Shown one piece after another: positions 1 to 64,000 of a stretch of DNA of 64,000 nt. Numbering within the stretch: the first letter of the stretch is position 1; the number at the start of each line of letters is the position of its first letter. The translations under genes and the position numbers were made by a program. The notes beneath the pieces were generated by a model. It was not told the origin of the DNA, did not search any database, and was given only the letters and a program-made list of their open reading frames with translations. This DNA is from Kushneria marisflavi (GTDB lineage Bacteria > Pseudomonadota > Gammaproteobacteria > Pseudomonadales > Halomonadaceae): the NCBI RefSeq assembly GCF_002157205.1, contig NZ_CP021358.1, positions 186,001 to 250,000 of the forward strand. The letters are read 5' to 3'.

Positions 1-585
1 TTTGGCTTTCATGATGGCCGGCAGCTTGGCGTAACGTGGCTCGTTAAGGCGCAGGTCTGTTGTCACGATAGCCGGCAGTGACATGGCGATCGTTTCCAGT
101 CCGCCATCGATTTCACGCGTCACTTCCAGACGCTCACCATCGATGGTGACCTTCGAGGCAAAGGTAGCCTGTGGCATCCGTGTCAGGGCCGCCAGCATGG
201 GGCCGGTCTGACTGCTGTCACTGTCTATGGACTGCTTGCCCAGCAGCACCAGCCCCGGGCTTTCACGCTTGACCACTTCAGCCAGCACCCTGGCCGCGCC
301 CAGCGAGTCGACGGCAGTGTCACAGCTCACATGAAGGGCACGATCCGCCCCCAGCGCCATGGCCGTGCGAAGCTGCTCATGCACGCTCTTGTCCCCGATG
401 GAGACCGCCACTACCTCATCGGCGATGCCCTGCTCCTTGAGACGAACGGCTTCTTCGAGCGCAATTTCACAAAATGGGTTCATGGCCATTTTGGCATGCG
501 TCAGGTCCACGTCACTGTGGTCTTCCCTGATGCGCACCCTGACGTTGTGATCAATCACGCGCTTGATGGCGACGAGTACTTTCAT
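1..585 (-). CDS. etfB: Electron transfer flavoprotein beta subunit, 3' end outside window
   Basis: Beta subunit of the heterodimeric flavoprotein that collects electrons from acyl-CoA and other dehydrogenases and passes them to ETF-quinone oxidoreductase. Reading the minus strand from the ATG at 585 gives 195 codons without a stop, beginning [15 protein letters not shown], the usual EtfB opening. Further family signatures follow: [36 protein letters not shown] and [20 protein letters not shown]. About 55 C-terminal residues lie beyond the left edge. A GAGG stretch five bases before the ATG acts as ribosome binding site. The gene is divergent from its electron acceptor gene at 900; etfA is expected just outside the window (inference). 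Confidence 0.93.
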
Positions 586-899
586 GCCTTCCTCGTGGTG
601 TCGGATATTTCGAAATTCGTAAACATGACCGCCCGGCATCGATGTACAGAGCGCTTCGGGACGGTTTTTGCAGGATGACTGTCAGCCTAGATGGGGATCA
701 GGGCGCCTCAAGACAACAAACCGACGCTGAAAAAAGGGTTCGAATTGGGCCGGACCCCGACTTGATGCGATAATCAGGCATTATCCACCCCCTGATACTG
801 CTCCCGAAAGCGGCTGAGAATCATTGCTATCCAAAAGCGTGAGTGTAACACGCCATGCTCAATCGGGATGGGGGAATGAATCATGCAAGGAGTTGCTCA
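586..899. other. Divergent intergenic region between etfB and ETF-QO
   Basis: This 314-bp spacer must hold both divergent promoters. I see no open reading frame of note and no strong sigma70 pair. The clearest structure is a perfect inverted repeat at 769-785, GATAAT and ATTATC separated by CAGGC, about 115 bases upstream of the ETF-QO start. It could be an operator, but no known regulator motif was matched. Confidence 0.5.
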
Positions 900-2546
900 A
901 TGGACAGAGAGTCCATGTCATTTGATGTGGTGATCGTCGGTGCAGGCGTGGCCGGTCTTTCCGCCGCCTGCCGTCTGATGCAGGCAGCCAGTGAGCAGGC
1001 GTGTGAACTGAGTGTCTGCGTACTGGAAAAGGGGGCCGAAGTCGGGGCACATATTCTTTCGGGCGCGGCGTTTGACCCGCGCGCACTCGAAGAGCTTTTT
1101 CCCGACTGGCAGGATCGCGGCGCCCCTCTTCACACGCCGGCAACGCGCGATGAGGTCCTGTATCTGCGCGACAGCGAGCAGGCCGTGCGCTTTCCGGAGG
1201 CACTGATTCCGCCGTCCATGCTCAATGACGGCAGCTATCTGATCAGTGCCGGCGATTTGTGCCGCTGGCTGGCCGAGCAGGCCGAGGCGCTGGGCGTCGA
1301 TATATTTCCGGGTTTCGCCGCCCAGTCACTGATATTTGGTGACAGCGGAGAAATCACCGGTGTCATTACCGGCGATATGGGGCTTGACCATGATGGCAAC
1401 CCCAAGCCCTCCCATGAGCCGGGCATCGAACTCTACGGTCGCTATACCCTCTTCGCTGAAGGCGCGCGCGGCCATCTTGGCCAGGAGCTGATCAAGCATT
1501 TCGATCTGGCCGCCGGGCGCGATGAACAGCACTATGCCATCGGTTTCAAGGAGCTCTGGGAAGTCCCTGCCGAGCAGCACGAACCGGGACTGGTCGTGCA
1601 CACCGCTGGCTGGCCACTGTCTGGCCGAGCCCACGGCGGCAGCTTCCTGTATCACGGCAGCGACCGTCAGGTCATGGTCGGCCTGATCGTGGATCTGGCC
1701 TACGACAACCCCTGGCTTTCTCCCTTCGATGAATTTCAGCGCATGAAGCACCACCCGGACATCGCGCGTCATCTCAAGGGCGGGACACGGCTGGCCTTTG
1801 GCGCACGCGCGCTCACCAAGGGCGGTCTCAACAGCCTGCCAAAGATGGTCTTCCCCGGCGGTCTTTTGATCGGCTGTGATGCCGGTACGCTGGATTTTGC
1901 GCGTATCAAGGGGCTTCACATGGCCATGAAGTCCGGCATGCTGGCGGCTGACACCGTCGTCGCCGCGCTTGCCGCTGGCGATGAAGGCGGCAGCACGCTC
2001 AACGATTTCACCACGCGCTTTGAGGGCAGCTGGGCCCACGAGGCACTGGCCAAACACCGCAATTTCGGACCGGCAATGCACCGCTTCGGAATGGTCGCGG
2101 GTGGCGCGTGGAACTTTCTTGAGCAGAAATTGCATCTGCCGCTGCCCACGCTACATGACACCACTGCAGACCACGCGCAGCTGAAAACGGCTGACACCGC
2201 AGAAAGGATCGACTATCCACGTCCTGATGGCGTGCTCTCGTTTGACAAGCCTTCATCGGTGTATCTTTCCAATACACACCACGAAGAAGACCAGCCCTGC
2301 CATCTGCAGCTGCGCGACCCGAGCATCCCGATCAGCGTTAATCTGCCCCGCTACGCAGAACCCGCCCAGCGTTATTGCCCGGTCGGCGTCTACGAAGTCA
2401 TTGAAGACAGCGCGGGTACGCCACGCTTTCAGATCAACTTCCAAAACTGCATTCACTGCAAGACCTGCGATATCAAGGACCCGTCCCAGAACATTCACTG
2501 GGTCACGCCGGAAGGTGGCAACGGGCCTGGCTATCCCAATATGTAG
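900..2546 (+). CDS. etfD: Electron transfer flavoprotein-ubiquinone oxidoreductase
   Basis: Membrane-associated iron-sulfur flavoprotein that oxidises reduced ETF and reduces ubiquinone, linking fatty-acid and amino-acid oxidation to respiration. The 548-residue product has the N-terminal FAD dinucleotide motif GAGVAGLSAA near residues 14-23 and a C-terminal 4Fe-4S module with cysteines at about 493, 517, 520 and 523 (CIHCKTC). Length matches the family. The frame is open from 855, but I chose the ATG at 900 because an AGGAG lies seven bases upstream and homologues start close to the FAD motif. The symbol etfD is one of several in use. Confidence 0.95.
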   Translation: MDRESMSFDVVIVGAGVAGLSAACRLMQAASEQACELSVCVLEKGAEVGAHILSGAAFDPRALEELFPDWQDRGAPLHTPATRDEVLYLRDSEQAVRFPEALIPPSMLNDGSYLISAGDLCRWLAEQAEALGVDIFPGFAAQSLIFGDSGEITGVITGDMGLDHDGNPKPSHEPGIELYGRYTLFAEGARGHLGQELIKHFDLAAGRDEQHYAIGFKELWEVPAEQHEPGLVVHTAGWPLSGRAHGGSFLYHGSDRQVMVGLIVDLAYDNPWLSPFDEFQRMKHHPDIARHLKGGTRLAFGARALTKGGLNSLPKMVFPGGLLIGCDAGTLDFARIKGLHMAMKSGMLAADTVVAALAAGDEGGSTLNDFTTRFEGSWAHEALAKHRNFGPAMHRFGMVAGGAWNFLEQKLHLPLPTLHDTTADHAQLKTADTAERIDYPRPDGVLSFDKPSSVYLSNTHHEEDQPCHLQLRDPSIPISVNLPRYAEPAQRYCPVGVYEVIEDSAGTPRFQINFQNCIHCKTCDIKDPSQNIHWVTPEGGNGPGYPNM

Positions 2547-2550
2547 CGAT

Positions 2551-2590
2551 AAAAAAAGGCCCCGATGTCTGGAAACATCGGGACCTTTTT
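2551..2590. terminator. Bidirectional terminator, ETF-QO / sseA
   Basis: A seven-base-pair core stem, CCGATGT with ACATCGG, is extended by outer GG/CC pairs. An A7 run precedes it and a T5 run follows it, so it can stop transcription on both strands. It lies between the convergent ETF-QO and sulfurtransferase genes. Confidence 0.85.
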
Positions 2591-2605
2591 CATGGATGCC
2601 TTCTA

Positions 2606-3451
2606 TCAGGCTGTCGGCGCGCTGGTGTCGGTAGCAACAGGACGCGCCGGGTCTCGGCTCCACTCGCTCCATGAGCCGGGATATAGTCTGGGCAGCGGTT
2701 TGCCAAGCGCGGCATGCGCCAGAATGATCATGCAGGCGGAAATACCGGAACCACAGTAGGCAATGCTCGACTGTCCGGTAGCCGGTATCAGCTTTTCGAG
2801 GACATCGCTCTCGGCCATGCAGTTGTCTTCTCCCAGAAGCGACGCACCCGGGACGTTGACGGCACCGGGGATATGGCCGGCCACCTGATCGATCGGCTCA
2901 CTTTCGCCGCGATAGCGCGCTGGCGGCCGGGCATCGAGCAGCAGCGCATCGCCTTCAGCCACATCATCGGCACTGGCCACCATCTGATGCTGAAAGTCAC
3001 ACACCCACTCGCTCGGCGCTGGCGCCTCAGTCATACCGCTCTCCAGCGCACCGCCCACGGCCTGCCAGACCTGAAGTCCGCCGTTAAGGACAAACACATT
3101 GTCATGACCGGCCCAGTGCAGCATCCACCAGGCCCGCGCCGCGGCCAGCTGTCCGCCCAGATCGTCATAAACCACCACACGAGTCTCCGGCGTAATGCCC
3201 CAGTTCTGCAGCGTCTTCTGCCATGTCTCAGGCGACGGCAGCGGATGACGCCCCCCTTTGGCACCGCCAGACGGCGCAGAAAGATCCTCGTCCATATTGG
3301 CCAGCAAGGCGCCGGGAAGATGACCTTCCTGGTAGAGCTGCGAAGCGGCCCGGGCATCATCCAGTCGCGCACGACAGTCGAGAATCACCAGTGGTGTGCT
3401 GTCGCGCTGCCACATCAGAAGGGTTGTGACATCTGTCAGTGCAGTGGTCAT
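2606..3451 (-). CDS. sseA: 3-mercaptopyruvate/thiosulfate sulfurtransferase
   Basis: Two-domain rhodanese of 281 residues that transfers sulfur from 3-mercaptopyruvate or thiosulfate to an acceptor thiol or cyanide. The C-terminal domain carries the active-site loop CGSGISA with the catalytic cysteine at about residue 233; CGSG loops are typical of mercaptopyruvate sulfurtransferases, whereas rhodaneses usually have CRKG. The N-terminal domain keeps VILDCRARLDDARAA and VVVYDDLGGQLAARAWW but no catalytic cysteine, as expected. It is a single gene on the minus strand ending next to the shared terminator; 15 bases separate its start from the helicase stop upstream. Substrate preference is inferred from the loop only. 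Confidence 0.88.
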   Translation of the reverse strand: MTTALTDVTTLLMWQRDSTPLVILDCRARLDDARAASQLYQEGHLPGALLANMDEDLSAPSGGAKGGRHPLPSPETWQKTLQNWGITPETRVVVYDDLGGQLAAARAWWMLHWAGHDNVFVLNGGLQVWQAVGGALESGMTEAPAPSEWVCDFQHQMVASADDVAEGDALLLDARPPARYRGESEPIDQVAGHIPGAVNVPGASLLGEDNCMAESDVLEKLIPATGQSSIAYCGSGISACMIILAHAALGKPLPRLYPGSWSEWSRDPARPVATDTSAPTA

Positions 3452-3466
3452 GAAAACTCCCTGAAT

Positions 3467-5647
3467 TTAACTGACGCGCTCGATCGGCGCGCGTGAAGCA
3501 ATTAACCGGCGACGGCCGGCTCGATGAAACATGACTTCCAGCACGCAGCGCTCGCGGTCGCCCTCTACCAACTCAATACGCCCTTCTCCGAAGACCGCAT
3601 GGCGGACCTGTTCCCCCGGCTGCCAGTCACCGGCCTGTGACAGTACTGCCGGCGTTTTCTGTCCGGCCCTGACACGTAAAGAGTTCTCCACACCGATGCC
3701 TTCAAGGTAGCGGTTGACCAGTGACGGGTCACGTACACCGGGCTCTCCTTCCTGACTCGAGCCAATTGCGCGGGCCATTTTGATGCTGTCTTCCCAGGCC
3801 GCCTCTTCCACGAATCGGCTGAGGCGATGGGGTGGCGGATCAGAAAGCAGCAGTAACCGCTCGCGGGCGCGGGTAATGCCGACATAAAAGAGTCGTCGCT
3901 CTTCTTCCAGTGCCTGGGGTGTCAGCGGATTTTCTCTGGAGTAAAGGGGAAAGTCCTCTTCGTTGAGTCCGGCAAGGGCCACCAGCGGCCATTCAAGCCC
4001 CTTGGCACCATGAATGGTCGACAGCAAAACGCCCTGCTCCTGGTTGATGACCGGGTCCTTGAGCAGCGCAATGAAGGCATCCGGATCATCGGCCAGCTCG
4101 CCGGCCTGTTCGATCAGAACATCCAGCAATCGAATATCTTCTTCACCCTTGTCGCGGCGAGCCGCAGCGCGGCGCAGCAGCTTTTCTGCCTCCAGCGTTT
4201 CTACCACATGCGATAACACATAGGCAGGTGCCTGATCGCGCATGGAAGGCAGTTTCTGCAGCAGCGCCCAGCGCTTTTTGAGATGGCGCCGCTGAAAGGG
4301 TCTTAAACCCTCCAGCACGATGTGCTGGTCGGGCCAGCGCCCGGTGCGGGCAAGCTCCGCCGTCAGCGGTGCCAGTCGCTCCTGACTGACGAAAGCACTG
4401 GGCTGGCTGTAAAGCAACAACAGGTGATCACTGTCCTGTAAAAGCTCGGGACGCCGGGTCAGCTCCAGGTACCCTGCCAACGCTCTGACCAGCGGCAGTC
4501 GAAACACGAAACGGTCCTGCTGCCCCAGCTGGAAGGGAATGTTTTCTCGCAGAAGACGCAGCTGTACCGGCACGCTGAGCGACCAGCTGCGCACCAGCAC
4601 CGCACACTCCTTCAGGTCCCGCCCCTGCGCCTGCCATGACTGCAGCACGTTGACCAGACGCGTTCCGCCGCTGTCACACTCTACCTGCGTGTCGGGATTG
4701 TCCGGCGCCGATAGTGTTAGCTGATCCGCAGCACCTGGATTGGCGCGGATCACATGGTTGGCCATCAGCGATACCGCATGACCATGGCGAAAGGTCCAGC
4801 TCAGAGGATAGTCGGCCGGCGTTCCGAAAAGCTCGCTAAACCGCGCATTCATGGCATCCGGACGTGCGCCACGCCACTCATAGATACACTGATTGGCATC
4901 GCCGACCGCCATGACGCTGGCACTGTCGCCTGCCAGCATCGATAGAAGACGCAGCTGAACCTCATTGATGTCCTGATACTCATCGACAATGATGTGATCA
5001 AGACGCCCCTGAATGCGCGCGCGTACCCTGTCATCGCGGATCAGTGCCCTGAGCGGACGATATAGCAGGTCAGCATAGGTCATGACGCCCTGCTCGTGCA
5101 TCTGGCGTTCCATCTCCAGAAAGGCGGGCACAAAGTGCTCGGTATCAGCACCGTAATCTCCCCGCTCATGGAGTCTGGCAGGCGGCAGGCATTCCGATTT
5201 GACCAGATCACAGAACTGCAGCAGCGCCTCGATTCGTTCTTCTTCAAGCGCCAGTGCCAGCTGTGCCGGCTCATCGACGAGCAGTTGCTGCAGCACCTGG
5301 CGGGCCAGCCGTTCGCGCTGCCACTCTCCCTCGATCAACCGACGCGCTGGCAGCGCGCCCCAGCGCATCAGGCTCTGACCCAGGCGGTGGCCAATGGAGT
5401 GAAAGGTACGTACCTGAGGCAACCGTGCGCCGGCCGGTGCCAGCATGCGCAGTCGTGCCGCGAAATCTTCGCGGGCAGCGCGATTGAACATCAAAATCAT
5501 GATGCGATCCGCCGGCGTGCCGATCGCCATGAGATGAAGCACCCGGGCCACCATGGTGGAAGTTTTGCCAGCACCGGCCACGGCAAAAACGCGCGCGTGA
5601 CCCTGCCCATGCTGAACCACGGCCTGCTGCTGCTCGGTCAATCTCAT
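3467..5647 (-). CDS. UvrD/Rep-family ATP-dependent DNA helicase
   Basis: Superfamily 1A 3'-5' helicase of 726 residues. Visible motifs in order: Q-motif region LTEQQQAV, Walker A AGAGKT at 24-29, DEYQD (motif II) at 222-226, motif III GDANQCIYEWRGARP, and a late STIHGAKGLEWPLVAL (motif V region) followed by YVGITRARERL (motif VI). The tail contains a small HAVFGEGRI segment like the C-terminal tail of UvrD/PcrA proteins. The ATG overlaps the TGA of the upstream DUF1285 gene by four bases, so translation is probably coupled. It is smaller and more divergent than true UvrD or Rep, so I give no symbol. Its role in repair or in displacing proteins ahead of forks is inference. Confidence 0.88.
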   Translation of the reverse strand: MRLTEQQQAVVQHGQGHARVFAVAGAGKTSTMVARVLHLMAIGTPADRIMILMFNRAAREDFAARLRMLAPAGARLPQVRTFHSIGHRLGQSLMRWGALPARRLIEGEWQRERLARQVLQQLLVDEPAQLALALEEERIEALLQFCDLVKSECLPPARLHERGDYGADTEHFVPAFLEMERQMHEQGVMTYADLLYRPLRALIRDDRVRARIQGRLDHIIVDEYQDINEVQLRLLSMLAGDSASVMAVGDANQCIYEWRGARPDAMNARFSELFGTPADYPLSWTFRHGHAVSLMANHVIRANPGAADQLTLSAPDNPDTQVECDSGGTRLVNVLQSWQAQGRDLKECAVLVRSWSLSVPVQLRLLRENIPFQLGQQDRFVFRLPLVRALAGYLELTRRPELLQDSDHLLLLYSQPSAFVSQERLAPLTAELARTGRWPDQHIVLEGLRPFQRRHLKKRWALLQKLPSMRDQAPAYVLSHVVETLEAEKLLRRAAARRDKGEEDIRLLDVLIEQAGELADDPDAFIALLKDPVINQEQGVLLSTIHGAKGLEWPLVALAGLNEEDFPLYSRENPLTPQALEEERRLFYVGITRARERLLLLSDPPPHRLSRFVEEAAWEDSIKMARAIGSSQEGEPGVRDPSLVNRYLEGIGVENSLRVRAGQKTPAVLSQAGDWQPGEQVRHAVFGEGRIELVEGDRERCVLEVMFHRAGRRRLIASRAPIERVS

Positions 5648-6216
5648 GATGACAATGTCGGCAGGTCGTCCGGACTCATCGGCGGCCCGAGGGCGTGCCA
5701 GTGGCCGCCGCTATGAAGTCCCATATGAATCTGACCCTGAGCGTCTTCGATACACTCCGCCTGTTCGACCAGCTGATACCAGCACTGACGCGACAGCCGG
5801 GCCGACAAGCCATGGCGCAGGATGACTCGCGGGATATCGGCATCGTCATCCAGCACCAGGCGACAGGAATCGTCCAGCGTGGCGTGCTCGCCGGTTTGCG
5901 TGGTCAAATGCCAGCAGCCCCCAGTGCCCGCCTCTTCCCGACGGACAGCGTCGATGATCAGCAGTGGATGGTCATCGACCCGGATTCGCCATTTTTCAAC
6001 CGGCGTCACCAGATAGTAGTGTCCGTCAGTTTCGCGGCGCAGCAGCCGTGACAGGGTGCGCAGGACACGTGGATGCTTGACCTTCGCGCCTTCATGCCAC
6101 CAGACACCTCCGCGGTCCACCCGAATATCCATATCCCCTGACAATGCCGGATCCCACTCTTCCAGCGGCAGGGGCTGATCATTGGTTTGAACCGTCAGCA
6201 GCGTCTTTAATGACAT
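5644..6216 (-). CDS. DUF1285 domain-containing protein
   Basis: Conserved 190-residue soluble protein of the DUF1285 family; its biochemical function is not known to me. Recognisable family features are the N-terminal PLEEWDPALSGDMDIRV, GGVWWHEGAKVKHPRVLRT and a middle part reading YYLVTPVEKWRIRVDDHPL. The frame is open to 6348, but I chose the ATG at 6216 because AGGAG lies six bases upstream. It sits ten bases after tatD and overlaps the helicase start by four bases. The same tatD-DUF1285 neighbourhood exists in Pseudomonas (recalled). Confidence 0.82.
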   Translation of the reverse strand: MSLKTLLTVQTNDQPLPLEEWDPALSGDMDIRVDRGGVWWHEGAKVKHPRVLRTLSRLLRRETDGHYYLVTPVEKWRIRVDDHPLLIIDAVRREEAGTGGCWHLTTQTGEHATLDDSCRLVLDDDADIPRVILRHGLSARLSRQCWYQLVEQAECIEDAQGQIHMGLHSGGHWHALGPPMSPDDLPTLSS

Positions 6217-6226
6217 GGCAGGCTCC

Positions 6227-7084
6227 TCAGCCATTGGCAAACGATGCCGCGGCGTCATGTGAAGGGGCGGTCCGCCGAAAAAGACGGTGAAAATTGGCTG
6301 TGGTCTGCATTGCCACTTCATCAAGACTGATGTTGCGCTCACGTGCAATGGCCCGAGCTACTTCCAGCACGCGGGCCGGCTCATTGGCTCGCCCTCGGTA
6401 AGGCACCGGTGACAGCCAGGGGCTATCGGTTTCCAGCAGCAATCGATCCAGCGGTAAGGCACGTGCCAGCGCACGCACGTTTTCGGCGCTGGCAAAAGTG
6501 ACGATACCGGACAGGGAAATCATGAAACCATGGGCAACAGCGCGACGCGCCATCTCCAGATCTTCGGTAAAGCAGTGCAGTACACCGCCTATCTTCGGAT
6601 CAATGTGACGCTCGATCATGTCCAGCGTCTCTTCACGTGCCGCGCGGGTGTGAACGCTGATCGGCAGTTCAGCCTCACGAGCGGCCTGAAGGTGGCGCTC
6701 AAAGCGGTTCAGTTGTACATCGCGTGGTACGCGAAGCTGGCCTTGATCATCGGCCTGGAAATCCAGCCCGATTTCACCGACAGCCACCGGCTCGAATCGC
6801 TCGATGCAGTCGGTGATCTCTTCAAGCGTGGGCTCATGGTCAAGGCGCTGCATGGGATGAACGCCGACCCCAAAAAAGACATCGTCATGACGACGACCGA
6901 TTTCTGCCAGCCCCGGCACGCCCTCAAGCGTTGTGGCAATGGCAAGAAAACCGCGAACGCCACTCTCGCGTGCACGCGAGAGCACTTCATCCACACTGCC
7001 ACTTGCGGCATCGAGACGATCAAGATGGCAGTGAGAATCGATCAGTACCGAAGGCCATGACAATTGTTCGGCTAACTGGCTCAT
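6227..7084 (-). CDS. tatD: TatD family metal-dependent DNase
   Basis: Metal-dependent hydrolase of the TatD family, 285 residues, expected to act as a 3'-5' exonuclease or deoxyribonuclease in the cytoplasm. All metal ligands of the TIM-barrel fold are visible: HCH in DSHCHLDRL near residue 18, the glutamate of VGEIGLDF, histidines in SVHTRAAREE and VLHCFTE, and the aspartate of LLETDSPWLSPVPYRG. Starts at ATG 7084 and GTG 7093 are both possible; neither has a strong ribosome binding site, and I prefer the ATG. It follows pilZ and precedes DUF1285 on the same strand. TatD members are not needed for Tat export despite the name. Confidence 0.9.
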   Translation of the reverse strand: MSQLAEQLSWPSVLIDSHCHLDRLDAASGSVDEVLSRARESGVRGFLAIATTLEGVPGLAEIGRRHDDVFFGVGVHPMQRLDHEPTLEEITDCIERFEPVAVGEIGLDFQADDQGQLRVPRDVQLNRFERHLQAAREAELPISVHTRAAREETLDMIERHIDPKIGGVLHCFTEDLEMARRAVAHGFMISLSGIVTFASAENVRALARALPLDRLLLETDSPWLSPVPYRGRANEPARVLEVARAIARERNISLDEVAMQTTANFHRLFRRTAPSHDAAASFANG

Positions 7085-7227
7085 TAAACCCACCCGGTTG
7101 AAGATATACAGACCGGGTATTATCGCAGATCATCGACTTCCAGGGGGATCGATCATGTCGGATCATTTACCGGTATTGATATGATAACGGTATAAAACGC
7201 AGATATCTAACACCTGCCAAATCCTGA

Positions 7228-7524
7228 TCAGGCCAACAGGGCTTCAATATGCTCGCGAAGCGACTGCTCCTCGGCATCAAGATGAATTCCCACGCCTCCT
7301 TCGCGATGACCGGCCATACCCGAAGGCGAGAGCCAGGCCACAATGCCTGATACCGGGCGCGCCTCCTGCTCTTGGGGCAGCGTCAACAGCATATAGACTC
7401 GCTGGCCAAGGCGATGACGTACCGGTGTTGAAAGGAATAGGCCGCCACGTTCGAAAAGCGGCATCCAGGCCGTTCTAAGAGCATTGGTATCATTGAACGT
7501 GAAGGACAGGGCCCGAGCGCTCAT
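7228..7524 (-). CDS. pilZ: PilZ domain protein, type IV pilus biogenesis
   Basis: A 98-residue single-domain PilZ protein. The position after holB and before tatD is that of Pseudomonas pilZ, which is required for type IV pilus assembly and is atypical in not binding cyclic-di-GMP well. The sequence supports that type: there is no RxxxR near the N-terminus, only the later GMAGHREGGVGIHLD loop. The frame opens at 7587; ATG 7524 is chosen because AGGAG lies six bases upstream. No other pilus gene lies in the window, so the pilus role is inferred by synteny. Confidence 0.85.
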   Translation of the reverse strand: MSARALSFTFNDTNALRTAWMPLFERGGLFLSTPVRHRLGQRVYMLLTLPQEQEARPVSGIVAWLSPSGMAGHREGGVGIHLDAEEQSLREHIEALLA

Positions 7525-7606
7525 GCAAATCTCCTGATAAGAAAATGATGCTGTCCTTATCGGCCGCTGGCGCGAGAAGTTTCGCAAACGACCATGCGTA
7601 CAGCTA

Positions 7607-8590
7607 TCAGGAGCGCAGCAGTTCCGACCATCGAATCAGCCAGGACTCGATGACCAGTTGCGCATTGGGATTGCCACCGCCGGCCAGCAAACGCCGCTGC
7701 TCGTGAGCGTAATCGAGCAGTCGAAACCAGTCGCGGACACGGGCATTTTTGATGGCCTGACGATACAGCGGCAGAAGGTCGCGATTGCGAACGCTATCCA
7801 TGTCGCCGGACACGCCCAGACGGATCAGGTCCTCGAGCCAGAGCACCCCGTGCCACAAAATATCGGACAGCGCCTGCTTGTCGAGGCGCGCAGCCTCTGC
7901 TACCGGGTCGCCACCACGTACCAGAGACTCGAACAGCTCTCGCAACTCCTGGCGCAGCTGGCGCGCCTCGGGCGCGGCCAGATCACGAGCCAGCAGCGGA
8001 CGGCCACCGGCTACCTCCCACCAGAATGCTGCCTGTTCCTGATCTTCAAGCTCTTGGGTCAGCCAGGCCAGAGCGACCTCACGGGACGGCTGGGGATGCG
8101 ACCACTGCTGGCAGCGGCTGCGAATGGTCGGCAGCGTCCGGGATGGAATATCGCTTTGCAGAATGAACAGCGTATCAGCGCCTGGCTCTTCGAGACTTTT
8201 CAGCAGCGCATTGGAAGCCGCCACGGTCATCGCTTCGGCGGGTGCCAGGTGGATGATGCGATAGCCCCCCTGCTGCGCTGTCTGTGACGCAAAGGCATTG
8301 ATGTCACGAATGGCATCGATGCGAATCTGCTTGCCGCGCTCGGCGGGAAGAATTTCCAGAAGATCGGGATGATATCCCGATATCAACATCTGACAGGCGT
8401 GACACTCGCCACAGGCCGTGTCACGAGGCGAATGGCAGAGCTGACGCGCAATCAGCGCCTGTGCCAGACGCTCCTTCCCGAGCCCTGAAGGCCCGGTCAG
8501 CATGAGCGCATGTGGCAGACGAGACTCGTCGGCAAGCGCCGTCAGACGCTGCCAGATCGAGGCTTGCCAGGGCCAGGGCGTCAATTCCAT
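7607..8590 (-). CDS. holB: DNA polymerase III delta' subunit
   Basis: Delta-prime subunit of the clamp loader, 327 residues, which joins the DnaX complex to open and load the sliding clamp at replication forks. An AAA+ fold is visible: a P-loop-like GPSGLGKERLAQAL at about 33-46, a four-cysteine zinc module within CHSPRDTACGECHACQ, then NALLKSLEEP and sensor-1/SRC region PTIRSRCQQW. The start overlaps the end of tmk by ten bases, the usual tmk-holB coupling in gammaproteobacteria. About 80 bases separate its end from the pilZ start. Confidence 0.95.
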   Translation of the reverse strand: MELTPWPWQASIWQRLTALADESRLPHALMLTGPSGLGKERLAQALIARQLCHSPRDTACGECHACQMLISGYHPDLLEILPAERGKQIRIDAIRDINAFASQTAQQGGYRIIHLAPAEAMTVAASNALLKSLEEPGADTLFILQSDIPSRTLPTIRSRCQQWSHPQPSREVALAWLTQELEDQEQAAFWWEVAGGRPLLARDLAAPEARQLRQELRELFESLVRGGDPVAEAARLDKQALSDILWHGVLWLEDLIRLGVSGDMDSVRNRDLLPLYRQAIKNARVRDWFRLLDYAHEQRRLLAGGGNPNAQLVIESWLIRWSELLRS

Positions 8591-9222
8591 GATGCGAGCT
8601 GTTGATCGAGTCGCTGAGCGATGTCTCGCTGCACCTGCTCGAGTGACTGTGAAGCATCCACTGCAACCATGCGTTCGGGTGCCTGTTCGGCACGTGCACG
8701 ATATCCCTGTCGCACCCGCTCAAAGAAATCGCCCCGCTCGCGCTCGAACCGATCACGCTCGCCCCCTCGCGCTGCAAGACGGTCGGCCGCATATGAGACA
8801 GGCATATCAAGCCAGAGCGTGAGATCGGGCGCGAGCCCCTGCTGCACAAACTGCTCAAGCATGGCGATACGCTCCGGCGCGATACCGCGAGCACTGCCCT
8901 GATAGGCAAAGGTGGCATCGGTAAAGCGGTCACTGACCACCCATTCTCCACGGGCAAGCGCCGGGCGAATGACCCGGGCCAGATGCTGGGCGCGCCCGGC
9001 AAATATCAGTAAGAGCTCTGCCAGATCATCCAGCGGCTCCTGCTCATCATTGGCAAGCAGGAGCGCGCGAATACGCTCGGCCACGGGCGTACCGCCAGGT
9101 TCCCGCGTGGTGGTCACGCGAATACCCCGTGAGTGAAGATAATCGCGAACGAAGGAAAGGTTGGTGCTTTTACCGACACCCTCGCCCCCTTCAAGAGTGA
9201 TAAAGCGGCCTTGCTGGGTCAT
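8581..9222 (-). CDS. tmk: Thymidylate kinase
   Basis: Phosphorylates dTMP to dTDP with ATP in the dTTP pathway. The 213-residue protein shows the P-loop LEGGEGVGKST near residues 9-19, the TREPGGTPVAERIR substrate loop, SDRFTDATFAYQG, and an arginine-rich LID segment RGGERDRFERE of the type II (E. coli-like) enzymes. ATG 9222 is used; an alternative TTG at 9234 would overlap mltG. The stop of mltG lies eight bases upstream and the product overlaps holB by ten bases, so mltG-tmk-holB is one transcription unit. Confidence 0.96.
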   Translation of the reverse strand: MTQQGRFITLEGGEGVGKSTNLSFVRDYLHSRGIRVTTTREPGGTPVAERIRALLLANDEQEPLDDLAELLLIFAGRAQHLARVIRPALARGEWVVSDRFTDATFAYQGSARGIAPERIAMLEQFVQQGLAPDLTLWLDMPVSYAADRLAARGGERDRFERERGDFFERVRQGYRARAEQAPERMVAVDASQSLEQVQRDIAQRLDQQLASWN

Positions 9223-9230
9223 TACAGCTC

Positions 9231-10232
9231 TCAACGATTGAGGATATAGCGACGCACCGCCGCGTTGTGTTCTTCCAGCGTGGCAGAAAACTGATGCTCT
9301 CCATTTCCCTTTGACACGAAATAAAGTGCATCACCTTCTGCGGGATTGACCGCAGCCTCAAGCGAGGCGCGCCCGGGCATTGCGATGGGCGTGGGTGGTA
9401 ATCCATTAATCACGTAGGTGTTCCAGCGCGTCGACTCGGTCAAGTCGGCACGCGTCAGCGACCCGTTATACGCCTGCCCAAGACCATAGATGACGGTAGG
9501 GTCCGTTTGAAGGCGCATTCCCTTTTCGAGACGGCGAACGAACACGCCTGCGATTCGGGTACGCTCATCAGGGGCACCCGTTTCCTTTTCAATCAGTGAG
9601 GCCAGGATCAGCGCCTGATAGGGGCTATCAAACGGCAGATCAGGCTGGCGCTCGGCCCAGACCTCGTTGAGGGTGCTGACCATTCGATCATGAGCGCGCT
9701 TGAACAGCTCAAGATCCGTAGCGCCCTTGAGCCACTGATAGGTATCAGGGAAAAACCAGCCTTCGGGAAACTCTCCGTCCATTCCGAGCGCGGCCATGAT
9801 CTCTTCATCGCTCATGTCACGCGTCTTGTGCTCGAGCGGCTCGGCCTGATTCAGGATCTGACGCATCTGGGAAAAGGTGCGCCCTTCTGGGATTGTCAGA
9901 CGATGACGAACCACATCGTTACTGGAAAGCTTGCCCAGCAACGCATGAGCATTCATGTCAGGCAGAATTTCGAACTCACCGGCGCGCAAGGCTCGCAGAC
10001 GGGCGGGCTCGATCACGCCCAGTAATTGATAGGGCCAGCGTTCATCGATAATGCCACGCTCGTGAAGCTCATCAATGATCTGCCGGGCCCCCATGCCAGA
10101 GCGAATGTCGTAAACCATTGGGGACTGCAATGCAATCGGTTCATCCAGCTTGTGTTGCCACCAGAGCCAGCCCCCGCCAATGGCTGCCACCATGACCACC
10201 ACTAACAGAAGCATACCCTTTAACCATCGCAT
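9231..10232 (-). CDS. mltG: Endolytic murein transglycosylase MltG
   Basis: Inner-membrane lytic transglycosylase (YceG family) that cuts nascent glycan strands and is thought to set their length. The 333-residue protein has one N-terminal membrane segment at about residues 6-25, a LysM-like region, and the catalytic loop ASLIEKETG at about 211-219, whose glutamates are the active-site candidates. It ends with the conserved GLPPTPIAMPGRASLEAA and FVSKGNGEHQFSATLEEHN. It lies 14 bases after pabC and eight bases before tmk, the standard pabC-mltG-tmk order. Confidence 0.95.
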   Translation of the reverse strand: MRWLKGMLLLVVVMVAAIGGGWLWWQHKLDEPIALQSPMVYDIRSGMGARQIIDELHERGIIDERWPYQLLGVIEPARLRALRAGEFEILPDMNAHALLGKLSSNDVVRHRLTIPEGRTFSQMRQILNQAEPLEHKTRDMSDEEIMAALGMDGEFPEGWFFPDTYQWLKGATDLELFKRAHDRMVSTLNEVWAERQPDLPFDSPYQALILASLIEKETGAPDERTRIAGVFVRRLEKGMRLQTDPTVIYGLGQAYNGSLTRADLTESTRWNTYVINGLPPTPIAMPGRASLEAAVNPAEGDALYFVSKGNGEHQFSATLEEHNAAVRRYILNR

Positions 10233-10246
10233 ACATGAGACTCGGA

Positions 10247-11086
10247 TCAGAAGATTGGAAAATTGGAGGGATAACCCAATAGAGCGTGCGCATCACCCTG
10301 CAGCCGGCGAACTGAATCATCGATGGGCCATTGACCATGTACATGCTGATGCTGAGCGTCTAGGCACCTGACGATCGGCCATAGCCCCTGCACGGAATTG
10401 AAAAGACAGGTACTGGGCGCATTCAAAAATCTTGAAAGCGGTGCATCCGAGGCGCGGGCAATGCTCAGATGCCCCTGATCGATCAGGGCACGGCGCAGGG
10501 TACCTTCCACACCGCACTCGATCAGCTCAGGTGTCCACCACTGCCCCTGGTCAAACCAGGCCAGATTCATGGCGGTCGCTTCGACAAGCTGATCGCGGTC
10601 ATTGAGGAGGAGACCTTCAGCAATGGCATCGTCCTGCCACTCCTGACGTGCCAGCACGTTTTCCAGCCGATTGAGATGCTTGAGACCCGCCAGCGCGGGC
10701 TGACGGGCCAGCCGCAGCTGACATAGCCGAACGCTGACTCCCCTTTCCCACCGCTCGGGCATGGGCGTAAACGACGTGAACTGCCAATAACAGCGCGGCT
10801 CGGCCGGCAGTGGCGGACGATAGCCACGGCCACCGCTGCCACGAGTCAGTACGATCTTGAGCACACATTTGCCGCGAGGCGCCTTTGCAGGCAGGGCATC
10901 CAGCCACCCTTTAGCAGGCGGCTCAAAGCCAAGACGATGGGCCCCCTGCGCCAGACGCGCGCAGTGCTCATCCCACAACAGAGGCACCCCGTCTCTTACC
11001 AGCACGGTTTCAAAAAGACCGTCTCCATAGGCGAACCCCCGATCCGTCAGGGCCACCGTGGCGTCAGTATCACCCGAGCCGGTCAT
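10247..11086 (-). CDS. pabC: Aminodeoxychorismate lyase
   Basis: PLP enzyme of fold type IV that converts 4-amino-4-deoxychorismate to p-aminobenzoate and pyruvate for folate synthesis. The 279-residue protein has the fold-IV opening DRGFAYGDGLFET, the lysine of GLKHLNRLENVLARQEW that should form the Schiff base, and the cofactor-binding ATAMNLAWFDQG and GVEGTLRRALI segments. I chose ATG 11086, 13 bases after the fabF stop with a GAGGG upstream; the longer frame would run into fabF. The fabF-pabC-mltG arrangement is conserved. Confidence 0.92.
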   Translation of the reverse strand: MTGSGDTDATVALTDRGFAYGDGLFETVLVRDGVPLLWDEHCARLAQGAHRLGFEPPAKGWLDALPAKAPRGKCVLKIVLTRGSGGRGYRPPLPAEPRCYWQFTSFTPMPERWERGVSVRLCQLRLARQPALAGLKHLNRLENVLARQEWQDDAIAEGLLLNDRDQLVEATAMNLAWFDQGQWWTPELIECGVEGTLRRALIDQGHLSIARASDAPLSRFLNAPSTCLFNSVQGLWPIVRCLDAQHQHVHGQWPIDDSVRRLQGDAHALLGYPSNFPIF

Positions 11087-11099
11087 GCCTGTGCCCTCA

Positions 11100-12338
11100 T
11101 CAGATACGCGAAAATACCAGCGAGCCGTTGGTGCCACCAAAACCGAACGAATTGGACAGCACATGCTCGATTTTCATTTCACGTGCGGTATGTGGCACGT
11201 AATCCAGACGGCACTGCTCATCGGGATTGTCCAGATTGATGGTCGGTGGTGCGACCTGGTCACGCAGGGCCAGAATCGAGAAGGCCGCCTCGACTGCGCC
11301 GGCAGCGCCCAGCAGATGGCCGATCATCGATTTGGTCGAACTGATGGCCACATCACGCGCTGAAGCCCCCAGCACCTTTTCAATGGCAAGGCTCTCTGCG
11401 ACATCGCCCACCATTGTGGAGGTACCATGGGCATTGATGTAATCAATGCTTGAAGGATCAAGCCCTGCATCGCGAATGGCGTTGCTCATGGCCATGGCGG
11501 CGCCGGCCCCATCGCTGGGCGGTGCTGTCATGTGCCACGCATCATCACTCATGCCGAAACCGGCACACTCTGCAAGAATGTTCGCACCGCGCGCCCTGGC
11601 GTGCTCGTACTCTTCCAGCACCAGAATTCCGGCGCCATCGGAGAGTACGAAACCATCACGGTCACGGTCCCACGGACGACTGGCGGCCTGCGGATCATCG
11701 TTGCGGGTAGAAAGCGCTCTGGCAGCGGAAAACCCACCGACACCCAACGGCGTGCTGGCCATTTCGGCGCCACCACACACCATGACATCGGCATCGCCAT
11801 AGGCAATGGTACGTGCGCCGTAGCCAATATTGTGCGTGCCTGATGTACAGGCAGTTGTAATGGCAATGTTGGGACCGCGAAAGCCAAACTGAATCGCCAG
11901 GTTGCCAGCGATCATATTGATGATCGACCCGGGCACAAAGAAGGGAGAAATACGACGTGCCCCCGACTTCAACAACGACTGGTGGTTGGTTTCGATCATC
12001 GGCAATCCGCCGATGCCCGAGCCAATGGCAACCCCGATGCGGTGAGCGTTTTCTTCACTACAGGTAATGCCGGAGTTCTGAACCGCCTGAACGGAAGCAG
12101 CGATGCCATACTGGATGAAAAGATCCATTTTTTTGGCATCCTTCGGATTGAACCAGGGCGCTGGATCAAACCCTTTTACAGCACCGCTGAAGCGAGTATT
12201 CAGACCACTGGCATCAAAATGCTCGATCGCTCCGATACCGCTTTTGCCAGCCTTGATACTGTCCCAGGTGGCATCAGTTGTATTACCTACCGGTGTTACC
12301 AGACCGATGCCGGTCACCACGACCCTTCTGCGAGGCAT
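11100..12338 (-). CDS. fabF: 3-oxoacyl-[ACP] synthase II (KAS II)
   Basis: Condensing enzyme that elongates acyl-ACP with malonyl-ACP and in E. coli controls the palmitoleate to cis-vaccenate step. The 412-residue thiolase-fold protein carries the Cys-His-His triad in [29 protein letters not shown] and [17 protein letters not shown] 12338 has GGAGG eight bases upstream; the open frame to 12431 lacks such a site. A terminator-like hairpin separates it from acpP and a consensus -10 lies in front, so fabF may be transcribed on its own as well as by read-through. Because fabH is missing from this cluster, how synthesis is initiated is an open point. Confidence 0.96.
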
Positions 12339-12429
12339 CGTTTTTCCTCCAAAAAAGACAGATGAGTGCGCCCGAGAGCATGAATTACTGCTGGATACCC
12401 GACCGCCTGCTGCATGATATATCCCGGTC

Positions 12430-12435
12430 ATTATA
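12430..12435 (-). promoter_or_regulatory. Candidate -10 element of a fabF promoter
   Basis: Perfect TATAAT on the minus strand, about 90 bases before the fabF ATG and downstream of the acpP terminator. No good -35 lies at 17 bases, so this is only a candidate. Confidence 0.4.
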
Positions 12436-12530
12436 CCGATTCTATCGACTCGGTCTCTGACTGATATACCCTGATAATTCAGCCTGAAAGGCCCGGCGCA
12501 GCGTATGCCGTCTGCCGGTTAATGCCATTT

Positions 12531-12563
12531 AAAAATAAAGCCGCTCCCAGAGGGGGCGGCTTT
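12531..12563 (-). terminator. Terminator or attenuator between acpP and fabF
   Basis: On the minus strand a GC-rich stem (AAAGCCGCCCCC paired with GGGAGCGGCTTT, three-base loop and one G-U pair) is followed by TATTTTT. It lies 43 bases after the acpP stop. It probably ends much of the very abundant acpP transcript and lowers read-through into fabF. Confidence 0.8.
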
Positions 12564-12605
12564 ACAGGTCAATCCTGGCCCATAAGGCCGAATTGCGCCA
12601 AAAAC

Positions 12606-12839
12606 TTACTGATGGGCGACGATGTAGTCGATCGCTTCCTGCACGGTAGTGATCTTCTCTGCTTCTTCGTCGGGAATTTCAGTATCGAATTCCTCTTCGA
12701 GAGCCATTACCAGTTCCACGGTGTCGAGCGAGTCGGCGCCCAGATCTTCAGTGAAGGAAGAGCTGTTCTGGATCTCTTCTTCCTTGACGTTCAAGCGTTC
12801 GGCAACAACTTTTTTAACGCGCTCTTCGATGGTACTCAT
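12606..12839 (-). CDS. acpP: Acyl carrier protein
   Basis: Small acidic carrier of growing acyl chains in fatty acid synthesis, also a donor for lipid A and phospholipids. The 77-residue protein shows the phosphopantetheine site [18 protein letters not shown] with the modified serine at 37. It is nearly identical to other gammaproteobacterial AcpP over its whole length. It follows fabG by about 90 bases and is closed by its own hairpin terminator, consistent with the high, separately tuned expression known for acpP. Confidence 0.98.
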
Positions 12840-12932
12840 TTATCATCACTCCTGGTTTACGAGTCGCCAGATCAAAACTGGCGGTAGTTTATAGACCGTC
12901 TTTCTCGGACGCAACAGCGTCCTTCGCCGGTT

Positions 12933-13673
12933 CTAGCGCATGTTCATACCGCCATTGACATGCAGCGTTTCACCGGTGATATACCCGGCGACATCACTGG
13001 TCAGAAAACACGCAGCCGCTGCTATTTCCTCGGGTTGCCCCAGGCGCGACAGCGGAATCTGACTCAGCAATGATTCCTTGTGTTTCTCTGGCAGCTCACT
13101 GGTCATATCGGTTGCAATGAAACCAGGCGCTACAGCATTCACCGTAATATTACGCGAGGCAAGCTCGCGCGCCAGTGAACGAGTGAATCCTTCCATGCCG
13201 GCCTTTGCCGCAGCATAGTTACTCTGACCCGCATTGCCCAGTGTTGCGACAACCGAACTGATATTGACGATGCGGCCAAAGCGCGCACGCGTCATGGCTT
13301 TCAGACAGGCCTTTGAGACACGATATACCGAGGTGAGGTTGGTATCCAGAACCTCGTCCCACTCGTTATCCTTCATGCGCATCAACAGGTTATCACGAGT
13401 GATACCGGCATTGTTGACCAGAATCAGTGGGGCGCCAAAACGCTCGGTGATCTCGCCCAGCACCTGATCAATGGCGGCGCTGTCCGTCACATTGAGGACC
13501 ATACCTGCCCCAGGAATGGAATGTGCGGCAAGATCATCTTCGATGCGACGCGCACCGTCTTCGCTGGTGGCCGTGCCAATGACCGTATGGCCCTGTCGAC
13601 CTAGCTCACGAGCAATGGCCTGACCAATGCCACGTGTTGCACCGGTAACCAGTGCCACTCTTGCTTCACTCAT
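12933..13673 (-). CDS. fabG: 3-oxoacyl-[ACP] reductase
   Basis: NADPH-dependent short-chain dehydrogenase that reduces 3-oxoacyl-ACP in each elongation cycle. The 246-residue protein has the cofactor motif TGATRGIG at residues 10-17, the NNAG motif, and the catalytic Ser-Tyr-Lys set in NISSVVATLGNAGQSNYAAAKAG. The C-terminus GYITGETLHVNGGMNMR is typical. The frame is open to 13901 but the ATG at 13673 is chosen because the FabG opening MSEARVALVTGA begins there. It lies between fabD and acpP. Confidence 0.97.
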   Translation of the reverse strand: MSEARVALVTGATRGIGQAIARELGRQGHTVIGTATSEDGARRIEDDLAAHSIPGAGMVLNVTDSAAIDQVLGEITERFGAPLILVNNAGITRDNLLMRMKDNEWDEVLDTNLTSVYRVSKACLKAMTRARFGRIVNISSVVATLGNAGQSNYAAAKAGMEGFTRSLARELASRNITVNAVAPGFIATDMTSELPEKHKESLLSQIPLSRLGQPEEIAAAACFLTSDVAGYITGETLHVNGGMNMR

Positions 13674-13723
13674 GCTTGTTTCCCTTTTGGGATTAATGTC
13701 TTGTACTGCGTGCTCGCAGGCCT

Positions 13724-14680
13724 TTATCGATCGTCCGGCATCTCTTTTGCCAGCTCGATAGCCGCCGCCAGCGATTCGGGATCGTTGACCGCAAGTCCAC
13801 GACTTTGACGTGCGATTCGCTTGCCCAGCCCGGTCAGCACCTTGCCGGGACCACACTCGATAAAGACGCTGGCGCCCTGCTCGCAAAGGGTTTCTACACA
13901 ACGTGTCCAGAGCACCGGACGATACAACTGCTGAACCAGACGCGTCTTGATGGTATCAAGATCTTCATGCCATACGGCATCCACATTCTGGATAACACGA
14001 TAGCGCGGCTGACGAAGATCGATATCTGCCATGGCCTGCTCAAGGCGCTCAGCAGCAGGCTTCATCAGCGCACAATGCGACGGTACTGATACAGGAAGCG
14101 GCATGGCACGGCGAGCGCCTCGCTCCTGGCAAAGCGCAATGGCACGCTCGACGGCGACCTTCTCCCCGGCAATCACGACCTGTCCGGGCGAGTTGTAGTT
14201 GACGGCCGACACAATGTCGCCCTGCGCTGCTTCTTCACACACCGCTTCCACGACATCGTCGTCGAGCCCCAGTATGGCCGCCATACCGCCCTGACCGGCC
14301 GGCACGGCATCCTGCATGGCTTCACCGCGCAGACGTACCAGCCGTACGCCATCGGCAAAGCTCATGGCACCTGCACAGACCAGCGCACTGTATTCGCCCA
14401 GACTGTGGCCGGCCATGGCTGCGGGACGCGGGCCTTCGAGCTCCTGCCAGACACGCCAGATGGCGACACTGGCGGTCAGCAACGCCGGCTGCGTGCAGGC
14501 CGTAGCGTTGAGCGCCGTCTCGGGCCCTTCCTGAGTCACATGCCAGAGATCGTATCCGAGTGCCTCTGAAGCCTCCTCGAAGGTCGTTCGCACGACGCTG
14601 TAACGTTCGGCGAGCTCTCGCAGCATGCCCAGCTGCTGAGAACCCTGACCGGGAAAGACCAGGGCGAGGGCATTGCTCAT
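13724..14680 (-). CDS. fabD: Malonyl-CoA:ACP transacylase
   Basis: Moves the malonyl group from CoA to ACP, supplying the extender unit. The 318-residue protein shows LVFPGQGSQQLGML at the N-terminus and the nucleophile elbow GHSLGEYSAL with serine 93; the histidine of PSHCALMKPAAERL is the likely catalytic partner. ATG 14680 is preceded by AGGTGA five bases away, better than the GTG at 14689. plsX lies upstream, where many gammaproteobacteria carry fabH between the two; only 96 bases separate them here. Confidence 0.96.
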   Translation of the reverse strand: MSNALALVFPGQGSQQLGMLRELAERYSVVRTTFEEASEALGYDLWHVTQEGPETALNATACTQPALLTASVAIWRVWQELEGPRPAAMAGHSLGEYSALVCAGAMSFADGVRLVRLRGEAMQDAVPAGQGGMAAILGLDDDVVEAVCEEAAQGDIVSAVNYNSPGQVVIAGEKVAVERAIALCQERGARRAMPLPVSVPSHCALMKPAAERLEQAMADIDLRQPRYRVIQNVDAVWHEDLDTIKTRLVQQLYRPVLWTRCVETLCEQGASVFIECGPGKVLTGLGKRIARQSRGLAVNDPESLAAAIELAKEMPDDR

Positions 14681-14776
14681 CTGATTCACCTGTACTAACT
14701 CACTGAAGATTAAATAAGCGAAGCTTTATAAGCGCCCGCAATGCAGGTTCAATTAGAGCTTCGCCATACGAAATTC

Positions 14777-15799
14777 CTATGACATCAGCCTTTCCGGCAA
14801 ATTCATCGCAGCTTCATCCATGGCACGCCGCACAGCATAGGCAAACCCCTCAGCCTGTGCATTGCCGTGGCTTTTGACAACGGTGGACCTGAGCCCCAGA
14901 AAGCTGGCGCCATTATATCGCACAGGGTTGAGTTCCTGCATGAACCGGCGCAATACGGGTTTGGCCAGCCAGCCGACAGTTCGAGCGTACCAGCCGATCT
15001 GAAACTCTCCTCGAAGACGCTCGCCGAGCATTCGGGCCAATCCCTCACTGCTTTTAAGCGCGACGTTGCCTACCATGCCGTCACAGATGGCAACGTCGGT
15101 ATTGCCAGTGAAAAGTGCGTCCCCTTCCATATAACCGACATATTCGAAACGAGTGTGCTCACTGGCACGCAGCAGCATATCGGCTTCACGCACTCGCCGC
15201 TCCCCCTTGGAGCTCTCGGTCCCCACGTTCAAAAGCCCGACCTTCGGCAATTGTACGCCGTCAACCAGCCTGACCATGGCAGCGCCCATGATGGCAAAAT
15301 CCACAAGATGCTCGGCACGAACATCGACATTGGCACCAAGGTCCAGCATATAGCAGGGTTTCTGAGAAACAGTGGGAATAGCAGCACTGATGGCGGGACG
15401 CGCCACATTGTCCAGCATGCCGACATCACGCCGCGCCAGCGCCATAATGGCACCGGTATGCTCTGCGCTGACACAGGCGCAGGCGTCACCGCTTCGCAAG
15501 GCATCAAGGCTTGCGTACAGGCTGCCATTAAAGGTATCGCGAAGAATACGGGAGGGTGTCATGTTAGCAGGAAGGCTGTCACCGGCTTCGATGACATCAA
15601 TGCGATCACGAACATGCGCTAGGATAGCGGGCAGTCGAGAGAGTTCGACATCAAGAAGATGACGCCTGCCATAAAGCGTGACATTGGCACCCGGCTTTTG
15701 TGCCAGTGCAAGTGCAGCTCCAGAAACAGTAGCGCGGGGACCGTAATCCCCGCCCATGGCGTCGATGGCGATACGCAAGGGCGGCATCGCCCGAATCAT
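14777..15799 (-). CDS. plsX: Phosphate acyltransferase PlsX
   Basis: Makes acyl-phosphate from acyl-ACP, feeding PlsY in phosphatidic acid synthesis. The 340-residue protein opens with RIAIDAMGGDYGPRATVSGA and keeps EHTGAIMALA, LGANVDVRAEHLVDFA, GNTDVAICDGMVGNVALKS and the C-terminal YNGASFLGLRSTVVKSHGNA. The ATG at 15799 directly follows the rpmF stop (TAAATG), so translation is probably coupled; a second ATG at 15787 is possible. The yceD-rpmF-plsX-fab order is a conserved feature. Confidence 0.95.
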   Translation of the reverse strand: MIRAMPPLRIAIDAMGGDYGPRATVSGAALALAQKPGANVTLYGRRHLLDVELSRLPAILAHVRDRIDVIEAGDSLPANMTPSRILRDTFNGSLYASLDALRSGDACACVSAEHTGAIMALARRDVGMLDNVARPAISAAIPTVSQKPCYMLDLGANVDVRAEHLVDFAIMGAAMVRLVDGVQLPKVGLLNVGTESSKGERRVREADMLLRASEHTRFEYVGYMEGDALFTGNTDVAICDGMVGNVALKSSEGLARMLGERLRGEFQIGWYARTVGWLAKPVLRRFMQELNPVRYNGASFLGLRSTVVKSHGNAQAEGFAYAVRRAMDEAAMNLPERLMS

Positions 15800-15976
15800 T
15801 TATTCTTCGACGTCAATGACCTTGCGGCCACGGTAGTATCCGTCCGGTGCAACATGGTGACGGAGATGGGTAGTGCCGGTTTCCTTGTCCTGGGAAAGCG
15901 TCGGCGCTGTCAGCGCGTCATGGGCACGACGCATACCGCGCCTGGAACGGGACTTGCGATTCTGTTGGACAGCCAT
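15800..15976 (-). CDS. rpmF: 50S ribosomal protein L32
   Basis: A 58-residue, strongly basic ribosomal protein too short for most open-frame cut-offs. Reading back from the ATG at 15976 gives [20 protein letters not shown], then a central [20 protein letters not shown], closely like E. coli L32. It lacks zinc-binding cysteines, as does the E. coli protein. A GGAG lies eight bases upstream of the ATG. The stop codon touches the plsX start. The link between a ribosomal protein and lipid genes is conserved and is thought to help couple growth processes. Confidence 0.97.
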
Positions 15977-16014
15977 TGGGTTGTCTCCGGTTGTAACGTA
16001 ACGTCAAAAAAGAC

Positions 16015-16539
16015 TCAGTGATCCTTCAGGGAGCGAAGCACACTGAACGGGTTATCGGCTCGCGCCGGCGTTTGCTCGACTTCGTCACCACTTTGCAGCG
16101 CATCACGAGAAACGGCGCAATCCGCCTCATCGTGATAAACCACCTGCGGAAGTGTCAGAAGCAGTTCGTCCTCGACAACCGGCAGCAAAGCCAGATGCTC
16201 GTCTTCCACAAGTACCGGCTCGTAACGTGCTGGCAGCGTCGCTGCACGCTCATCACTGGTTACCATGCCAAGCAGGAAAGTGCTTTCAAGATGAACCGGC
16301 ATGGCCTGCAGGCACCGCTGACAGGGCATCTCGACATCGGCAACAAGTGAGCCTTCGATATAATGCTGACGCTGTGCATCAAGATCAAACGTCATGACAA
16401 CATGACATTCGGCCTCCTGCCGGCCGATGGCATCGACGATACGAGGCATGGCAGAGAGAGGAACTCTCCCTTCCAGACGTTCGCCGCTGGCAGCAAGCCG
16501 ATAGGGCTCGACCGTTTTGGGTAGTCGCGTGGTTGACAT
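16015..16539 (-). CDS. yceD: YceD/DUF177 family protein (23S rRNA accumulation)
   Basis: Member of the DUF177 family; in bacteria and plastids it supports 23S rRNA accumulation, but its molecular activity is not settled. The 174-residue protein aligns with E. coli YceD from the first residues (LPKTVEP against LPLTLDP), keeps the CQRC pair at 73-76, the ALLPVVEDELLLTLP segment and the NPFSVLRSLK tail. It heads the rpmF-plsX operon. The start codon lies only nine bases after a near-consensus -10 and no ribosome binding site is visible, so the message may be leaderless or nearly so. Confidence 0.93.
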   Translation of the reverse strand: MSTTRLPKTVEPYRLAASGERLEGRVPLSAMPRIVDAIGRQEAECHVVMTFDLDAQRQHYIEGSLVADVEMPCQRCLQAMPVHLESTFLLGMVTSDERAATLPARYEPVLVEDEHLALLPVVEDELLLTLPQVVYHDEADCAVSRDALQSGDEVEQTPARADNPFSVLRSLKDH

Positions 16540-16548
16540 AGGCGCGCA

Positions 16549-16577
16549 ATAATAGGGATTGTCCGTGAAAGTGTCAA
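16549..16577 (-). promoter_or_regulatory. Near-consensus sigma70 promoter of yceD-rpmF-plsX
   Basis: Minus strand TTGACA (16577-16572), 17-base spacer, TATTAT (16554-16549). After the -10 the sequence is TGCGCGCCT and then the yceD ATG, so a normal start point gives a leader of zero to four bases. The perfect -35 and spacer suggest strong expression; the GC-rich discriminator would fit stringent control (inference). Confidence 0.8.
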
Positions 16578-16680
16578 AAGAGTTGTTGCAAAAGAAGAGG
16601 CGCAGGTGACCGATATCACTGTCAAAAACGGTTATTCTGCCTCCCTGCGCTTCTCACCACCCACTGCCTCGGGAGCCATG

Positions 16681-17265
16681 ATGCCTCTGATCGTTCTTGC
16701 CTCCAGCTCTTCTTCTCGCAGGGAGCTGCTGGGCCGTCTCGGCCTGCCCTTTCAACATCACTCCCCTGATATCGATGAAACCCCCAGAGCAGGTGAAACG
16801 CCCCGCATGCTGGCCGAGCGTCTCTCGCGGGAGAAGGCGCAAGCATTGGCCGAGCATTATCCACATCACCTGATCATCGGCAGCGACCAGGTGGTCAGCA
16901 TCGATGATGACCTGCTGGGTAAACCAGGCAACCTCAACAGGGCCCGGCAACAGCTCCAGCGCTTTTCCGGCCGACGGATCCACTTTCTGACAGGCGTGGC
17001 ACTTCTGGATACCCGTCGACACCACTGCGACACTTTCGTGGATCTCACCAGTGTGGATGTCAGAAGCCTGGGCCCGGAGGAGATCGAGGGATATCTCATA
17101 AAAGAGCCGGCCATCGATAACGCCGGCAGCTTCTATATGGAAAAACTGGGGACGGCCCTTTTTGAGGGCATCCATACCTCAGACCCAAGCGCTCTGATCG
17201 GGCTTCCCCTGATTGCCCTGTGCCGACTGCTTCGTGACGCCGGCATCAATCCGCTGCTTGAATAA
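16681..17265 (+). CDS. yceF: Maf-family nucleotide pyrophosphatase (YceF type)
   Basis: House-cleaning pyrophosphatase; the YceF subgroup hydrolyses 7-methyl-GTP in E. coli. The 194-residue protein starts LIVLASSSSSRRELLGRLGL, has the conserved GSDQVV, GKPGN and FSGRRIHFLTG segments, and ends with the EPAIDNAGSFYMEKLGT and GLPLIALCRLL motifs. The frame is open from 16606, but GGGAG lies five bases before the ATG at 16681. It is divergent from yceD, as in E. coli and Pseudomonas. Substrate assignment rests on synteny. Confidence 0.92.
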   Translation: MPLIVLASSSSSRRELLGRLGLPFQHHSPDIDETPRAGETPRMLAERLSREKAQALAEHYPHHLIIGSDQVVSIDDDLLGKPGNLNRARQQLQRFSGRRIHFLTGVALLDTRRHHCDTFVDLTSVDVRSLGPEEIEGYLIKEPAIDNAGSFYMEKLGTALFEGIHTSDPSALIGLPLIALCRLLRDAGINPLLE

Positions 17266-17290
17266 TACCGGCCAGCGCCGTGCTCAGGCG

Positions 17291-18301
17291 TCAACGCAGG
17301 CGAACGGGCGACGATCCGGCGTAAATATCAAGGCCGAGATACTCTGCGGCGATCTGGCCAAAGTGGCGCGATATCTGTTCAAGCGGATCACCACCTTGAG
17401 TGTAGTCCTTCGTCTCGGCACTTCCGGTCATGTCACGCGCGACATCATCAACGCTTTTGAGGCCATCTGTCAGCCCCTTGTCCACGGCCTCTTCTCCCGT
17501 CCAGACCAGCCCGGAGAAAAGCGCAGGGTCGTCTGACAGGCGATCGCCGCGGCCGGCCTTAACGGCATTGATGAACTGATCATGGGTTTGATCCAGCACA
17601 TGCTGCCAGAAGCGCCTTTGTGCATCGCTGACGGGCTGGAAGGGATCAAGCATGTCCTTGTTTTCTCCTGCCGTGAACACACGCCGCTCAATACCCAGTT
17701 TTTCCATTGCCCCCTCAAACCCGAACCCCGAGTAGATGACGCCGATGGAGCCCACGAGACTGGCCGGTGCAGCGTAGATTTTGTCGGCAGCAGAGGCGAT
17801 ATAGTAGGCGCCGCTTGCACCGATATCCTCGATGACGGCAATGATGGGCTTGTCGCCGGTGCTGCGAAGGCGGCGAATCTCGTCGTAAATGCGCTGCGAC
17901 TGCACCGGAGAACCACCGGGGCTGTTGATATCCAGCACGACCGCCGTCTCGGGTCCCTGCCAGGCATCATTCAGACCACGAATGACTCTTTCGGCGCTGG
18001 CGGGCGACTGGCTATCGATAACGCCTTCAATCTTGACCACCCCAACCTTCCGGCTGGTCATCGACTCCTGCTCACCGGTCACCATGAATACGACGGCCGC
18101 GGCGATCACAATCCAGAAACTCCAGAACAGCAATCGAAAAAAGATCTTCCAGCGCCGGGTGCGACGCTGCTCGCGTACCATTTCAAGCAGCCATCGCTCC
18201 ATCATGGCATCGCGATCAATGCCTTCCCCGGACCGCCCTTCCGCCGCTATACCATCATCATTCAGATCACGTCCCGTCCACTGATCCTTTCGATCACTCA
18301 T
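17291..18301 (-). CDS. sppA: Signal peptide peptidase, S49 family
   Basis: Membrane-anchored serine protease of the short SppA type, 336 residues, expected to degrade cleaved signal peptides with its active site on the periplasmic side. A charged N-terminal tail of about 50 residues precedes a single membrane segment at 53-74. The S49 domain shows VLDINSPGGSPVQSQRIYDE, the nucleophile loop IEDIGASGAYYIAS (serine 163), and SLVGSIGVIY; the general-base lysine is expected in the repeated half. It overlaps the HAD gene by eight bases and converges on yceF with a 25-base gap. Confidence 0.9.
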   Translation of the reverse strand: MSDRKDQWTGRDLNDDGIAAEGRSGEGIDRDAMMERWLLEMVREQRRTRRWKIFFRLLFWSFWIVIAAAVVFMVTGEQESMTSRKVGVVKIEGVIDSQSPASAERVIRGLNDAWQGPETAVVLDINSPGGSPVQSQRIYDEIRRLRSTGDKPIIAVIEDIGASGAYYIASAADKIYAAPASLVGSIGVIYSGFGFEGAMEKLGIERRVFTAGENKDMLDPFQPVSDAQRRFWQHVLDQTHDQFINAVKAGRGDRLSDDPALFSGLVWTGEEAVDKGLTDGLKSVDDVARDMTGSAETKDYTQGGDPLEQISRHFGQIAAEYLGLDIYAGSSPVRLR

Positions 18302-18986
18302 CCATTTCCACCCCTGTCTGTGGGCAAACCGATGACTCCAGCCACCCCATCAGATCATGGAAATTATTCACCACCTGCACGGGTGAAAAATCGCCCAGCT
18401 GTTTCGCATTGTGGACGCCCCAGGTCACCGCCACACGATCCATGCCCAGCGCCTGCGCCATGCCCATGTCATAAACGCTGTCCCCGATCATGACGGCCTC
18501 CTCGAGAGAGACATCAAGCGTTTCCAGCAACTCGACCAGCATAAGTGGATCAGGTTTTGACCGTGTCAGATCAGCAGTACGGCTGTCAGCAAACCAGTGA
18601 CCGCAGTCACGCTCGGCAAAAATGCGATCGAGCCCGCGACGGCTCTTGCCCGTGGCCACGGCGAGCCTGACATCGGGCGCCGCCCTGAGTCGGGCGATCC
18701 CCTCCTGCACCCCTTCAAAAAATGGCAGGGCGGGCCCTTCCCGTTCGGCAGCCACAAAATGATCGGCGTAACGCTTACGAAGATGTTCGGCGCGTTCGGC
18801 GTCAATGCCCGGGCATAACCGAGCAATGGCTTCGGGCAGGCCGAGACCGATAATGTCGAGCACGGCCTCGCGACTCAATGCAGGCCAGCCGATATCCATA
18901 CCAGCACGCTGCATGCAGTCCACGATTCGATCCGCCGAATCCATGAGCGTGCCATCCCAGTCAAAAATGATCAGACGATAACGCAT
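18294..18986 (-). CDS. HAD-superfamily hydrolase (phosphoglycolate phosphatase-like)
   Basis: Cytoplasmic HAD phosphatase of 230 residues in the Gph/YqaB-like subfamily IA. Motif I FDWDGTLMDS holds the nucleophile aspartate at 9 and the acid at 11; motif II is LAVATGKS; the lysine of SKPDPLMLVELL and the VMIGDSVYDMGMAQALG motif complete the active site. A helical cap lies between residues 15 and 80. It sits between rluC and sppA, a conserved arrangement in Pseudomonas. The substrate cannot be read from the sequence. Confidence 0.88.
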   Translation of the reverse strand: MRYRLIIFDWDGTLMDSADRIVDCMQRAGMDIGWPALSREAVLDIIGLGLPEAIARLCPGIDAERAEHLRKRYADHFVAAEREGPALPFFEGVQEGIARLRAAPDVRLAVATGKSRRGLDRIFAERDCGHWFADSRTADLTRSKPDPLMLVELLETLDVSLEEAVMIGDSVYDMGMAQALGMDRVAVTWGVHNAKQLGDFSPVQVVNNFHDLMGWLESSVCPQTGVEMDE

Positions 18987-19040
18987 TGCAGTCCTGCTCC
19001 TTTTGTCGCCATCAGAGGAAATCTGTCTGCAGACATCCGA

Positions 19041-19979
19041 CTAGCGCAGGCGCGCCAGCACACTCAGTAGATCGTCGCTCAAAGGTGCGTGTAGCGTCAC
19101 GGGCTGTCGTGAGGCGGGATCGGTGAACCCCAGCGTTCTGGCATGCAGAAAGAGGCGGGAAAGCTCGCAACGTTTTGCCAGACGCTCACCGGTCACACTG
19201 CCGTACTTGGTATCTCCCAGCAGTGGATGGCCGGCATGAACGGCATGAATTCGAATCTGGTGAGTCCGTCCTGTTACCGGCTCCGCCTCGATCAGGGTGG
19301 CCCCCCTTAATGACTCGATCAGCTTAAAACGCGTCTTTGAAGGCTTGCCGGTTTCCTCCACCCGTACGCGACGCTCACCATTGGGAAGTTCAAAGCGCAG
19401 CAACGGTGCCGACACTTCACGCTGCTCAACCGACCAGCGCCCTTCAACCAGAGCAAGATAATGTTTTTGCATGCGATGCGCGCGAAGTTCATCGCTGAGA
19501 AAATTGAGTGCCTCACGGGATTTGGCCACCAACAGACATCCCGACGTATCACGATCCAGACGGTGCACCAGCTCCAGATAGGGCAGATCATCGCGTATCT
19601 GGCGCAGGGCCTCTATGAGACCGATCTTGACACCGCTGCCGCCATGAACGGCAAGCCCTGAGGGCTTGTTGAATACCATCCAGTCAGGCGTTTCCTTCAA
19701 AACGCTGCGCTCGATGACATGGCGCAGATTATCACTGACGTCCTGCACCGCCTCCTGAGGCGTCAACCGCAGCGGCGGCACCCTGACACGATCTCCCTTG
19801 ACGAGCCGACGACTTGCCTTGCCACGTCCACCATTAATGCGCACTTCACCACGGCGAATAATCCGATAGATGAGGGTTCGAGGCGCGCCCTTCAGATGGG
19901 CAAGAAGGAAATTATCCAGTCGCTGTCCATCATGATGTTCGTCAATGTCAAGCCACTGAACTCCACGCCCCTCGGCCAT
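19041..19979 (-). CDS. rluC: 23S rRNA pseudouridine synthase RluC
   Basis: Makes pseudouridine at positions 955, 2504 and 2580 (E. coli numbering) of 23S rRNA. The 312-residue protein has an N-terminal S4 RNA-binding domain (QRLDNFLLAHL, RRGEVRINGGRG) and the RluA-family catalytic motif HRLDRDTSG, catalytic aspartate at about 142, followed by LVEGRWSV and TGRTHQIRIHAVHAGHPLLGD. It is divergent from rne across a 560-bp region, exactly as in E. coli and Pseudomonas, which supports RluC over the other RluA paralogues. Confidence 0.94.
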   Translation of the reverse strand: MAEGRGVQWLDIDEHHDGQRLDNFLLAHLKGAPRTLIYRIIRRGEVRINGGRGKASRRLVKGDRVRVPPLRLTPQEAVQDVSDNLRHVIERSVLKETPDWMVFNKPSGLAVHGGSGVKIGLIEALRQIRDDLPYLELVHRLDRDTSGCLLVAKSREALNFLSDELRAHRMQKHYLALVEGRWSVEQREVSAPLLRFELPNGERRVRVEETGKPSKTRFKLIESLRGATLIEAEPVTGRTHQIRIHAVHAGHPLLGDTKYGSVTGERLAKRCELSRLFLHARTLGFTDPASRQPVTLHAPLSDDLLSVLARLR

Positions 19980-20047
19980 GTCTTCTCCCTCTTTTTACCT
20001 GCTGCAAAGGCCGGCATTGTAGCGAAATAACGCAGTGATGGCCCCGA

Positions 20048-20076
20048 TTGTGGGCACCAGGGTTTACTGTTATATT
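20048..20076 (+). promoter_or_regulatory. Candidate rne promoter
   Basis: TTGTGG at 20048-20053, a 17-base spacer, and TATATT at 20071-20076. Predicted start near 20083, giving a leader of roughly 460 bases before the rne ATG. Sequence match only. Confidence 0.5.
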
Positions 20077-20268
20077 CCGGGGGCTTCCTTAAGGTCCGCA
20101 AGACCTGACAGCGCCTGCATCAGATGACACGCAGGCCGAAGCAACAGAACAGTCGTCGGATGATATCAATCCGGCACCTGACAGTATTGAAGTACCCGGA
20201 TTTTGCATCACGGGATCAACCATTTTCCGTGCCGAAAGCCGGTGCTGTCGTATCGATGGCCATCAGGT

Positions 20269-20333
20269 GTGACCGCCTTACTGGAAGACCGGTTAAGCAA
20301 CCATGCTGCCGCGACATGTCTTCAGGCGGTCAC
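20269..20333 (+). promoter_or_regulatory. Stem-loop in rne 5' leader
   Basis: GTGACCGCCT (20269-20278) pairs perfectly with AGGCGGTCAC (20324-20333). After a five-base bulge on the 5' side, GAAGAC (20284-20289) pairs with GTCTTC (20318-20323), leaving a loop of about 28 bases. Sixteen pairs in total. Position and form resemble the autoregulatory rne hairpin of enterobacteria, though I see no sequence identity. Confidence 0.6.
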
Positions 20334-20541
20334 GTACTCAACATGATCATGAAGCCTTTCCAGGGCACGTTTGTATGGCGCCCGAGGAAGTGAAACATAC
20401 TTGTAGACATGCGCTGAGCACAAACACTCTGGCCCGCGATTCGGCTGCACCGATGCCCGGCGCTACAGGCGATCAACCAAAGGGCTGATTGCTGCTGTGG
20501 CCCGGCATTTGTCTAGCGGTACGCTCAGTCAGTGAGACAAT

Positions 20542-23500
20542 ATGAAACGCATGCTTATCAACGCGACTCAGCCTGAAGAGCTGAGAGTCGCGCTGGTCGA
20601 CGGCCAAAGACTTTATGACCTCGACATCGAATCCGGTGCGAGAGAACAAAAAAAGGCCAACATTTATCGCGGCCGCATTACGCGAGTCGAACCCAGCCTT
20701 GAAGCCGCCTTTGTCGATTTTGGCGCCGACCGTCACGGTTTTTTGCCGCTCAAGGAGATCTCTCGCGAATACTTTTCAAAGGAGCCTTCCGGTAACGGAC
20801 GTCCCAATATTCGTGAAGTGATCAAGGAAGGCCAGGAAGTCATTGTCCAGGTCGACAAGGAAGAGCGCGGCAACAAGGGCGCGGCACTGACCACCTTTGT
20901 CAGCCTGGCCGGGCGCTTTCTGGTTCTGATGCCCAACAACCCGCGGGCCGGTGGGATCTCTCGCCGTATCGAAGGTGATGAGCGTACCGAGCTGAAAGAA
21001 GCCATGAGCCAGCTCACCATGCCCGAAAAAATGGGTGTGATCGTGCGTACGGCCGGTATTGGGCGCTCCTCCGAGGAACTCCAGTGGGATCTGGACTATC
21101 TGGTACAGGTCTGGGAAACCATTACCGAGGAAGCCGGCAAGCGTTCGGCCCCCTTCCTGATCTATCGGGAATCCAACGTCATTATTCGCGCCATGCGCGA
21201 CTACCTGCGCCAGGACATCGGCGAGGTGCTGATCGATCATACTGACGTGCATGAAGAAGCGCTCAACTTCGTCAAGCAGGTCATGCCGTCCTATCAGCAA
21301 AAGATCAAGCTGTATAACGACGACGTCCCACTCTTCTCTCGTTTCCAGATCGAATCCCAGATCGAGACGGCCTACGAGCGCGAAGTCAAACTGCCGTCAG
21401 GCGGCTCGGTCGTCATCGATCACACCGAAGCACTGGTCTCCATCGACATCAACTCCTCGCGCGCTACCAAGGGTGGTGACATCGAGGAGACGGCACTGCA
21501 GACCAACCTCGAGGCGGCCGACGAAATCGCTCGGCAGCTTCGACTGCGTGATATCGGCGGCCTGGTGGTCATCGATTTCATCGACATGACCCCTGCCCGC
21601 AACCAGCGTGAAGTTGAAAACCGCGTTCGGGATGCGCTGAAGCTCGACCGCGCACGTGTTCAGATCGGTCGCATCTCGCGCTTCGGCCTCATGGAAATGT
21701 CGCGCCAGCGTCTGCGTCCTTCGCTGGGCGAAACCAGCGGCGTGGTCTGCCCCCGCTGTAATGGCCAGGGCACCATCCGCGATGTCCGCTCGCTGTCACT
21801 GTCGATCATGCGCCTGATTGAAGAAGAGGCCATGAAGGATCGCAGTTCCCAGATTCGCGCCATGCTGCCGGTACCGGTCGCTACCTATCTGCTTAACGAA
21901 AAGCGCAATGTACTGGCCGACATCGAACGTCGTCAGGGTGTTCGTGTCATGCTGTTGCCACAGCCTGAGCTCGAAACCCCGCATTACGATGTTCAGCGCT
22001 ATCGCGATGATCAGGTCGACCCGGAGGAAGCCGCACGCTCAAGCTTTGAGCTGTCAGATGATTTCGAAGCACCGGAAGACGAAAGCGAAACCTATCGCAA
22101 GCCCGTCAAGCGTACCGAGGCAGCCGTGCGCTCGGTAGCGCATCGCACGCCGGCGCCCGAATCCGCTGCGGCTCCGGCAGAAGAAGCGCCTTCCGGCTTC
22201 CTGGGTCGCCTCATGAAAGGCTTCAATCGCCTGATGGGCAGCGAAGAAAGCGGCAAGCAGGAAGCGGCCAGCGCGCAGCCCAAAAAGGAAAACGCTCACC
22301 AGACGCCGACCACGCGAGAAGAAAAATCGCCGGCGGCCAGTCAGGAGACCAACGTTCGCGAAGAGCAGAAATCTTCCAGTGGTGGCGAACAACGCAATAA
22401 CCGCCGCGACAACACGAAGCGCGACGACAGTGCTGGAAGCAGGAACAACCGCAACGACAAGCGCACGTCCTCTGACAACAAGGGCCGCGATGACAAGAAC
22501 CGACGCGACCGGCCGTCACGCGATGCTGACAAGAGTGATAACACCAGCGGTCGCCATGACAAGCGCCAGCAGGGTAGCCCATCGGACAAGGCAGATAGTG
22601 CCAATACCGATCGCAACGACAAGCGCCAGCAAAATGCAACGCCGACCAAAGGCGATAATGCGACGCCCGAACGCAGTGACAAGCGTCAGCAGAGTGCTCC
22701 GGCTGACAAGAGCGCCGAGAAGCCACGTGATGAGGGTGACCGCAAGAAGTCTGCCCCCGAGTCGTCTGCTCCCGCTAAAGCAGAAGGTACTCAGGACGAT
22801 TGTGCGCATCAGTCGCCCGCCCAGGCGCAGGACAGCGATGACGGCAAACCACGCCGTACCCGTAACAATCCTCGCCAACGCAGCCGCAAGCAGGCCCTGA
22901 ACCCTGAGGCGGTGGCAGAGCAGGAGCGCCTGCAGGCTGAAGCCAGCCAATCAGAGGCATCCGCCAGCTCTGAAACCGTTGCCAGCGAGCACACTGACTC
23001 TGCAGGTTCAAAGGCAATAGCATCCAGCGGGCCTGCCGGCGCCGAGCCGAAAGTAGCGGCAGCTCAAGGCAGCGATGTTTCTGCATCGGCAAAGCCGGCG
23101 GACACCTTTGAAAGGAAAGCATCGAGCACTGAAGAAAAGCCAGTCACGACTGACAGCAAGGACTCTTCTACCTCCGGCAACGGTCGTAAATCGGTGAGCG
23201 CTACTTTCGGTCGCGAACCGTCATCTTCTGAAAAGGCTTCAGACCAGAAGGAGACGGCCAGCGCTAAAGCAGCGGATGCAACACAATCTGGTGTCAACAC
23301 GGCCCAAAAGCCTGTCGCGGAGCAGCAGACCAAAAATGCTGCACCGGCTCCGGCCAAAGAGTCTGGCATCACCGGTGACCAGGCACGCGGGGAAACAGCC
23401 TCCAAAACGTCAGGCAAACCGACAACCGAGGCCAAAGCAGCTCCAGTACCCATGGATGCTGCCAAAACCGTGGCTGATCAAGGTAACGAACGCACCGCAG

Positions 23501-24087
23501 CTGAAACGGCGTCCACTTCTCAAAAGAAAGATGCCGAACCGGCCAAAGCGGTTGACGCAACAGCAGCCAGCGAAGCCACACCGCGCGAGCAGCCTCATCT
23601 GGTCTCCCAGAACGCTGAAGCTCCCGTGACCGACAGAGCTTCCAGCGAAGCGCCGGCACGCGACATCAATCGCCAGAGCGTGGCAGCGCGTGACAGGGCC
23701 TCTGAAAAGCCTGCATCGAAGGCGCAGAAAGCGACTGAGGAAAAACAGGCATCAGACCAGGCTGACAGCCGTGTTGTCGCCAAAGGTACTGACAAGCCGT
23801 CCACAACTGAAACTGTCGCCACTAACGCTAGGACCGATAGCGCTCGCAAGACCGCCGAGGTGACCGGCAGTAGTGACAAGGCGGCACCTGCGACCAGCGA
23901 AGCCACCACCGTTGCTGACAAAAGCACTGACAAGGTAGCTACTCCTGACAGCGCATCAGCAAAGGATGCAGCTACTGCCACCGAAGTGACTTCTCGGCAG
24001 CGTCAGCGTCGTCGTGCGCATAATGATCCGCGCGAACGCCGTCGCCAGCAGCAGCGTGAGCGTGATAACCAGACGTCGAAGGAATAA
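20542..24087 (+). CDS. rne: Ribonuclease E
   Basis: Essential endoribonuclease for mRNA decay and rRNA/tRNA processing, and scaffold of the degradosome at the inner membrane. The 1181-residue protein has an N-terminal catalytic half: S1 domain at about 35-120, 5'-sensor/RNase H region, DNase I-like domain with Mg-binding aspartates D302 ([11 protein letters not shown]) and D345 (VVIDFIDM), and the zinc-link CPRC (cysteines 403 and 406). The C-terminal half after about 520 is low-complexity, rich in Ala, Ser, Lys, Asp and Glu, with three 20-residue repeats centred on DKRQQ and a basic [20 protein letters not shown] near the end, probably RNA-binding. A long leader suggests autoregulation. Confidence 0.97.
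22558..22692 (+). repeat. 60-bp tandem coding repeats in the rne scaffold region
   Basis: The segment encoding DKRQQ recurs at 22558, 22618 and 22678, exactly 60 bases (20 codons) apart, with flanking residues of similar composition. Codons are mostly conserved (GACAAGCGYCAGCAR). An earlier NDKR copy lies about 100 bases upstream. Confidence 0.75.
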
Positions 24088-24102
24088 CGTTCGGTAAGCA
24101 CC

Positions 24103-24137
24103 AAAAAGGCCCACTCCAATGGAGTGGGCCTTTTTTT
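24103..24137. terminator. Bidirectional terminator, rne / murB
   Basis: Perfect 11-bp stem GGCCCACTCCA with TGGAGTGGGCC, tight AT-centred loop, flanked by A5 on the left and T7 on the right. Serves the convergent rne and murB genes. Confidence 0.95.
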
Positions 24138-24163
24138 GTCTGCCAAATACAGGGAGGTCGCTG

Positions 24164-25171
24164 TCAGTGCCCGATGATGCCGGGCTCCATGTCGATCGTT
24201 ACACCAAAGCGTACCTCGACGGACTCACGAATACGCATTGCCAACTCCAGCAGATCACTGACGCGCCCTTGGCCATAATGTACCAGTACCAGTGCTTGCT
24301 GCTGATGAACCCCCACACGGTTGTCACGATATCCCTTCCAGCCACACTGGTCGATCATCCAGCCGGCCGCCAGCTTGGTGCCCTGATCGGTCTTCCAGAA
24401 CGGCATTGAGGGAAAGCGGGTTATCAGAGCCTCCGCCTGCTCTGCAGGTACTACCGGGTTTTTAAAGAAACTGCCGGCATTGCCCAGCACCAGCGGATCC
24501 GGCAATTTTCTTCGGCGGATGGCCGCCACGGCGATTGCAACATCGTCTGGGCCTGCGTTTTCCGGCAGTCGCTCAGCCAGATCGCCATACCCGGTGCGTG
24601 GCCTGCCATCAAGGTCAAGACGCAGCACCACTCGAACAACCATGACCTTTCCGGCCAGTGCCGTCTTAAATACACTGTGCCGATAACCAAAGTCGCACTG
24701 CGCACGGTCGAGTATTTCATAGCGACCATTTTCAAGGTGCACGACATGCACACTCTCAATGACATCACCGATTTCGGTACCATAGGCACCAATGTTCTGA
24801 ATGGGTGCCGCCCCTACCGAGCCCGGAATCAGCGCCAGGTTTTCGATGCCCCACCAGCCCTCACGGGTGGTCTTTTCAACCAGCGCATGCCAGTTGACCC
24901 CGGCCTCGACGTGCCAGAGCGCCTTGTTTGGGCCAAGGAATTTCTGCCAGATACGTTGGCCTGTATACCGCACTACCAGCCCTTCGATATCGGGGTTCAT
25001 GACAACATTGCTGCCGCCCCCCAGCGCAATCACACGACTAAAGCGGTGACGCCCGATGGCAAGAACGCGACGAAGGGAGAGCAGCGAGTCCGCTTCAGCG
25101 AGCGCCTGCGCCCGGGATTCAAATCCCAGCGTATTGTGGGACCTCAGGGAGACACCGTACTGTATTTTCAA
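24164..25171 (-). CDS. murB: UDP-N-acetylenolpyruvoylglucosamine reductase
   Basis: FAD enzyme that reduces UDP-GlcNAc-enolpyruvate to UDP-MurNAc, the second committed step of peptidoglycan synthesis. The 335-residue protein is of type I (E. coli-like). It shows the FAD-binding LGGGSNVV, GVNWHALVEKTTREGWWGIENLALIPGSVGAAP core, the serine/tyrosine region FGYRHSVFK, and NAGSFFKNPVVP with the proton-donor serine. Its start overlaps the end of the phosphatase gene by four bases. murB-ptp-kdsB-ycaR-lpxK is the Pseudomonas order. Confidence 0.95.
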   Translation of the reverse strand: MKIQYGVSLRSHNTLGFESRAQALAEADSLLSLRRVLAIGRHRFSRVIALGGGSNVVMNPDIEGLVVRYTGQRIWQKFLGPNKALWHVEAGVNWHALVEKTTREGWWGIENLALIPGSVGAAPIQNIGAYGTEIGDVIESVHVVHLENGRYEILDRAQCDFGYRHSVFKTALAGKVMVVRVVLRLDLDGRPRTGYGDLAERLPENAGPDDVAIAVAAIRRRKLPDPLVLGNAGSFFKNPVVPAEQAEALITRFPSMPFWKTDQGTKLAAGWMIDQCGWKGYRDNRVGVHQQQALVLVHYGQGRVSDLLELAMRIRESVEVRFGVTIDMEPGIIGH

Positions 25172-25647
25172 TCCGGTGCATCCTGATACTCGATATGGTC
25201 AAGTAGACCCTGACAGCCAGCCTCGATCTGATCGGCCACGTGCCCGAAATTATCGGTGTTGCCGAAGTAGGGATCACCGATTTCCGCACTGGTATCCTCG
25301 TGTGCAAAATCCATCAGCAACCCCACATGCGCGCGGCGGCTTTCCGGCGCCATCCGTCGCAAAGCCTGCAGGTTGTCCTCATCCATACAGAGGATATAGT
25401 CAAAGCGCTCGAAATCGTCCGAGCGAATGACGCGTCCTCGCAGCTCGGAAATATCGGCCTCGCGATGATGTGCTTCGCGCATGGCTCTCGGGTCAGGCGG
25501 CTCGCCCACGTGATAATCGCCGACCCCGCAGGAATCGACCTCGACTCGGCTATCGAGCCCCCGGCGCTGTGACATTTGACGAAAAAGACCTTCTGCCATG
25601 GGAGAGCGACAGATGTTTCCCAGACAAACGAACAGGACTCGAATCAA
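25168..25647 (-). CDS. Low-molecular-weight protein-tyrosine phosphatase
   Basis: Cytoplasmic phosphatase of 159 residues. The signature CLGNICRSP (CX5R-S) lies at residues 8-16 and the general-acid aspartate is in IGDPYFGNTDNF. Such proteins can dephosphorylate BY-kinases in capsule export (Wzb, Etp) but no kinase or capsule gene is nearby; here it is embedded between murB and kdsB with four-base overlaps on both sides, so the operon serves the cell envelope. The substrate is unknown. Confidence 0.9.
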   Translation of the reverse strand: MIRVLFVCLGNICRSPMAEGLFRQMSQRRGLDSRVEVDSCGVGDYHVGEPPDPRAMREAHHREADISELRGRVIRSDDFERFDYILCMDEDNLQALRRMAPESRRAHVGLLMDFAHEDTSAEIGDPYFGNTDNFGHVADQIEAGCQGLLDHIEYQDAPD

Positions 25648-26432
25648 TCTGAGCTCCTTGTCAGCAATTCACGCACACGCGCCAGATCCTCGGGCGTGTC
25701 AACGCCAGCAGGATATTGCTCGGCAGCCACGGCGACCGAAATGGCATAACCATGGTAGAGCGCGCGCAGCTGTTCAAGCTGCTCGCAGGCTTCTACGGGT
25801 GCGACTGGAAGATTTTGATAATCGCGTAAAAAGGAGGCGCGATAGGCGTAAATACCGATATGGCGAAGCCAGCCCTGCCCGAGATCGGCTGTACCCTGCT
25901 TATCATCAGCATCAGACAAATCGAAGCGGTCACGGTCCCATGGAATGGGGGCCCGCGAGAAATAAAGGGCGCGCCCACCCTGGCTGCAAACCACCTTGAC
26001 CACACTGCTACGCATCAGGGTAGCCCGATCGGCAATGGGCTCTGCAAGCGTTGCCATGGCCGCTCCATCGTCGGCCTTGAGTGACTCAGCCACTCGATCG
26101 ATCATACTGCTCGGTAGAAGCGGCTCATCCCCCTGGACATTGACGATACACTCATCACCCTGCAGGTCGAGCTTATCGACAACCTCCGTGAGCCGTGATG
26201 TGCCGTTAACATGATCTTCGCGCGTCATGACAACGTCTGCACCAAAGGCCCGCGCAGCCGAGGCAATCTGCTCGTTGTCAGTGGCAATCAACACTCTGGC
26301 GGCTCTGGAGGCCATGGCCCGCTGCCAGACGTGCTCGATCATGGGCTTGCCGGCAATCTCCAGCAGCGGCTTGCCGGGCAGACGTTGCGAGGCAAACCGT
26401 GCCGGGATAATGACAGTAAAGGCATGACTCAT
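25644..26432 (-). CDS. kdsB: 3-deoxy-manno-octulosonate cytidylyltransferase
   Basis: Activates Kdo to CMP-Kdo for the inner core of lipopolysaccharide. The 262-residue protein has the nucleotide-binding VIIPARFASQRLPGKPL at residues 7-23, the catalytic Mg-ligand region VNVQGDEPLLP, and ALYFSRAPIPWDRD. Overlaps of four bases link it to ycaR upstream and the tyrosine phosphatase downstream, so translation is coupled along the operon. Confidence 0.96.
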   Translation of the reverse strand: MSHAFTVIIPARFASQRLPGKPLLEIAGKPMIEHVWQRAMASRAARVLIATDNEQIASAARAFGADVVMTREDHVNGTSRLTEVVDKLDLQGDECIVNVQGDEPLLPSSMIDRVAESLKADDGAAMATLAEPIADRATLMRSSVVKVVCSQGGRALYFSRAPIPWDRDRFDLSDADDKQGTADLGQGWLRHIGIYAYRASFLRDYQNLPVAPVEACEQLEQLRALYHGYAISVAVAAEQYPAGVDTPEDLARVRELLTRSSD

Positions 26433-26638
26433 GATGCAGCCGGTGCGCCCTGCTGCTTGCCCAGCGCCTCTTCCACATTCAGGCGACGTGCCCGACTGGC
26501 CAGCATCACGGGGATGCCATCTGCGACCGGATAGGCCAGACCACTTTCACGACACAGCAGCTCGTTGGTCTCGCGACTGTATTCAAGCTTTCCGCCACTT
26601 TCAGGGCATACCAGCATGGCAAGCAGTTCCTGATCCAT
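26429..26638 (-). CDS. ycaR: Trm112 family protein (YcaR)
   Basis: A 69-residue protein of the Trm112/DUF343 family. It has the opening LLAMLVCPESGGKLEY and the LLCRESGLAYPVADGIPVML core. Only two cysteines remain (in VCPESGG and LLCRESG), so zinc binding may be weak or lost. The function of the bacterial members is not established; the gene is nearly always next to kdsB and lpxK, suggesting a link with LPS synthesis. It overlaps kdsB by four bases. Confidence 0.92.
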   Translation of the reverse strand: MDQELLAMLVCPESGGKLEYSRETNELLCRESGLAYPVADGIPVMLASRARRLNVEEALGKQQGAPAAS

Positions 26639-26653
26639 TCTCTTTCTCCTGTA

Positions 26654-27637
26654 TCAGAGTTTTCCAAGACGTGCTGCCAGCCACTCGATCAGTGCTGGCT
26701 CGGGGCACGCTTCTATATCCAGTGACCAGCACCGCTCGTTGGCAAAGGGACGACATTTGACAGCATCCTTGGCCGTCATGACCACCGGGCGATTATCGGC
26801 AAAGCGGACATCATGCGCCGAGAAACGATGATGATCCGGTAGCGGATGTTCATCAAACGCGACACCGAGCGTTTCAAGGGTTTTGAAAAAACGCTGCGGA
26901 TTACCAATGCCGGCAATGGCATGAACTCGCCCGTCAAAAGGACGAGCATCGATACTATAGCAAACACCATCATTGAGGTGACGCCAGGCGCTGGGTACCA
27001 GAGACATGGAATACTGTGCCACGACATCCCGAGACCGCAGATCACCGTTGGAGATGATGGCATCCACCTCTTGCAACCGTGAAAGCGGCTCACGAAGCGG
27101 CCCAACCGGGAGGCAACGACCGTTACCAAACCCGCGCATGCCATCCACCACCACCAGCTCGATATCCCGACCCAACGCATGATGCTGAAGGCCATCATCA
27201 GACAGCAGAATATTGCAGCCGGCGGCAATCAACTTACGCGCGGCCCGAGGCCGATCAGGATCCACCACAACCGGCAGCTGTGTCTGCTGCGCCAGCATGA
27301 CAGGTTCATCGCCGGCATGAGCCACATCGCTGGTGTCATTGACATAAAAGGGATAACGCGGCGCATGACCGCCATAACCACGAGAGATGATGCCCGGCTG
27401 CCAACCCTGATCCCGTAGCCAGCGGCCAAGCCATGCCGTCAGTGGCGATTTCCCGGTGCCGCCCACCGTGATATTGCCAACCACGATGACCGGCACCGGT
27501 GACGTCCATGTTTCACGGCGGCCGCTCTGAAAGGCCTGACGCCGCCGAGCTGTCACCTTCTTGTACAGCGACTCCAGCGGCGTCAGCACTTCCGGCCAAC
27601 GGGCGCCGCTGTACCATGCCCTTTCGAGCCGTTTCAT
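26654..27637 (-). CDS. lpxK: Tetraacyldisaccharide 4'-kinase
   Basis: Phosphorylates the 4' position of the lipid A disaccharide precursor at the cytoplasmic face of the inner membrane. The 327-residue protein carries the P-loop VGNITVGGTGKSPLTAWLG, an N-terminal amphipathic/hydrophobic stretch, the DDGLQHHALGRDIELVVVD motif with the catalytic aspartate-histidine pair, and RSRDVVAQYSMSLVPSAW. It lies 24 bases after msbA and 15 bases before ycaR, the usual msbA-lpxK unit. Confidence 0.95.
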   Translation of the reverse strand: MKRLERAWYSGARWPEVLTPLESLYKKVTARRRQAFQSGRRETWTSPVPVIVVGNITVGGTGKSPLTAWLGRWLRDQGWQPGIISRGYGGHAPRYPFYVNDTSDVAHAGDEPVMLAQQTQLPVVVDPDRPRAARKLIAAGCNILLSDDGLQHHALGRDIELVVVDGMRGFGNGRCLPVGPLREPLSRLQEVDAIISNGDLRSRDVVAQYSMSLVPSAWRHLNDGVCYSIDARPFDGRVHAIAGIGNPQRFFKTLETLGVAFDEHPLPDHHRFSAHDVRFADNRPVVMTAKDAVKCRPFANERCWSLDIEACPEPALIEWLAARLGKL

Positions 27638-27661
27638 GGGGCAGACATCTCAAGAAGGCGC

Positions 27662-29416
27662 TCACACCGGAGCATTGCTACGCTCCTCGCTGAACTGGAT
27701 TTGATGCAGCGCGGCATAGGCACCGTCCTGAGCCAGAAGCGTTAGGTGATCACCTGATTCAATGATCTCACCATTATCCATGACCAGAATGCGATCGGCC
27801 TGCTCGATGGTCGAAAGTCGGTGCGCAATCACGAAAGTGGTCCGCCCTTCGCAGACCTTCTCGAGCGCCCGTTGAATGTAGCGCTCGGACTCCGTATCCA
27901 GTGCAGAAGTCGCCTCGTCCAGAATCAGGATAGGGGCATTCTTGAAAATGGCACGCGCGATGGCAATACGCTGGCGCTGCCCGCCCGAGAGCATGACGCC
28001 ATTGTCCCCGACCATGGTGTCGTACCCCTGCGGCAATCTCTCGATGAACTCATCGGCATAGGCTGCCTGCGCTGCGGCGATCACTTCATCGCGCGAGGCA
28101 TTATCAATCCCATAGGCAATATTATCGGCAATGGTGGCGTTAAACAGGGTCACATTCTGGGTAACCAGGGCGACCTGACGACGCAGGGCCTGCATCGAGT
28201 AGTCACGAACATCCACACCATCGATGCAGATACGACCGCCCGTCGCGTCATAAAATCGCGGCAGCATGTTCATCATGGTGCTTTTGCCGCTGCCTGAGCG
28301 CCCGACCAGCGCAATCATTTCGCCGGTATGAACCTCATGACTGATGCCCTTGAGCACGTCAGGCAGATCATTGCCATAGCGAAAGCGAACATCTTCAAAG
28401 CTGACCCGCCCCTGCACACGCCCCGGATCATGGGTGCCGTTATCCGGCTCGCGCGGCTTGTCCATCAGCTCGAAAAGCTCCTGAGCCGCGGCCAGGCCCT
28501 TTTGAATTACACCGTTGATTTCCGTCAGCGATTTGATGGGCTTGATAATCATGCTGGCCGCCGTGATAAAACCGATAAACTGACCCGCACTCATGTTGCC
28601 CAAAAGCTCCGGGTCAAGTGCCAGCCATACCAGCAGTGCCAGTGATACGGCCACCAGGGTCTGAATGACCGGGGCACTGATGGCCTTGGTCAAGGCTTCC
28701 TTCAGGCTTTGATCACGGTTGTACTGGCTTGCCTGGTTGAAGCGGTTGTATTCATGCTGCTCTGCGCCGTGCGTACGCACCACGCGGTAACCTGTAATGG
28801 TCTCGGAGGCGACATGGGTCACTTCACCCACCGACTTCTGGATGCGTCTTGAAAGCTTGCGAAAGCGCTTGCTGCACCAGGCCACCACCAGGCCGATCAG
28901 CGGCGTGACCGCGATAAAGATCAGCATCAGCTTCCAGTTAACCCAGAACAGATAGCACGTCAGCCCAATAACCAGCATGCCTTCCTGAAGTACCACATTC
29001 AGGGCCTTGGTGGCCGCACCGGTCACCTGTTCCACGTGGTAGGTCACACGCGAGATCAGGTGTCCACCGCTGTTTTCATCGTAAAAACGTCCCGGCAGAT
29101 GCAGCATCTGGTCGAAGACCGAAACGCGCAGGCGATGAACCACGTTGCGCGCTACATATTCCATGCCATAGGTACCCAGAAAGGTACCAAAGCCACGGGC
29201 AATGAAGATGCCGATGATCATCAGGGGAAGGGCCTGTCGAAAATCAGCATCCGGGTTTTGTATACCGTCGGTCAGAAACTCCATGATTCGCGCCATGAGA
29301 GTACTGGAACCGGCATAAATGGCATTGCCAATCAGCGCGATCGCAAAGGCCTTCCAAAAAGGCTTTACATAGGTCAGCAGACGGGCGTACAGCGTCAGGC
29401 TGGCGTTTGACTTCAC
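27662..29416 (-). CDS. msbA: Lipid A export ABC transporter MsbA
   Basis: Homodimeric half-transporter that flips lipid A-core across the inner membrane. Six transmembrane helices lie in the first 330 residues, then the ABC domain with Walker A GRSGSGKSTMM, signature MLSGGQRQRIAIARAI, Walker B ILILDEATSALD and the H-loop VIAHRLSTIEQ. I chose the GTG at 29416, with GGAG five bases upstream, giving 584 residues (E. coli MsbA has 582); the ATG at 29560 would overlap comEC. The comEC-msbA-lpxK order matches E. coli. Confidence 0.94.
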   Translation of the reverse strand: MKSNASLTLYARLLTYVKPFWKAFAIALIGNAIYAGSSTLMARIMEFLTDGIQNPDADFRQALPLMIIGIFIARGFGTFLGTYGMEYVARNVVHRLRVSVFDQMLHLPGRFYDENSGGHLISRVTYHVEQVTGAATKALNVVLQEGMLVIGLTCYLFWVNWKLMLIFIAVTPLIGLVVAWCSKRFRKLSRRIQKSVGEVTHVASETITGYRVVRTHGAEQHEYNRFNQASQYNRDQSLKEALTKAISAPVIQTLVAVSLALLVWLALDPELLGNMSAGQFIGFITAASMIIKPIKSLTEINGVIQKGLAAAQELFELMDKPREPDNGTHDPGRVQGRVSFEDVRFRYGNDLPDVLKGISHEVHTGEMIALVGRSGSGKSTMMNMLPRFYDATGGRICIDGVDVRDYSMQALRRQVALVTQNVTLFNATIADNIAYGIDNASRDEVIAAAQAAYADEFIERLPQGYDTMVGDNGVMLSGGQRQRIAIARAIFKNAPILILDEATSALDTESERYIQRALEKVCEGRTTFVIAHRLSTIEQADRILVMDNGEIIESGDHLTLLAQDGAYAALHQIQFSEERSNAPV

Positions 29417-29529
29417 GGGCTCTCCTGCCTTGCTGATAACGATATCGGATCGACCAGGCGACGGCGCTGACAGCGCCAGACCCAATGGTGACCTGCTACC
29501 AGTCATGATCAAAGACTGCCCATGGGCAA

Positions 29530-31863
29530 TCACCGGCCGGATTCTACCCCAGGTCGGCACGGTTCGACACCGCCAGCCGGGCGCGGCGAAACAACGCGGA
29601 GCCCTGTGGCACGACTTGTCACGGTAATGGCGCCATCCTCAGCCGTATTCCATTGACAGCTGCCGACATGATGAAAGCGCCTGACGACGCTGTCAGCGGG
29701 GTGACCATAGCCATTGAGATAGCCAGCGCTATAGATCACACGCGCTGGCTTTAGCATATCAACCAGGCGCTGCGAGGAGCTGCCATGGCTGCCGTGGTGA
29801 CCTGCCACCAGAACATCCACCGGCTTGCGGTAATGGGCAACAATGCGTAACTCGACGTTCTGGCCGGCGTCCCCAGTGATCAGAAAGCGGTGTCGAGGCG
29901 TTTCGATCAGCAGCACGCAGGAATGATCATTTTCAGCCGCCGGCAAGGTGGCGGTACTGCGAGGCCAGAGAAAGGTAAAATTGACGGCATCGGCTCGCCA
30001 TGACAACCCGGCACGACAAGGGGTAAGCGCATCGACGTCGATGGTCTCCGACAGCGGCGCCCACCAGCGATCAACCTTGTGCAGTCCCTTGAGTACAGAC
30101 ACCCCGCCGGCATGATCACTGTCCCCATGTGAGACAATAACGCCATCAAAATGCTGTGGCTGATCCCAGAGTGTGGTAATCGCCATGAACCCCGAACGTG
30201 ATCGCGGACCACTGTCATAAAGCCAGCGGCCATGAGCGGTGCGAATGTCAATCAGCTGCCCCTGACCGACATCGTGAATGACCAGTGACAATTCGCCATC
30301 ACGAAGCATTGCAGTGTGGTTCGCGCCAAGAAACAGGGAAACGGCCATGATGCTGGCCAACCACCGCCAAAAACGAGCAAGCCCCGGCAGGAGCCATATC
30401 AGACAAATCAGCAGTAGCATAATGGCAAACGGCCATATCTGATCGGCAGCAGGCTGCCAATCGGGTTGCCACTGGCGCACCTGCTCGAGCACCGTTTCGA
30501 ATAGATGGGCGGCCTGTCCAAAAAGCCACCAGAGCAACTGGCCCACTCCGGGTACAGGTGACAGTAACCACCCCAGAAGTGCCAAGGGCACCATGACCAT
30601 GGAGACCCAGGGGATGGCGATAAGATTGGTCAGCATGGAAAGGCTCGCCATCTGTCCGAAAACAAGCAGCGTGGCACCTCCCGTTGCCAGACTTAAAAGC
30701 CCCTGACTGCGCAGCAGGGTATACCACCAGACGCGTTTTTCCTGCCAGCGCCAGGCAATAATCAATACCGCAACGGCCCCGAAGGAGAGCCAGAGCCCTG
30801 GGCGCACCAAAGACAGCGGGGCACTGACGACCACTGCCAGCAACGCCAGCCACCAGGCCTGCCACACCCCGGGCGAATGACGCCCGCAGGCGCTCCAGAG
30901 GGCAATGAGGGTCATGATGGCAGCCCGTACGGCTGGCGGAGCGAATCCCGATAGCCCTGCATAGAGCACCGCGGCTGCCCCGGCCATCCCCCAGGGCCAG
31001 AGCACCATGCGCCAGCAATATGGTTGCACAAGACGCGCAACAAGACGCCCGAGCAGCAGCACCCAGCCCGAGACCAGTCCAACGTGCAGCCCTGAAATCA
31101 CGGCAAGGTGTGTTGTGCCCGTTTCTCTAAGCAGCGTCCATTGAGACGCCTCAAGTGCCCCGCCATCTCCCAGTGTTAGCGCCTGCAGCCAGCGTCGGGT
31201 AAAGTCGTCCTCGACCCGAGCTTCCAGCCAGCGCTGCATCAATGCAGGACCGGTACCCGACTGAAGGCGTACGGCACTGTCTTCATCACGTATATAACCG
31301 GTAGCGCCAAAACCGTTATCCATAAGCCAGGCGCCATAGTCGAATCGACCTGGATTGAGAAATCCATGAGGTGGCTTTAAACGTGCTGTCAGGCGCCACC
31401 GATCACCCTCCTTCAGTGCCGGAGGGTGGTACCAGTCAAGGCGGACGTTTTTGAGCCGGTCACAGCGTGGTAATTCAGTGGCAGCCTCACAGCGTGTCAC
31501 CGCAAGGTTCAACCGGGCTCGACCATCAGGTTTTTCCAGCGAAACAATACGACCACTCAGCGTGACGTCCTGTTTTGCCAGTCCGTCCGCCAAGGGCTCT
31601 GGCCACTGAGTGAGCCCATGAAAAAGCACAAGCGTTGTCACCAGGGCCATGAGCAGGGGCAGTCGGTGATAGAGTGCTGCCGCCAACAGCCATAAAAGTG
31701 CCAGCGCCCAAAGCCACTCCTTCTGGGGCAGGCGTACAAGCAAGGCGCCGACAACGGCACCAAGACACAACAGTGGAAGGCGTATACCTTTGATGCAGTC
31801 GATCAGCTCACAACGAATGGGCACAACGCGCTCATGATGTTCAGAAAGATTTTCCTCACCCAT
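29530..31863 (-). CDS. comEC: ComEC/Rec2-type DNA internalisation protein
   Basis: Polytopic inner-membrane channel for uptake of single-stranded DNA in natural transformation (YcaI in E. coli). The 777-residue protein has N-terminal membrane helices and an OB-like domain, a competence-domain helix bundle in the middle (AVISGLHVGLVSG, then GLSGFAPPAVRAAIMT) and a C-terminal metallo-beta-lactamase domain with SHGDSDHAGGV and VAGHHGSHGSSS. The metal ligands appear intact. Starts at ATG 31887, ATG 31863 or GTG 31824 are all possible and none has a strong binding site. Other competence genes are not in the window. Confidence 0.9.
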   Translation of the reverse strand: MGEENLSEHHERVVPIRCELIDCIKGIRLPLLCLGAVVGALLVRLPQKEWLWALALLWLLAAALYHRLPLLMALVTTLVLFHGLTQWPEPLADGLAKQDVTLSGRIVSLEKPDGRARLNLAVTRCEAATELPRCDRLKNVRLDWYHPPALKEGDRWRLTARLKPPHGFLNPGRFDYGAWLMDNGFGATGYIRDEDSAVRLQSGTGPALMQRWLEARVEDDFTRRWLQALTLGDGGALEASQWTLLRETGTTHLAVISGLHVGLVSGWVLLLGRLVARLVQPYCWRMVLWPWGMAGAAAVLYAGLSGFAPPAVRAAIMTLIALWSACGRHSPGVWQAWWLALLAVVVSAPLSLVRPGLWLSFGAVAVLIIAWRWQEKRVWWYTLLRSQGLLSLATGGATLLVFGQMASLSMLTNLIAIPWVSMVMVPLALLGWLLSPVPGVGQLLWWLFGQAAHLFETVLEQVRQWQPDWQPAADQIWPFAIMLLLICLIWLLPGLARFWRWLASIMAVSLFLGANHTAMLRDGELSLVIHDVGQGQLIDIRTAHGRWLYDSGPRSRSGFMAITTLWDQPQHFDGVIVSHGDSDHAGGVSVLKGLHKVDRWWAPLSETIDVDALTPCRAGLSWRADAVNFTFLWPRSTATLPAAENDHSCVLLIETPRHRFLITGDAGQNVELRIVAHYRKPVDVLVAGHHGSHGSSSQRLVDMLKPARVIYSAGYLNGYGHPADSVVRRFHHVGSCQWNTAEDGAITVTSRATGLRVVSPRPAGGVEPCRPGVESGR

Positions 31864-31909
31864 GGGGTTCAGGGATAATGGTGACATCGTTCTGTCTGGA
31901 CGCTGCCTG

Positions 31910-32431
31910 ATGCTGCGCCGATTTATTCAACGTTATCTGCCGGACCCGGAAACCATTCGGCGCCGAAAATCGCTTCGACTGATTCATCCACTGCTGGGCA
32001 ATCCGGCGCTCTGGTTTGTCACGCGACGAAGCATTGCCAATGGATTGTCCGTGGGGCTTTTTTGCGCGCTTCTCCCCATTCCCGGACAGATGCTGGTAGC
32101 TGCTCTCGGGGCCTGGTGGCTGCGAGGCCATCTGCCACTGGCGCTCGCACTGGTATGGCTGACCAACCCCCTGACCATGCCCGTGGTCTTTTATGTCACC
32201 TACCGCGTGGGCGCATGGATACTGCATACCCCGCCTCGTGCCCTGCCCGATGAAGTCAGCGTCAGCTGGTTTGCCAATCAGGTGGTCGACATGATGCCGG
32301 CCTTGATTATCGGTTCCCTCGTTTGTGCACTGGTTATCGGCATCATTGCCAATATCTTGACGCGCCTGTGCTGGCGCTGGCACATCCTGCGCGTCTGGCG
32401 CAAGCGTCGTCAGCATCGACGCCAGCGATGA
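31910..32431 (+). CDS. DUF2062 domain-containing membrane protein
   Basis: A 173-residue protein with the DUF2062 pattern: basic N-terminus RRFIQRYLPDPETIRRRKSL, then LWFVTRRSIANGLSVGLFCALLPIPGQM and LTNPLTMPVVFYVTYRVGAWIL. Three hydrophobic helices are likely. Function is unknown. It is divergent from comEC, separated by only about 50 bases, so the two promoters overlap. The start at 31910 is chosen because family members begin just before the LRRF segment; no clear ribosome binding site is visible. Confidence 0.85.
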   Translation: MLRRFIQRYLPDPETIRRRKSLRLIHPLLGNPALWFVTRRSIANGLSVGLFCALLPIPGQMLVAALGAWWLRGHLPLALALVWLTNPLTMPVVFYVTYRVGAWILHTPPRALPDEVSVSWFANQVVDMMPALIIGSLVCALVIGIIANILTRLCWRWHILRVWRKRRQHRRQR

Positions 32432-32576
32432 AGTCGTCCTGAACACCTGCCTCCTCTGAGGAGCGCGCATCACGGAACAACAGGCGAGAACGTTTCTCTC
32501 CTGTGGCTTTTAAACTATGTTGATTCTGTCCGTTCATCAGGCAAGTTCATGCAGTATCGACAGGGAAGCCGACATC

Positions 32577-33374
32577 ATGGATCTGGGAATAACCAATCGC
32601 GTTGCCATCATCACTGGTGCAAAGGGGGGGCTTGGCCTCGCTGCCGCCCATGAGCTGGCCAATGAAGGCGTCAGGCTTGTGCTGTCCGACATGGATATCG
32701 AGCAGCTGGAGAAGGATGCCGCGCTCATGAAGGGCGAGGTGATTTGCCACAAGGCCGATATCACCCAGCAGGAAGAGGTCGATGCGCTGGCCCGTGCCGC
32801 CATCGAACACTTTGGCACTATCGATATCGTGATCCACACGGCAGGTATCACCGGTGAGAAAGGACATCCTCTCGACATGAAGGATGACGACTACGAGGAT
32901 ACCTGGCAGATCAACTTCATGTCTGCCGTGCGAATGGCACGTGCCACCTTCCCCACCATGCGGGAAAAGGGCTGGGGACGCTTTGTCTGCATCACCTCCG
33001 AAAACGCCGTGCAGCCCTACTGGGATGAAGCCGTTTACAATGTCTCCAAGGCAGCGCTGGCGACCTTTGTTAAAAACCTAGCTTATGGAGAGGCGGAAAA
33101 CGGCATTCTTTGTAATACGGTATCTCCCGCCTTTATCGAATCTCCCATGACCAATGGCATGATGGAAAAGCGTTCAAAAGAGAACAGCTGCTCCTTTGAC
33201 GAGGCGGTAGAAAGCTTTCTTGAAGAAGAGCGTCCCGGCATCAAGCTCAAGCGCCGCGGGCAGCCGGAAGAAGTGGCCGCCGCCATTGCCCTGGTCGTGT
33301 CCGAGCGCGGATCGTTTATCAACGGCGCCAACCTTCGCGTGGATGGCGGCGCGGTCATGTCGGTTCAAAACTGA
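32577..33374 (+). CDS. Short-chain dehydrogenase/reductase
   Basis: NAD(P)-dependent oxidoreductase of 265 residues, classical SDR type. Seen: cofactor motif TGAKGGLG near residues 14-21, acidic residue after the second strand (LSDMDIEQL), HTAG in place of the usual NNAG, the catalytic serine in CITSENAVQPY and YNVSK, and a C-terminal GANLRVDGGAVMSVQ. It stands alone between a DUF2062 gene and a strong terminator. It differs from the nearby FabG and lacks a known pathway partner; the substrate cannot be told. Confidence 0.85.
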   Translation: MDLGITNRVAIITGAKGGLGLAAAHELANEGVRLVLSDMDIEQLEKDAALMKGEVICHKADITQQEEVDALARAAIEHFGTIDIVIHTAGITGEKGHPLDMKDDDYEDTWQINFMSAVRMARATFPTMREKGWGRFVCITSENAVQPYWDEAVYNVSKAALATFVKNLAYGEAENGILCNTVSPAFIESPMTNGMMEKRSKENSCSFDEAVESFLEEERPGIKLKRRGQPEEVAAAIALVVSERGSFINGANLRVDGGAVMSVQN

Positions 33375-33410
33375 GGCCGGATTTCAAAAACATCGCTGTT
33401 CCTGAACGAC

Positions 33411-33443
33411 AAAAGGCCCACCAGCAATGCTGGTGGGCCTTTT
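33411..33443. terminator. Bidirectional terminator, SDR / lolD
   Basis: Perfect stem GGCCCACCAGC with GCTGGTGGGCC, with A4 before and T4 after. Lies between the convergent SDR and lolD genes. Confidence 0.92.
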
Positions 33444-33463
33444 CAAGACCTTTCAGGTCAACA

Positions 33464-34183
33464 TCAGCTCATCACATCAGGTGCCAGTCGCCCCTTGTCC
33501 AGACGCAATACCCGATCCTGATGCCGGGCAATGGCCATGTCATGCGTCACCACGACAAAGGCACTGCGTGAGCGTTCGGCGACCTCGTCCATCAGGTCCA
33601 GAATCTGGCGTGCGGTCACCTGATCCAGATTGCCGGTCGGCTCATCCATCAACACCAGACTGGGATCCGTCACCAGCGCCCTTGCAATGGCGACACGCTG
33701 ACGCTCTCCCCCGGAAAGCTCGCCCGGTTTGTGCTCCCCGCGCGGCGCCATGCCGACCCTTTCGAGCAGTGCTCTGGCCTTTTTGGCTGCTTCACTGCGA
33801 CTCTGACCGCGAATGATCAACGGCATGGAGACATTTTCCAGCGCCGTGAACTCGGCCAGCAGATGGTGAAACTGATAAACAAAGCCGATGTGCTGGTTAC
33901 GAAACCGACCGATGGCCGTCTCGGACAAGCCCTTGATGGAGTGACCGCCGATGAGGATTTCACCCTGTGTCGGCCGATCCAGCCCACCCAACAGATTGAG
34001 CAATGTGGTCTTGCCGCTACCTGAACTGCCTACTACGGCAATCCGCTCGCCGGCCGCGACCGTCAGCTCCAGGTTATCGAGTACGGTCAAATCCTGCGGG
34101 CCTTCCTGATAGATACGACTCAGCCCTCGACACGCCAGCATGTTGTCTCGCCCCGTCATTGTCGTCTCGTGTTGACTACTCAT
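33464..34183 (-). CDS. lolD: Lipoprotein-releasing system ATP-binding protein
   Basis: ATPase of the Lol transporter that extracts outer-membrane lipoproteins from the inner membrane and hands them to LolA. The 239-residue protein has Walker [18 protein letters not shown], a Q-loop [17 protein letters not shown] with the LolD-typical LLAEFTA, signature [15 protein letters not shown], Walker [13 protein letters not shown] and the H-loop VVTHDMAIA. It overlaps the permease gene by eight bases. Confidence 0.94.
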
Positions 34184-35417
34184 AGCGCAGCACCTCGGCC
34201 GGTTGTACCCGCGCAGCTCGCCACGCCGGATAAAGGGTCGACAGAAAACTCAACAACAGTGCCACGCCTGTCACAACCAGAACATCAGAGAGCTCAAGGC
34301 GCGACGGCAGGTAGCTGATGAAATAAACGTTGGGATCCAGAAACTGAATACCAAAGACGGATTCGACCCAGCTGATGATATCGGCGATGGACAGCGCCAG
34401 CGCAATGCCGGCAATCACCCCCAGCACAATGCCAATGATGCCGATGGTAATGCCCTGCACCATGAAAATGCCCATGATCGAGCGAGGTGTTGCGCCCAGC
34501 GTACGCAAGATGGCGATATCGGCATGCTTGTCGGTCACCACCATCACCAGAGTCGAGACGATATTGAACGCCGCTACGGCCACGATGACCATCAACAACA
34601 GACCGATCATGCGTTTTTCCATCTGAATGGCCTGAAACAGATTGCCCTGCGTGTAGGTCCAGTCGATCCCGCGATAACCGGGCGGCATGCCATTGATGAT
34701 CTCACGCGTCACACTGTGCGCCTGAAACAGATCATCGATTTTCAATCTTATGCCCTGAGCCTCGCCTTGCTGCCGCGCCAGGGTCTTCATGTCGCCAAGG
34801 CTCGTGTAGGCTAGGCTGCCATCAAGCTGCGCACCGACCTGAAAAATGCCGGATACGGTAAAGCGCTTCAAACGCGGAAAAACGCCACCAGGCGTGATCG
34901 AAGCCTCCGGCACCAAAAGCGTGACGCTGTCGCCCACGCCCACGCCCAGATTTCTGGCCAGAAGACTGCCAAGGACAACGTTCCAGCTGCCCTTTTGAAG
35001 GGAGTCCAGCTGCCCTCCCACCATGTGATTACCAATGATGGAGACCTTCTTCTCCGCCTCGGGCAGAATGCCTTCGATCATTGCGCCCTGCGTCTGACCG
35101 TTGGAGGAAAACATGCCCTGCTGTTCGATGTAGGGTGCAGCCCCCACGACATGATCGTGTCGCTGCAGCTGCTCGGCCAGCGCACGCCAGTCATTGACGC
35201 CATTTTGCGCTTCGATGCGCGTATGCGGGACCATGCCCAGAACACGGGTTCTCAGCTCATGGTCAAAGCCGTTCATGACCGAGAGCACCAGAATCAGTAC
35301 CGCCACGCCCAGCGTCAGACCGAGCATCGAGGTCAGCGAGATAAAGGAGATGAAGTGGTTACGCCGCTTGGCTCGCGTATAGCGAAGCCCGATCAGGAAG
35401 GGAATTCGATCAAGCAT
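34176..35417 (-). CDS. lolC: Lipoprotein-releasing system permease (LolC/LolE family)
   Basis: Inner-membrane permease of 413 residues with four predicted membrane helices: one at about 25-48 and three in the C-terminal half, around a large periplasmic domain. Family signatures are [41 protein letters not shown] and [19 protein letters not shown]. The TM and hook regions cannot tell LolC, LolE or the fused-function LolF apart by eye. Only this permease is present with lolD, so it may form homodimers as LolF. ATG 35417 is chosen over the frame start at 35471. Confidence 0.88.
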
Positions 35418-35582
35418 TATTGGCCTGGGATCCAGTGACAGGAGCCGATATGGTACGGACTTTTGGATCACCCTGCATCAGGCGTCGCCTTAATCCCTGT
35501 CAGTGATAAAATATTGCCTCAGGCCATGCGCCGAGACCTGCAGATTTCCTGCACCACCGATCGAGCGGATAACACTGTTGCC

Positions 35583-36647
35583 ATGAATCAGGGCCCTTCA
35601 CCCCGTCAGTTTCTACCCGAATGGACGCCTCAGCAGGCCGTCATGCTCAGCTGGCCCGGCCGTGACAGCGACTGGGCATCGCTGCTGGACGCCATCGAGA
35701 CCACCTTTATCACCCTGATCGAGGTGATTGCCCGCTATCAGCATGTTCTGGTCACCCTGCCGGACGAGGACACCCGTCAGCGCCTTGCCCGCACCCTGGC
35801 CAATCTTGGCGTGCCTGAAAACAGGTTGTCGCTGGTGATTGCTCCGAGCGATGACACCTGGGCACGCGACCATGGCCCTCTGACCGTGGTCGAGCATGAC
35901 ACATCGGTGCTGCTGGACTATCGATTCACCGGCTGGGGGGGAAAGTTTCCGGCCGAACGTGACAACGCACTCAACCGGGTATTAGCAGACCAGGGCATTT
36001 TCACTCCCGAGCTACAAAACCTGCAGCAGATTGTGCTGGAAGGTGGCGGCGTGGAAACCGATGGTCAGGGCACGCTGATGACCACACGAAGCTGTCTTTT
36101 AAATCCCAATCGTAATCCTCATCTTGATCAGGCCGCTGTCGAAAAACTTCTTGAGACGCAGCTGGGCATCAGCCGCGTGCTATGGCTTGAGAACGGCTAT
36201 CTCGAGGGCGATGACACCGACAGTCATATCGATACGCTGGCACGCTTTTGCGATGAGCACACCATCGCCTATGTGCGCTGCGATGATGACACCGATCCAC
36301 ATTTTGAAGCCTTAAACGCCATGGAGCGTGAGCTCAAGGCCTTTCGTCGCGCAGATGGCGAGCCCTATCGTCTGATCGCGCTGCCCTGGCCGCGAGCCTG
36401 TCTTGATCCGGAAGATGGCCATCGCCTGCCGGCCACCTATGCCAACTTCCTGATCATCAATGGAGCGGTTCTAATGCCGTCCTACGCTGACCCGGTCGAT
36501 CATGACGCGCTCAGGGCGCTGGCCGAGGCATTTCCGACGCGCGATATCATTCCGATAGATTGCCGTCAGGTAATTCGACAGCATGGCAGCCTGCACTGTC
36601 TGACCATGCAGTTGCCCGCAGGGTTGCTAAACGAGATCAAATACTGA
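35583..36647 (+). CDS. aguA: Agmatine deiminase
   Basis: Hydrolyses agmatine to N-carbamoylputrescine and ammonia in putrescine synthesis. The 354-residue guanidino-modifying-fold protein shows PEWTPQQAVMLSWPGRDSDW, the substrate motif DDTWARDHGPL, the histidine/aspartate region YLEGDDTDSHIDTLARF, and the catalytic cysteine (about 339) in HGSLHCLTMQLP. The frame is open from 35463 but ATG 35583 starts the conserved part. The next gene, 16 bases downstream, encodes the following enzyme of the pathway, which supports the agmatine assignment over a peptidylarginine deiminase. Confidence 0.92.
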   Translation: MNQGPSPRQFLPEWTPQQAVMLSWPGRDSDWASLLDAIETTFITLIEVIARYQHVLVTLPDEDTRQRLARTLANLGVPENRLSLVIAPSDDTWARDHGPLTVVEHDTSVLLDYRFTGWGGKFPAERDNALNRVLADQGIFTPELQNLQQIVLEGGGVETDGQGTLMTTRSCLLNPNRNPHLDQAAVEKLLETQLGISRVLWLENGYLEGDDTDSHIDTLARFCDEHTIAYVRCDDDTDPHFEALNAMERELKAFRRADGEPYRLIALPWPRACLDPEDGHRLPATYANFLIINGAVLMPSYADPVDHDALRALAEAFPTRDIIPIDCRQVIRQHGSLHCLTMQLPAGLLNEIKY

Positions 36648-36663
36648 TGTGCGGAGAGATTGA

Positions 36664-37563
36664 ATGAAGGAAAGCATTGAAGTCGGCATCGTTCAGCAGA
36701 AAGCCTGGAACGACAAACCCAGAAGCCTGAGCGAAAGCGAACGAGGCATTCGAGCCCTGGCGGCACGCGGCGCACGCCTTGTACTGCTGCAGGAGCTGCA
36801 TGCCACGCGCTACTTCTGTCAGTGCGAAGACACCGATATCTTTGATCTGGCAGAATCGCTGGAAGGCCCAACTACACAGTTTCTGGCTGGACTGGCCAAA
36901 GAGCTCGATATCGTCATCGTGGGCTCTATCTTCGAGCGCCGCGCGCCTGGGCTTTATCACAACACGGCCGTGGTACTGGATACCGGTCTTGGGCTGGTAG
37001 GTACCTATCGCAAGATGCATATACCGGACGACCCGGGCTTTTATGAGAAGTTTTATTTCACCCCGGGTGATGCCAGTCGTGGAAAGGGCTTTACCCCTAT
37101 CGACACTTCCGTGGGTCGTCTGGGCGTACTGGTCTGCTGGGATCAGTGGTATCCGGAAGCCGCCCGCCTGATGGCGCTGGCCGGTGCCGACATGCTGCTT
37201 TACCCCACAGCCATCGGCTGGGACCCGGGCGATGACGCCGATGAAAAGCAGCGTCAGAAGGATGCCTGGACGCTGATTCAGCGATCGCACGCCGTCGCCA
37301 ACGGTATCCCGGTACTGGCGGCCAATCGTGTCGGTCACGAAGACGACCCCAGTCAGGTTGGCAGCGGTATCGACTTCTGGGGCGGCAGCTTTATTGCCGG
37401 CGCACAGGGAGAAATTCTGGCACTTGCCGGTGAAGGCACCGAGGAGCTTCTGGTGACCCTCTCATCAGAGCGCAGCGAACAAGTACGGCGCATCTGGCCC
37501 TATCTACGCGACCGTCGTATCGATGCCTATGGTGATATCATCGAGCGGTATCTGGACCGCTGA
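36664..37563 (+). CDS. aguB: N-carbamoylputrescine amidase
   Basis: Nitrilase-superfamily hydrolase that releases putrescine, CO2 and ammonia from N-carbamoylputrescine. The 299-residue protein has the Glu-Lys-Cys triad: E44 in LLQELHATRYFC, K117 in GTYRKMHIPDDPG and C158 in VLVCWDQWYPEAAR. The ATRYFCQ and FYEKFYFTPGD segments are typical of AguB. Gene order aguA-aguB, 16 bases apart, completes the arginine decarboxylase route to putrescine; the decarboxylase is not in the window. Confidence 0.94.
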   Translation: MKESIEVGIVQQKAWNDKPRSLSESERGIRALAARGARLVLLQELHATRYFCQCEDTDIFDLAESLEGPTTQFLAGLAKELDIVIVGSIFERRAPGLYHNTAVVLDTGLGLVGTYRKMHIPDDPGFYEKFYFTPGDASRGKGFTPIDTSVGRLGVLVCWDQWYPEAARLMALAGADMLLYPTAIGWDPGDDADEKQRQKDAWTLIQRSHAVANGIPVLAANRVGHEDDPSQVGSGIDFWGGSFIAGAQGEILALAGEGTEELLVTLSSERSEQVRRIWPYLRDRRIDAYGDIIERYLDR

Positions 37564-37615
37564 CTCAAGGGAGTCATTTCACAGCAGCGATGACTGACAT
37601 CATGGTCATCGCTGC
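37561..37615 (+). terminator. Two stem-loops after aguB
   Basis: A short hairpin, TGACTC-AAGG-GAGTCA (37561-37576), overlaps the aguB stop codon. A second, with perfect 11-bp arms GCAGCGATGAC and GTCATCGCTGC (37584-37594 and 37605-37615), follows. Neither ends in a long T run, so intrinsic termination is uncertain; they may stabilise the 3' end or work with Rho. Confidence 0.5.
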
Positions 37616-37634
37616 CTGCCCTTACCGCCTGTTT

Positions 37635-37685
37635 ACTCATGATTGTGACCTGCATGAGTTCATGCTAAAAAGATAACGGTATATT
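37635..37685 (+). promoter_or_regulatory. Upstream region of the Tus-like gene: inverted repeat and candidate -10
   Basis: ACTCATG (37635-37641) and CATGAGT (37653-37659) form a perfect 7-bp inverted repeat with an 11-base spacer. A possible -10, TATATT, lies at 37680-37685, about 25 bases before the ATG, with only a weak -35 next to the repeat. In E. coli a Ter site overlaps the tus promoter; whether this element plays that part is speculation. Confidence 0.4.
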
Positions 37686-37710
37686 CCCACAGGAAGGAAT
37701 GGAGACGGCC

Positions 37711-38571
37711 ATGTCACCGCAGTATCAGCTGATGGCGGAGCTGGAAAAGGCCTTTGATGACCTTGTCGAGGCCACGGAGGCCCTCATGGCTACGGCACGC
37801 CAGCATCCTCCCACCATGTGGCGCTTTGACGGTGAGGCCGATCTCGACTGGCTGATGCGGGCACTGACCGATTATTGGTATCAGGATGGTCAGGATGGAC
37901 GCGCAACACGCGATCATGTGGGCGTTGTGGTGGCCAATGATGTGCTGCTGGCGCACGCGCTGGACGTCAATCGGTATAAGGATATCTTCGCCCAACAGCT
38001 TGGCGTGGCCCGAAAGCAGCATCCTTCCATGATTGCCGAGCTCAAGGCCACACTACCCTTTCGCCATCCCGTACTGCACGATCATCTCAAGGGAAGCGGC
38101 ATGGCGCGCCTGCATCTCAAGCAGTGCTGGCGACGCATTCCGATCGCGGATGCTCCTGTCTCGCGCATTCGTCTGGCATGGTATTCCAGTGGTCGCTCGA
38201 TCAAGCGCATGAGCGTGGCCGAAGTAGAGGCCAAACTGGCCAGACTCAACAATGAAGCCGCGCATGTTCAGATCCAGTATCGTTTGCTGGCATCACTTCC
38301 CGATGGTGAAATGCTGGCGCAGGTACAAACACAAGCCCCCCTAATGCGCGCCAATCTGTTTTTTCGGGAACCGCTGGAAGATGGGCATACACGCCGCGCC
38401 ATGAACGTGGCCCTGCCACTTTTTGTCCCGGCCATGGATCATCGTCTGCCGCAGATCAATCAGCCGGCGCCAGAGCCACCAGAGAAGCGCACTCGCGCAT
38501 TGCGTGGAGACTCGAAAATCGAAAGCGAGCCCTTCATTCCCAGCCTGCGTATCTATCGATACCGCTATTAA
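37711..38571 (+). CDS. Divergent homologue of replication terminator protein Tus (Ter family)
   Basis: The 286-residue product resembles E. coli Tus (309 residues) along most of its length by eye. Matching blocks: VNRYKDIFAQQL against INKLKTTFEHIV; LP..VLHDHLKG against LP..WVHRHLPG; RLAWYSSGRSIKRM..EVEAKL against RFGWANKHIIKNL..EVLAQL; YRLLASLPDGEML against YQDIAALPQNAKL; and the C-terminus FIPSLRIYRY against IIPRLHLYVA. His123 falls where Tus has His144, the residue that locks the flipped cytosine of Ter; Phe140 is not conserved. Start 37711 has GGAG six bases upstream; the ATG at 37699 has its AGGA too close. Tus binds Ter sites and blocks DnaB from one side. Binding site and function here are inferred. 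Confidence 0.75.
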   Translation: MSPQYQLMAELEKAFDDLVEATEALMATARQHPPTMWRFDGEADLDWLMRALTDYWYQDGQDGRATRDHVGVVVANDVLLAHALDVNRYKDIFAQQLGVARKQHPSMIAELKATLPFRHPVLHDHLKGSGMARLHLKQCWRRIPIADAPVSRIRLAWYSSGRSIKRMSVAEVEAKLARLNNEAAHVQIQYRLLASLPDGEMLAQVQTQAPLMRANLFFREPLEDGHTRRAMNVALPLFVPAMDHRLPQINQPAPEPPEKRTRALRGDSKIESEPFIPSLRIYRYRY

Positions 38572-38577
38572 AGAGGC

Positions 38578-38883
38578 TTAAAAATCACCGCTGGGCTGCG
38601 GCAGCCGTTTCAGGTGAAAGTGCCGGGTAAGCCGGATTACAGGCCTGATCAGCATTTGCGCACTGCCGATAACAAAAAGCCAGGTACCGATCGACATTAG
38701 CGATGAATAAAAAAAACAGATACTGCCGATCAAAAACCAGATGCCAATCAACACATCATTAATGATACTGACGACTTCGTAGCGGCGGTGCACGACCAGC
38801 ATGTCGTGATTGAAATGTAGCGTTAGATCTCTTGTGTCGATGTTGTTTGATTTGTTGGACAAAATCGTCGGCTCCTCTGTCAT
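38578..38883 (-). CDS. YrhK-like small membrane protein
   Basis: About 100 residues with two hydrophobic helices (SIINDVLIGIWFLIGSICFF and a second around GTWLFVIGSAQMLI) and a basic end RLTRHFHLKRLP, the pattern of the YrhK family of unknown function. The start is unclear: ATG 38883 has no ribosome binding site, whereas a TTG at 38862 has AGAGGAG nine bases upstream; the ATG at 38913 lies in the loop of the sthA terminator and is unlikely. It converges on the Tus-like gene with a six-base gap. Confidence 0.7.
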   Translation of the reverse strand: MTEEPTILSNKSNNIDTRDLTLHFNHDMLVVHRRYEVVSIINDVLIGIWFLIGSICFFYSSLMSIGTWLFVIGSAQMLIRPVIRLTRHFHLKRLPQPSGDF

Positions 38884-38898
38884 GAACAATGGGTTCAC

Positions 38899-38923
38899 AA
38901 AAACGCCGACCATCAGGTCGGCG
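38899..38923 (-). terminator. Terminator after sthA
   Basis: On the minus strand CGCCGACC pairs with GGTCGGCG around a four-base loop and is followed by T5. It lies about 30 bases after the sthA stop. Confidence 0.88.
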
Positions 38924-38954
38924 CTGTTACAGCGTGTCAGACTGTATTGCCAGT

Positions 38955-40346
38955 CTAGTGTAGACGGTTGAGCCCGTTGTGCGCCGCGATGCGATAGGCT
39001 TCCGCCATGGTCGGATAGTTAAAGGTCGTATTCACGAAATAGGCCAGCGTGTTCGATTCACCAGACTGGTTCATGATCGCCTGTCCGATGTGAAGAATTT
39101 CGGAGGCCTGATCACCAAAGCAGTGGATACCATAAATCTCGAGCGTGCTCGGATTAAACAGAATCTTGAGTACGCCTACCGTATCACCGGTAATCTGCGC
39201 CCGTGCCGTATCCTTGAAAAAGGCCTGTCCTACCTCATATGGCGTCTTCGAATCCGTCAGCTCCCGTTCAGTCTTGCCCAGCGAACTGATCTCGGGAATG
39301 GTGTAAATCCCCGTGGGTATATCGTCGACGAACCGCGATTTTTTACTCAACGCATCGCCCGATGCCGACCGCCCCTGATCATAGGCAGCACTTGCAAGGC
39401 TTGGCCAGCCGATGACATCACCAGCGGCATGGATGTGTTCGACTCGAGTGCGATAACTGGTGTCGACCTGCAACTGTCCGCGTGAGTTGGACTCAAGCCC
39501 TGCGTTTTCCAGCTTGAGCGTATCGGTATTCCCCGTACGGCCATTGGCCCACATGAAGGCATCGGCACGCATTTTCTTGCCCGACTTGAGGTGCAGGGTA
39601 ACGCCGGTCTCATCCCCCTCAACGCGGGAGTATTCTTCGTTGTGGCGAATCTGCACACCGTTGTTGCGCAAGTGATAGGACAGTGCGTCGCTGATTTCAT
39701 CATCCAGAAAGGACAGCAGTCGATCGCGAGTATCGATCAGATCGACCTTCACACCAAGATTGGAAAAGATCGAGGCATACTCACAACCGATAACACCCGC
39801 GCCATAGATCATGATACGGCGTGGCGTATGCGTAAGACCCAGAATCGTATCAGAGCAGTAGATACGCGGATGTCTGAAGTTGACATCAGAAGGCCGATAG
39901 GGACGTGAGCCGGTGGCAATAACGATATTGTCGGCGACGAGCGACTCTCTGGCACCATGTCCGTCAGACACATGAATGGTATGAGGATCGGCAAAGGAAG
40001 CCGTCCCGAAAAACACGTCGATGCGATTGCGCGCGTAGAAGCGCGTGCGCATGGCAACCTGATCCTCGATCACGCGACGAGAGCGCTCAAGCATTCGAGG
40101 AAAAGACACCCAGCGTGGCTCTCCCAGATCCCTGAACATGGGATTGCTGTTGAACTGAACTACCTGCTTGACCGCGTGGCGCAGGGTCTTGGAAGGAATC
40201 GTACCCTTATGAGTACAGTTCCCCCCAACGGCTGACTGCATTTCAACGATGGCAACACGCTTATCGTGTTTGGCCGCGTTGACCGCCGCACTCTCACCTG
40301 CAGGCCCGGCACCCAGTACCACAACATCATACTGATAGGTCGGCAT
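38955..40346 (-). CDS. sthA: Soluble pyridine nucleotide transhydrogenase
   Basis: Energy-independent flavoprotein that exchanges electrons between NADPH and NAD+, usually burning excess NADPH. The 463-residue protein has the FAD motif [18 protein letters not shown], the SthA-type [17 protein letters not shown] in place of the redox disulfide of lipoamide dehydrogenases, the second nucleotide motif [19 protein letters not shown], and [20 protein letters not shown]. It starts three bases after the nqrM stop, so it is in one transcript with the NQR maturation gene, placing NADPH and NADH oxidation together. Confidence 0.95.
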
Positions 40347-40349
40347 GAA

Positions 40350-40604
40350 TTACGACGCTCCAGTCTTGCGGCTTGCATCGAGCGCCAGCTCGGGTCGATA
40401 GGTCACCTGCTGCAGCTTTTCCTTGCGCTGCTGCTCCTCACAGACCTCGTCCTTGCCGCCACAAATATCACATCCCTGCTTGAGCCCCAGATTATTGAGT
40501 CCGCCACACGAGCCACTGATGGGCTTGCGCCCCAGTAGGACACCCACTGACATGACGCCTACGACAAGCAGCATGACTGCCAGCACTATTAACCATAACA
40601 GCAT
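40350..40604 (-). CDS. nqrM: NQR maturation factor NqrM
   Basis: Small membrane protein (DUF539) needed to mature Na+-NQR, probably by delivering iron to the membrane-embedded Cys4 site between NqrD and NqrE. The 84-residue product has one N-terminal helix (LLWLIVLAVMLLVVGVMSVG) and the conserved cysteines in GSCGGLNNLG and CDICGGKDEVC. ATG 40604 has AGGAG six bases upstream; the longer frame to 40736 does not. It lies after the nqrF terminator and is coupled to sthA. Confidence 0.93.
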   Translation of the reverse strand: MLLWLIVLAVMLLVVGVMSVGVLLGRKPISGSCGGLNNLGLKQGCDICGGKDEVCEEQQRKEKLQQVTYRPELALDASRKTGAS

Positions 40605-40725
40605 GGATTGCTCCTGTTCGTTATCAGTCATCATCGACCAGCGATGGACCGTAGTGACCATTTTAACCGCCATGCCCATACAAGCACCAATGCCTGCAAG
40701 ACAATCGAGTCGATACCCCTGAAAC

Positions 40726-40753
40726 AAAAACGGCACCGGGGTTACCGGTGCCG
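40726..40753 (-). terminator. Terminator at the end of nqrABCDEF
   Basis: On the minus strand CGGCACCGG pairs with CCGGTGCCG around a five-base loop and is followed by TTTTTG, 17 bases after the nqrF stop. nqrM and sthA beyond it need read-through or their own promoter. Confidence 0.9.
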
Positions 40754-40769
40754 CAGGGAAGGCTCGGAA

Positions 40770-42002
40770 TCAGCCGCCGAAATCATCAAGCAGAATGTTT
40801 TCCGGCTCGACCCCCATATCGAGGAGCATCTTGACGACCGATGCGTTCATCATCGGCGGTCCGCACATGTAATACTCACAATCTTCAGGCGCCGGATGAT
40901 CCTTCAGGTAGTTTTCATACAGTACGTTATGGATAAAGCCTGTCTTACCGGTCCAATTGTCTTCTGGCTGCGGGTCGGACAGAGCCAGATGCCACTCGAA
41001 GTTCGGGTTCTCTTCCTCCAGTCGGTCATATTCATCGTTATAAAACGATTCACGTACCGAACGGGCACCATACCAGAACGAGATCTTGCGATCGGTACCA
41101 AGACGCTTGAGCTGATCGAAAATATGGCTTCGCATTGGCGCCATTCCCGCACCGCCACCGATGAAGATCATCTCGGCATCGGTGTCCTTGGCAAAAAACT
41201 CGCCAAAGGGCCCGTAAACCGTAACCTTGTCACCCGGCTTGAGGCTGAATACCCAGCTCGACATGAGCCCCGGCTGATGACTCGAGTTGGGCGGCGGCGT
41301 TGCAATACGGATATTGAACTTGAGAATGCCCTTCTCTTCCGGATAGTTGGCCATCGAGTAGGCACGAATCACCGGCTCGGTCGTTTTGGTTTTCAGGTTG
41401 AAAAAGCCGAACCTGTCCCAATCGCCCCGGTATTCTTCAGCAATGTCAAACTTGCTGAAATCAACTTCATATGGCGGCGCCTCAAGCTGCATATAACCGC
41501 CGGCACGGAAGGCCACGTTCTCGCCTTCAGGCAGTCGCAGCGTCAACTCCTTGATGAAGGTGGCCACGTTGTCATTATCAACAACGGTGCATTCCCATTT
41601 CTTGACGCCGAAGACATCCTCAGGTACTTCGATCTTCATGTCCTGCTTGACCGGCACCTGACAGGAAAGACGCCACCCTTCCTTCTTTTCACCCATGGTG
41701 AAATGGCTTTCTTCGGTTGCAAGTATCGAACCGCCACCTTCCTGCACACGGCACTTGCACTGCGCGCAGGAGCCGCCGCCACCGCAGGCAGAGGACAAGA
41801 AAATGCCCTGACCGGCCAGCGTCTGTAAAAGCTTGCCGCCGGCCTGCGTTGTGATGGTGCTTTCAGGATCACCATTGATTTCAATGGTGACATCACCGCT
41901 GCTAACCAGTCGGCTGCGAGCGGAAAGGATAATGGCCACAAGGCCAAGAATAATCAGCGTGAACATGACCACGCCAACGATGATGACAGAGATATCTACC
42001 AT
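40770..42002 (-). CDS. nqrF: Na+-translocating NADH:quinone reductase subunit F
   Basis: Entry point of electrons: binds NADH, FAD and a 2Fe-2S cluster. The 410-residue protein has one N-terminal membrane helix, a ferredoxin-like domain with cysteines in [15 protein letters not shown] and RLSCQVPV, the FAD motif RAYSMANYP and the NADH-binding [19 protein letters not shown]. The C-terminal [16 protein letters not shown] and LDDFGG are typical. Last gene of the operon, 34 bases after nqrE and followed by a terminator. Confidence 0.97.
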
Positions 42003-42036
42003 GACTCGTTTCCTTGCTCAGTCGATGATCCGCCGC

Positions 42037-42657
42037 TTACAGCTGAACGCCGGAAAACGACATGAAGCCCAGTGACATCAGACCAACGGTCAGGAAGGTA
42101 ATGCCCAATCCCTGAAGTCCGGCCGGTACATCGCTGTACTTGAGTTTTTCACGAATACCCGCCAGAGCCGCAATAGCCAGTGCCCAGCCAACCCCGGCAC
42201 CAAGTCCGTAAACTACCGACTCGCCGAAGGCGTAATCGCGCTGCACCATGAACAGCGCTGCCCCCATGATGGCGCAATTTACCGTGATCAGCGGCAGGTA
42301 GATGCCCAGCGTGTTGTAAAGCGCCGGCACAAACTTGTCGAGAAACATCTCAAGAATCTGAACGATGGCGGCAATCACACCGATGTAGCTCAGAAGCCCC
42401 AGAAACGACAGGTCGATGTTTTCGGCGCCCTCAATACCCGTCCACGACAACGCACCCGCCTTGAGCAGATAGTTCAGGATCAGGTTATTGGCCGGCACGG
42501 TAATGGTCAGAACAACAATGACCGCCACGCCCAGACCGATGGCCGAGGAGACCTTCTTGGACACGGCCAGAAACGTGCACATGCCCAGGAAGAACGCCAG
42601 TGCCATGTTTTCAACAAATACAGCCTTGATGAAAAGGCTCAGGTAATGTTCAAACAT
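42037..42657 (-). CDS. nqrE: Na+-NQR subunit E
   Basis: Membrane subunit of six helices that with NqrD forms the inverted pair holding the buried iron site. The 206-residue protein opens [32 protein letters not shown], with the cysteine in GMCTFLA as one iron ligand and the second in [11 protein letters not shown]. The start codon overlaps the nqrD stop by one base (TAATG), the coupling seen throughout the operon. Confidence 0.96.
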
Positions 42658-43337
42658 TACACGCTCCCCTGTGCAGTCTGCGGTTTTGTATTGGTCGTGA
42701 TCTTGAACTCACTCGTCTCGACCTGCTGCGGGCTAAGGCTTCTGATAGCCCAGATCAACAGACCAATCACGAAGAAGGCAGAAGGCGGCAGCAGCATAAG
42801 ACCGTTGGGCACATACCAGCCACCGTCATTGATGGTCGGCATGATGGTAATGCCGAACACCGAGCCCGAGCCCAGCAGCTCGCGGAAGAAACCGACCGCC
42901 AGCAGGATAAAGGTGTACCCCAGACCGTTACCGACACCATCCAGAAAGCTGAGGACGGGGCCATTTTGCATGGCATAGGCCTCGGCACGGCCCATGACGA
43001 TACAGTTGGTAATGATCAGACCCACAAATACCGACAGCTGCTTGGACAGGTCGTAGGCAAACGCTCTCAACAACTGATCCACCACGATGACCAGCGAAGC
43101 AATGATGGTCATCTGAATGATGATGCGAATCGATGATGGCATGTGATTGCGAATCAACGAGACGAACATGTTCGAAAAGGCCGTAACCGCAATAACCGCC
43201 AGCCCCATGACCAGCGAAGTGCTCATGGAGTTGGTCACCGCCAGCGCACTACATATCCCGAGGATCTGCAATGCAATGGGGTTATTCTGAAAAATGGGAG
43301 TTATCAGCAGACCCTTGGCTGTATCAGTTTTTGCCAT
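42657..43337 (-). CDS. nqrD: Na+-NQR subunit D
   Basis: Six-helix membrane subunit, partner of NqrE. The 226-residue protein includes the iron-ligand cysteines in [13 protein letters not shown] and [12 protein letters not shown], and [12 protein letters not shown] near the end. ATG 43337 has AAGGAG seven bases upstream; the frame also allows a TTG at 43343. Two bases separate it from the nqrC stop. Confidence 0.96.
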
Positions 43338-43339
43338 GA

Positions 43340-44125
43340 TCAAGCTCCTTGTGAAGTGTCACGAAAGCGCGCCAGATACTTGGCAAAACCTTCGTCGCCC
43401 ATCCAGAACTGCAGCAGGTTGGTGACACCCGTGCTGGTCAGGGTAGCACCGGAAAGCGCATCCACCTTGTGTTCTGCATCAGGTGTGTTGCTGCCAACGC
43501 CGCCCTTGACGAGCCGAATGGCGGGATCGGTGCTGCCCTCGGGATAGATTTCCTTGCCGGGCCAGAGTGACTTCCAGCGGGGGTTGTCCACCTCACCACC
43601 AAGCCCTGGCGTCTCGCCCTGATCGTAAAACGACAGGCCAACGACGGTATTGCCATCGCCTTCCAGTGCCAGATAACCCAACATTAGCGACCACAGGCCC
43701 TGACCTCGAACCGGCAGAATGATCTCATCGGGGTTATCGGGGTCACCTACAAGATAGACCGTGGCATAGTTCTCGACGCGGCCACCAAGGCCGGCCCGAT
43801 CCTCCGGACCGCTCAGGGTTCGCGACATGGCCGGATCCTGAGTGGAAGCAATCTGATTAAAGCGGTCGGGGTCGATGTCGTCGACATACTCACCGCTACG
43901 AAGATCCACCACACGCTGAGTGATCTCACCAAATTGCTGCTCAACGCTTTTACCGGGCGCCATCAGGTTGGCAACCTGCAGGATATTGGTCTTGCGATCC
44001 AGTTCCTGATTTTGCTGCTGGGTCGGCCTTAGCGCCACGGCCGCCGTGGACACCACCACGGAGCAGACCACGCACAGGGACAGCGCCACCGTTAGCGTTT
44101 TCTTGATCGAATCATTATTGGCCAT
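43340..44125 (-). CDS. nqrC: Na+-NQR subunit C
   Basis: Periplasmic flavoprotein subunit anchored by one N-terminal helix ([21 protein letters not shown]). FMN is attached covalently to a threonine in the SGAT-type motif, here [11 protein letters not shown] near residue 225. The protein has 261 residues. Other family blocks are [15 protein letters not shown] and [19 protein letters not shown]. The start overlaps the nqrB stop (TGATG). The flavin transferase ApbE that should modify it is not in this cluster. Confidence 0.96.
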
Positions 44126-45351
44126 CAGGCAACCTCCTTATCCCTTGACGGCATAAGACGCTTCTGCCGACGTTTGATATTGGCCTGAACGATAAAGTGG
44201 TCGATCAGCGGTGCGAAAAGATTGGCGAACAGGATGGCCAGCATGATGCCTTCTGGAAAGGCCGGGTTGGCGACCCTGATCAGCACCGTCATGAACCCGA
44301 TCAGTGCGCCGAAGATCAGCTTGCCTGTATTGGTCATGGAAGCGGAGACAGGGTCGGTGGCCATGAAGATCATGCCAAAGGCAAAGCCGCCGATAACCAG
44401 ATGCCAGTACCAGGGCAATGCGAACATCGGATTGGTATCGGAGCCAATCAGATTGAAAAGCGTTGCAGTGGCAACCATGCCCAGGAACACACCCAGAATA
44501 ATGCGCCAGGAAGCAACACGGGTCCAGATCATGACCAGACCACCCAGTAGAATCATGAGCGTTGAGGTCTCACCGATACTGCCCTGGATAAAGCCCAGAA
44601 ACGCATTGATCCAGGGGGTCTGGGCAACCAGCTGATCGACACCGCCCTGCGCTGCGGTAGAAAGTGCTGTAGCGCCGGTATAGCCGTCGGCCGGTACCCA
44701 GACGGAATCACCCGACAGCTGTGCCGGATAGGCAAAGTAGAGGAAGGCGCGACCGGTCAAAGCCGGGTTGAGGAAGTTCTTGCCAGTCCCGCCAAACACT
44801 TCCTTGCCAATCACCACACCAAAGGTGATGCCCAAGGCAACCTGCCACAGCGGCACAGTGGCCGGCAGAATCAGGGCAAACAAAACGGAGGTGACGAAGA
44901 ACCCTTCATTGACCTCGTGACCACGGCGAATGGCAAACAGGACTTCCCAGAAGCCACCCACGATAAAGGTCACGGCATAAATGGGGACAAACCACGTTGC
45001 CCCAAGAACAAAATTGCCCCATATACTGCCTGGATCATGTCCTCCTGCCAGTGCCATGACGACCGCTTCACGCCATCCTTCCAGCGCGCCGTAGTTGTCA
45101 GCAATGGCAACATTGGCCTGCAGACCCACGTTGTACATGCCAAAGAACATGGCCGGGAAGGTACACATCCAGACCGTGATCATGATGCGCTTGAGATCAA
45201 TACCATCACGTACGTGTGATGTTGATCCTGTCACATGGCCCGGCGAATAAAAAATGGTATCCACCGCTTCATACAAGGCGTAGAAGCGCTGATACTTGCC
45301 GCCCTCATGGAAGTGGGGCTCGATATTATCCAGTAAACGACGAATCCCCAT
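44125..45351 (-). CDS. nqrB: Na+-NQR subunit B
   Basis: Large membrane subunit with covalent FMN and the Na+ path; also binds riboflavin and lies near the quinone site. The 408-residue protein keeps [23 protein letters not shown]-type helices and the FMN threonine in GYTGATALS. The start could be 45354 or 45351; 45351 has GAGG seven bases away and gives the family-typical [11 protein letters not shown] opening. It overlaps or abuts the nqrA stop. Confidence 0.95.
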
Positions 45352-45353
45352 CA

Positions 45354-46709
45354 TCAGACCTCTTTCTCGATCGTTGTCAGATTGTCGCGCAGGATCGGAC
45401 CATACTCATACTTGCCAGGGCAGACATAGGTACAAAGCGCCAGATCTTCCTCGTCAAGTTCCAGACACCCCAGCTGCATGGCCACCTCTATATCCCCAAC
45501 GATCAGCGAACGCAGCAGCTGAGTCGGAAGGATATCCAGAGGCATGATCTGTTCGTAAGAGCCGATTGGTACCATGGCACGCTCGGAGCCGTTGGTACTG
45601 GTATTGGGCCGGAATGAGGCCGGTCGTGTCAGCCGCGACAGATAGATGCCGGTAGCAGAATGCCGGTCGAGGCCCAGCGATAGCCAGCCTAACAGAGCGC
45701 GTTTGTGACCTTCTTCAATCAATGACACCTGCAGGTGATAACGACCGAGATAGGCCGTCTCGTCTTTGGCAGTGCTGCCACCGAACACCGACCCTGAGAT
45801 GACACGAACATCCTGGTGGCTCTCGACTTCACCGGCAAGGAGTTCATCAAGGCTTGCACCAAGACGTGTACGCACCAGCCGCGGTTTTTTGGCCGCCGGA
45901 CCACCCAGTGCCACCACACGTCGCGTGTCCAGACGACCCTGCGTGAACGTGGCCCCAATGGCCATGACATCCTGATAGTTCAGATGCCATACCTGTCGAC
46001 TGATACCAACAGGCGAAAGGTAGTGTATGTGAGTCCCAGCCAGACCTGCCGGATGAGGACCGGAAAAGCGTTCATGCGCTACCCCGTCAATTTCCCCACC
46101 GGGCACTTCGGCGTTCGGCGCGGTACACAGATAGACCTTACCTTCGGTCAGGTGTCGTATAACCTTGAGTCCATTGACGAAGTCATCGCGGCGCTCCTGA
46201 ATCACGGGTTCCGGATCAGCACTGAGTGGATGCGTGTCAATGGCCGTCACAAAGATATTGAGCGGGTGCTCGGACACCGACGGCACCCGGGAAAATGGAC
46301 GCTTTCTAAAGCTGGTCCAAAGGCCGGTAGCCACCAGTTGATCAACGACGGTCTGGCGTTCCAGCGTGTCGAGACGTTCAGGATCGTGGCGCTCAATGAC
46401 AGGCGCCTCGGCATCGCTGTTTTCATCAACCCGAATGACCACCGACAAAAGACGGCGTTTCTCGCCACGATTGATGGCGACTACTTCACCAGCAGCCGGC
46501 GCCACATAGCGTACGCCTTCGGTTTTCTTGTCAGTGAAAAGTAACTGACCAAGCGATACCCGGTCTCCCTCGCGGACTTCCATGGTTGGCCGCATGCCGA
46601 TGTAATCAGGGCCAAGAACAGCCACATGCTTCACCGGCTGACCATTATCGATGGTCTGGGAAGGTGAACCCGCGATGGGGAGATCCAGGCCTCGTTTGAC
46701 TTCGATCAT
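45354..46709 (-). CDS. nqrA: Na+-NQR subunit A
   Basis: Cytoplasmic subunit implicated in quinone binding. The 451-residue protein begins [18 protein letters not shown], the usual NqrA opening, and contains [35 protein letters not shown] and [18 protein letters not shown]. It is the first gene of nqrABCDEF. The ribosome binding site is weak (GCGAG). A perfect TATAAT about 180 bases upstream suggests a long leader. Confidence 0.96.
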
Positions 46710-46885
46710 AGTCTCGCCCAGTAGTCGAATCTGATGCAGTCATGCAGGGTTTGATAACCGTTCGACGCAAGCTATTGATAGCAACCGTTGTTACCGGTGA
46801 TCCCCTTGGGTGATGATCAATCAGATGAGATGTTTCGGTGATCCGCAAGAGCGGACATGATTTAGCACGGTTAAAAACCAGCCGT

Positions 46886-46891
46886 ATTATA
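46886..46891 (-). promoter_or_regulatory. Candidate -10 of the nqr operon
   Basis: Perfect TATAAT on the minus strand with a weak -35 (TGGTTT) at 17 bases. The start would be near 46879, giving a leader of about 170 bases before nqrA that includes a small TCCGC-TCTT-GCGGA hairpin. Confidence 0.5.
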
Positions 46892-46950
46892 AGGAGCTGG
46901 AACATGAAAAACCACATGCGTTACAAGGGATTCACGTCAGACTCGAGGAA

Positions 46951-46972
46951 CTCCTGGACCAAAGTCCAGGAG
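46951..46972 (-). terminator. Hairpin after gap
   Basis: Perfect 9-bp stem CTCCTGGAC with GTCCAGGAG around a four-base loop, 14 bases after the gap stop on the minus strand. The downstream sequence (TTCCTC) is only partly T-rich, so termination strength is uncertain. Confidence 0.55.
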
Positions 46973-46986
46973 GAAATGCGATCATT

Positions 46987-48435
46987 TCAGTTTGGCGAAG
47001 GAAAGGAAGGAAGTCGCGCATGTGCCATGTGCTGGACCAGGCGAATGACCTGAGCGCTATAGCCAAACTCGTTGTCGTACCATACATACAACACGATATT
47101 CTTGCCGTCAACAATGGTGGCCTTGCCATCGACAATGCCGCCATGACGGTTGCCAACGAAATCCGACGACACGACTTCAGGCGAATCGACGAAGTCGATC
47201 TGACGCCGCAGCTTTGAATCGATCGACATTTCGCGCAGGTAGCCGTTGAGCGATTCCCGGTCGCATGCCTTTTCAAGCGTCAGATTCAAAATGGCCATGG
47301 AAACGTTGGGGATGGGCACGCGGATGGCGTTACCGGTCAGCTTGCCTTCAAGTTCAGGCAGAGCACGGGTCACTGCCTTGGCGGCACCGGTTTCGGTCAG
47401 CACCATATTCATGGGCGCGCTGCGTCCACGACGCTCGGCCTTGTGATAATTGTCGGTCAGATTCTGATCATTGGTATAGGCATGCACTGTTTCTACGTGG
47501 CCTCGCTCAATACCGTAACGATCCGACAGGCATTTCAGCACTGGCACGATGGCATTGGTGGTACAGGATGCCGCCGACAGAACTCGTTCGCTCTCATCGG
47601 CATCATGCTGATTAATGCCATAAACAATATTTTTGATATCGCCCTTGCCCGGTGCCGTCAGGAGAACACGCGCGACACCCTGTGAGACCAGATGCCTTTC
47701 AAGACCTTCACGATCACGCCATTTACCGGTGTTATCCACCACGATAGCGTTATCGATGCCATAGCTTGTGTAATCAATGCTGTCAGGCGATTCAGCACGA
47801 ATGAACTGGATACGATTGCCATTGGCGATAATGGCATCATTGTCGTAATCCAGTGTCAGCGTTCCCGGGAAAGGTCCATGAATGGAGTCACGACGCAGCA
47901 GGCTGGCACGTTTTTCCAGATCGGAACTATCCCCACGAACCACAACGGCTCGCAGACGCAGTGTTTGTCCGCCACCGGTGCGCTCAATCAAAAGCCTGGC
48001 CAGCAAACGACCGATACGGCCAAAACCATAGAGCACCACATCGCGAGGTTGCGCTGAACCACCTTTACCCTGCTGGCCCACGATGGGGGCAAGCTCTTTC
48101 TTCAAAAAGCCCGCAACATCATGCTCGCCGCTACTTTTATAGGCCACGGCCAGTTTACCCACGTCGATATGGGCAGGACCGGGCTCGAGTTCGATCAGTC
48201 GTTTGACAAGGGCAAAGGTATCACTGACTTCAAGTTCGACGCCTTCAGCATGCCGTGCATAGCGATGATGCTTCAGCAACTGAATGACCGACTGATTGAC
48301 CATGGAACGGCCATACATCAATGGCACTACCTGACAGGTGCGATAAAGACGTCCCAGCAATGGGATCATCTCTTCTGCCAGCGCCTCCTGTTCCTGCCAC
48401 TGTTTCAGACACATTTCTTCTTTTTCCATACTCAC
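46987..48435 (-). CDS. gap: Glyceraldehyde-3-phosphate dehydrogenase, long form
   Basis: GAPDH of 482 residues, about 130 longer than the usual 330-340. The NAD-binding GFGRIGR lies at 137-143 and the catalytic cysteine at 291 in SAASCTTNAIVPVL; then the phosphate-binding SAPMNMVLTETGAAKAV region and the C-terminal YVWYDNEFGYSAQVIRL. The helical N-terminal extension of about 130 residues has no motif I know. The same long form sits next to mfd in Pseudomonas. The GTG at 48435 is preceded by AAGGAA; an ATG two codons later has worse spacing. It probably serves gluconeogenesis or a second glycolytic condition (inference). Confidence 0.92.
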   Translation of the reverse strand: MSMEKEEMCLKQWQEQEALAEEMIPLLGRLYRTCQVVPLMYGRSMVNQSVIQLLKHHRYARHAEGVELEVSDTFALVKRLIELEPGPAHIDVGKLAVAYKSSGEHDVAGFLKKELAPIVGQQGKGGSAQPRDVVLYGFGRIGRLLARLLIERTGGGQTLRLRAVVVRGDSSDLEKRASLLRRDSIHGPFPGTLTLDYDNDAIIANGNRIQFIRAESPDSIDYTSYGIDNAIVVDNTGKWRDREGLERHLVSQGVARVLLTAPGKGDIKNIVYGINQHDADESERVLSAASCTTNAIVPVLKCLSDRYGIERGHVETVHAYTNDQNLTDNYHKAERRGRSAPMNMVLTETGAAKAVTRALPELEGKLTGNAIRVPIPNVSMAILNLTLEKACDRESLNGYLREMSIDSKLRRQIDFVDSPEVVSSDFVGNRHGGIVDGKATIVDGKNIVLYVWYDNEFGYSAQVIRLVQHMAHARLPSFPSPN

Positions 48436-48836
48436 GTCAGGTTTCCTTACAATGCGATGATCGAAAACCTGCAGCGCCTGCCCTTATTTTAGTTGATATC
48501 CTTTTCGGTATCATGGGCACTCTCTCGGCAGCTGCAATCTTAAGGTGGCGGCATTATCGAAAGAGCGACGTCCTGTCACAATGGTTGCGTAGTCGCAAAC
48601 ATGTAGCCGGACTACACCAAAGCATCAGTTGACAAGTGCCTTGCGTAGCGCCACGACTGGCCACAAACGTCTTACCGATATCCAAAAGCACATCATCGAA
48701 GCCAGCATGACCGGGCGTGATACGGCACAATGAGCCTCTCAAATGCTTCGGGAATGACAGACTTCAAGGCAAACCTCTTCCATATTGACGATACTGTCCG
48801 CATTTTGTTCCTGTGCCCATCGATCTGAAGTGAACC
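48436..48836. other. Divergent region between gap and mfd
   Basis: The 401-bp spacer shows no convincing gene. For gap (minus strand) a possible -10 TAAAAT lies at 48486-48491, and an imperfect inverted repeat TGATATCC-TTTTC-GGTATCA at 48494-48513 covers its spacer and -35, as an operator would. For mfd no clear promoter was found; a TTGACA around 48626 has no matching -10. Confidence 0.5.
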
Positions 48837-51800
48837 ATGCCATCGCATAGCCACACCATCAGCCCTCTTTCGCCCCCTGCATTGTCCCCTGCCCGGGAAA
48901 ACACACGCTGGCGACTTCCCGAGGGTAGCGCTGATGCGCTCACCATGGCCCATCTGGCCAGCGCCGAGAAGACACCCCTGCTCGTGATAACGCCGGATTC
49001 GGCCAGCGCTCAGCGCATGGCACTGGCATTACGCTTTTTCAGCGACCAGCAGGTTCTCGTTTTTCCCGACTGGGAGACTCTGCCCTATGACAGCTTCTCC
49101 CCACATCAGGACATCGTCTCGGAGCGGCTCCGCACCCTGCGCCAGCTTCAACATCAGTACCAGAGCATTATCCTGGCACCGGTCAATACGCTCATGCAGC
49201 GTCTGCCGCCAACGGACTATGTCGCCGTACAGGCACTGCATCTGGAAAACGGGATGTCGCTGGATCGCGAACATTTTCGTGGCCAGCTTCACCGCGCCGG
49301 CTATCGCGCGGTCGAAACCGTCTACGAACCCGGAGAATATGCCTTTCGCGGTGCCTTGATCGATCTGTATCCGGTCGGCAGCGAGCACCCCCTGCGTATC
49401 GACCTTTTTGATGACGAGATCGACACGCTGCGATATTTCGATCCCGATACTCAGCGCTCGAGCGAGCGCACCGAAAGAATCGAACTGCTGCCAGCCCATG
49501 AATACCCGCTGACGCAGGATGCCATCGCGCGCTTTCGTGAGGGTTTCGAGACGCTTTTTGACGTTGATCCGCGTCACTGCCCGCTCTATCTGGACGCACT
49601 TCAGGGCATTCCTTCTCCGGGCCTTGAGCAGTATCTGCCGCTGTTTTTCGAGCACACGTCGACGCTTTTTGATCATATCGGTGATCAGCTGCGCTGCGCC
49701 CTGATGCCGGGCAGCTTCGAGGCCGCCGAGAGTCATTGGCAATCCATTACCGGTCGATTTGAAAATCTGGGCGTTGACCCTACCCGGCCACTGCTCCCCC
49801 CGGTCAAGGCTTTTGTGCCAGTGGCAGAGCTGTTCGGTCAGATCAACCGCTATCCCCGCCTCCAGTGGCGCACTGATGAAGAAGGCACCCCCGTTGAAGG
49901 GTCAAAACTGCCTGACATCGCCATCGACGCACGCGCCACAAAGCCGCTTGCATCGCTTGAGCAGTTCATGGCGGATCACGATGATGTCAGGGTGCTGTTT
50001 GTGGCCGAGTCAAGGGGTCGGCAGGAAGCCCTGCACGAAACGCTTGCGCCCCTGAACCTCGATCTACATGACATCGACAGATGGCAAGGCTTTCTGGATG
50101 CCCATCAGCCCCATGCCATCGCGGAAGGTGGGCTTGAGCGCGGCATCTGGCTTGAAAGCGACAAGCTGCTGGTACTCACAGAAACCGAGCTTTACGGCGA
50201 AATCGTACGCCAGAGCCGGCGGCGCAGCCGTGCCACGGATGATAATGAACTGGCCATACGTCATCTCTCGGAGCTCAGGGAAGGCGCCCCGGTTGTCCAC
50301 AAGGCGCACGGTGTCGGCCGCTATCTGGGGCTTGAAACGCTCAACGCCGGCGGCATGCCGGCAGAGTTTCTGACACTTGAGTACGCCAGCGGTGCGCGAC
50401 TCTATGTGCCGGTCGACAGCCTCCATCTGATTTCACGTTACGCCGGTGCCAGCGATGACAGCGCCCCTCTACACAAGCTGGGCAGTGACCAGTGGGAGAA
50501 GGCACGGCGCAAGGCAGCAGAAAAGGTACGTGATACGGCGGCTGAACTGCTGGACGTCTACGCCAGACGCGAGGCGCGTGAAGGCTTTGCCTGCGAGCCG
50601 CCGGGACAGGAATACGCACGCTTTGCCGCCAACTTCCCGTTCGAGGAAACCCCGGATCAGCGCATGGCCATTGATGCCGTCATCCATGACATGACCTCGA
50701 CCCAGCCGATGGATCGCGTGATCTGCGGCGACGTCGGCTTTGGCAAAACGGAAGTGGCGATGCGGGCGGCCTTTCTGGCCGTACAGTCCGGACGTCAGGT
50801 GGCAGTGCTGGTACCAACGACCCTGCTGGCACAGCAGCATTTCGATAACTTCCGCGACCGCTTCGCCGACTCCGCCATCAACATCGATATCCTGTCGCGC
50901 TTTCAGGGCGGTAAATTGCAGTCGCAGACACTTGAGCGGCTCAACGATGGCCGCATCGATATCGTTATCGGTACCCACAAGCTGCTGGGCAAGGAACTTG
51001 AGTTTGCCAATCTTGGACTGGTGATCATCGACGAGGAGCACCGCTTTGGTGTCCACCAGAAGGAAAAGCTCAAGTCGCTGCGCGCCGAAGTCGACATTCT
51101 GACCCTGACTGCCACGCCGATTCCGCGGACCCTGTCGATGGCCATGAGCGGCATGCGTGATCTTTCCATCATTGCCACCCCGCCGGCTCGCCGGCTATCG
51201 GTCAAGACCTTCGTACAACAGCGCAATCAGGCCGTGCTCAAGGAAGCCGTCCTGCGTGAACTGCTCAGAGGTGGTCAGGTCTATTATCTTCACAATGAGG
51301 TCAAATCGATCGAGGCCACTGCCGAGAAGGTACGCGAACTGGTGCCTGACGCACGCGTCGGCGTCGCTCATGGTCAAATGGCCGAGCGCGCTCTGGAGCG
51401 GGCCATGTCGGACTTCTACCACAAGCGCTTCAACGTGCTGGTATGCTCAACCATCATTGAAACCGGCATCGATGTTCCCAGCGCCAATACCATCATTATC
51501 GAGCGGGCCGACAAGTTCGGTCTGGCGCAGCTTCATCAGCTGCGCGGACGTGTAGGCCGCTCGCACCATCAGGCCTACGCCTACCTGCTCACTCCCCCAC
51601 CCAAGCAGATCACCACGGATGCCACCAAGCGTCTGGAGGCCATCACACAGGCCGAGGACCTGGGGGCAGGCTTTACGCTGGCCAGCCATGATCTGGAGAT
51701 TCGTGGTGCCGGTGAGCTTCTGGGTGAGGAGCAAAGCGGCCAGATCGAGACCATCGGCTACAGCCTTTACATGGAAATGCTCGATCGTGCCGTCAATGCC

Positions 51801-52286
51801 ATTCGAAGTGGCAAGACGCCCAACATCGAAGCCCCCATGTCGGAAGGTGTAGATATAAGCCTTGGGCTGCCGGCGCTGATCCCTGACGACTACATGCATG
51901 ACGTTCAGCAGCGGCTTGTCATGTACAAGCGCATCAGCAATGCCAAAAACGATGGTGAGCTGCGTGAGCTTCAGGTCGAAATGATCGACCGCTTCGGCCT
52001 GCTCCCGGAGCCGGTCAAGCATCTCTTCCGACAGGCCACCCTTCGTTTCAAGGCCGAGCGGCTGGGCATTACGCGACTTGAAGCAGGCGAAAAGCGTGGT
52101 CGTATACAGTTCGGAGCCGACACTTCGGTTGAACCCATGACGCTGGTCAAAATGATGCAAAAAGCACCTGATCAGTATCGGCTGGATGGCGCAGATACCC
52201 TGCGCTTTGAAAAGCCCATGGAAACGCCAGAATCACGCTTCGCTGCCATCGAAGCCCTGCTCGAACATTTCAATCAGAAGTCTTAG
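48837..52286 (+). CDS. mfd: Transcription-repair coupling factor
   Basis: DNA translocase that removes RNA polymerase stalled at lesions and recruits UvrA. The 1149-residue protein has the UvrB-like N-terminal module (VFPDWETLPYDSFSPHQDIVSERL, YEPGEYAFRGALIDLYP), the RNA polymerase interaction domain around 480-550 (HKAHGVGRYLGLETL), and RecG-like motor motifs: Walker A GDVGFGKTEVAMRAAF near 630, DEEHRFG near 730, LTATPIPRTLSMAMSGMRDLSI, and the translocation motif after GRVGRSHHQAYAYLL. Full length. No strong ribosome binding site precedes the ATG at 48837. Confidence 0.96.
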   Translation: MPSHSHTISPLSPPALSPARENTRWRLPEGSADALTMAHLASAEKTPLLVITPDSASAQRMALALRFFSDQQVLVFPDWETLPYDSFSPHQDIVSERLRTLRQLQHQYQSIILAPVNTLMQRLPPTDYVAVQALHLENGMSLDREHFRGQLHRAGYRAVETVYEPGEYAFRGALIDLYPVGSEHPLRIDLFDDEIDTLRYFDPDTQRSSERTERIELLPAHEYPLTQDAIARFREGFETLFDVDPRHCPLYLDALQGIPSPGLEQYLPLFFEHTSTLFDHIGDQLRCALMPGSFEAAESHWQSITGRFENLGVDPTRPLLPPVKAFVPVAELFGQINRYPRLQWRTDEEGTPVEGSKLPDIAIDARATKPLASLEQFMADHDDVRVLFVAESRGRQEALHETLAPLNLDLHDIDRWQGFLDAHQPHAIAEGGLERGIWLESDKLLVLTETELYGEIVRQSRRRSRATDDNELAIRHLSELREGAPVVHKAHGVGRYLGLETLNAGGMPAEFLTLEYASGARLYVPVDSLHLISRYAGASDDSAPLHKLGSDQWEKARRKAAEKVRDTAAELLDVYARREAREGFACEPPGQEYARFAANFPFEETPDQRMAIDAVIHDMTSTQPMDRVICGDVGFGKTEVAMRAAFLAVQSGRQVAVLVPTTLLAQQHFDNFRDRFADSAINIDILSRFQGGKLQSQTLERLNDGRIDIVIGTHKLLGKELEFANLGLVIIDEEHRFGVHQKEKLKSLRAEVDILTLTATPIPRTLSMAMSGMRDLSIIATPPARRLSVKTFVQQRNQAVLKEAVLRELLRGGQVYYLHNEVKSIEATAEKVRELVPDARVGVAHGQMAERALERAMSDFYHKRFNVLVCSTIIETGIDVPSANTIIIERADKFGLAQLHQLRGRVGRSHHQAYAYLLTPPPKQITTDATKRLEAITQAEDLGAGFTLASHDLEIRGAGELLGEEQSGQIETIGYSLYMEMLDRAVNAIRSGKTPNIEAPMSEGVDISLGLPALIPDDYMHDVQQRLVMYKRISNAKNDGELRELQVEMIDRFGLLPEPVKHLFRQATLRFKAERLGITRLEAGEKRGRIQFGADTSVEPMTLVKMMQKAPDQYRLDGADTLRFEKPMETPESRFAAIEALLEHFNQKS

Positions 52287-52326
52287 GTCACATCGGTCAT
52301 CAGCCGGTGACCTGGCTGACGGTGGC

Positions 52327-52360
52327 AAAAAAAGGGCCGGCCTGATGGCCGGCCCTTTTT
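52327..52360. terminator. Bidirectional terminator, mfd / hpt
   Basis: Nine-base-pair GC stem GGGCCGGCC with GGCCGGCCC around TGAT, flanked by A7 and T5. Serves the convergent mfd and hpt. Confidence 0.95.
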
Positions 52361-52390
52361 GGGGTACAGGTAACGACGATCTCTGACGGA

Positions 52391-52984
52391 TCAAAGACCG
52401 CGCGGGGCAAAGATGCCCGGTGCGTTGCGCCAGTAGCCCTTGTAGTCCATGCCAAAACCAAAAACGTAGCGGTCCTCGACCTCAAGGCCACAGTAATCCG
52501 CCTTGAGATCAGGTACGGCCTTGCGATCATGCATCTTCTCGACCAGTACGGCCGAAGACACACTGGCCGCTCCTGCCTGATGGCAGTATTCAAGGATAGC
52601 GGCAAGCGTTGCGCCTTCATCCAGAATATCGTCCACAATCACCACGTGCCGGCCTGCCATCGGAATTTCGGGAGAAACACGCCAGAATAGCTCGCCGCCG
52701 CGCAGGCCACCGCGATAGCGTGTGGCATGGAGGTAGTCCACTTCCAGAGGGAAGCCCAGACGGGTCAGCAGGTGGCCGGTCGTGATCAGCCCGCCGTTCA
52801 TCACGCAATAAAACACCGGCATGCTGTCAGAGAGCGACGTCGTCAATCGGCTGGCCATGTCATCCAGCGCCCTTTCGACGGCAGGAAGGTCAATCAGGCA
52901 ATCTGCCTCATCCATTAGGACCTTCATGTCGTTGTGATACTGGGCCATCTCGAGGTGACCATCATGGTGTTCAGGCATCGCCAT
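52391..52984 (-). CDS. hpt: Hypoxanthine-guanine phosphoribosyltransferase
   Basis: Purine salvage enzyme that makes IMP or GMP from the base and PRPP. The 197-residue protein shows the PRPP motif VVIVDDILDEGATLAAI, the CVMNGGLITTGHLL and YLHATRYRGGLRGGELFW segments and RYVFGFGMDYKGYWRNAPGI at the end, close to the Pseudomonas enzyme. The frame runs to 53134 within the MscS gene; ATG 52984 is preferred and overlaps the MscS stop by 14 bases, with 52978 and 52948 as alternatives. Confidence 0.9.
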   Translation of the reverse strand: MAMPEHHDGHLEMAQYHNDMKVLMDEADCLIDLPAVERALDDMASRLTTSLSDSMPVFYCVMNGGLITTGHLLTRLGFPLEVDYLHATRYRGGLRGGELFWRVSPEIPMAGRHVVIVDDILDEGATLAAILEYCHQAGAASVSSAVLVEKMHDRKAVPDLKADYCGLEVEDRYVFGFGMDYKGYWRNAPGIFAPRGL

Positions 52985-54311
52985 CTGACTCACTGTTCTG
53001 TTCGGTATCAAATGGGGCACGCGTCCCCTTGTCCTTTTCCCGCACGCGGCTTGCAGATGCCGACCGGGAATTTTGAGGGTCGCTATCCTGCCGGGAATCC
53101 CCCTCGGACTCAAGGTCATCCTGCTTTGACCCATTGCTTAGACGTATCTCGTCAGGCACATAGATCCGGGAGGCGGGCAATGCCAGTTCAGCACCATGCT
53201 GATGAATGATGTCGCGCACCTTGAGAAGGATGCGCTGTCGGATTTCGTTATAGCCCTGCCAGTCGACCACATTGCTCAAGGCATAAATCATAAGATTCAG
53301 CGAATAGTCACCATACTGGCTGAAGGTCACCGTGATCATCTCATCGCTGTTGATCTCTTCGTCCTGATCGAGCATCTCGCGTATGTCGGTGGTAATCGAC
53401 TCGATGGCCCCTGCATCCTGATAGCGAATACCGACGTTTTCCCACAGAAGACGGGCCTCCATGCGCGAAGGCGTCTCAATGGTAATCCGGCTGAATGCGG
53501 CGTTGGGAACGTAAATGGGCGGCCCGGCGAAGGTACGAATACGGGTCAGACGCCAGCCGATGTCTTCAACGACGCCTTCGATCTCGCGGTCGGGCGAACG
53601 TATCCAGTGCCCGACCTGAAAGGGCTTGTCCAGATGAACGACCATGCCGCCAAAGAAGTTGGCCATGACATCGCGGGCAGCAAAACCGATCAGAATCCCG
53701 CCAGCGCCGCCTACCGCCAGAAGACTCGATACCGACACTCCGAGCATCTGAAGGCCCATTAACAGCACCAGGATCAGGGTCAGCGCACCCGTAATCTTGG
53801 TGATTGCCGAAGCAGAGGTTTGATCTACCGGTTTTGCCCTGGAGTGGGCCGGTGGAAATACCAGTCGCTGTTCGAGACGCTGCATCAGACGCACCTCGAC
53901 CCAGAATATGATGGCCAGCGTCGAGAGCCCGAAAAAGAGACTGGCATAAAAAGTGACACCGGAGATATCGAACCCCTGAGCCCCCAGGGTGAGTATGGCG
54001 CACAGCCCTCCGAGCCATAACCACAATCGCAGCGGCCCGCGAAGCGCATGCACCAGCGCGTCATCCCAACGTCTCGGGCTCTTGTTCAGACGCCGCTCAA
54101 GTCGACCCAACAAGAAGGCGCAGATCAGATCAAACAGCAGTACCAGCAGCACGACAAGAATGATCATCAGTACCCAGCCGGGCAGACCAAAATAGCCCGT
54201 GGACCACTCCCGTGTACTGTCGAGCAACTGCTGCCAGTAATGGGTGGCTTCCGACCCGCCGGACTGGGAACCGCCCGATGATGAGCCACCACTGCCTGAT
54301 TGCTGCGCCAT
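52971..54311 (-). CDS. MscS-family mechanosensitive ion channel
   Basis: Channel that releases solutes on osmotic downshock, relevant to a halophile. The 446-residue protein begins with a glycine/serine-rich stretch of about 20 residues, then three to five membrane helices (WVLMIILVVLLVLLFDLICAF and others) and the MscS pore-beta domain: VGGAGGILIGFAARDVMANFFGGM, DKPFQVGHWI, EGVVEDIGWRLTRIRTF and YVPNAAFSRITIETPSR. The C-terminal 60 residues are polar and charged. Larger than E. coli MscS (286), so a YbdG/YnaI-like paralogue is possible. Confidence 0.9.
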   Translation of the reverse strand: MAQQSGSGGSSSGGSQSGGSEATHYWQQLLDSTREWSTGYFGLPGWVLMIILVVLLVLLFDLICAFLLGRLERRLNKSPRRWDDALVHALRGPLRLWLWLGGLCAILTLGAQGFDISGVTFYASLFFGLSTLAIIFWVEVRLMQRLEQRLVFPPAHSRAKPVDQTSASAITKITGALTLILVLLMGLQMLGVSVSSLLAVGGAGGILIGFAARDVMANFFGGMVVHLDKPFQVGHWIRSPDREIEGVVEDIGWRLTRIRTFAGPPIYVPNAAFSRITIETPSRMEARLLWENVGIRYQDAGAIESITTDIREMLDQDEEINSDEMITVTFSQYGDYSLNLMIYALSNVVDWQGYNEIRQRILLKVRDIIHQHGAELALPASRIYVPDEIRLSNGSKQDDLESEGDSRQDSDPQNSRSASASRVREKDKGTRAPFDTEQNSESDGDA

Positions 54312-54323
54312 TGTATTCTCTCT

Positions 54324-55364
54324 TCAGGTAGGGAGATTCGCCAGCCGCTCCCTGGTACGGTGCCAGCGCGGCTGCTCCTTCAGCGTTGCAAGATCAACGA
54401 CGCCACCGGCAAAGCGTAGTCGCTCCAGACGGCACTGTGTTAACGGTTTCTTCATGGATGAATGCAGCGTCTGACGGGCTTCTGCCGCCCCTTCCGGGTC
54501 ATTACACAGAAGGACAAGATCACATCCGGCCTCCAGCGCCGCCATGACCCTTTCTCCTGGGCCACCGGCCATGGCAGCCCCTTCCATGGAAAGATCATCA
54601 GAAACGATCACACCCTCAAAACCGATGTCCTGGCGCAGATATTCCAGCCAGCGCCGCGAAAATCCGGCCGGGCGGTCATCGATTCGGGTAAAACGTATAT
54701 GAGCCGGCATGATCCCGTTCAGTCGGTCAGACAGCGCTCGAAAGGGAATCAGGTCACGGGATTCGAGCGCCTCGAGCGTGCGTGTGTCTTCCGGCATGAC
54801 AAGGTGTGAATCGAGCGTGACGCCGCCATGCCCCGGGAAGTGCTTGCCCACACTGGCCATCCCGGCATCGGCCAACCCCTCGATAAAGGCGCCCGCCAAA
54901 GCAGTCACATGCTGCGGATCATCAGAGAAGGCACGATTGCCGATGGCCGGGCAGCGGGCATCATCAAGGTCAAGCACTGGCGCAAAGGAGAAATCGACGC
55001 CGCAGGCGGCCATTTCCATCGCCAGCAGCCAGCCGGTGTCGCGCGCCAGCTCAAGCGCTTCAGCAGGTGCATCGAGGTAGTACTGTCCCAGACATGCCAT
55101 GGGAGGCAGGCTGGTCACACCGTTGCGAAGACGCTGAACACGCCCTCCCTCCTGATCAATGCCGATCAGAATATTGGGACGAGCACGCCGGATGTCGTCA
55201 CACAGCTTTCGCATCTGCTCGGGTGACTCGACGTTGCGCGCAAAAAGGATAATGCCGCCCACGCTGTGGTGAGCCAGCCAGCCTCGCTCGTCATCGCTCA
55301 GACATGTGCCTTGAACGTCGCACATGAGCGGCCCAACCGGGGCTGCAGACCGGGAATTCGTCAT
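54324..55364 (-). CDS. nagZ: Beta-N-acetylhexosaminidase
   Basis: Cytoplasmic GH3 enzyme that removes GlcNAc from anhydromuropeptides during peptidoglycan recycling. The 346-residue protein has GIDQEGGRVQRLR, the family motif VGKHFPGHGGVTLDSH with the catalytic histidine, and the nucleophile aspartate in VIVSDDLSMEGA. It overlaps the psrA end by four bases. In organisms with AmpC its product induces the beta-lactamase; none is seen here. nagZ-psrA-lexA is the Pseudomonas order. Confidence 0.95.
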   Translation of the reverse strand: MTNSRSAAPVGPLMCDVQGTCLSDDERGWLAHHSVGGIILFARNVESPEQMRKLCDDIRRARPNILIGIDQEGGRVQRLRNGVTSLPPMACLGQYYLDAPAEALELARDTGWLLAMEMAACGVDFSFAPVLDLDDARCPAIGNRAFSDDPQHVTALAGAFIEGLADAGMASVGKHFPGHGGVTLDSHLVMPEDTRTLEALESRDLIPFRALSDRLNGIMPAHIRFTRIDDRPAGFSRRWLEYLRQDIGFEGVIVSDDLSMEGAAMAGGPGERVMAALEAGCDLVLLCNDPEGAAEARQTLHSSMKKPLTQCRLERLRFAGGVVDLATLKEQPRWHRTRERLANLPT

Positions 55365-56068
55365 GAATGTGTTCCTGTTCTGGGATAGCAGGTCACCTGA
55401 TCGGCGTGCTGAGCCGTCATGGCATTTGAGGCAACCTCCGTCACTGGGGCACGCAGCGCATTCAGGGCGACCGGTTTCAGACGCTGGGCCAGCTCCCGAA
55501 TCGTGATGCGCTGGTGATAGTCATGCTCGGCGATATCGCGCAGCGTGTTGAGACCGGAAAGTGTAAAAATGACCGACCCCAGCATGAAATGCAGGCGCCA
55601 GAAGCGCTCATCGTCGGCCAGCTCGCGAGTGGCCCTCCTGAGAAGCTTCAAAAAGCGCGAAAAGATGTCGCCATAGCGGTTTCGAAGCTCGTCACGCAGA
55701 TGGCGCTGCGCCTGTGAGTAGGCCAGTCCCAGAAGCTTCATGAAGGTTCTTAAATCATGGCCTTCAGAGGGCATCTCCAGCACGCTGGTAAACAGCGTAT
55801 CGAGCAGCCCTTCAAGATCGCAGGCGCCTGTCTCGTCTGCCTCAAGCGCATCCAGACGCTGATGCAGATCCGCGCTGAAAGGATCGAGATAGCGGAAGAA
55901 CACGGCCTGTATCAGCGCCTGTTTGGAGCCAAAGTGGTAATTGACAGCCGCCAGGTTGACCTCGGCTCGACCCGTAATCCGACGAAGCGACGTCTCGGAA
56001 AAGCCGTGCTCGGCAAACAGTACTTCGGCCGCATCAAGGATTCGGGTCACGGTATCGGATGGCACCAT
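55361..56068 (-). CDS. psrA: TetR-family regulator, PsrA type
   Basis: DNA-binding regulator of 235 residues. The N-terminal helix-turn-helix reads RILDAAEVLFAEHGFSETSLRRITGRAEVNLA (residues about 9-40, given in part) and the linker VNYHFGSKQALIQAVFFRY is typical of PsrA. In Pseudomonas PsrA senses long-chain fatty acids, represses beta-oxidation genes and itself, and activates rpoS; the location between lexA and nagZ supports the same identity. A perfect palindrome TTTCATGAAA lies 18 bases upstream. The target genes here are unknown, though the ETF genes of this window are candidates. Confidence 0.85.
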   Translation of the reverse strand: MVPSDTVTRILDAAEVLFAEHGFSETSLRRITGRAEVNLAAVNYHFGSKQALIQAVFFRYLDPFSADLHQRLDALEADETGACDLEGLLDTLFTSVLEMPSEGHDLRTFMKLLGLAYSQAQRHLRDELRNRYGDIFSRFLKLLRRATRELADDERFWRLHFMLGSVIFTLSGLNTLRDIAEHDYHQRITIRELAQRLKPVALNALRAPVTEVASNAMTAQHADQVTCYPRTGTHS

Positions 56069-56085
56069 GGAAAATATCAGTTCTC

Positions 56086-56095
56086 TTTCATGAAA
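56086..56095. promoter_or_regulatory. Palindrome in the psrA leader, candidate operator
   Basis: TTTCATGAAA is a perfect 10-bp palindrome 18 bases upstream of the psrA ATG. It differs from the Pseudomonas PsrA box as I recall it, so the link to PsrA autoregulation is only positional. Confidence 0.3.
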
Positions 56096-56171
56096 ATAAA
56101 ACTTACGGGCCAGTGCGTGATGGTATCACCAATGCACGCATTCACCTGCACTTGAGACCGTATCGAAGCGC

Positions 56172-56199
56172 TTGCATTGATCTGATGACTGGATACAAT
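56172..56199 (+). promoter_or_regulatory. lexA promoter
   Basis: TTGCAT at 56172-56177, a 16-base spacer and TACAAT at 56194-56199. The -10 lies inside the first LexA box. Start near 56206, leader about 28 bases. Confidence 0.65.
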
Positions 56200-56221
56200 C
56201 ACATACTGTATACATCAACAA
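56189..56221 (+). promoter_or_regulatory. Tandem LexA (SOS) boxes upstream of lexA
   Basis: Two boxes of the CTGT-N8-ACAG type in the same orientation: CTGGATACAATCACAT (56189-56204) and CTGTATACATCAACAA (56206-56221), one base apart. The second has a single mismatch to the eight fixed bases, the first has two. They cover the -10 and the start point, as expected for autorepression; E. coli lexA also has two boxes. Confidence 0.75.
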
Positions 56222-56233
56222 TGGCCATCGCCC

Positions 56234-56878
56234 ATGACACGACCGTTGACCGCACGCCAACAGGCCGTATTCGATTTCATTGCCAGAACCATCAGTGAAC
56301 TCGGCTACCCCCCCACGCGTGCCGAAATTGCCGGCGCATTGGGCTTTCGCTCGCCCAATGCTGCCGAAGAACATCTGCGTGCCCTGCGCAAGAAGGGCGT
56401 CATTGAGATGATTCCGGGTACCTCACGCGGCATCCGTATCACCGCTCATGAACAGGCCGCACAGGAGCAGGAAAGCATCAACGCCGGTCTACCGGTCATC
56501 GGGGAAGTCGCTGCCGGCAGCCCGATTCTTGCCGCCGAGCACATTTCACGTTACTGCCCGATGCCAGCCGATTTTTTTAATCCGGGCGCCGACTATCTGC
56601 TGCGTGTCCGCGGTCTTTCCATGCGCGACGCTGGTATTCTTGATGGTGATCTGCTGGCGGTGCATCGCACCCATGATGCCCGCGATGGACAGATTGTCGT
56701 GGCACGACTGGGAGATGATGTGACGGTCAAACGCTTCAAGCGTCAGGGCAGCATCGTCAGTCTGATTGCCGAAAATCCTGATTTCGAGCCCATCATGATC
56801 GACCTGACAAGTCAGAGCCTGGATATAGAGGGCGTAGGCGTTGGGGTCATTCGGGGTGGCGACGGCAACAGCCTTTAA
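56234..56878 (+). CDS. lexA: LexA repressor
   Basis: Repressor of the SOS response, inactivated by RecA-stimulated self-cleavage. The 214-residue protein has the winged-helix domain ([38 protein letters not shown]), the cleavage site A94-G95 in EVAAGSP, the catalytic serine 129 in [13 protein letters not shown] and lysine 166 in [10 protein letters not shown]. All residues needed for self-cleavage are present. Tandem LexA boxes precede it. In Pseudomonas sulA follows; here the next gene is an oppositely oriented kinase and no sulA is seen. Confidence 0.97.
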
Positions 56879-56899
56879 GCCTGCCCCTTTAAAGCGTCA

Positions 56900-56919
56900 G
56901 GTGTGCCTGCGGGCACACC
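56900..56919. terminator. Stem-loop between lexA and the InaA-type kinase
   Basis: Perfect 8-bp stem GGTGTGCC with GGCACACC around TGCG, between convergent genes. No T run on the plus strand; on the minus strand the following TGACGCTTTAAAGG is only weakly T-rich. Probably a 3' end structure. Confidence 0.5.
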
Positions 56920-56923
56920 ACAC

Positions 56924-57625
56924 CTAACGTATCCTCGGCAACATGAGCCGTTCCCTGTCCAGCGAAATACCCACACGCTGATAGACGTCCATCATCAGGT
57001 GGCACTCCTCATCGCGCATTCCCATCGGCCGAGCATCGCCAAAAAGACGGGTTAGATCCCGCATTGCCGCCAGGCGCGCCGATGGCCGACGCTGACACTT
57101 CTCCAGATCGACAAGCGCAGTGGCTGCCACGCCCTCTTCACCAAGGCGCACCAGCACTTCCTTGGGATAGAGATGGCCATGTTTATAGCCACTTTGATGC
57201 AGCCTGATCAGATTGTCCGCCAGAGCATTAAAGATGGTACTGCGTTGCTCGAGAGAATGGCGGTCCGCAGAAAGCATCGCCTGTAGGCTTTCATAACCGA
57301 GGAGCGCCTGCGTCACCATGACCGCCTGCCACCCGCCATCTTCCTTGCGTGCTCTGAAAAAGACCGGTGGCGGCGCATTCACTCCAAGCTTTTGACATCG
57401 CTTGAGTCCCTGCCATTCACGCACGGTGGTGGGGCGACCCAGCGGATAACGAAGGCTATGAAAGAGATGGCCCTGCTGAATCTTGACGTAAAAGGCAGGC
57501 CCCTGCGGATGTGGCCTGACGAACCGCACGCCGCTAAGGCCGCCCTTGCGCTGATTGGGGGGCTCTACCCATTCTCCCGGTGCCTGCCACCAGAAGTCAA
57601 AATCACCCTTTGGGGTCTCTGACAT
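56924..57625 (-). CDS. InaA/lipopolysaccharide-kinase family protein
   Basis: A 233-residue member of the WaaP/InaA kinase-like group. Visible parts of the protein-kinase fold are FYVKIQQGHLFHSLRYP (lysine of the ATP site), the loop HQSGYKHGHLYPKEVLVRL, where HGHLYP replaces the usual HRDL/N pattern, and VDLEKCQRR in place of DFD. The Pseudomonas homologue InaA responds to weak acids; the substrate is unknown. ATG 57625 is used; the TTG at 57655 is an alternative and neither has a good ribosome binding site. Confidence 0.78.
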   Translation of the reverse strand: MSETPKGDFDFWWQAPGEWVEPPNQRKGGLSGVRFVRPHPQGPAFYVKIQQGHLFHSLRYPLGRPTTVREWQGLKRCQKLGVNAPPPVFFRARKEDGGWQAVMVTQALLGYESLQAMLSADRHSLEQRSTIFNALADNLIRLHQSGYKHGHLYPKEVLVRLGEEGVAATALVDLEKCQRRPSARLAAMRDLTRLFGDARPMGMRDEECHLMMDVYQRVGISLDRERLMLPRIR

Positions 57626-57714
57626 AAGGAATTTATTCCATTTTTTCAGACACAATCGCCTGAAACGCCGATACCTGTCCGTGGACAGGTATCGGCCCGG
57701 TCAAGGAAAACGGA

Positions 57715-57960
57715 TCAATGGATGGCGGCAGGCTCGGGAGCATCAATGGCGTCATCGTCATCTGCCAGTACAGAGCGGGAGATTAAATGGTCCAGCATCT
57801 CACGAGCGACATCAAAGCGATGGTGGCGCAGCAGCTCCAGCGTTTGCGATGAAAAGCGGATGCTGGCCAGGGGTTCGTTTTTATCATCACTATCAGCGGC
57901 TCGCAGCACAAACTGGCCGTCTTCAAGCTCGACAATTTCAAATACGGCCGCTTCAGTCAT
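57715..57960 (-). CDS. Conserved small acidic protein
   Basis: An 81-residue soluble protein, VFEIVELEDGQFVLRAAD at the start, ASIRFSSQTLELLRHHRFDVAREMLDH in the middle and a short acidic tail. A similar small gene lies at this place between lexA and topA in Pseudomonas (recalled). No catalytic motif; function unknown. ATG 57960 is preferred over the frame start at 57972 because homologues begin MTEA. Confidence 0.72.
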   Translation of the reverse strand: MTEAAVFEIVELEDGQFVLRAADSDDKNEPLASIRFSSQTLELLRHHRFDVAREMLDHLISRSVLADDDDAIDAPEPAAIH

Positions 57961-58049
57961 GCGCCACCTCACTGATCCGATCAGCGAACAACATTAACGC
58001 AATATTAAGGACACCTGCGTACGATGTCACGTTTATCAAGGACAAGTCA

Positions 58050-58508
58050 TTACCACTCATAACTGGTTTCACGAAGCCGGGGAAGCAGAGCTCGAAAATC
58101 ATCAAGGCACTTTGCCAGTTCCCGGGAAAGGGGTGCGCTCTGGCTGGACGCGATCATATTGTCATGACGACGAAGCTGAGCCGCTCCACCTTCGTCATGA
58201 AGACGATCCAGCAGTATCAGCAGCCTGGCCAGCCAGCTTTCGGGCTGCGCCATGAGTTCTCGCAACAGCTCGATCTCGGCCACGCGTGCCGGCGGTTCAT
58301 TCAATACGGTACGCCAGTGCATCGACGGCCAGCGGCAGGTATGGGCAATTTCCCTGATCACGCTTTCAAGGGCCATTTCGAGCATTGAGAGCGCCCCTTC
58401 CTCGAGCGCTCGACGTCTGGCATCAGCGTGTTCATCATCACCTGCTGGCTGCTCCAGCAGCAGCATGGCCTGATAAAGCAGCTGATTGGTTCGTCCCTGA
58501 TGGCTCAT
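58050..58508 (-). CDS. DUF6586-like conserved protein
   Basis: A 152-residue, mostly helical protein without membrane segments. It starts with [16 protein letters not shown] and has a central [20 protein letters not shown] and [17 protein letters not shown]. The ATG overlaps the topA stop by four bases, so it is translated with topA. The gene downstream of topA in Pseudomonas is of the same kind. Function unknown; the family name is from memory. Confidence 0.72.
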
Positions 58509-61174
58509 GAAGCCTGCTTCCCTGCCTTGCTGCTCTTTTTGGCACCAGTTCCCTTACGATTATCCTCGACCTGCCAGCGACCGCCATCCCACAGCGCCTT
58601 CCAACCGGTCGCCTTGCCATCCTCTTCGCTCAACACATACTGACTTTTGGTCTTGCGCGAAAATCGGATCTGCGCCGGATGGCCATCCGGGTCATGATCC
58701 GGTGCCTTCAGAAGAAAGTGATACTTCTCCGGCAATGCGTCGGCATGAGGTCTGATTTCGCTGACGAGCGGCGGGCGCGTCTCGCGATTTTTCGGGAACT
58801 GACTGGCTGCCAGGAAAAGACCACTAGCGCCATCCCGCAGCACATAATGATCATCCACCTTCTGACAGGCCAGTTCCGGCATCGGGATCGGGTCCATCTT
58901 GGGCGGCGCCGGCTCCCCGCTTTTCAAAAGCTTGCGGGTATTTTTACAGTCATCGTTGGTACATGCGAAGTACTTGCCAAAGCGCCCGGTACGAAGCTGC
59001 ATTTCCGAGCCGCACTTATCGCACTCAATGGTCGGGCCTTCGTAGCCCTTGATGCGAAAGTGACCTTCTTCGATCTCGTAATAGCCATCGTCATCATTGC
59101 TGATGTGGATCTTGCGCGTTTCATCGATGAGATAGCTGTCCATCGCCGTACCCGTATTGGGGTTACGGCGCTTGGCGCGCAGGGCATCAGTCTCGGCATT
59201 TTCGTCGGCATCCGCCGGCACTGCCTCATCACCGGGCAGCAGATCGATGGTGGTCTTGCAGCGCTCCTTGGGCGGCAGGTTATATCCCGAACAGCCCAGA
59301 AACACCCCGGTCGAGGCGATGCGAATCTGCATTGGCCGACCGCAGGTGGGACACTTGATGTCGGTTTCCACCGGCTGATTGGGACGCATGCCCTCCTCGC
59401 CCTCGGCATGATCGAGGCGAGCACGAAAATCGCCGTAAAAGCTGTTTAAAAGCTCACGCCAGTCACGCTCACCGTCGGCGACATGATCCAGCTCGTCTTC
59501 CATCCGGGCCGTGAATCCGTAGTCCAGCAGGTCCTGAAAGGATTCCGTCAACCGATCGGTAACAATTTCCCCGAGCTTCTCGGCATAGAAACGCCGGCTG
59601 TCCAGCTTGACGTAGCCACGCTCCTGAATCGTGGAGATGATGGCCGCATAGGTCGACGGACGACCAATCCCTCGCTTTTCAAGCTCCTTGACCAGACTGG
59701 CTTCGGTATAGCGCGCAGTCGGCTTGGTAAAGTGCTGCTTCGGATCGAGCGTTTTGAGTTCGAGACGCTCTCCCTTGCCGATATCCGGCAGCTGCTGATC
59801 CTCCTCCTTTCTGGACGAGGGCTTGAGCACACGGGTATAGCCATCAAAGCGCAGCACTCGTCCCCTGGCACGAAGCTCGAAATTCTCGACCTCGATGCTC
59901 AGTGTGGTCGACAGATACTGGGCGGGGACCATCTGACAGGCCAGGAACTGGCGCCAGATCAGCTCATAGAGACGTTCAGCATCACGTTCCATGCTGCCCA
60001 GATCATCCGCTCGACGGTGAACATCGGTCGGCCTGATCGCCTCATGCGCTTCCTGGGCACCGGCCTTGCTGGAATAAACATTGGGGGTTTCGGGCAGATA
60101 GTTGCTGCCCATCTCCGCTTCAACGTAGTCCCGCGCCATGGTGATAGCATCGGCGGAGAGATTGGTCGAATCGGTACGCATGTAGGTAATATAACCGGCC
60201 TCATACAGCCGCTGCGCCAGAGTCATGGTCTTTTTGACCGAGAACCCGAGGCGACCACTGGCAGCCTGCTGTAGCGTCGAAGTGATAAAGGGCGCGCCGG
60301 GCTTGCTGGAAGTCGGGCGATCTTCTCGACCTGTAATGACGTAGTCGGCCGTTTTCAGAGGCGCAATCAGCGAGGCGGTCTGTGACTCGCTGACCGGTCG
60401 GAACACTTCCCCATCGTGGCGCGCCACTTCAAAGCGCACACGGTCACCGCTGCCGGCTTCAAGGTCAGCATGAACGTCCCAGTACTCTTCAGGCGTAAAG
60501 GCACGAATCTCGCGCTCGCGCTCGACGATCAGACGCACCGCAACGGACTGAACTCGACCGGCGGAAAGCCCGCGAGCCACCTTGTTCCAGAGCAGCGGCG
60601 ATACCATGAATCCCACGACCCGATCCAGAAACCGACGGGCCTGCTGGGCATGTACACGGTCAACCTTGAGCTCGCCGGGCGTTTCAAACGCCTGGGCAAT
60701 GGCATTTTTGGTGATTTCGTTGAACACCACTCGCCGATAGCGCGACTCATCACCGCCAATGGTTTCACGCAAATGCCAGGCGATGGCTTCCCCCTCACGG
60801 TCAAGGTCGGTCGCGAGATAAACGGCATCTGCCTTTTCAGCGAGCTTTTTAAGCTCGTCGACCACCTTTTCCTTGCCCGGCAGTATCTCGTAATTCGCCT
60901 GCCAGTCATTTTCAGGATCAACGCCCATGCGACGAATCAGCTGATCATGACTCTTGCGCTTTTTATAGACTGCCTTTTCCTCGGCAGACATCTTGCGCGT
61001 GGCTGCTGCCTGTCGCGCACGCTCGGAGGGATCAGTGGCATTCTTGCCACTACCACTGGTCGGCAGGTCACGAATATGACCCACACTCGATTTCACGATG
61101 AAATCGTTGCCGAGGTACTTGTTGATGGTCTTGGCCTTGGCCGGCGACTCGACGATCACCAGTGACTTGCCCAT
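58505..61174 (-). CDS. topA: DNA topoisomerase I
   Basis: Type IA topoisomerase that relaxes negative supercoils. The 889-residue protein has the Toprim domain ([36 protein letters not shown]), the active-site tyrosine near 329 in [15 protein letters not shown], and [14 protein letters not shown]. The C-terminal part has two clear zinc-finger modules, [16 protein letters not shown] and [19 protein letters not shown], followed by zinc-less repeats and a basic tail. Ribosome binding site GGAG four bases before the ATG. Confidence 0.97.
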
Positions 61175-61586
61175 AGATCTCCGTCTCTTTTGCCGGTCCT
61201 GCCGGCACTGTCATGTCAGAAAAGCAGCGTGCGTGAGCGTCCGTTAACCCGGACAGTTTCAGACACCCTGAAAATGCGACTACCCTACCCTGGCCTTATC
61301 CATGGCGCCACCGGTTAAAAAACGGTGCACAATAACGACGCCCGATCTCAAACATCGCCACAGCGTTTCATGGCGCATTGAACACCTCGACATTATCCGG
61401 GGTCTCATCAAGACTTTACCCCGAGTTTGATCAAGCCTTGCAAGGGCGCTCATCAGCGCTCTGCTGCAAGTCTCGTCAAGGCTTTCTTCAGAGTCTCTCC
61501 GGAGACTTTGGCGCATAGCCGTCGCACCCAAAGGGGTGAAGAAGGTATAGTGAATACACTCAGACACCGCATCAGGAGAATGCTTC
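61175..61586. other. Divergent region between topA and pyk
   Basis: The 412-bp spacer has no credible gene. It contains a set of related sites TCAAGACTTT (61408), TCAAGCCTTG (61431), TCAAGGCTTT (61476) and the hairpin AGTCTC-TCCG-GAGACT around 61492-61507, then a possible -10 TATAGT at 61546-61551, about 35 bases before the pyk ATG. The repeated sites may be bound by a regulator of central carbon metabolism (speculation). Confidence 0.45.
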
Positions 61587-63056
61587 ATGACGAAAGCGAC
61601 TGCCGGCCCGATTCGCCGCACCAAGATTGTCGCCACCCTTGGCCCTGCCAGTGACAAGGAAGGTGTTCTCGACGCCATGGTGCACGCAGGCGTTGATGTC
61701 GTTCGAATCAACTTCTCCCACGGCAGCCCCGAAGACCACCGTCGTCGCGTCGTCGCCGTTCGCGAAGCTGCCAAAAACCAAAAGCGCAATGTGGCCATTC
61801 TTGGGGATCTACAGGGACCCAAGATTCGGGTTGCTCGCTTCGCCAATGGCTCGGTCGAACTCGAAAACGGCCAGGACTTTGCCCTCGACGTCAATCTGGG
61901 CCGTGATGAAGGTAATGACCACCAGGTCGGCTGTGACTACAAGGAGCTGGCTGACGATGTCAAAAGTGGCGATGTACTGCTGCTCGACGACGGACGTGTC
62001 GTACTGGAAGTCAAGCATGTCGAAGGCGGTCGCATCGAATGTACCGTCAAGGTGGGGGGCAAGCTCTCCAATAACAAGGGCATCAACAAGCAGGGTGGCG
62101 GTCTTTCGGCAGCAGCACTGACCGACAAGGATCGCGAAGACATGAAAACCGCGATTGACCTGGAAGTCGATTTTCTGGCGGTTTCCTTCCCCCGCTCCGG
62201 TGCCGACATGCAGCTGGCACGCGACCTGCTGGGCGAAGCCGGCAAGAACATTGCCCTTGTCGCCAAGGTTGAGCGCGCTGAGGCAGTCGCCAATGAAGCC
62301 ACGCTTGATGAAATCATCATCGCCTCTGACGCCGTTATGGTCGCCCGCGGCGATCTTGGCGTGGAAATCGGTGATGCGCAGCTGATTGGTGTTCAAAAGC
62401 GCATGATTGCCCGCGCCCGTACGCTTAACCGTGCGGTCATTACGGCTACGCAGATGATGGAATCGATGATCGAGTCCCCGCTGCCGACGCGCGCTGAAGT
62501 CTTTGACGTGGCCAATGCGGTGCTTGATGGTACCGACGCGGTCATGCTCTCTGCTGAAACCGCGGCCGGCAGCTATCCGGTCGAAACCATTGAAGCCATG
62601 GACCGCTGCTGCATGGGCGCCGAGCGCGAGCGCGCGGCTCAGGAATCCAAGCACCGCATGGCCGATGAGTTCCATCGCATCGATGAAACCGTAGCCCTGT
62701 CTGCCATGTACGCTGCCAACCATCTGGAAGGCGTGGCCGCCATTGCCTGCCTGACCGAGACCGGCTATACACCGCTGATCGCCTCGCGTATCCGCTCCGG
62801 CCTGCCGATCGTGGCACTGTCGTCACACCCGCGGACACTGCGTCGCATGGCACTCTACCGCGGTGTCTCTGCCATCGAGTTCAATACTGATGACATGCCC
62901 AATGCCGAAGTCAACCAGCGCGCCGTTTCCGAGCTTGAAAAACGTGGGCTGGCCAACCCTGGCGACTACGTCATCCTGACGCGCGGCGATCACGTCAGTG
63001 CCCAGGGCGGCACCAACGCCATGAAGATTGTTCAGGTCGGTGAACACATCGGCTGA
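61587..63056 (+). CDS. pyk: Pyruvate kinase
   Basis: Final glycolytic enzyme, transfers phosphate from phosphoenolpyruvate to ADP. The 489-residue protein has [38 protein letters not shown], the B domain, [47 protein letters not shown] and the signature ATQMMESMI, then an allosteric C domain ending [16 protein letters not shown]. It resembles the AMP-activated PykA type more than PykF by its opening (inference). AGGAGA lies seven bases before the ATG. Confidence 0.95.
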
Positions 63057-63086
63057 TCGAGCTTTTCGAGATTGTTCTGCAACATC

Positions 63087-63117
63087 AAAAAGGCCTTCAT
63101 CTGAAGGCCTTTTTTTT
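63087..63117. terminator. Bidirectional terminator, pyk / DUF429-like gene
   Basis: Stem GGCCTTCA with TGAAGGCC, tight loop, A5 before and T8 after. Lies 30 bases after the pyk stop. Confidence 0.95.
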
Positions 63118-63134
63118 GGATAGCCAAGTGCTTT

Positions 63135-64000
63135 TCAGGACGTTGGCGTCTCATCCGGACACCATCCCAGGATCCACCCCTCGATATGCCTCGCCATGGG
63201 TGATAGAGCCGATGATGCCGGTAACTGCCCCTCCACGACTGCGATCATCATCACAAGCCCCAGCATGGCGTCAAATGCGTCCTCCCCATCGGCTCGCTCG
63301 CCGAAACCGGATTCAAGCCATGCCCTTGCGGGCGTCTCCCATGCCACCGGCAGCCCGGTCCCCAATAGACGACGGCAAACCTCCAGACGGTCTGACTGTC
63401 TACGTTTGCTCTGACGTCCCGACAGTTCTGCGCCCATGAGGCGAGCCGCCAGCGTCGGCCAGGTTTCGCAGAGGATGCAGCGATGCGACACGGCCAGTGA
63501 GGCCAGCTCACCATCAAAGGGCCAGAGTGCAGCACCCTGCCCCACCGCAGGTCTAATAACGTCCTGCCAGCCGACCTGGGCGGCCTTGCCCACCTGATTG
63601 GCCCCCAGCGTCCAGAACAGCGGACAGGGTTGGCGCCCCAACATGTCACGCTCGCATTGCCGACGCAGCGCGTCGAAGCTTTCAACGCCCAGGGCCTGCG
63701 TCAGATCCGACTGCCGCATCCCCTTTCCGGCCCGCCGAGGGTAAAAGGGACGCGTCAGTGAAATCTCGTCACGAGTGGCAGCGGTATCGAAAAAGTGCTG
63801 CCATTGCGGTGTTTCCAGCGTTTCCAGCCACTGCCTGAAATCGGTCACATTGACCTGTCTGGCCCATTGCCCGGGCACCCCGATGGGAAAATCAAATCCG
63901 GCCAGCGTTGCGCCCTGTGAGGGCGCCATCAAAACGCTTTCACACCAGGCGCGGCTATTATCGATGCAAACCGGTGCGCTGATCTGCCATAGACCGTTGA
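63135..64000 (-). CDS. DUF429-like protein, 5' end outside window
   Basis: The reading frame is open from the right edge to the TGA at 63135, 288 codons, so the start lies beyond the window; the internal TTG/ATG at about 63932 is not needed as a start. The segment TLAGFDFPIGVPGQWA and, later, GEDAFDAMLGLVMMI resemble the DUF429 group of predicted RNase H-like proteins, in which the aspartates would bind metal. The assignment is tentative; a general hypothetical protein is the safe call. Confidence 0.6.
   Translation of the reverse strand, partial: NGLWQISAPVCIDNSRAWCESVLMAPSQGATLAGFDFPIGVPGQWARQVNVTDFRQWLETLETPQWQHFFDTAATRDEISLTRPFYPRRAGKGMRQSDLTQALGVESFDALRRQCERDMLGRQPCPLFWTLGANQVGKAAQVGWQDVIRPAVGQGAALWPFDGELASLAVSHRCILCETWPTLAARLMGAELSGRQSKRRQSDRLEVCRRLLGTGLPVAWETPARAWLESGFGERADGEDAFDAMLGLVMMIAVVEGQLPASSALSPMARHIEGWILGWCPDETPTS

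Follow-up and report, generated by a model that had tools for sequence, protein, structure and literature searches.

Does the chromosome of Kushneria marisflavi, a member of the Halomonadaceae, carry a gene for a Tus-like replication terminator and, with it, the DNA sites of a fork trap? The window analysed here is a stretch of 64,000 nucleotides, corresponding to positions 186001-250000 of a 3,667,185-base single contig. The gene lies at 37711..38571 on the + strand of the window. Its 286-residue product is assigned to the Tus superfamily of replication terminator proteins from the open reading frame, the starts of its relatives, hhalign alignments and the predicted fold. The reading frame counted from the first ATG is slightly longer (37699-38571, + strand, 290 residues) and thus has an alternative upstream start; the start at 37711, chosen in the first-pass annotation, is a better fit to the starts of several relatives. 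Judging from the translations, the 5' neighbour presumably encodes an N-carbamoylputrescine amidase-like protein, and the 3' side is occupied, on the opposite strand, by a short reading frame and by what is taken to be a soluble transhydrogenase-like gene. The nearest named relatives of the protein are found in six Kushneria records (73-93% protein identity), which fits the Halomonadaceae context, and the fetched loci show at least two different gene surroundings.

The relationship to Tus is not visible in direct comparisons. BLASTP of the Kushneria protein against E. coli Tus gave an E-value of 2.6 at best, and one-sequence searches of Pfam, NCBIfam and PDB returned nothing relevant; weak matches to HrpB2, an acetyltransferase and LegP in these searches were taken as noise. 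The protein does not reach the gathering cut-off of the Pfam Ter family (PF05472), which has no match among the Halomonadaceae proteins searched in genomes G000, G015 and G010. Alignments of profiles gave a different result. With 24 sequences against the single Tus sequence, hhalign reported a probability of 8 (E 0.0043); with 30 near relatives against E. coli Tus plus the homologue L045 the probability was 91.4 (E 8.9e-7), and with 36 wide relatives against the same pair it was 98.7 (E 3.8e-16) over 259 columns, amounting to full-length homology. The by-eye alignment with Tus on which the annotation had been based is thus real at the level of profiles, although invisible in pairwise comparison.

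Relatives of intermediate distance bridge the gap to the Pfam family. At an E-value of 0.01 PF05472 matches three of the 24 members of the alignment, one of them the plasmid homologue L044, and tblastn with the Kushneria protein led to two plasmid relatives that exceed the Pfam Ter cut-off. The family profile A2 has matches in 24 of 369 genomes of the class and covers eight of the nine Pfam Ter matches at the same loci. When the predicted structure was compared with the PDB, as the annotation had proposed, the only significant fold matches were to E. coli Tus, so that the model has the fold of the Tus superfamily. The profile search proposed at the same time yields no direct Pfam match. This does not refute the assignment, because deeper profiles, bridging relatives above the Pfam cut-off and the predicted fold all lead to Tus. 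On these comparisons the Kushneria gene very probably encodes a distant Tus.

A candidate Ter site, AAGATAACGGTATATT, adjoins the gene at 37670..37685 on the + strand; its core, TAACGGTATA, occupies 37674-37683, and a conserved G is found at 37672. A second candidate site in the window, ATGATAACGGTATAAA, lies at 7181..7196 on the + strand (core 7185-7194) and is under no open reading frame of at least 80 residues. Among 35 distinct loci, 19 have the conserved site AAGATAACGGTATAAA, as the string GATAACGGTATA or a close variant of it, just 5' of the gene. The 35 loci comprise the 30 best matches from the family search and five more, with six that were fetched twice counted once, and therefore are not a random sample. 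The promoter site is also present directly before the homologue in two Bermanella records and one Saccharospirillaceae record (L039, L040 and L041). The site at 37670..37685 may be an autoregulatory operator, in which case the protein would repress its own gene wherever a promoter site is present; in E. coli, TerB is the site of tus self-repression. A scan for sigma-70 promoters between 37540 and 37760 found none, and occlusion of a promoter is therefore unproven. Such self-repression would not be general, since 16 of the 35 loci, 14 of them from genus g20, have no site at the gene. In genome G023 the site near the gene is located past the 3' end of the gene.

The annotation had suggested scanning the genome for an oriented repeat at the terminus. 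Such a repeat is present, clustered and polar about dif. The exact core TAACGGTATA occurs 17 times in the Kushneria chromosome, with ten copies on the + strand, from 101790 to 1117467, and seven on the - strand, from 3078464 round to 34028. DnaA is encoded at 2126112, and the single dif match, at 51534, lies within the 68-kb gap where the strand of the sites flips, so that all 17 copies are polar about dif. DnaA was located in 28 single-contig genomes, and both sites and dif in 17 of these; the sixteen genomes other than Kushneria contain 139 sites, and each has a single dif match. Of the 156 sites in the 17 genomes, which represent 11 genera, 152 follow the rule that sites are on the minus strand before dif and on the plus strand after it, the count being made with genome lengths rounded to 0.1 Mb for nine of the genomes and with dnaA as a stand-in for oriC. 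The pooled binomial p of 5e-40 overstates independence, because related genomes have inherited many of their sites in common. Polarity holds for all 84 sites less than 100 kb from dif and for all 100 sites lying in the innermost tenth of the arms. Read backwards as a control, the same pattern gave 70 sites in the 17 genomes, of which 26 fit the polarity and three are within 100 kb of dif. The number of sites per genome is between 4 and 20, packed near dif, and in every one of the 17 genomes dif is bracketed by an innermost opposed pair with a spacing of 58-156 kb. One of the four misfits, in G049, is 1632 kb from dif, and the other three are in G023. In the latter genome the arms from dnaA to dif measure 2.95 and 0.75 Mb and three of eight sites are off polarity, which suggests a rearrangement.

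Conservation extends beyond the core that was used for searching. Among 80 of the 156 sites, from eight of the 17 genomes, the flanking positions most often held a G at -2 (75/80), an A at -1 (67/80), an A at -3 (66/80) and an A at +10 (56/80). Of the 60 sites within 250 kb of dif, 47 have the triplet AGA immediately before the core, compared with 8 of the 20 sites beyond that distance, and the sites far from dif may be weak or chance matches. Six of the 17 sites in the Kushneria genome are inside open reading frames of 148-664 residues and the remaining 11 are outside any reading frame of at least 148 residues. Since distant sites are also more degenerate, not every exact match need work.

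The gene has a match in 144 of 151 Halomonadaceae genomes and in 23 of 24 genera, a clade-wide distribution of the kind by which resident tus genes were recognised in the available text of Galli et al. (2019, PMC6549158). This distribution led to the rejection of a purely mobile gene as an explanation for the chromosomal copy, and the phage records searched contain no match to the Kushneria protein. Of the seven genomes without a match, one is 77% complete and six belong to genus g5 (G004, G028, G044, G056, G067 and G078), in all six sampled genomes of which the gene was undetected. The 17 genomes that have the gene contain 156 sites against 70 in the backwards control, whereas the six g5 genomes contain 24 against 61, showing no excess; 30 other genomes of the class, most but not all of which lack a Tus-like gene, contain 83 against 213. 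The gene is less than 400 kb from dif in 15 of the 17 genomes and is transcribed away from dif in all of them. In G015, of the same genus (L007/L142), the gene is frameshifted near the C-terminus, yet 20 polar sites are kept, which fits a recent loss or an assembly error.

Homologues are also carried by plasmids of Halomonas, Methylophaga, Flagellatimonas, Pseudomonas, Vibrio and Microbulbifer (20-48% identity). Nine of the plasmid loci were searched for a TAACGGTATA-like site (L043, L044 and L054-L060), and none was found at their promoters. Among the 20 plasmid matches listed, four are annotated as "DNA replication terminus site-binding protein" and 15 as hypothetical only. The name is therefore not wholly new, having already been given to some Halomonas plasmid homologues.

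In another gammaproteobacterial family, f32, three genomes of genus g55 (G325, G180 and G431, of which only G325 is a single contig) have a Tus homologue (L156, L159 and L160; also L181-L200). The promoter region of these homologues holds a different site, GGTTATGGGATAA. With at most one mismatch it occurs in 6, 7 and 8 copies per genome, against 1, 3 and 1 in the backwards control. On the contig of the gene the copies are polar in 6/6, 5/5 and 6/6 cases, four further sites being on other contigs, and the change of strand falls between two opposed sites located no more than a few hundred bases 5' of the gene. No dif-like site was found near the GGTTATGGGATAA set, the best matches having 8-9 mismatches (in 3 kb of G325 and in loci L159 and L160). 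The string GGTTATGGGATAA is thus a candidate for a second Ter code.

Taken together, these observations are very probably explained by a distant Tus that has Ter sites of its own and makes up with them an apparently complete fork trap across most of the sampled Halomonadaceae genera. The protein would bind the short asymmetric sites AAGATAACGGTATAAA that flank dif on either side. A fork travelling from the origin would pass the sites on its own arm, but once past dif it would encounter those ahead by their other face and be stopped, which would confine the meeting of forks to a zone of 58-156 kb around dif. A direction of arrest is suggested by E. coli, where TerB is on the + strand just 5' of tus and to the right of dif (1590750). 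According to the available text of Toft et al. (2021, PMC8707476), TerB is one of the clustered sites at which the clockwise fork is halted. The Kushneria site has the same layout as TerB, tus and dif, and its blocking face should therefore be the AAGATAACGG end, which by geometry would be the same end as in E. coli (the G6 end). At position -2 from the core, 75 of 80 sites have a G-C pair, which would be the best candidate for capture of a cytosine when the helicase opens the DNA, and is presumably the counterpart of GC(6). The letters themselves were rejected as evidence, being no more similar to TerB than expected by chance: at best 8 of 16 agree, and shuffled sites reach the same value in 70% of cases (P 0.70). 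The expectation that the sites might differ from E. coli Ter was thus borne out, and the parallel with GC(6) rests on geometry and conservation and not on similarity of letters.

The pocket of the cytosine lock is formed in Tus by His144 and Phe140. The first-pass annotation had placed His123 on His144 and had noted the loss of Phe140; hhalign gives the same placement and puts His119 at the Phe140 position. His123 is a histidine in 27 of 30 close relatives, the other three having arginine (the Bermanella and Saccharospirillaceae proteins L039-L041, which keep the site). In the wide alignment this column holds histidine in 11 and arginine in 11 of 36 sequences. Tus Arg198 is opposite a gap in the alignment with the 36 wide relatives, and the strongly kept residues there (31-35 of 36) are Arg133, Arg141, Asn215, Arg265 and Asp267. 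Capture of the cytosine by a His144-type residue would agree with the close relatives but is not supported as a general rule, and the cytosine lock of the Halomonadaceae protein therefore stays hypothetical.

A different division of labour can be imagined, in which the polar sites serve a different system of the terminus, guiding FtsK or shaping terminus architecture, and the Tus homologue merely uses one copy as an operator. The polarity of FtsK-guiding sequences also flips at dif, and the six sites inside reading frames of the Kushneria genome would be in keeping with such a function. However, FtsK-guiding sequences are usually far more numerous than the 4-20 sites per genome seen here, which moreover are packed near dif; the same motif is found at the promoter of the gene in several genera and in Bermanella, and the six genomes of genus g5, which belong to the family but lack the gene, have no excess of sites. 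This explanation is considered improbable. A little less probable still is that the protein, derived from Tus, now regulates transcription or acts in partition and has lost the fork block, the sites being relics or bound without arrest. This reading would account for the absence of Phe140, for the loss of the His144 equivalent in wider relatives and for the occurrence of several relatives on plasmids, and it has a parallel in Cedecea neteri, where the authors, in the available text of PMC8707476, doubt that two Ter sites arrest forks. Nevertheless, a plain operator needs no orientation to dif, and orientation has been kept in 152 of 156 sites across 11 genera. There is scarcely any likelihood that the Tus match and the polar repeat are both products of chance or skew: such an artefact would be in accord with the lack of a direct Pfam or pairwise match, but is contradicted by the same polarity count, by the hhalign probability of 98.7 and by the predicted fold.

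A distant Tus with its own sites would bear on the current view that fork traps are rare and that their domestication from plasmids is recent; this view rests on a Pfam model blind to the Halomonadaceae proteins. Using PF05472, Galli et al. found resident tus in most Enterobacteriales, in Pseudoalteromonas and in nearly all Aeromonadales, and the word Halomonas is absent from the main text of that paper (PMC6549158). For Pseudoalteromonas, searching with the E. coli consensus reportedly detected no ter close to the region where it was expected (PMC7858055). The literature searched contained, among the matches listed, no link between Halomonadaceae and Tus and no use of this site or trap layout; papers containing the letters of the core were judged unrelated by title. 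The chances are about even that a chromosomal Tus-Ter trap with its own Ter code spans the whole of the Halomonadaceae, as a domestication beyond the three described; that re-coding of the site has happened at least twice in the superfamily, GGTTATGGGATAA having the same polar layout; and that arrest occurs without a generally conserved Phe140/His144 pocket, so that the chemistry of the lock differs or is not universal. If so, fork traps would be commoner than supposed, the DNA code changing between clades while the oriented layout stays. The genus without a detectable gene and the frameshifted gene with polar sites would then be natural experiments on the purpose of the trap, and the two Ter codes would serve as a test of whether the cytosine lock is essential.

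Compared with the Tus-Ter system of E. coli (PF05472; PDB 1ECR, 4XR1 and 4XR2), the Halomonadaceae system has the same full-length fold, with a profile match, a gene near the terminus that points away from dif, opposed clusters of sites around dif and, in the Kushneria genome, an oriented site just 5' of the gene on the same strand. It differs in the protein, which is only about 16% identical to Tus, is below Pfam detection and has histidine at the Phe140 position, and in the letters of the Ter sites. Between the innermost opposed sites the distance is 58-156 kb, compared with roughly 260 kb in E. coli, as given in the available text of PMC8707476. The Enterobacterales study followed the same route from the vicinal Ter site to the genome, and the vicinal sites described in its available text are 74-83% identical to TerB, unlike the Kushneria site, which is at chance level. 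The resident tus of Aeromonadales and Pseudoalteromonas, as far as the available text of PMC6549158 describes it, is likewise clade-wide outside the Enterobacterales; it was found with PF05472, a model without a match to the Halomonadaceae proteins searched. As in the type I and type II traps of Enterobacterales described in the available text of PMC8707476, candidate Ter sites are found on both arms and the trap would be built around dif, and in G000 the site adjoining the gene is not the innermost one, which is the arrangement of the type II traps.
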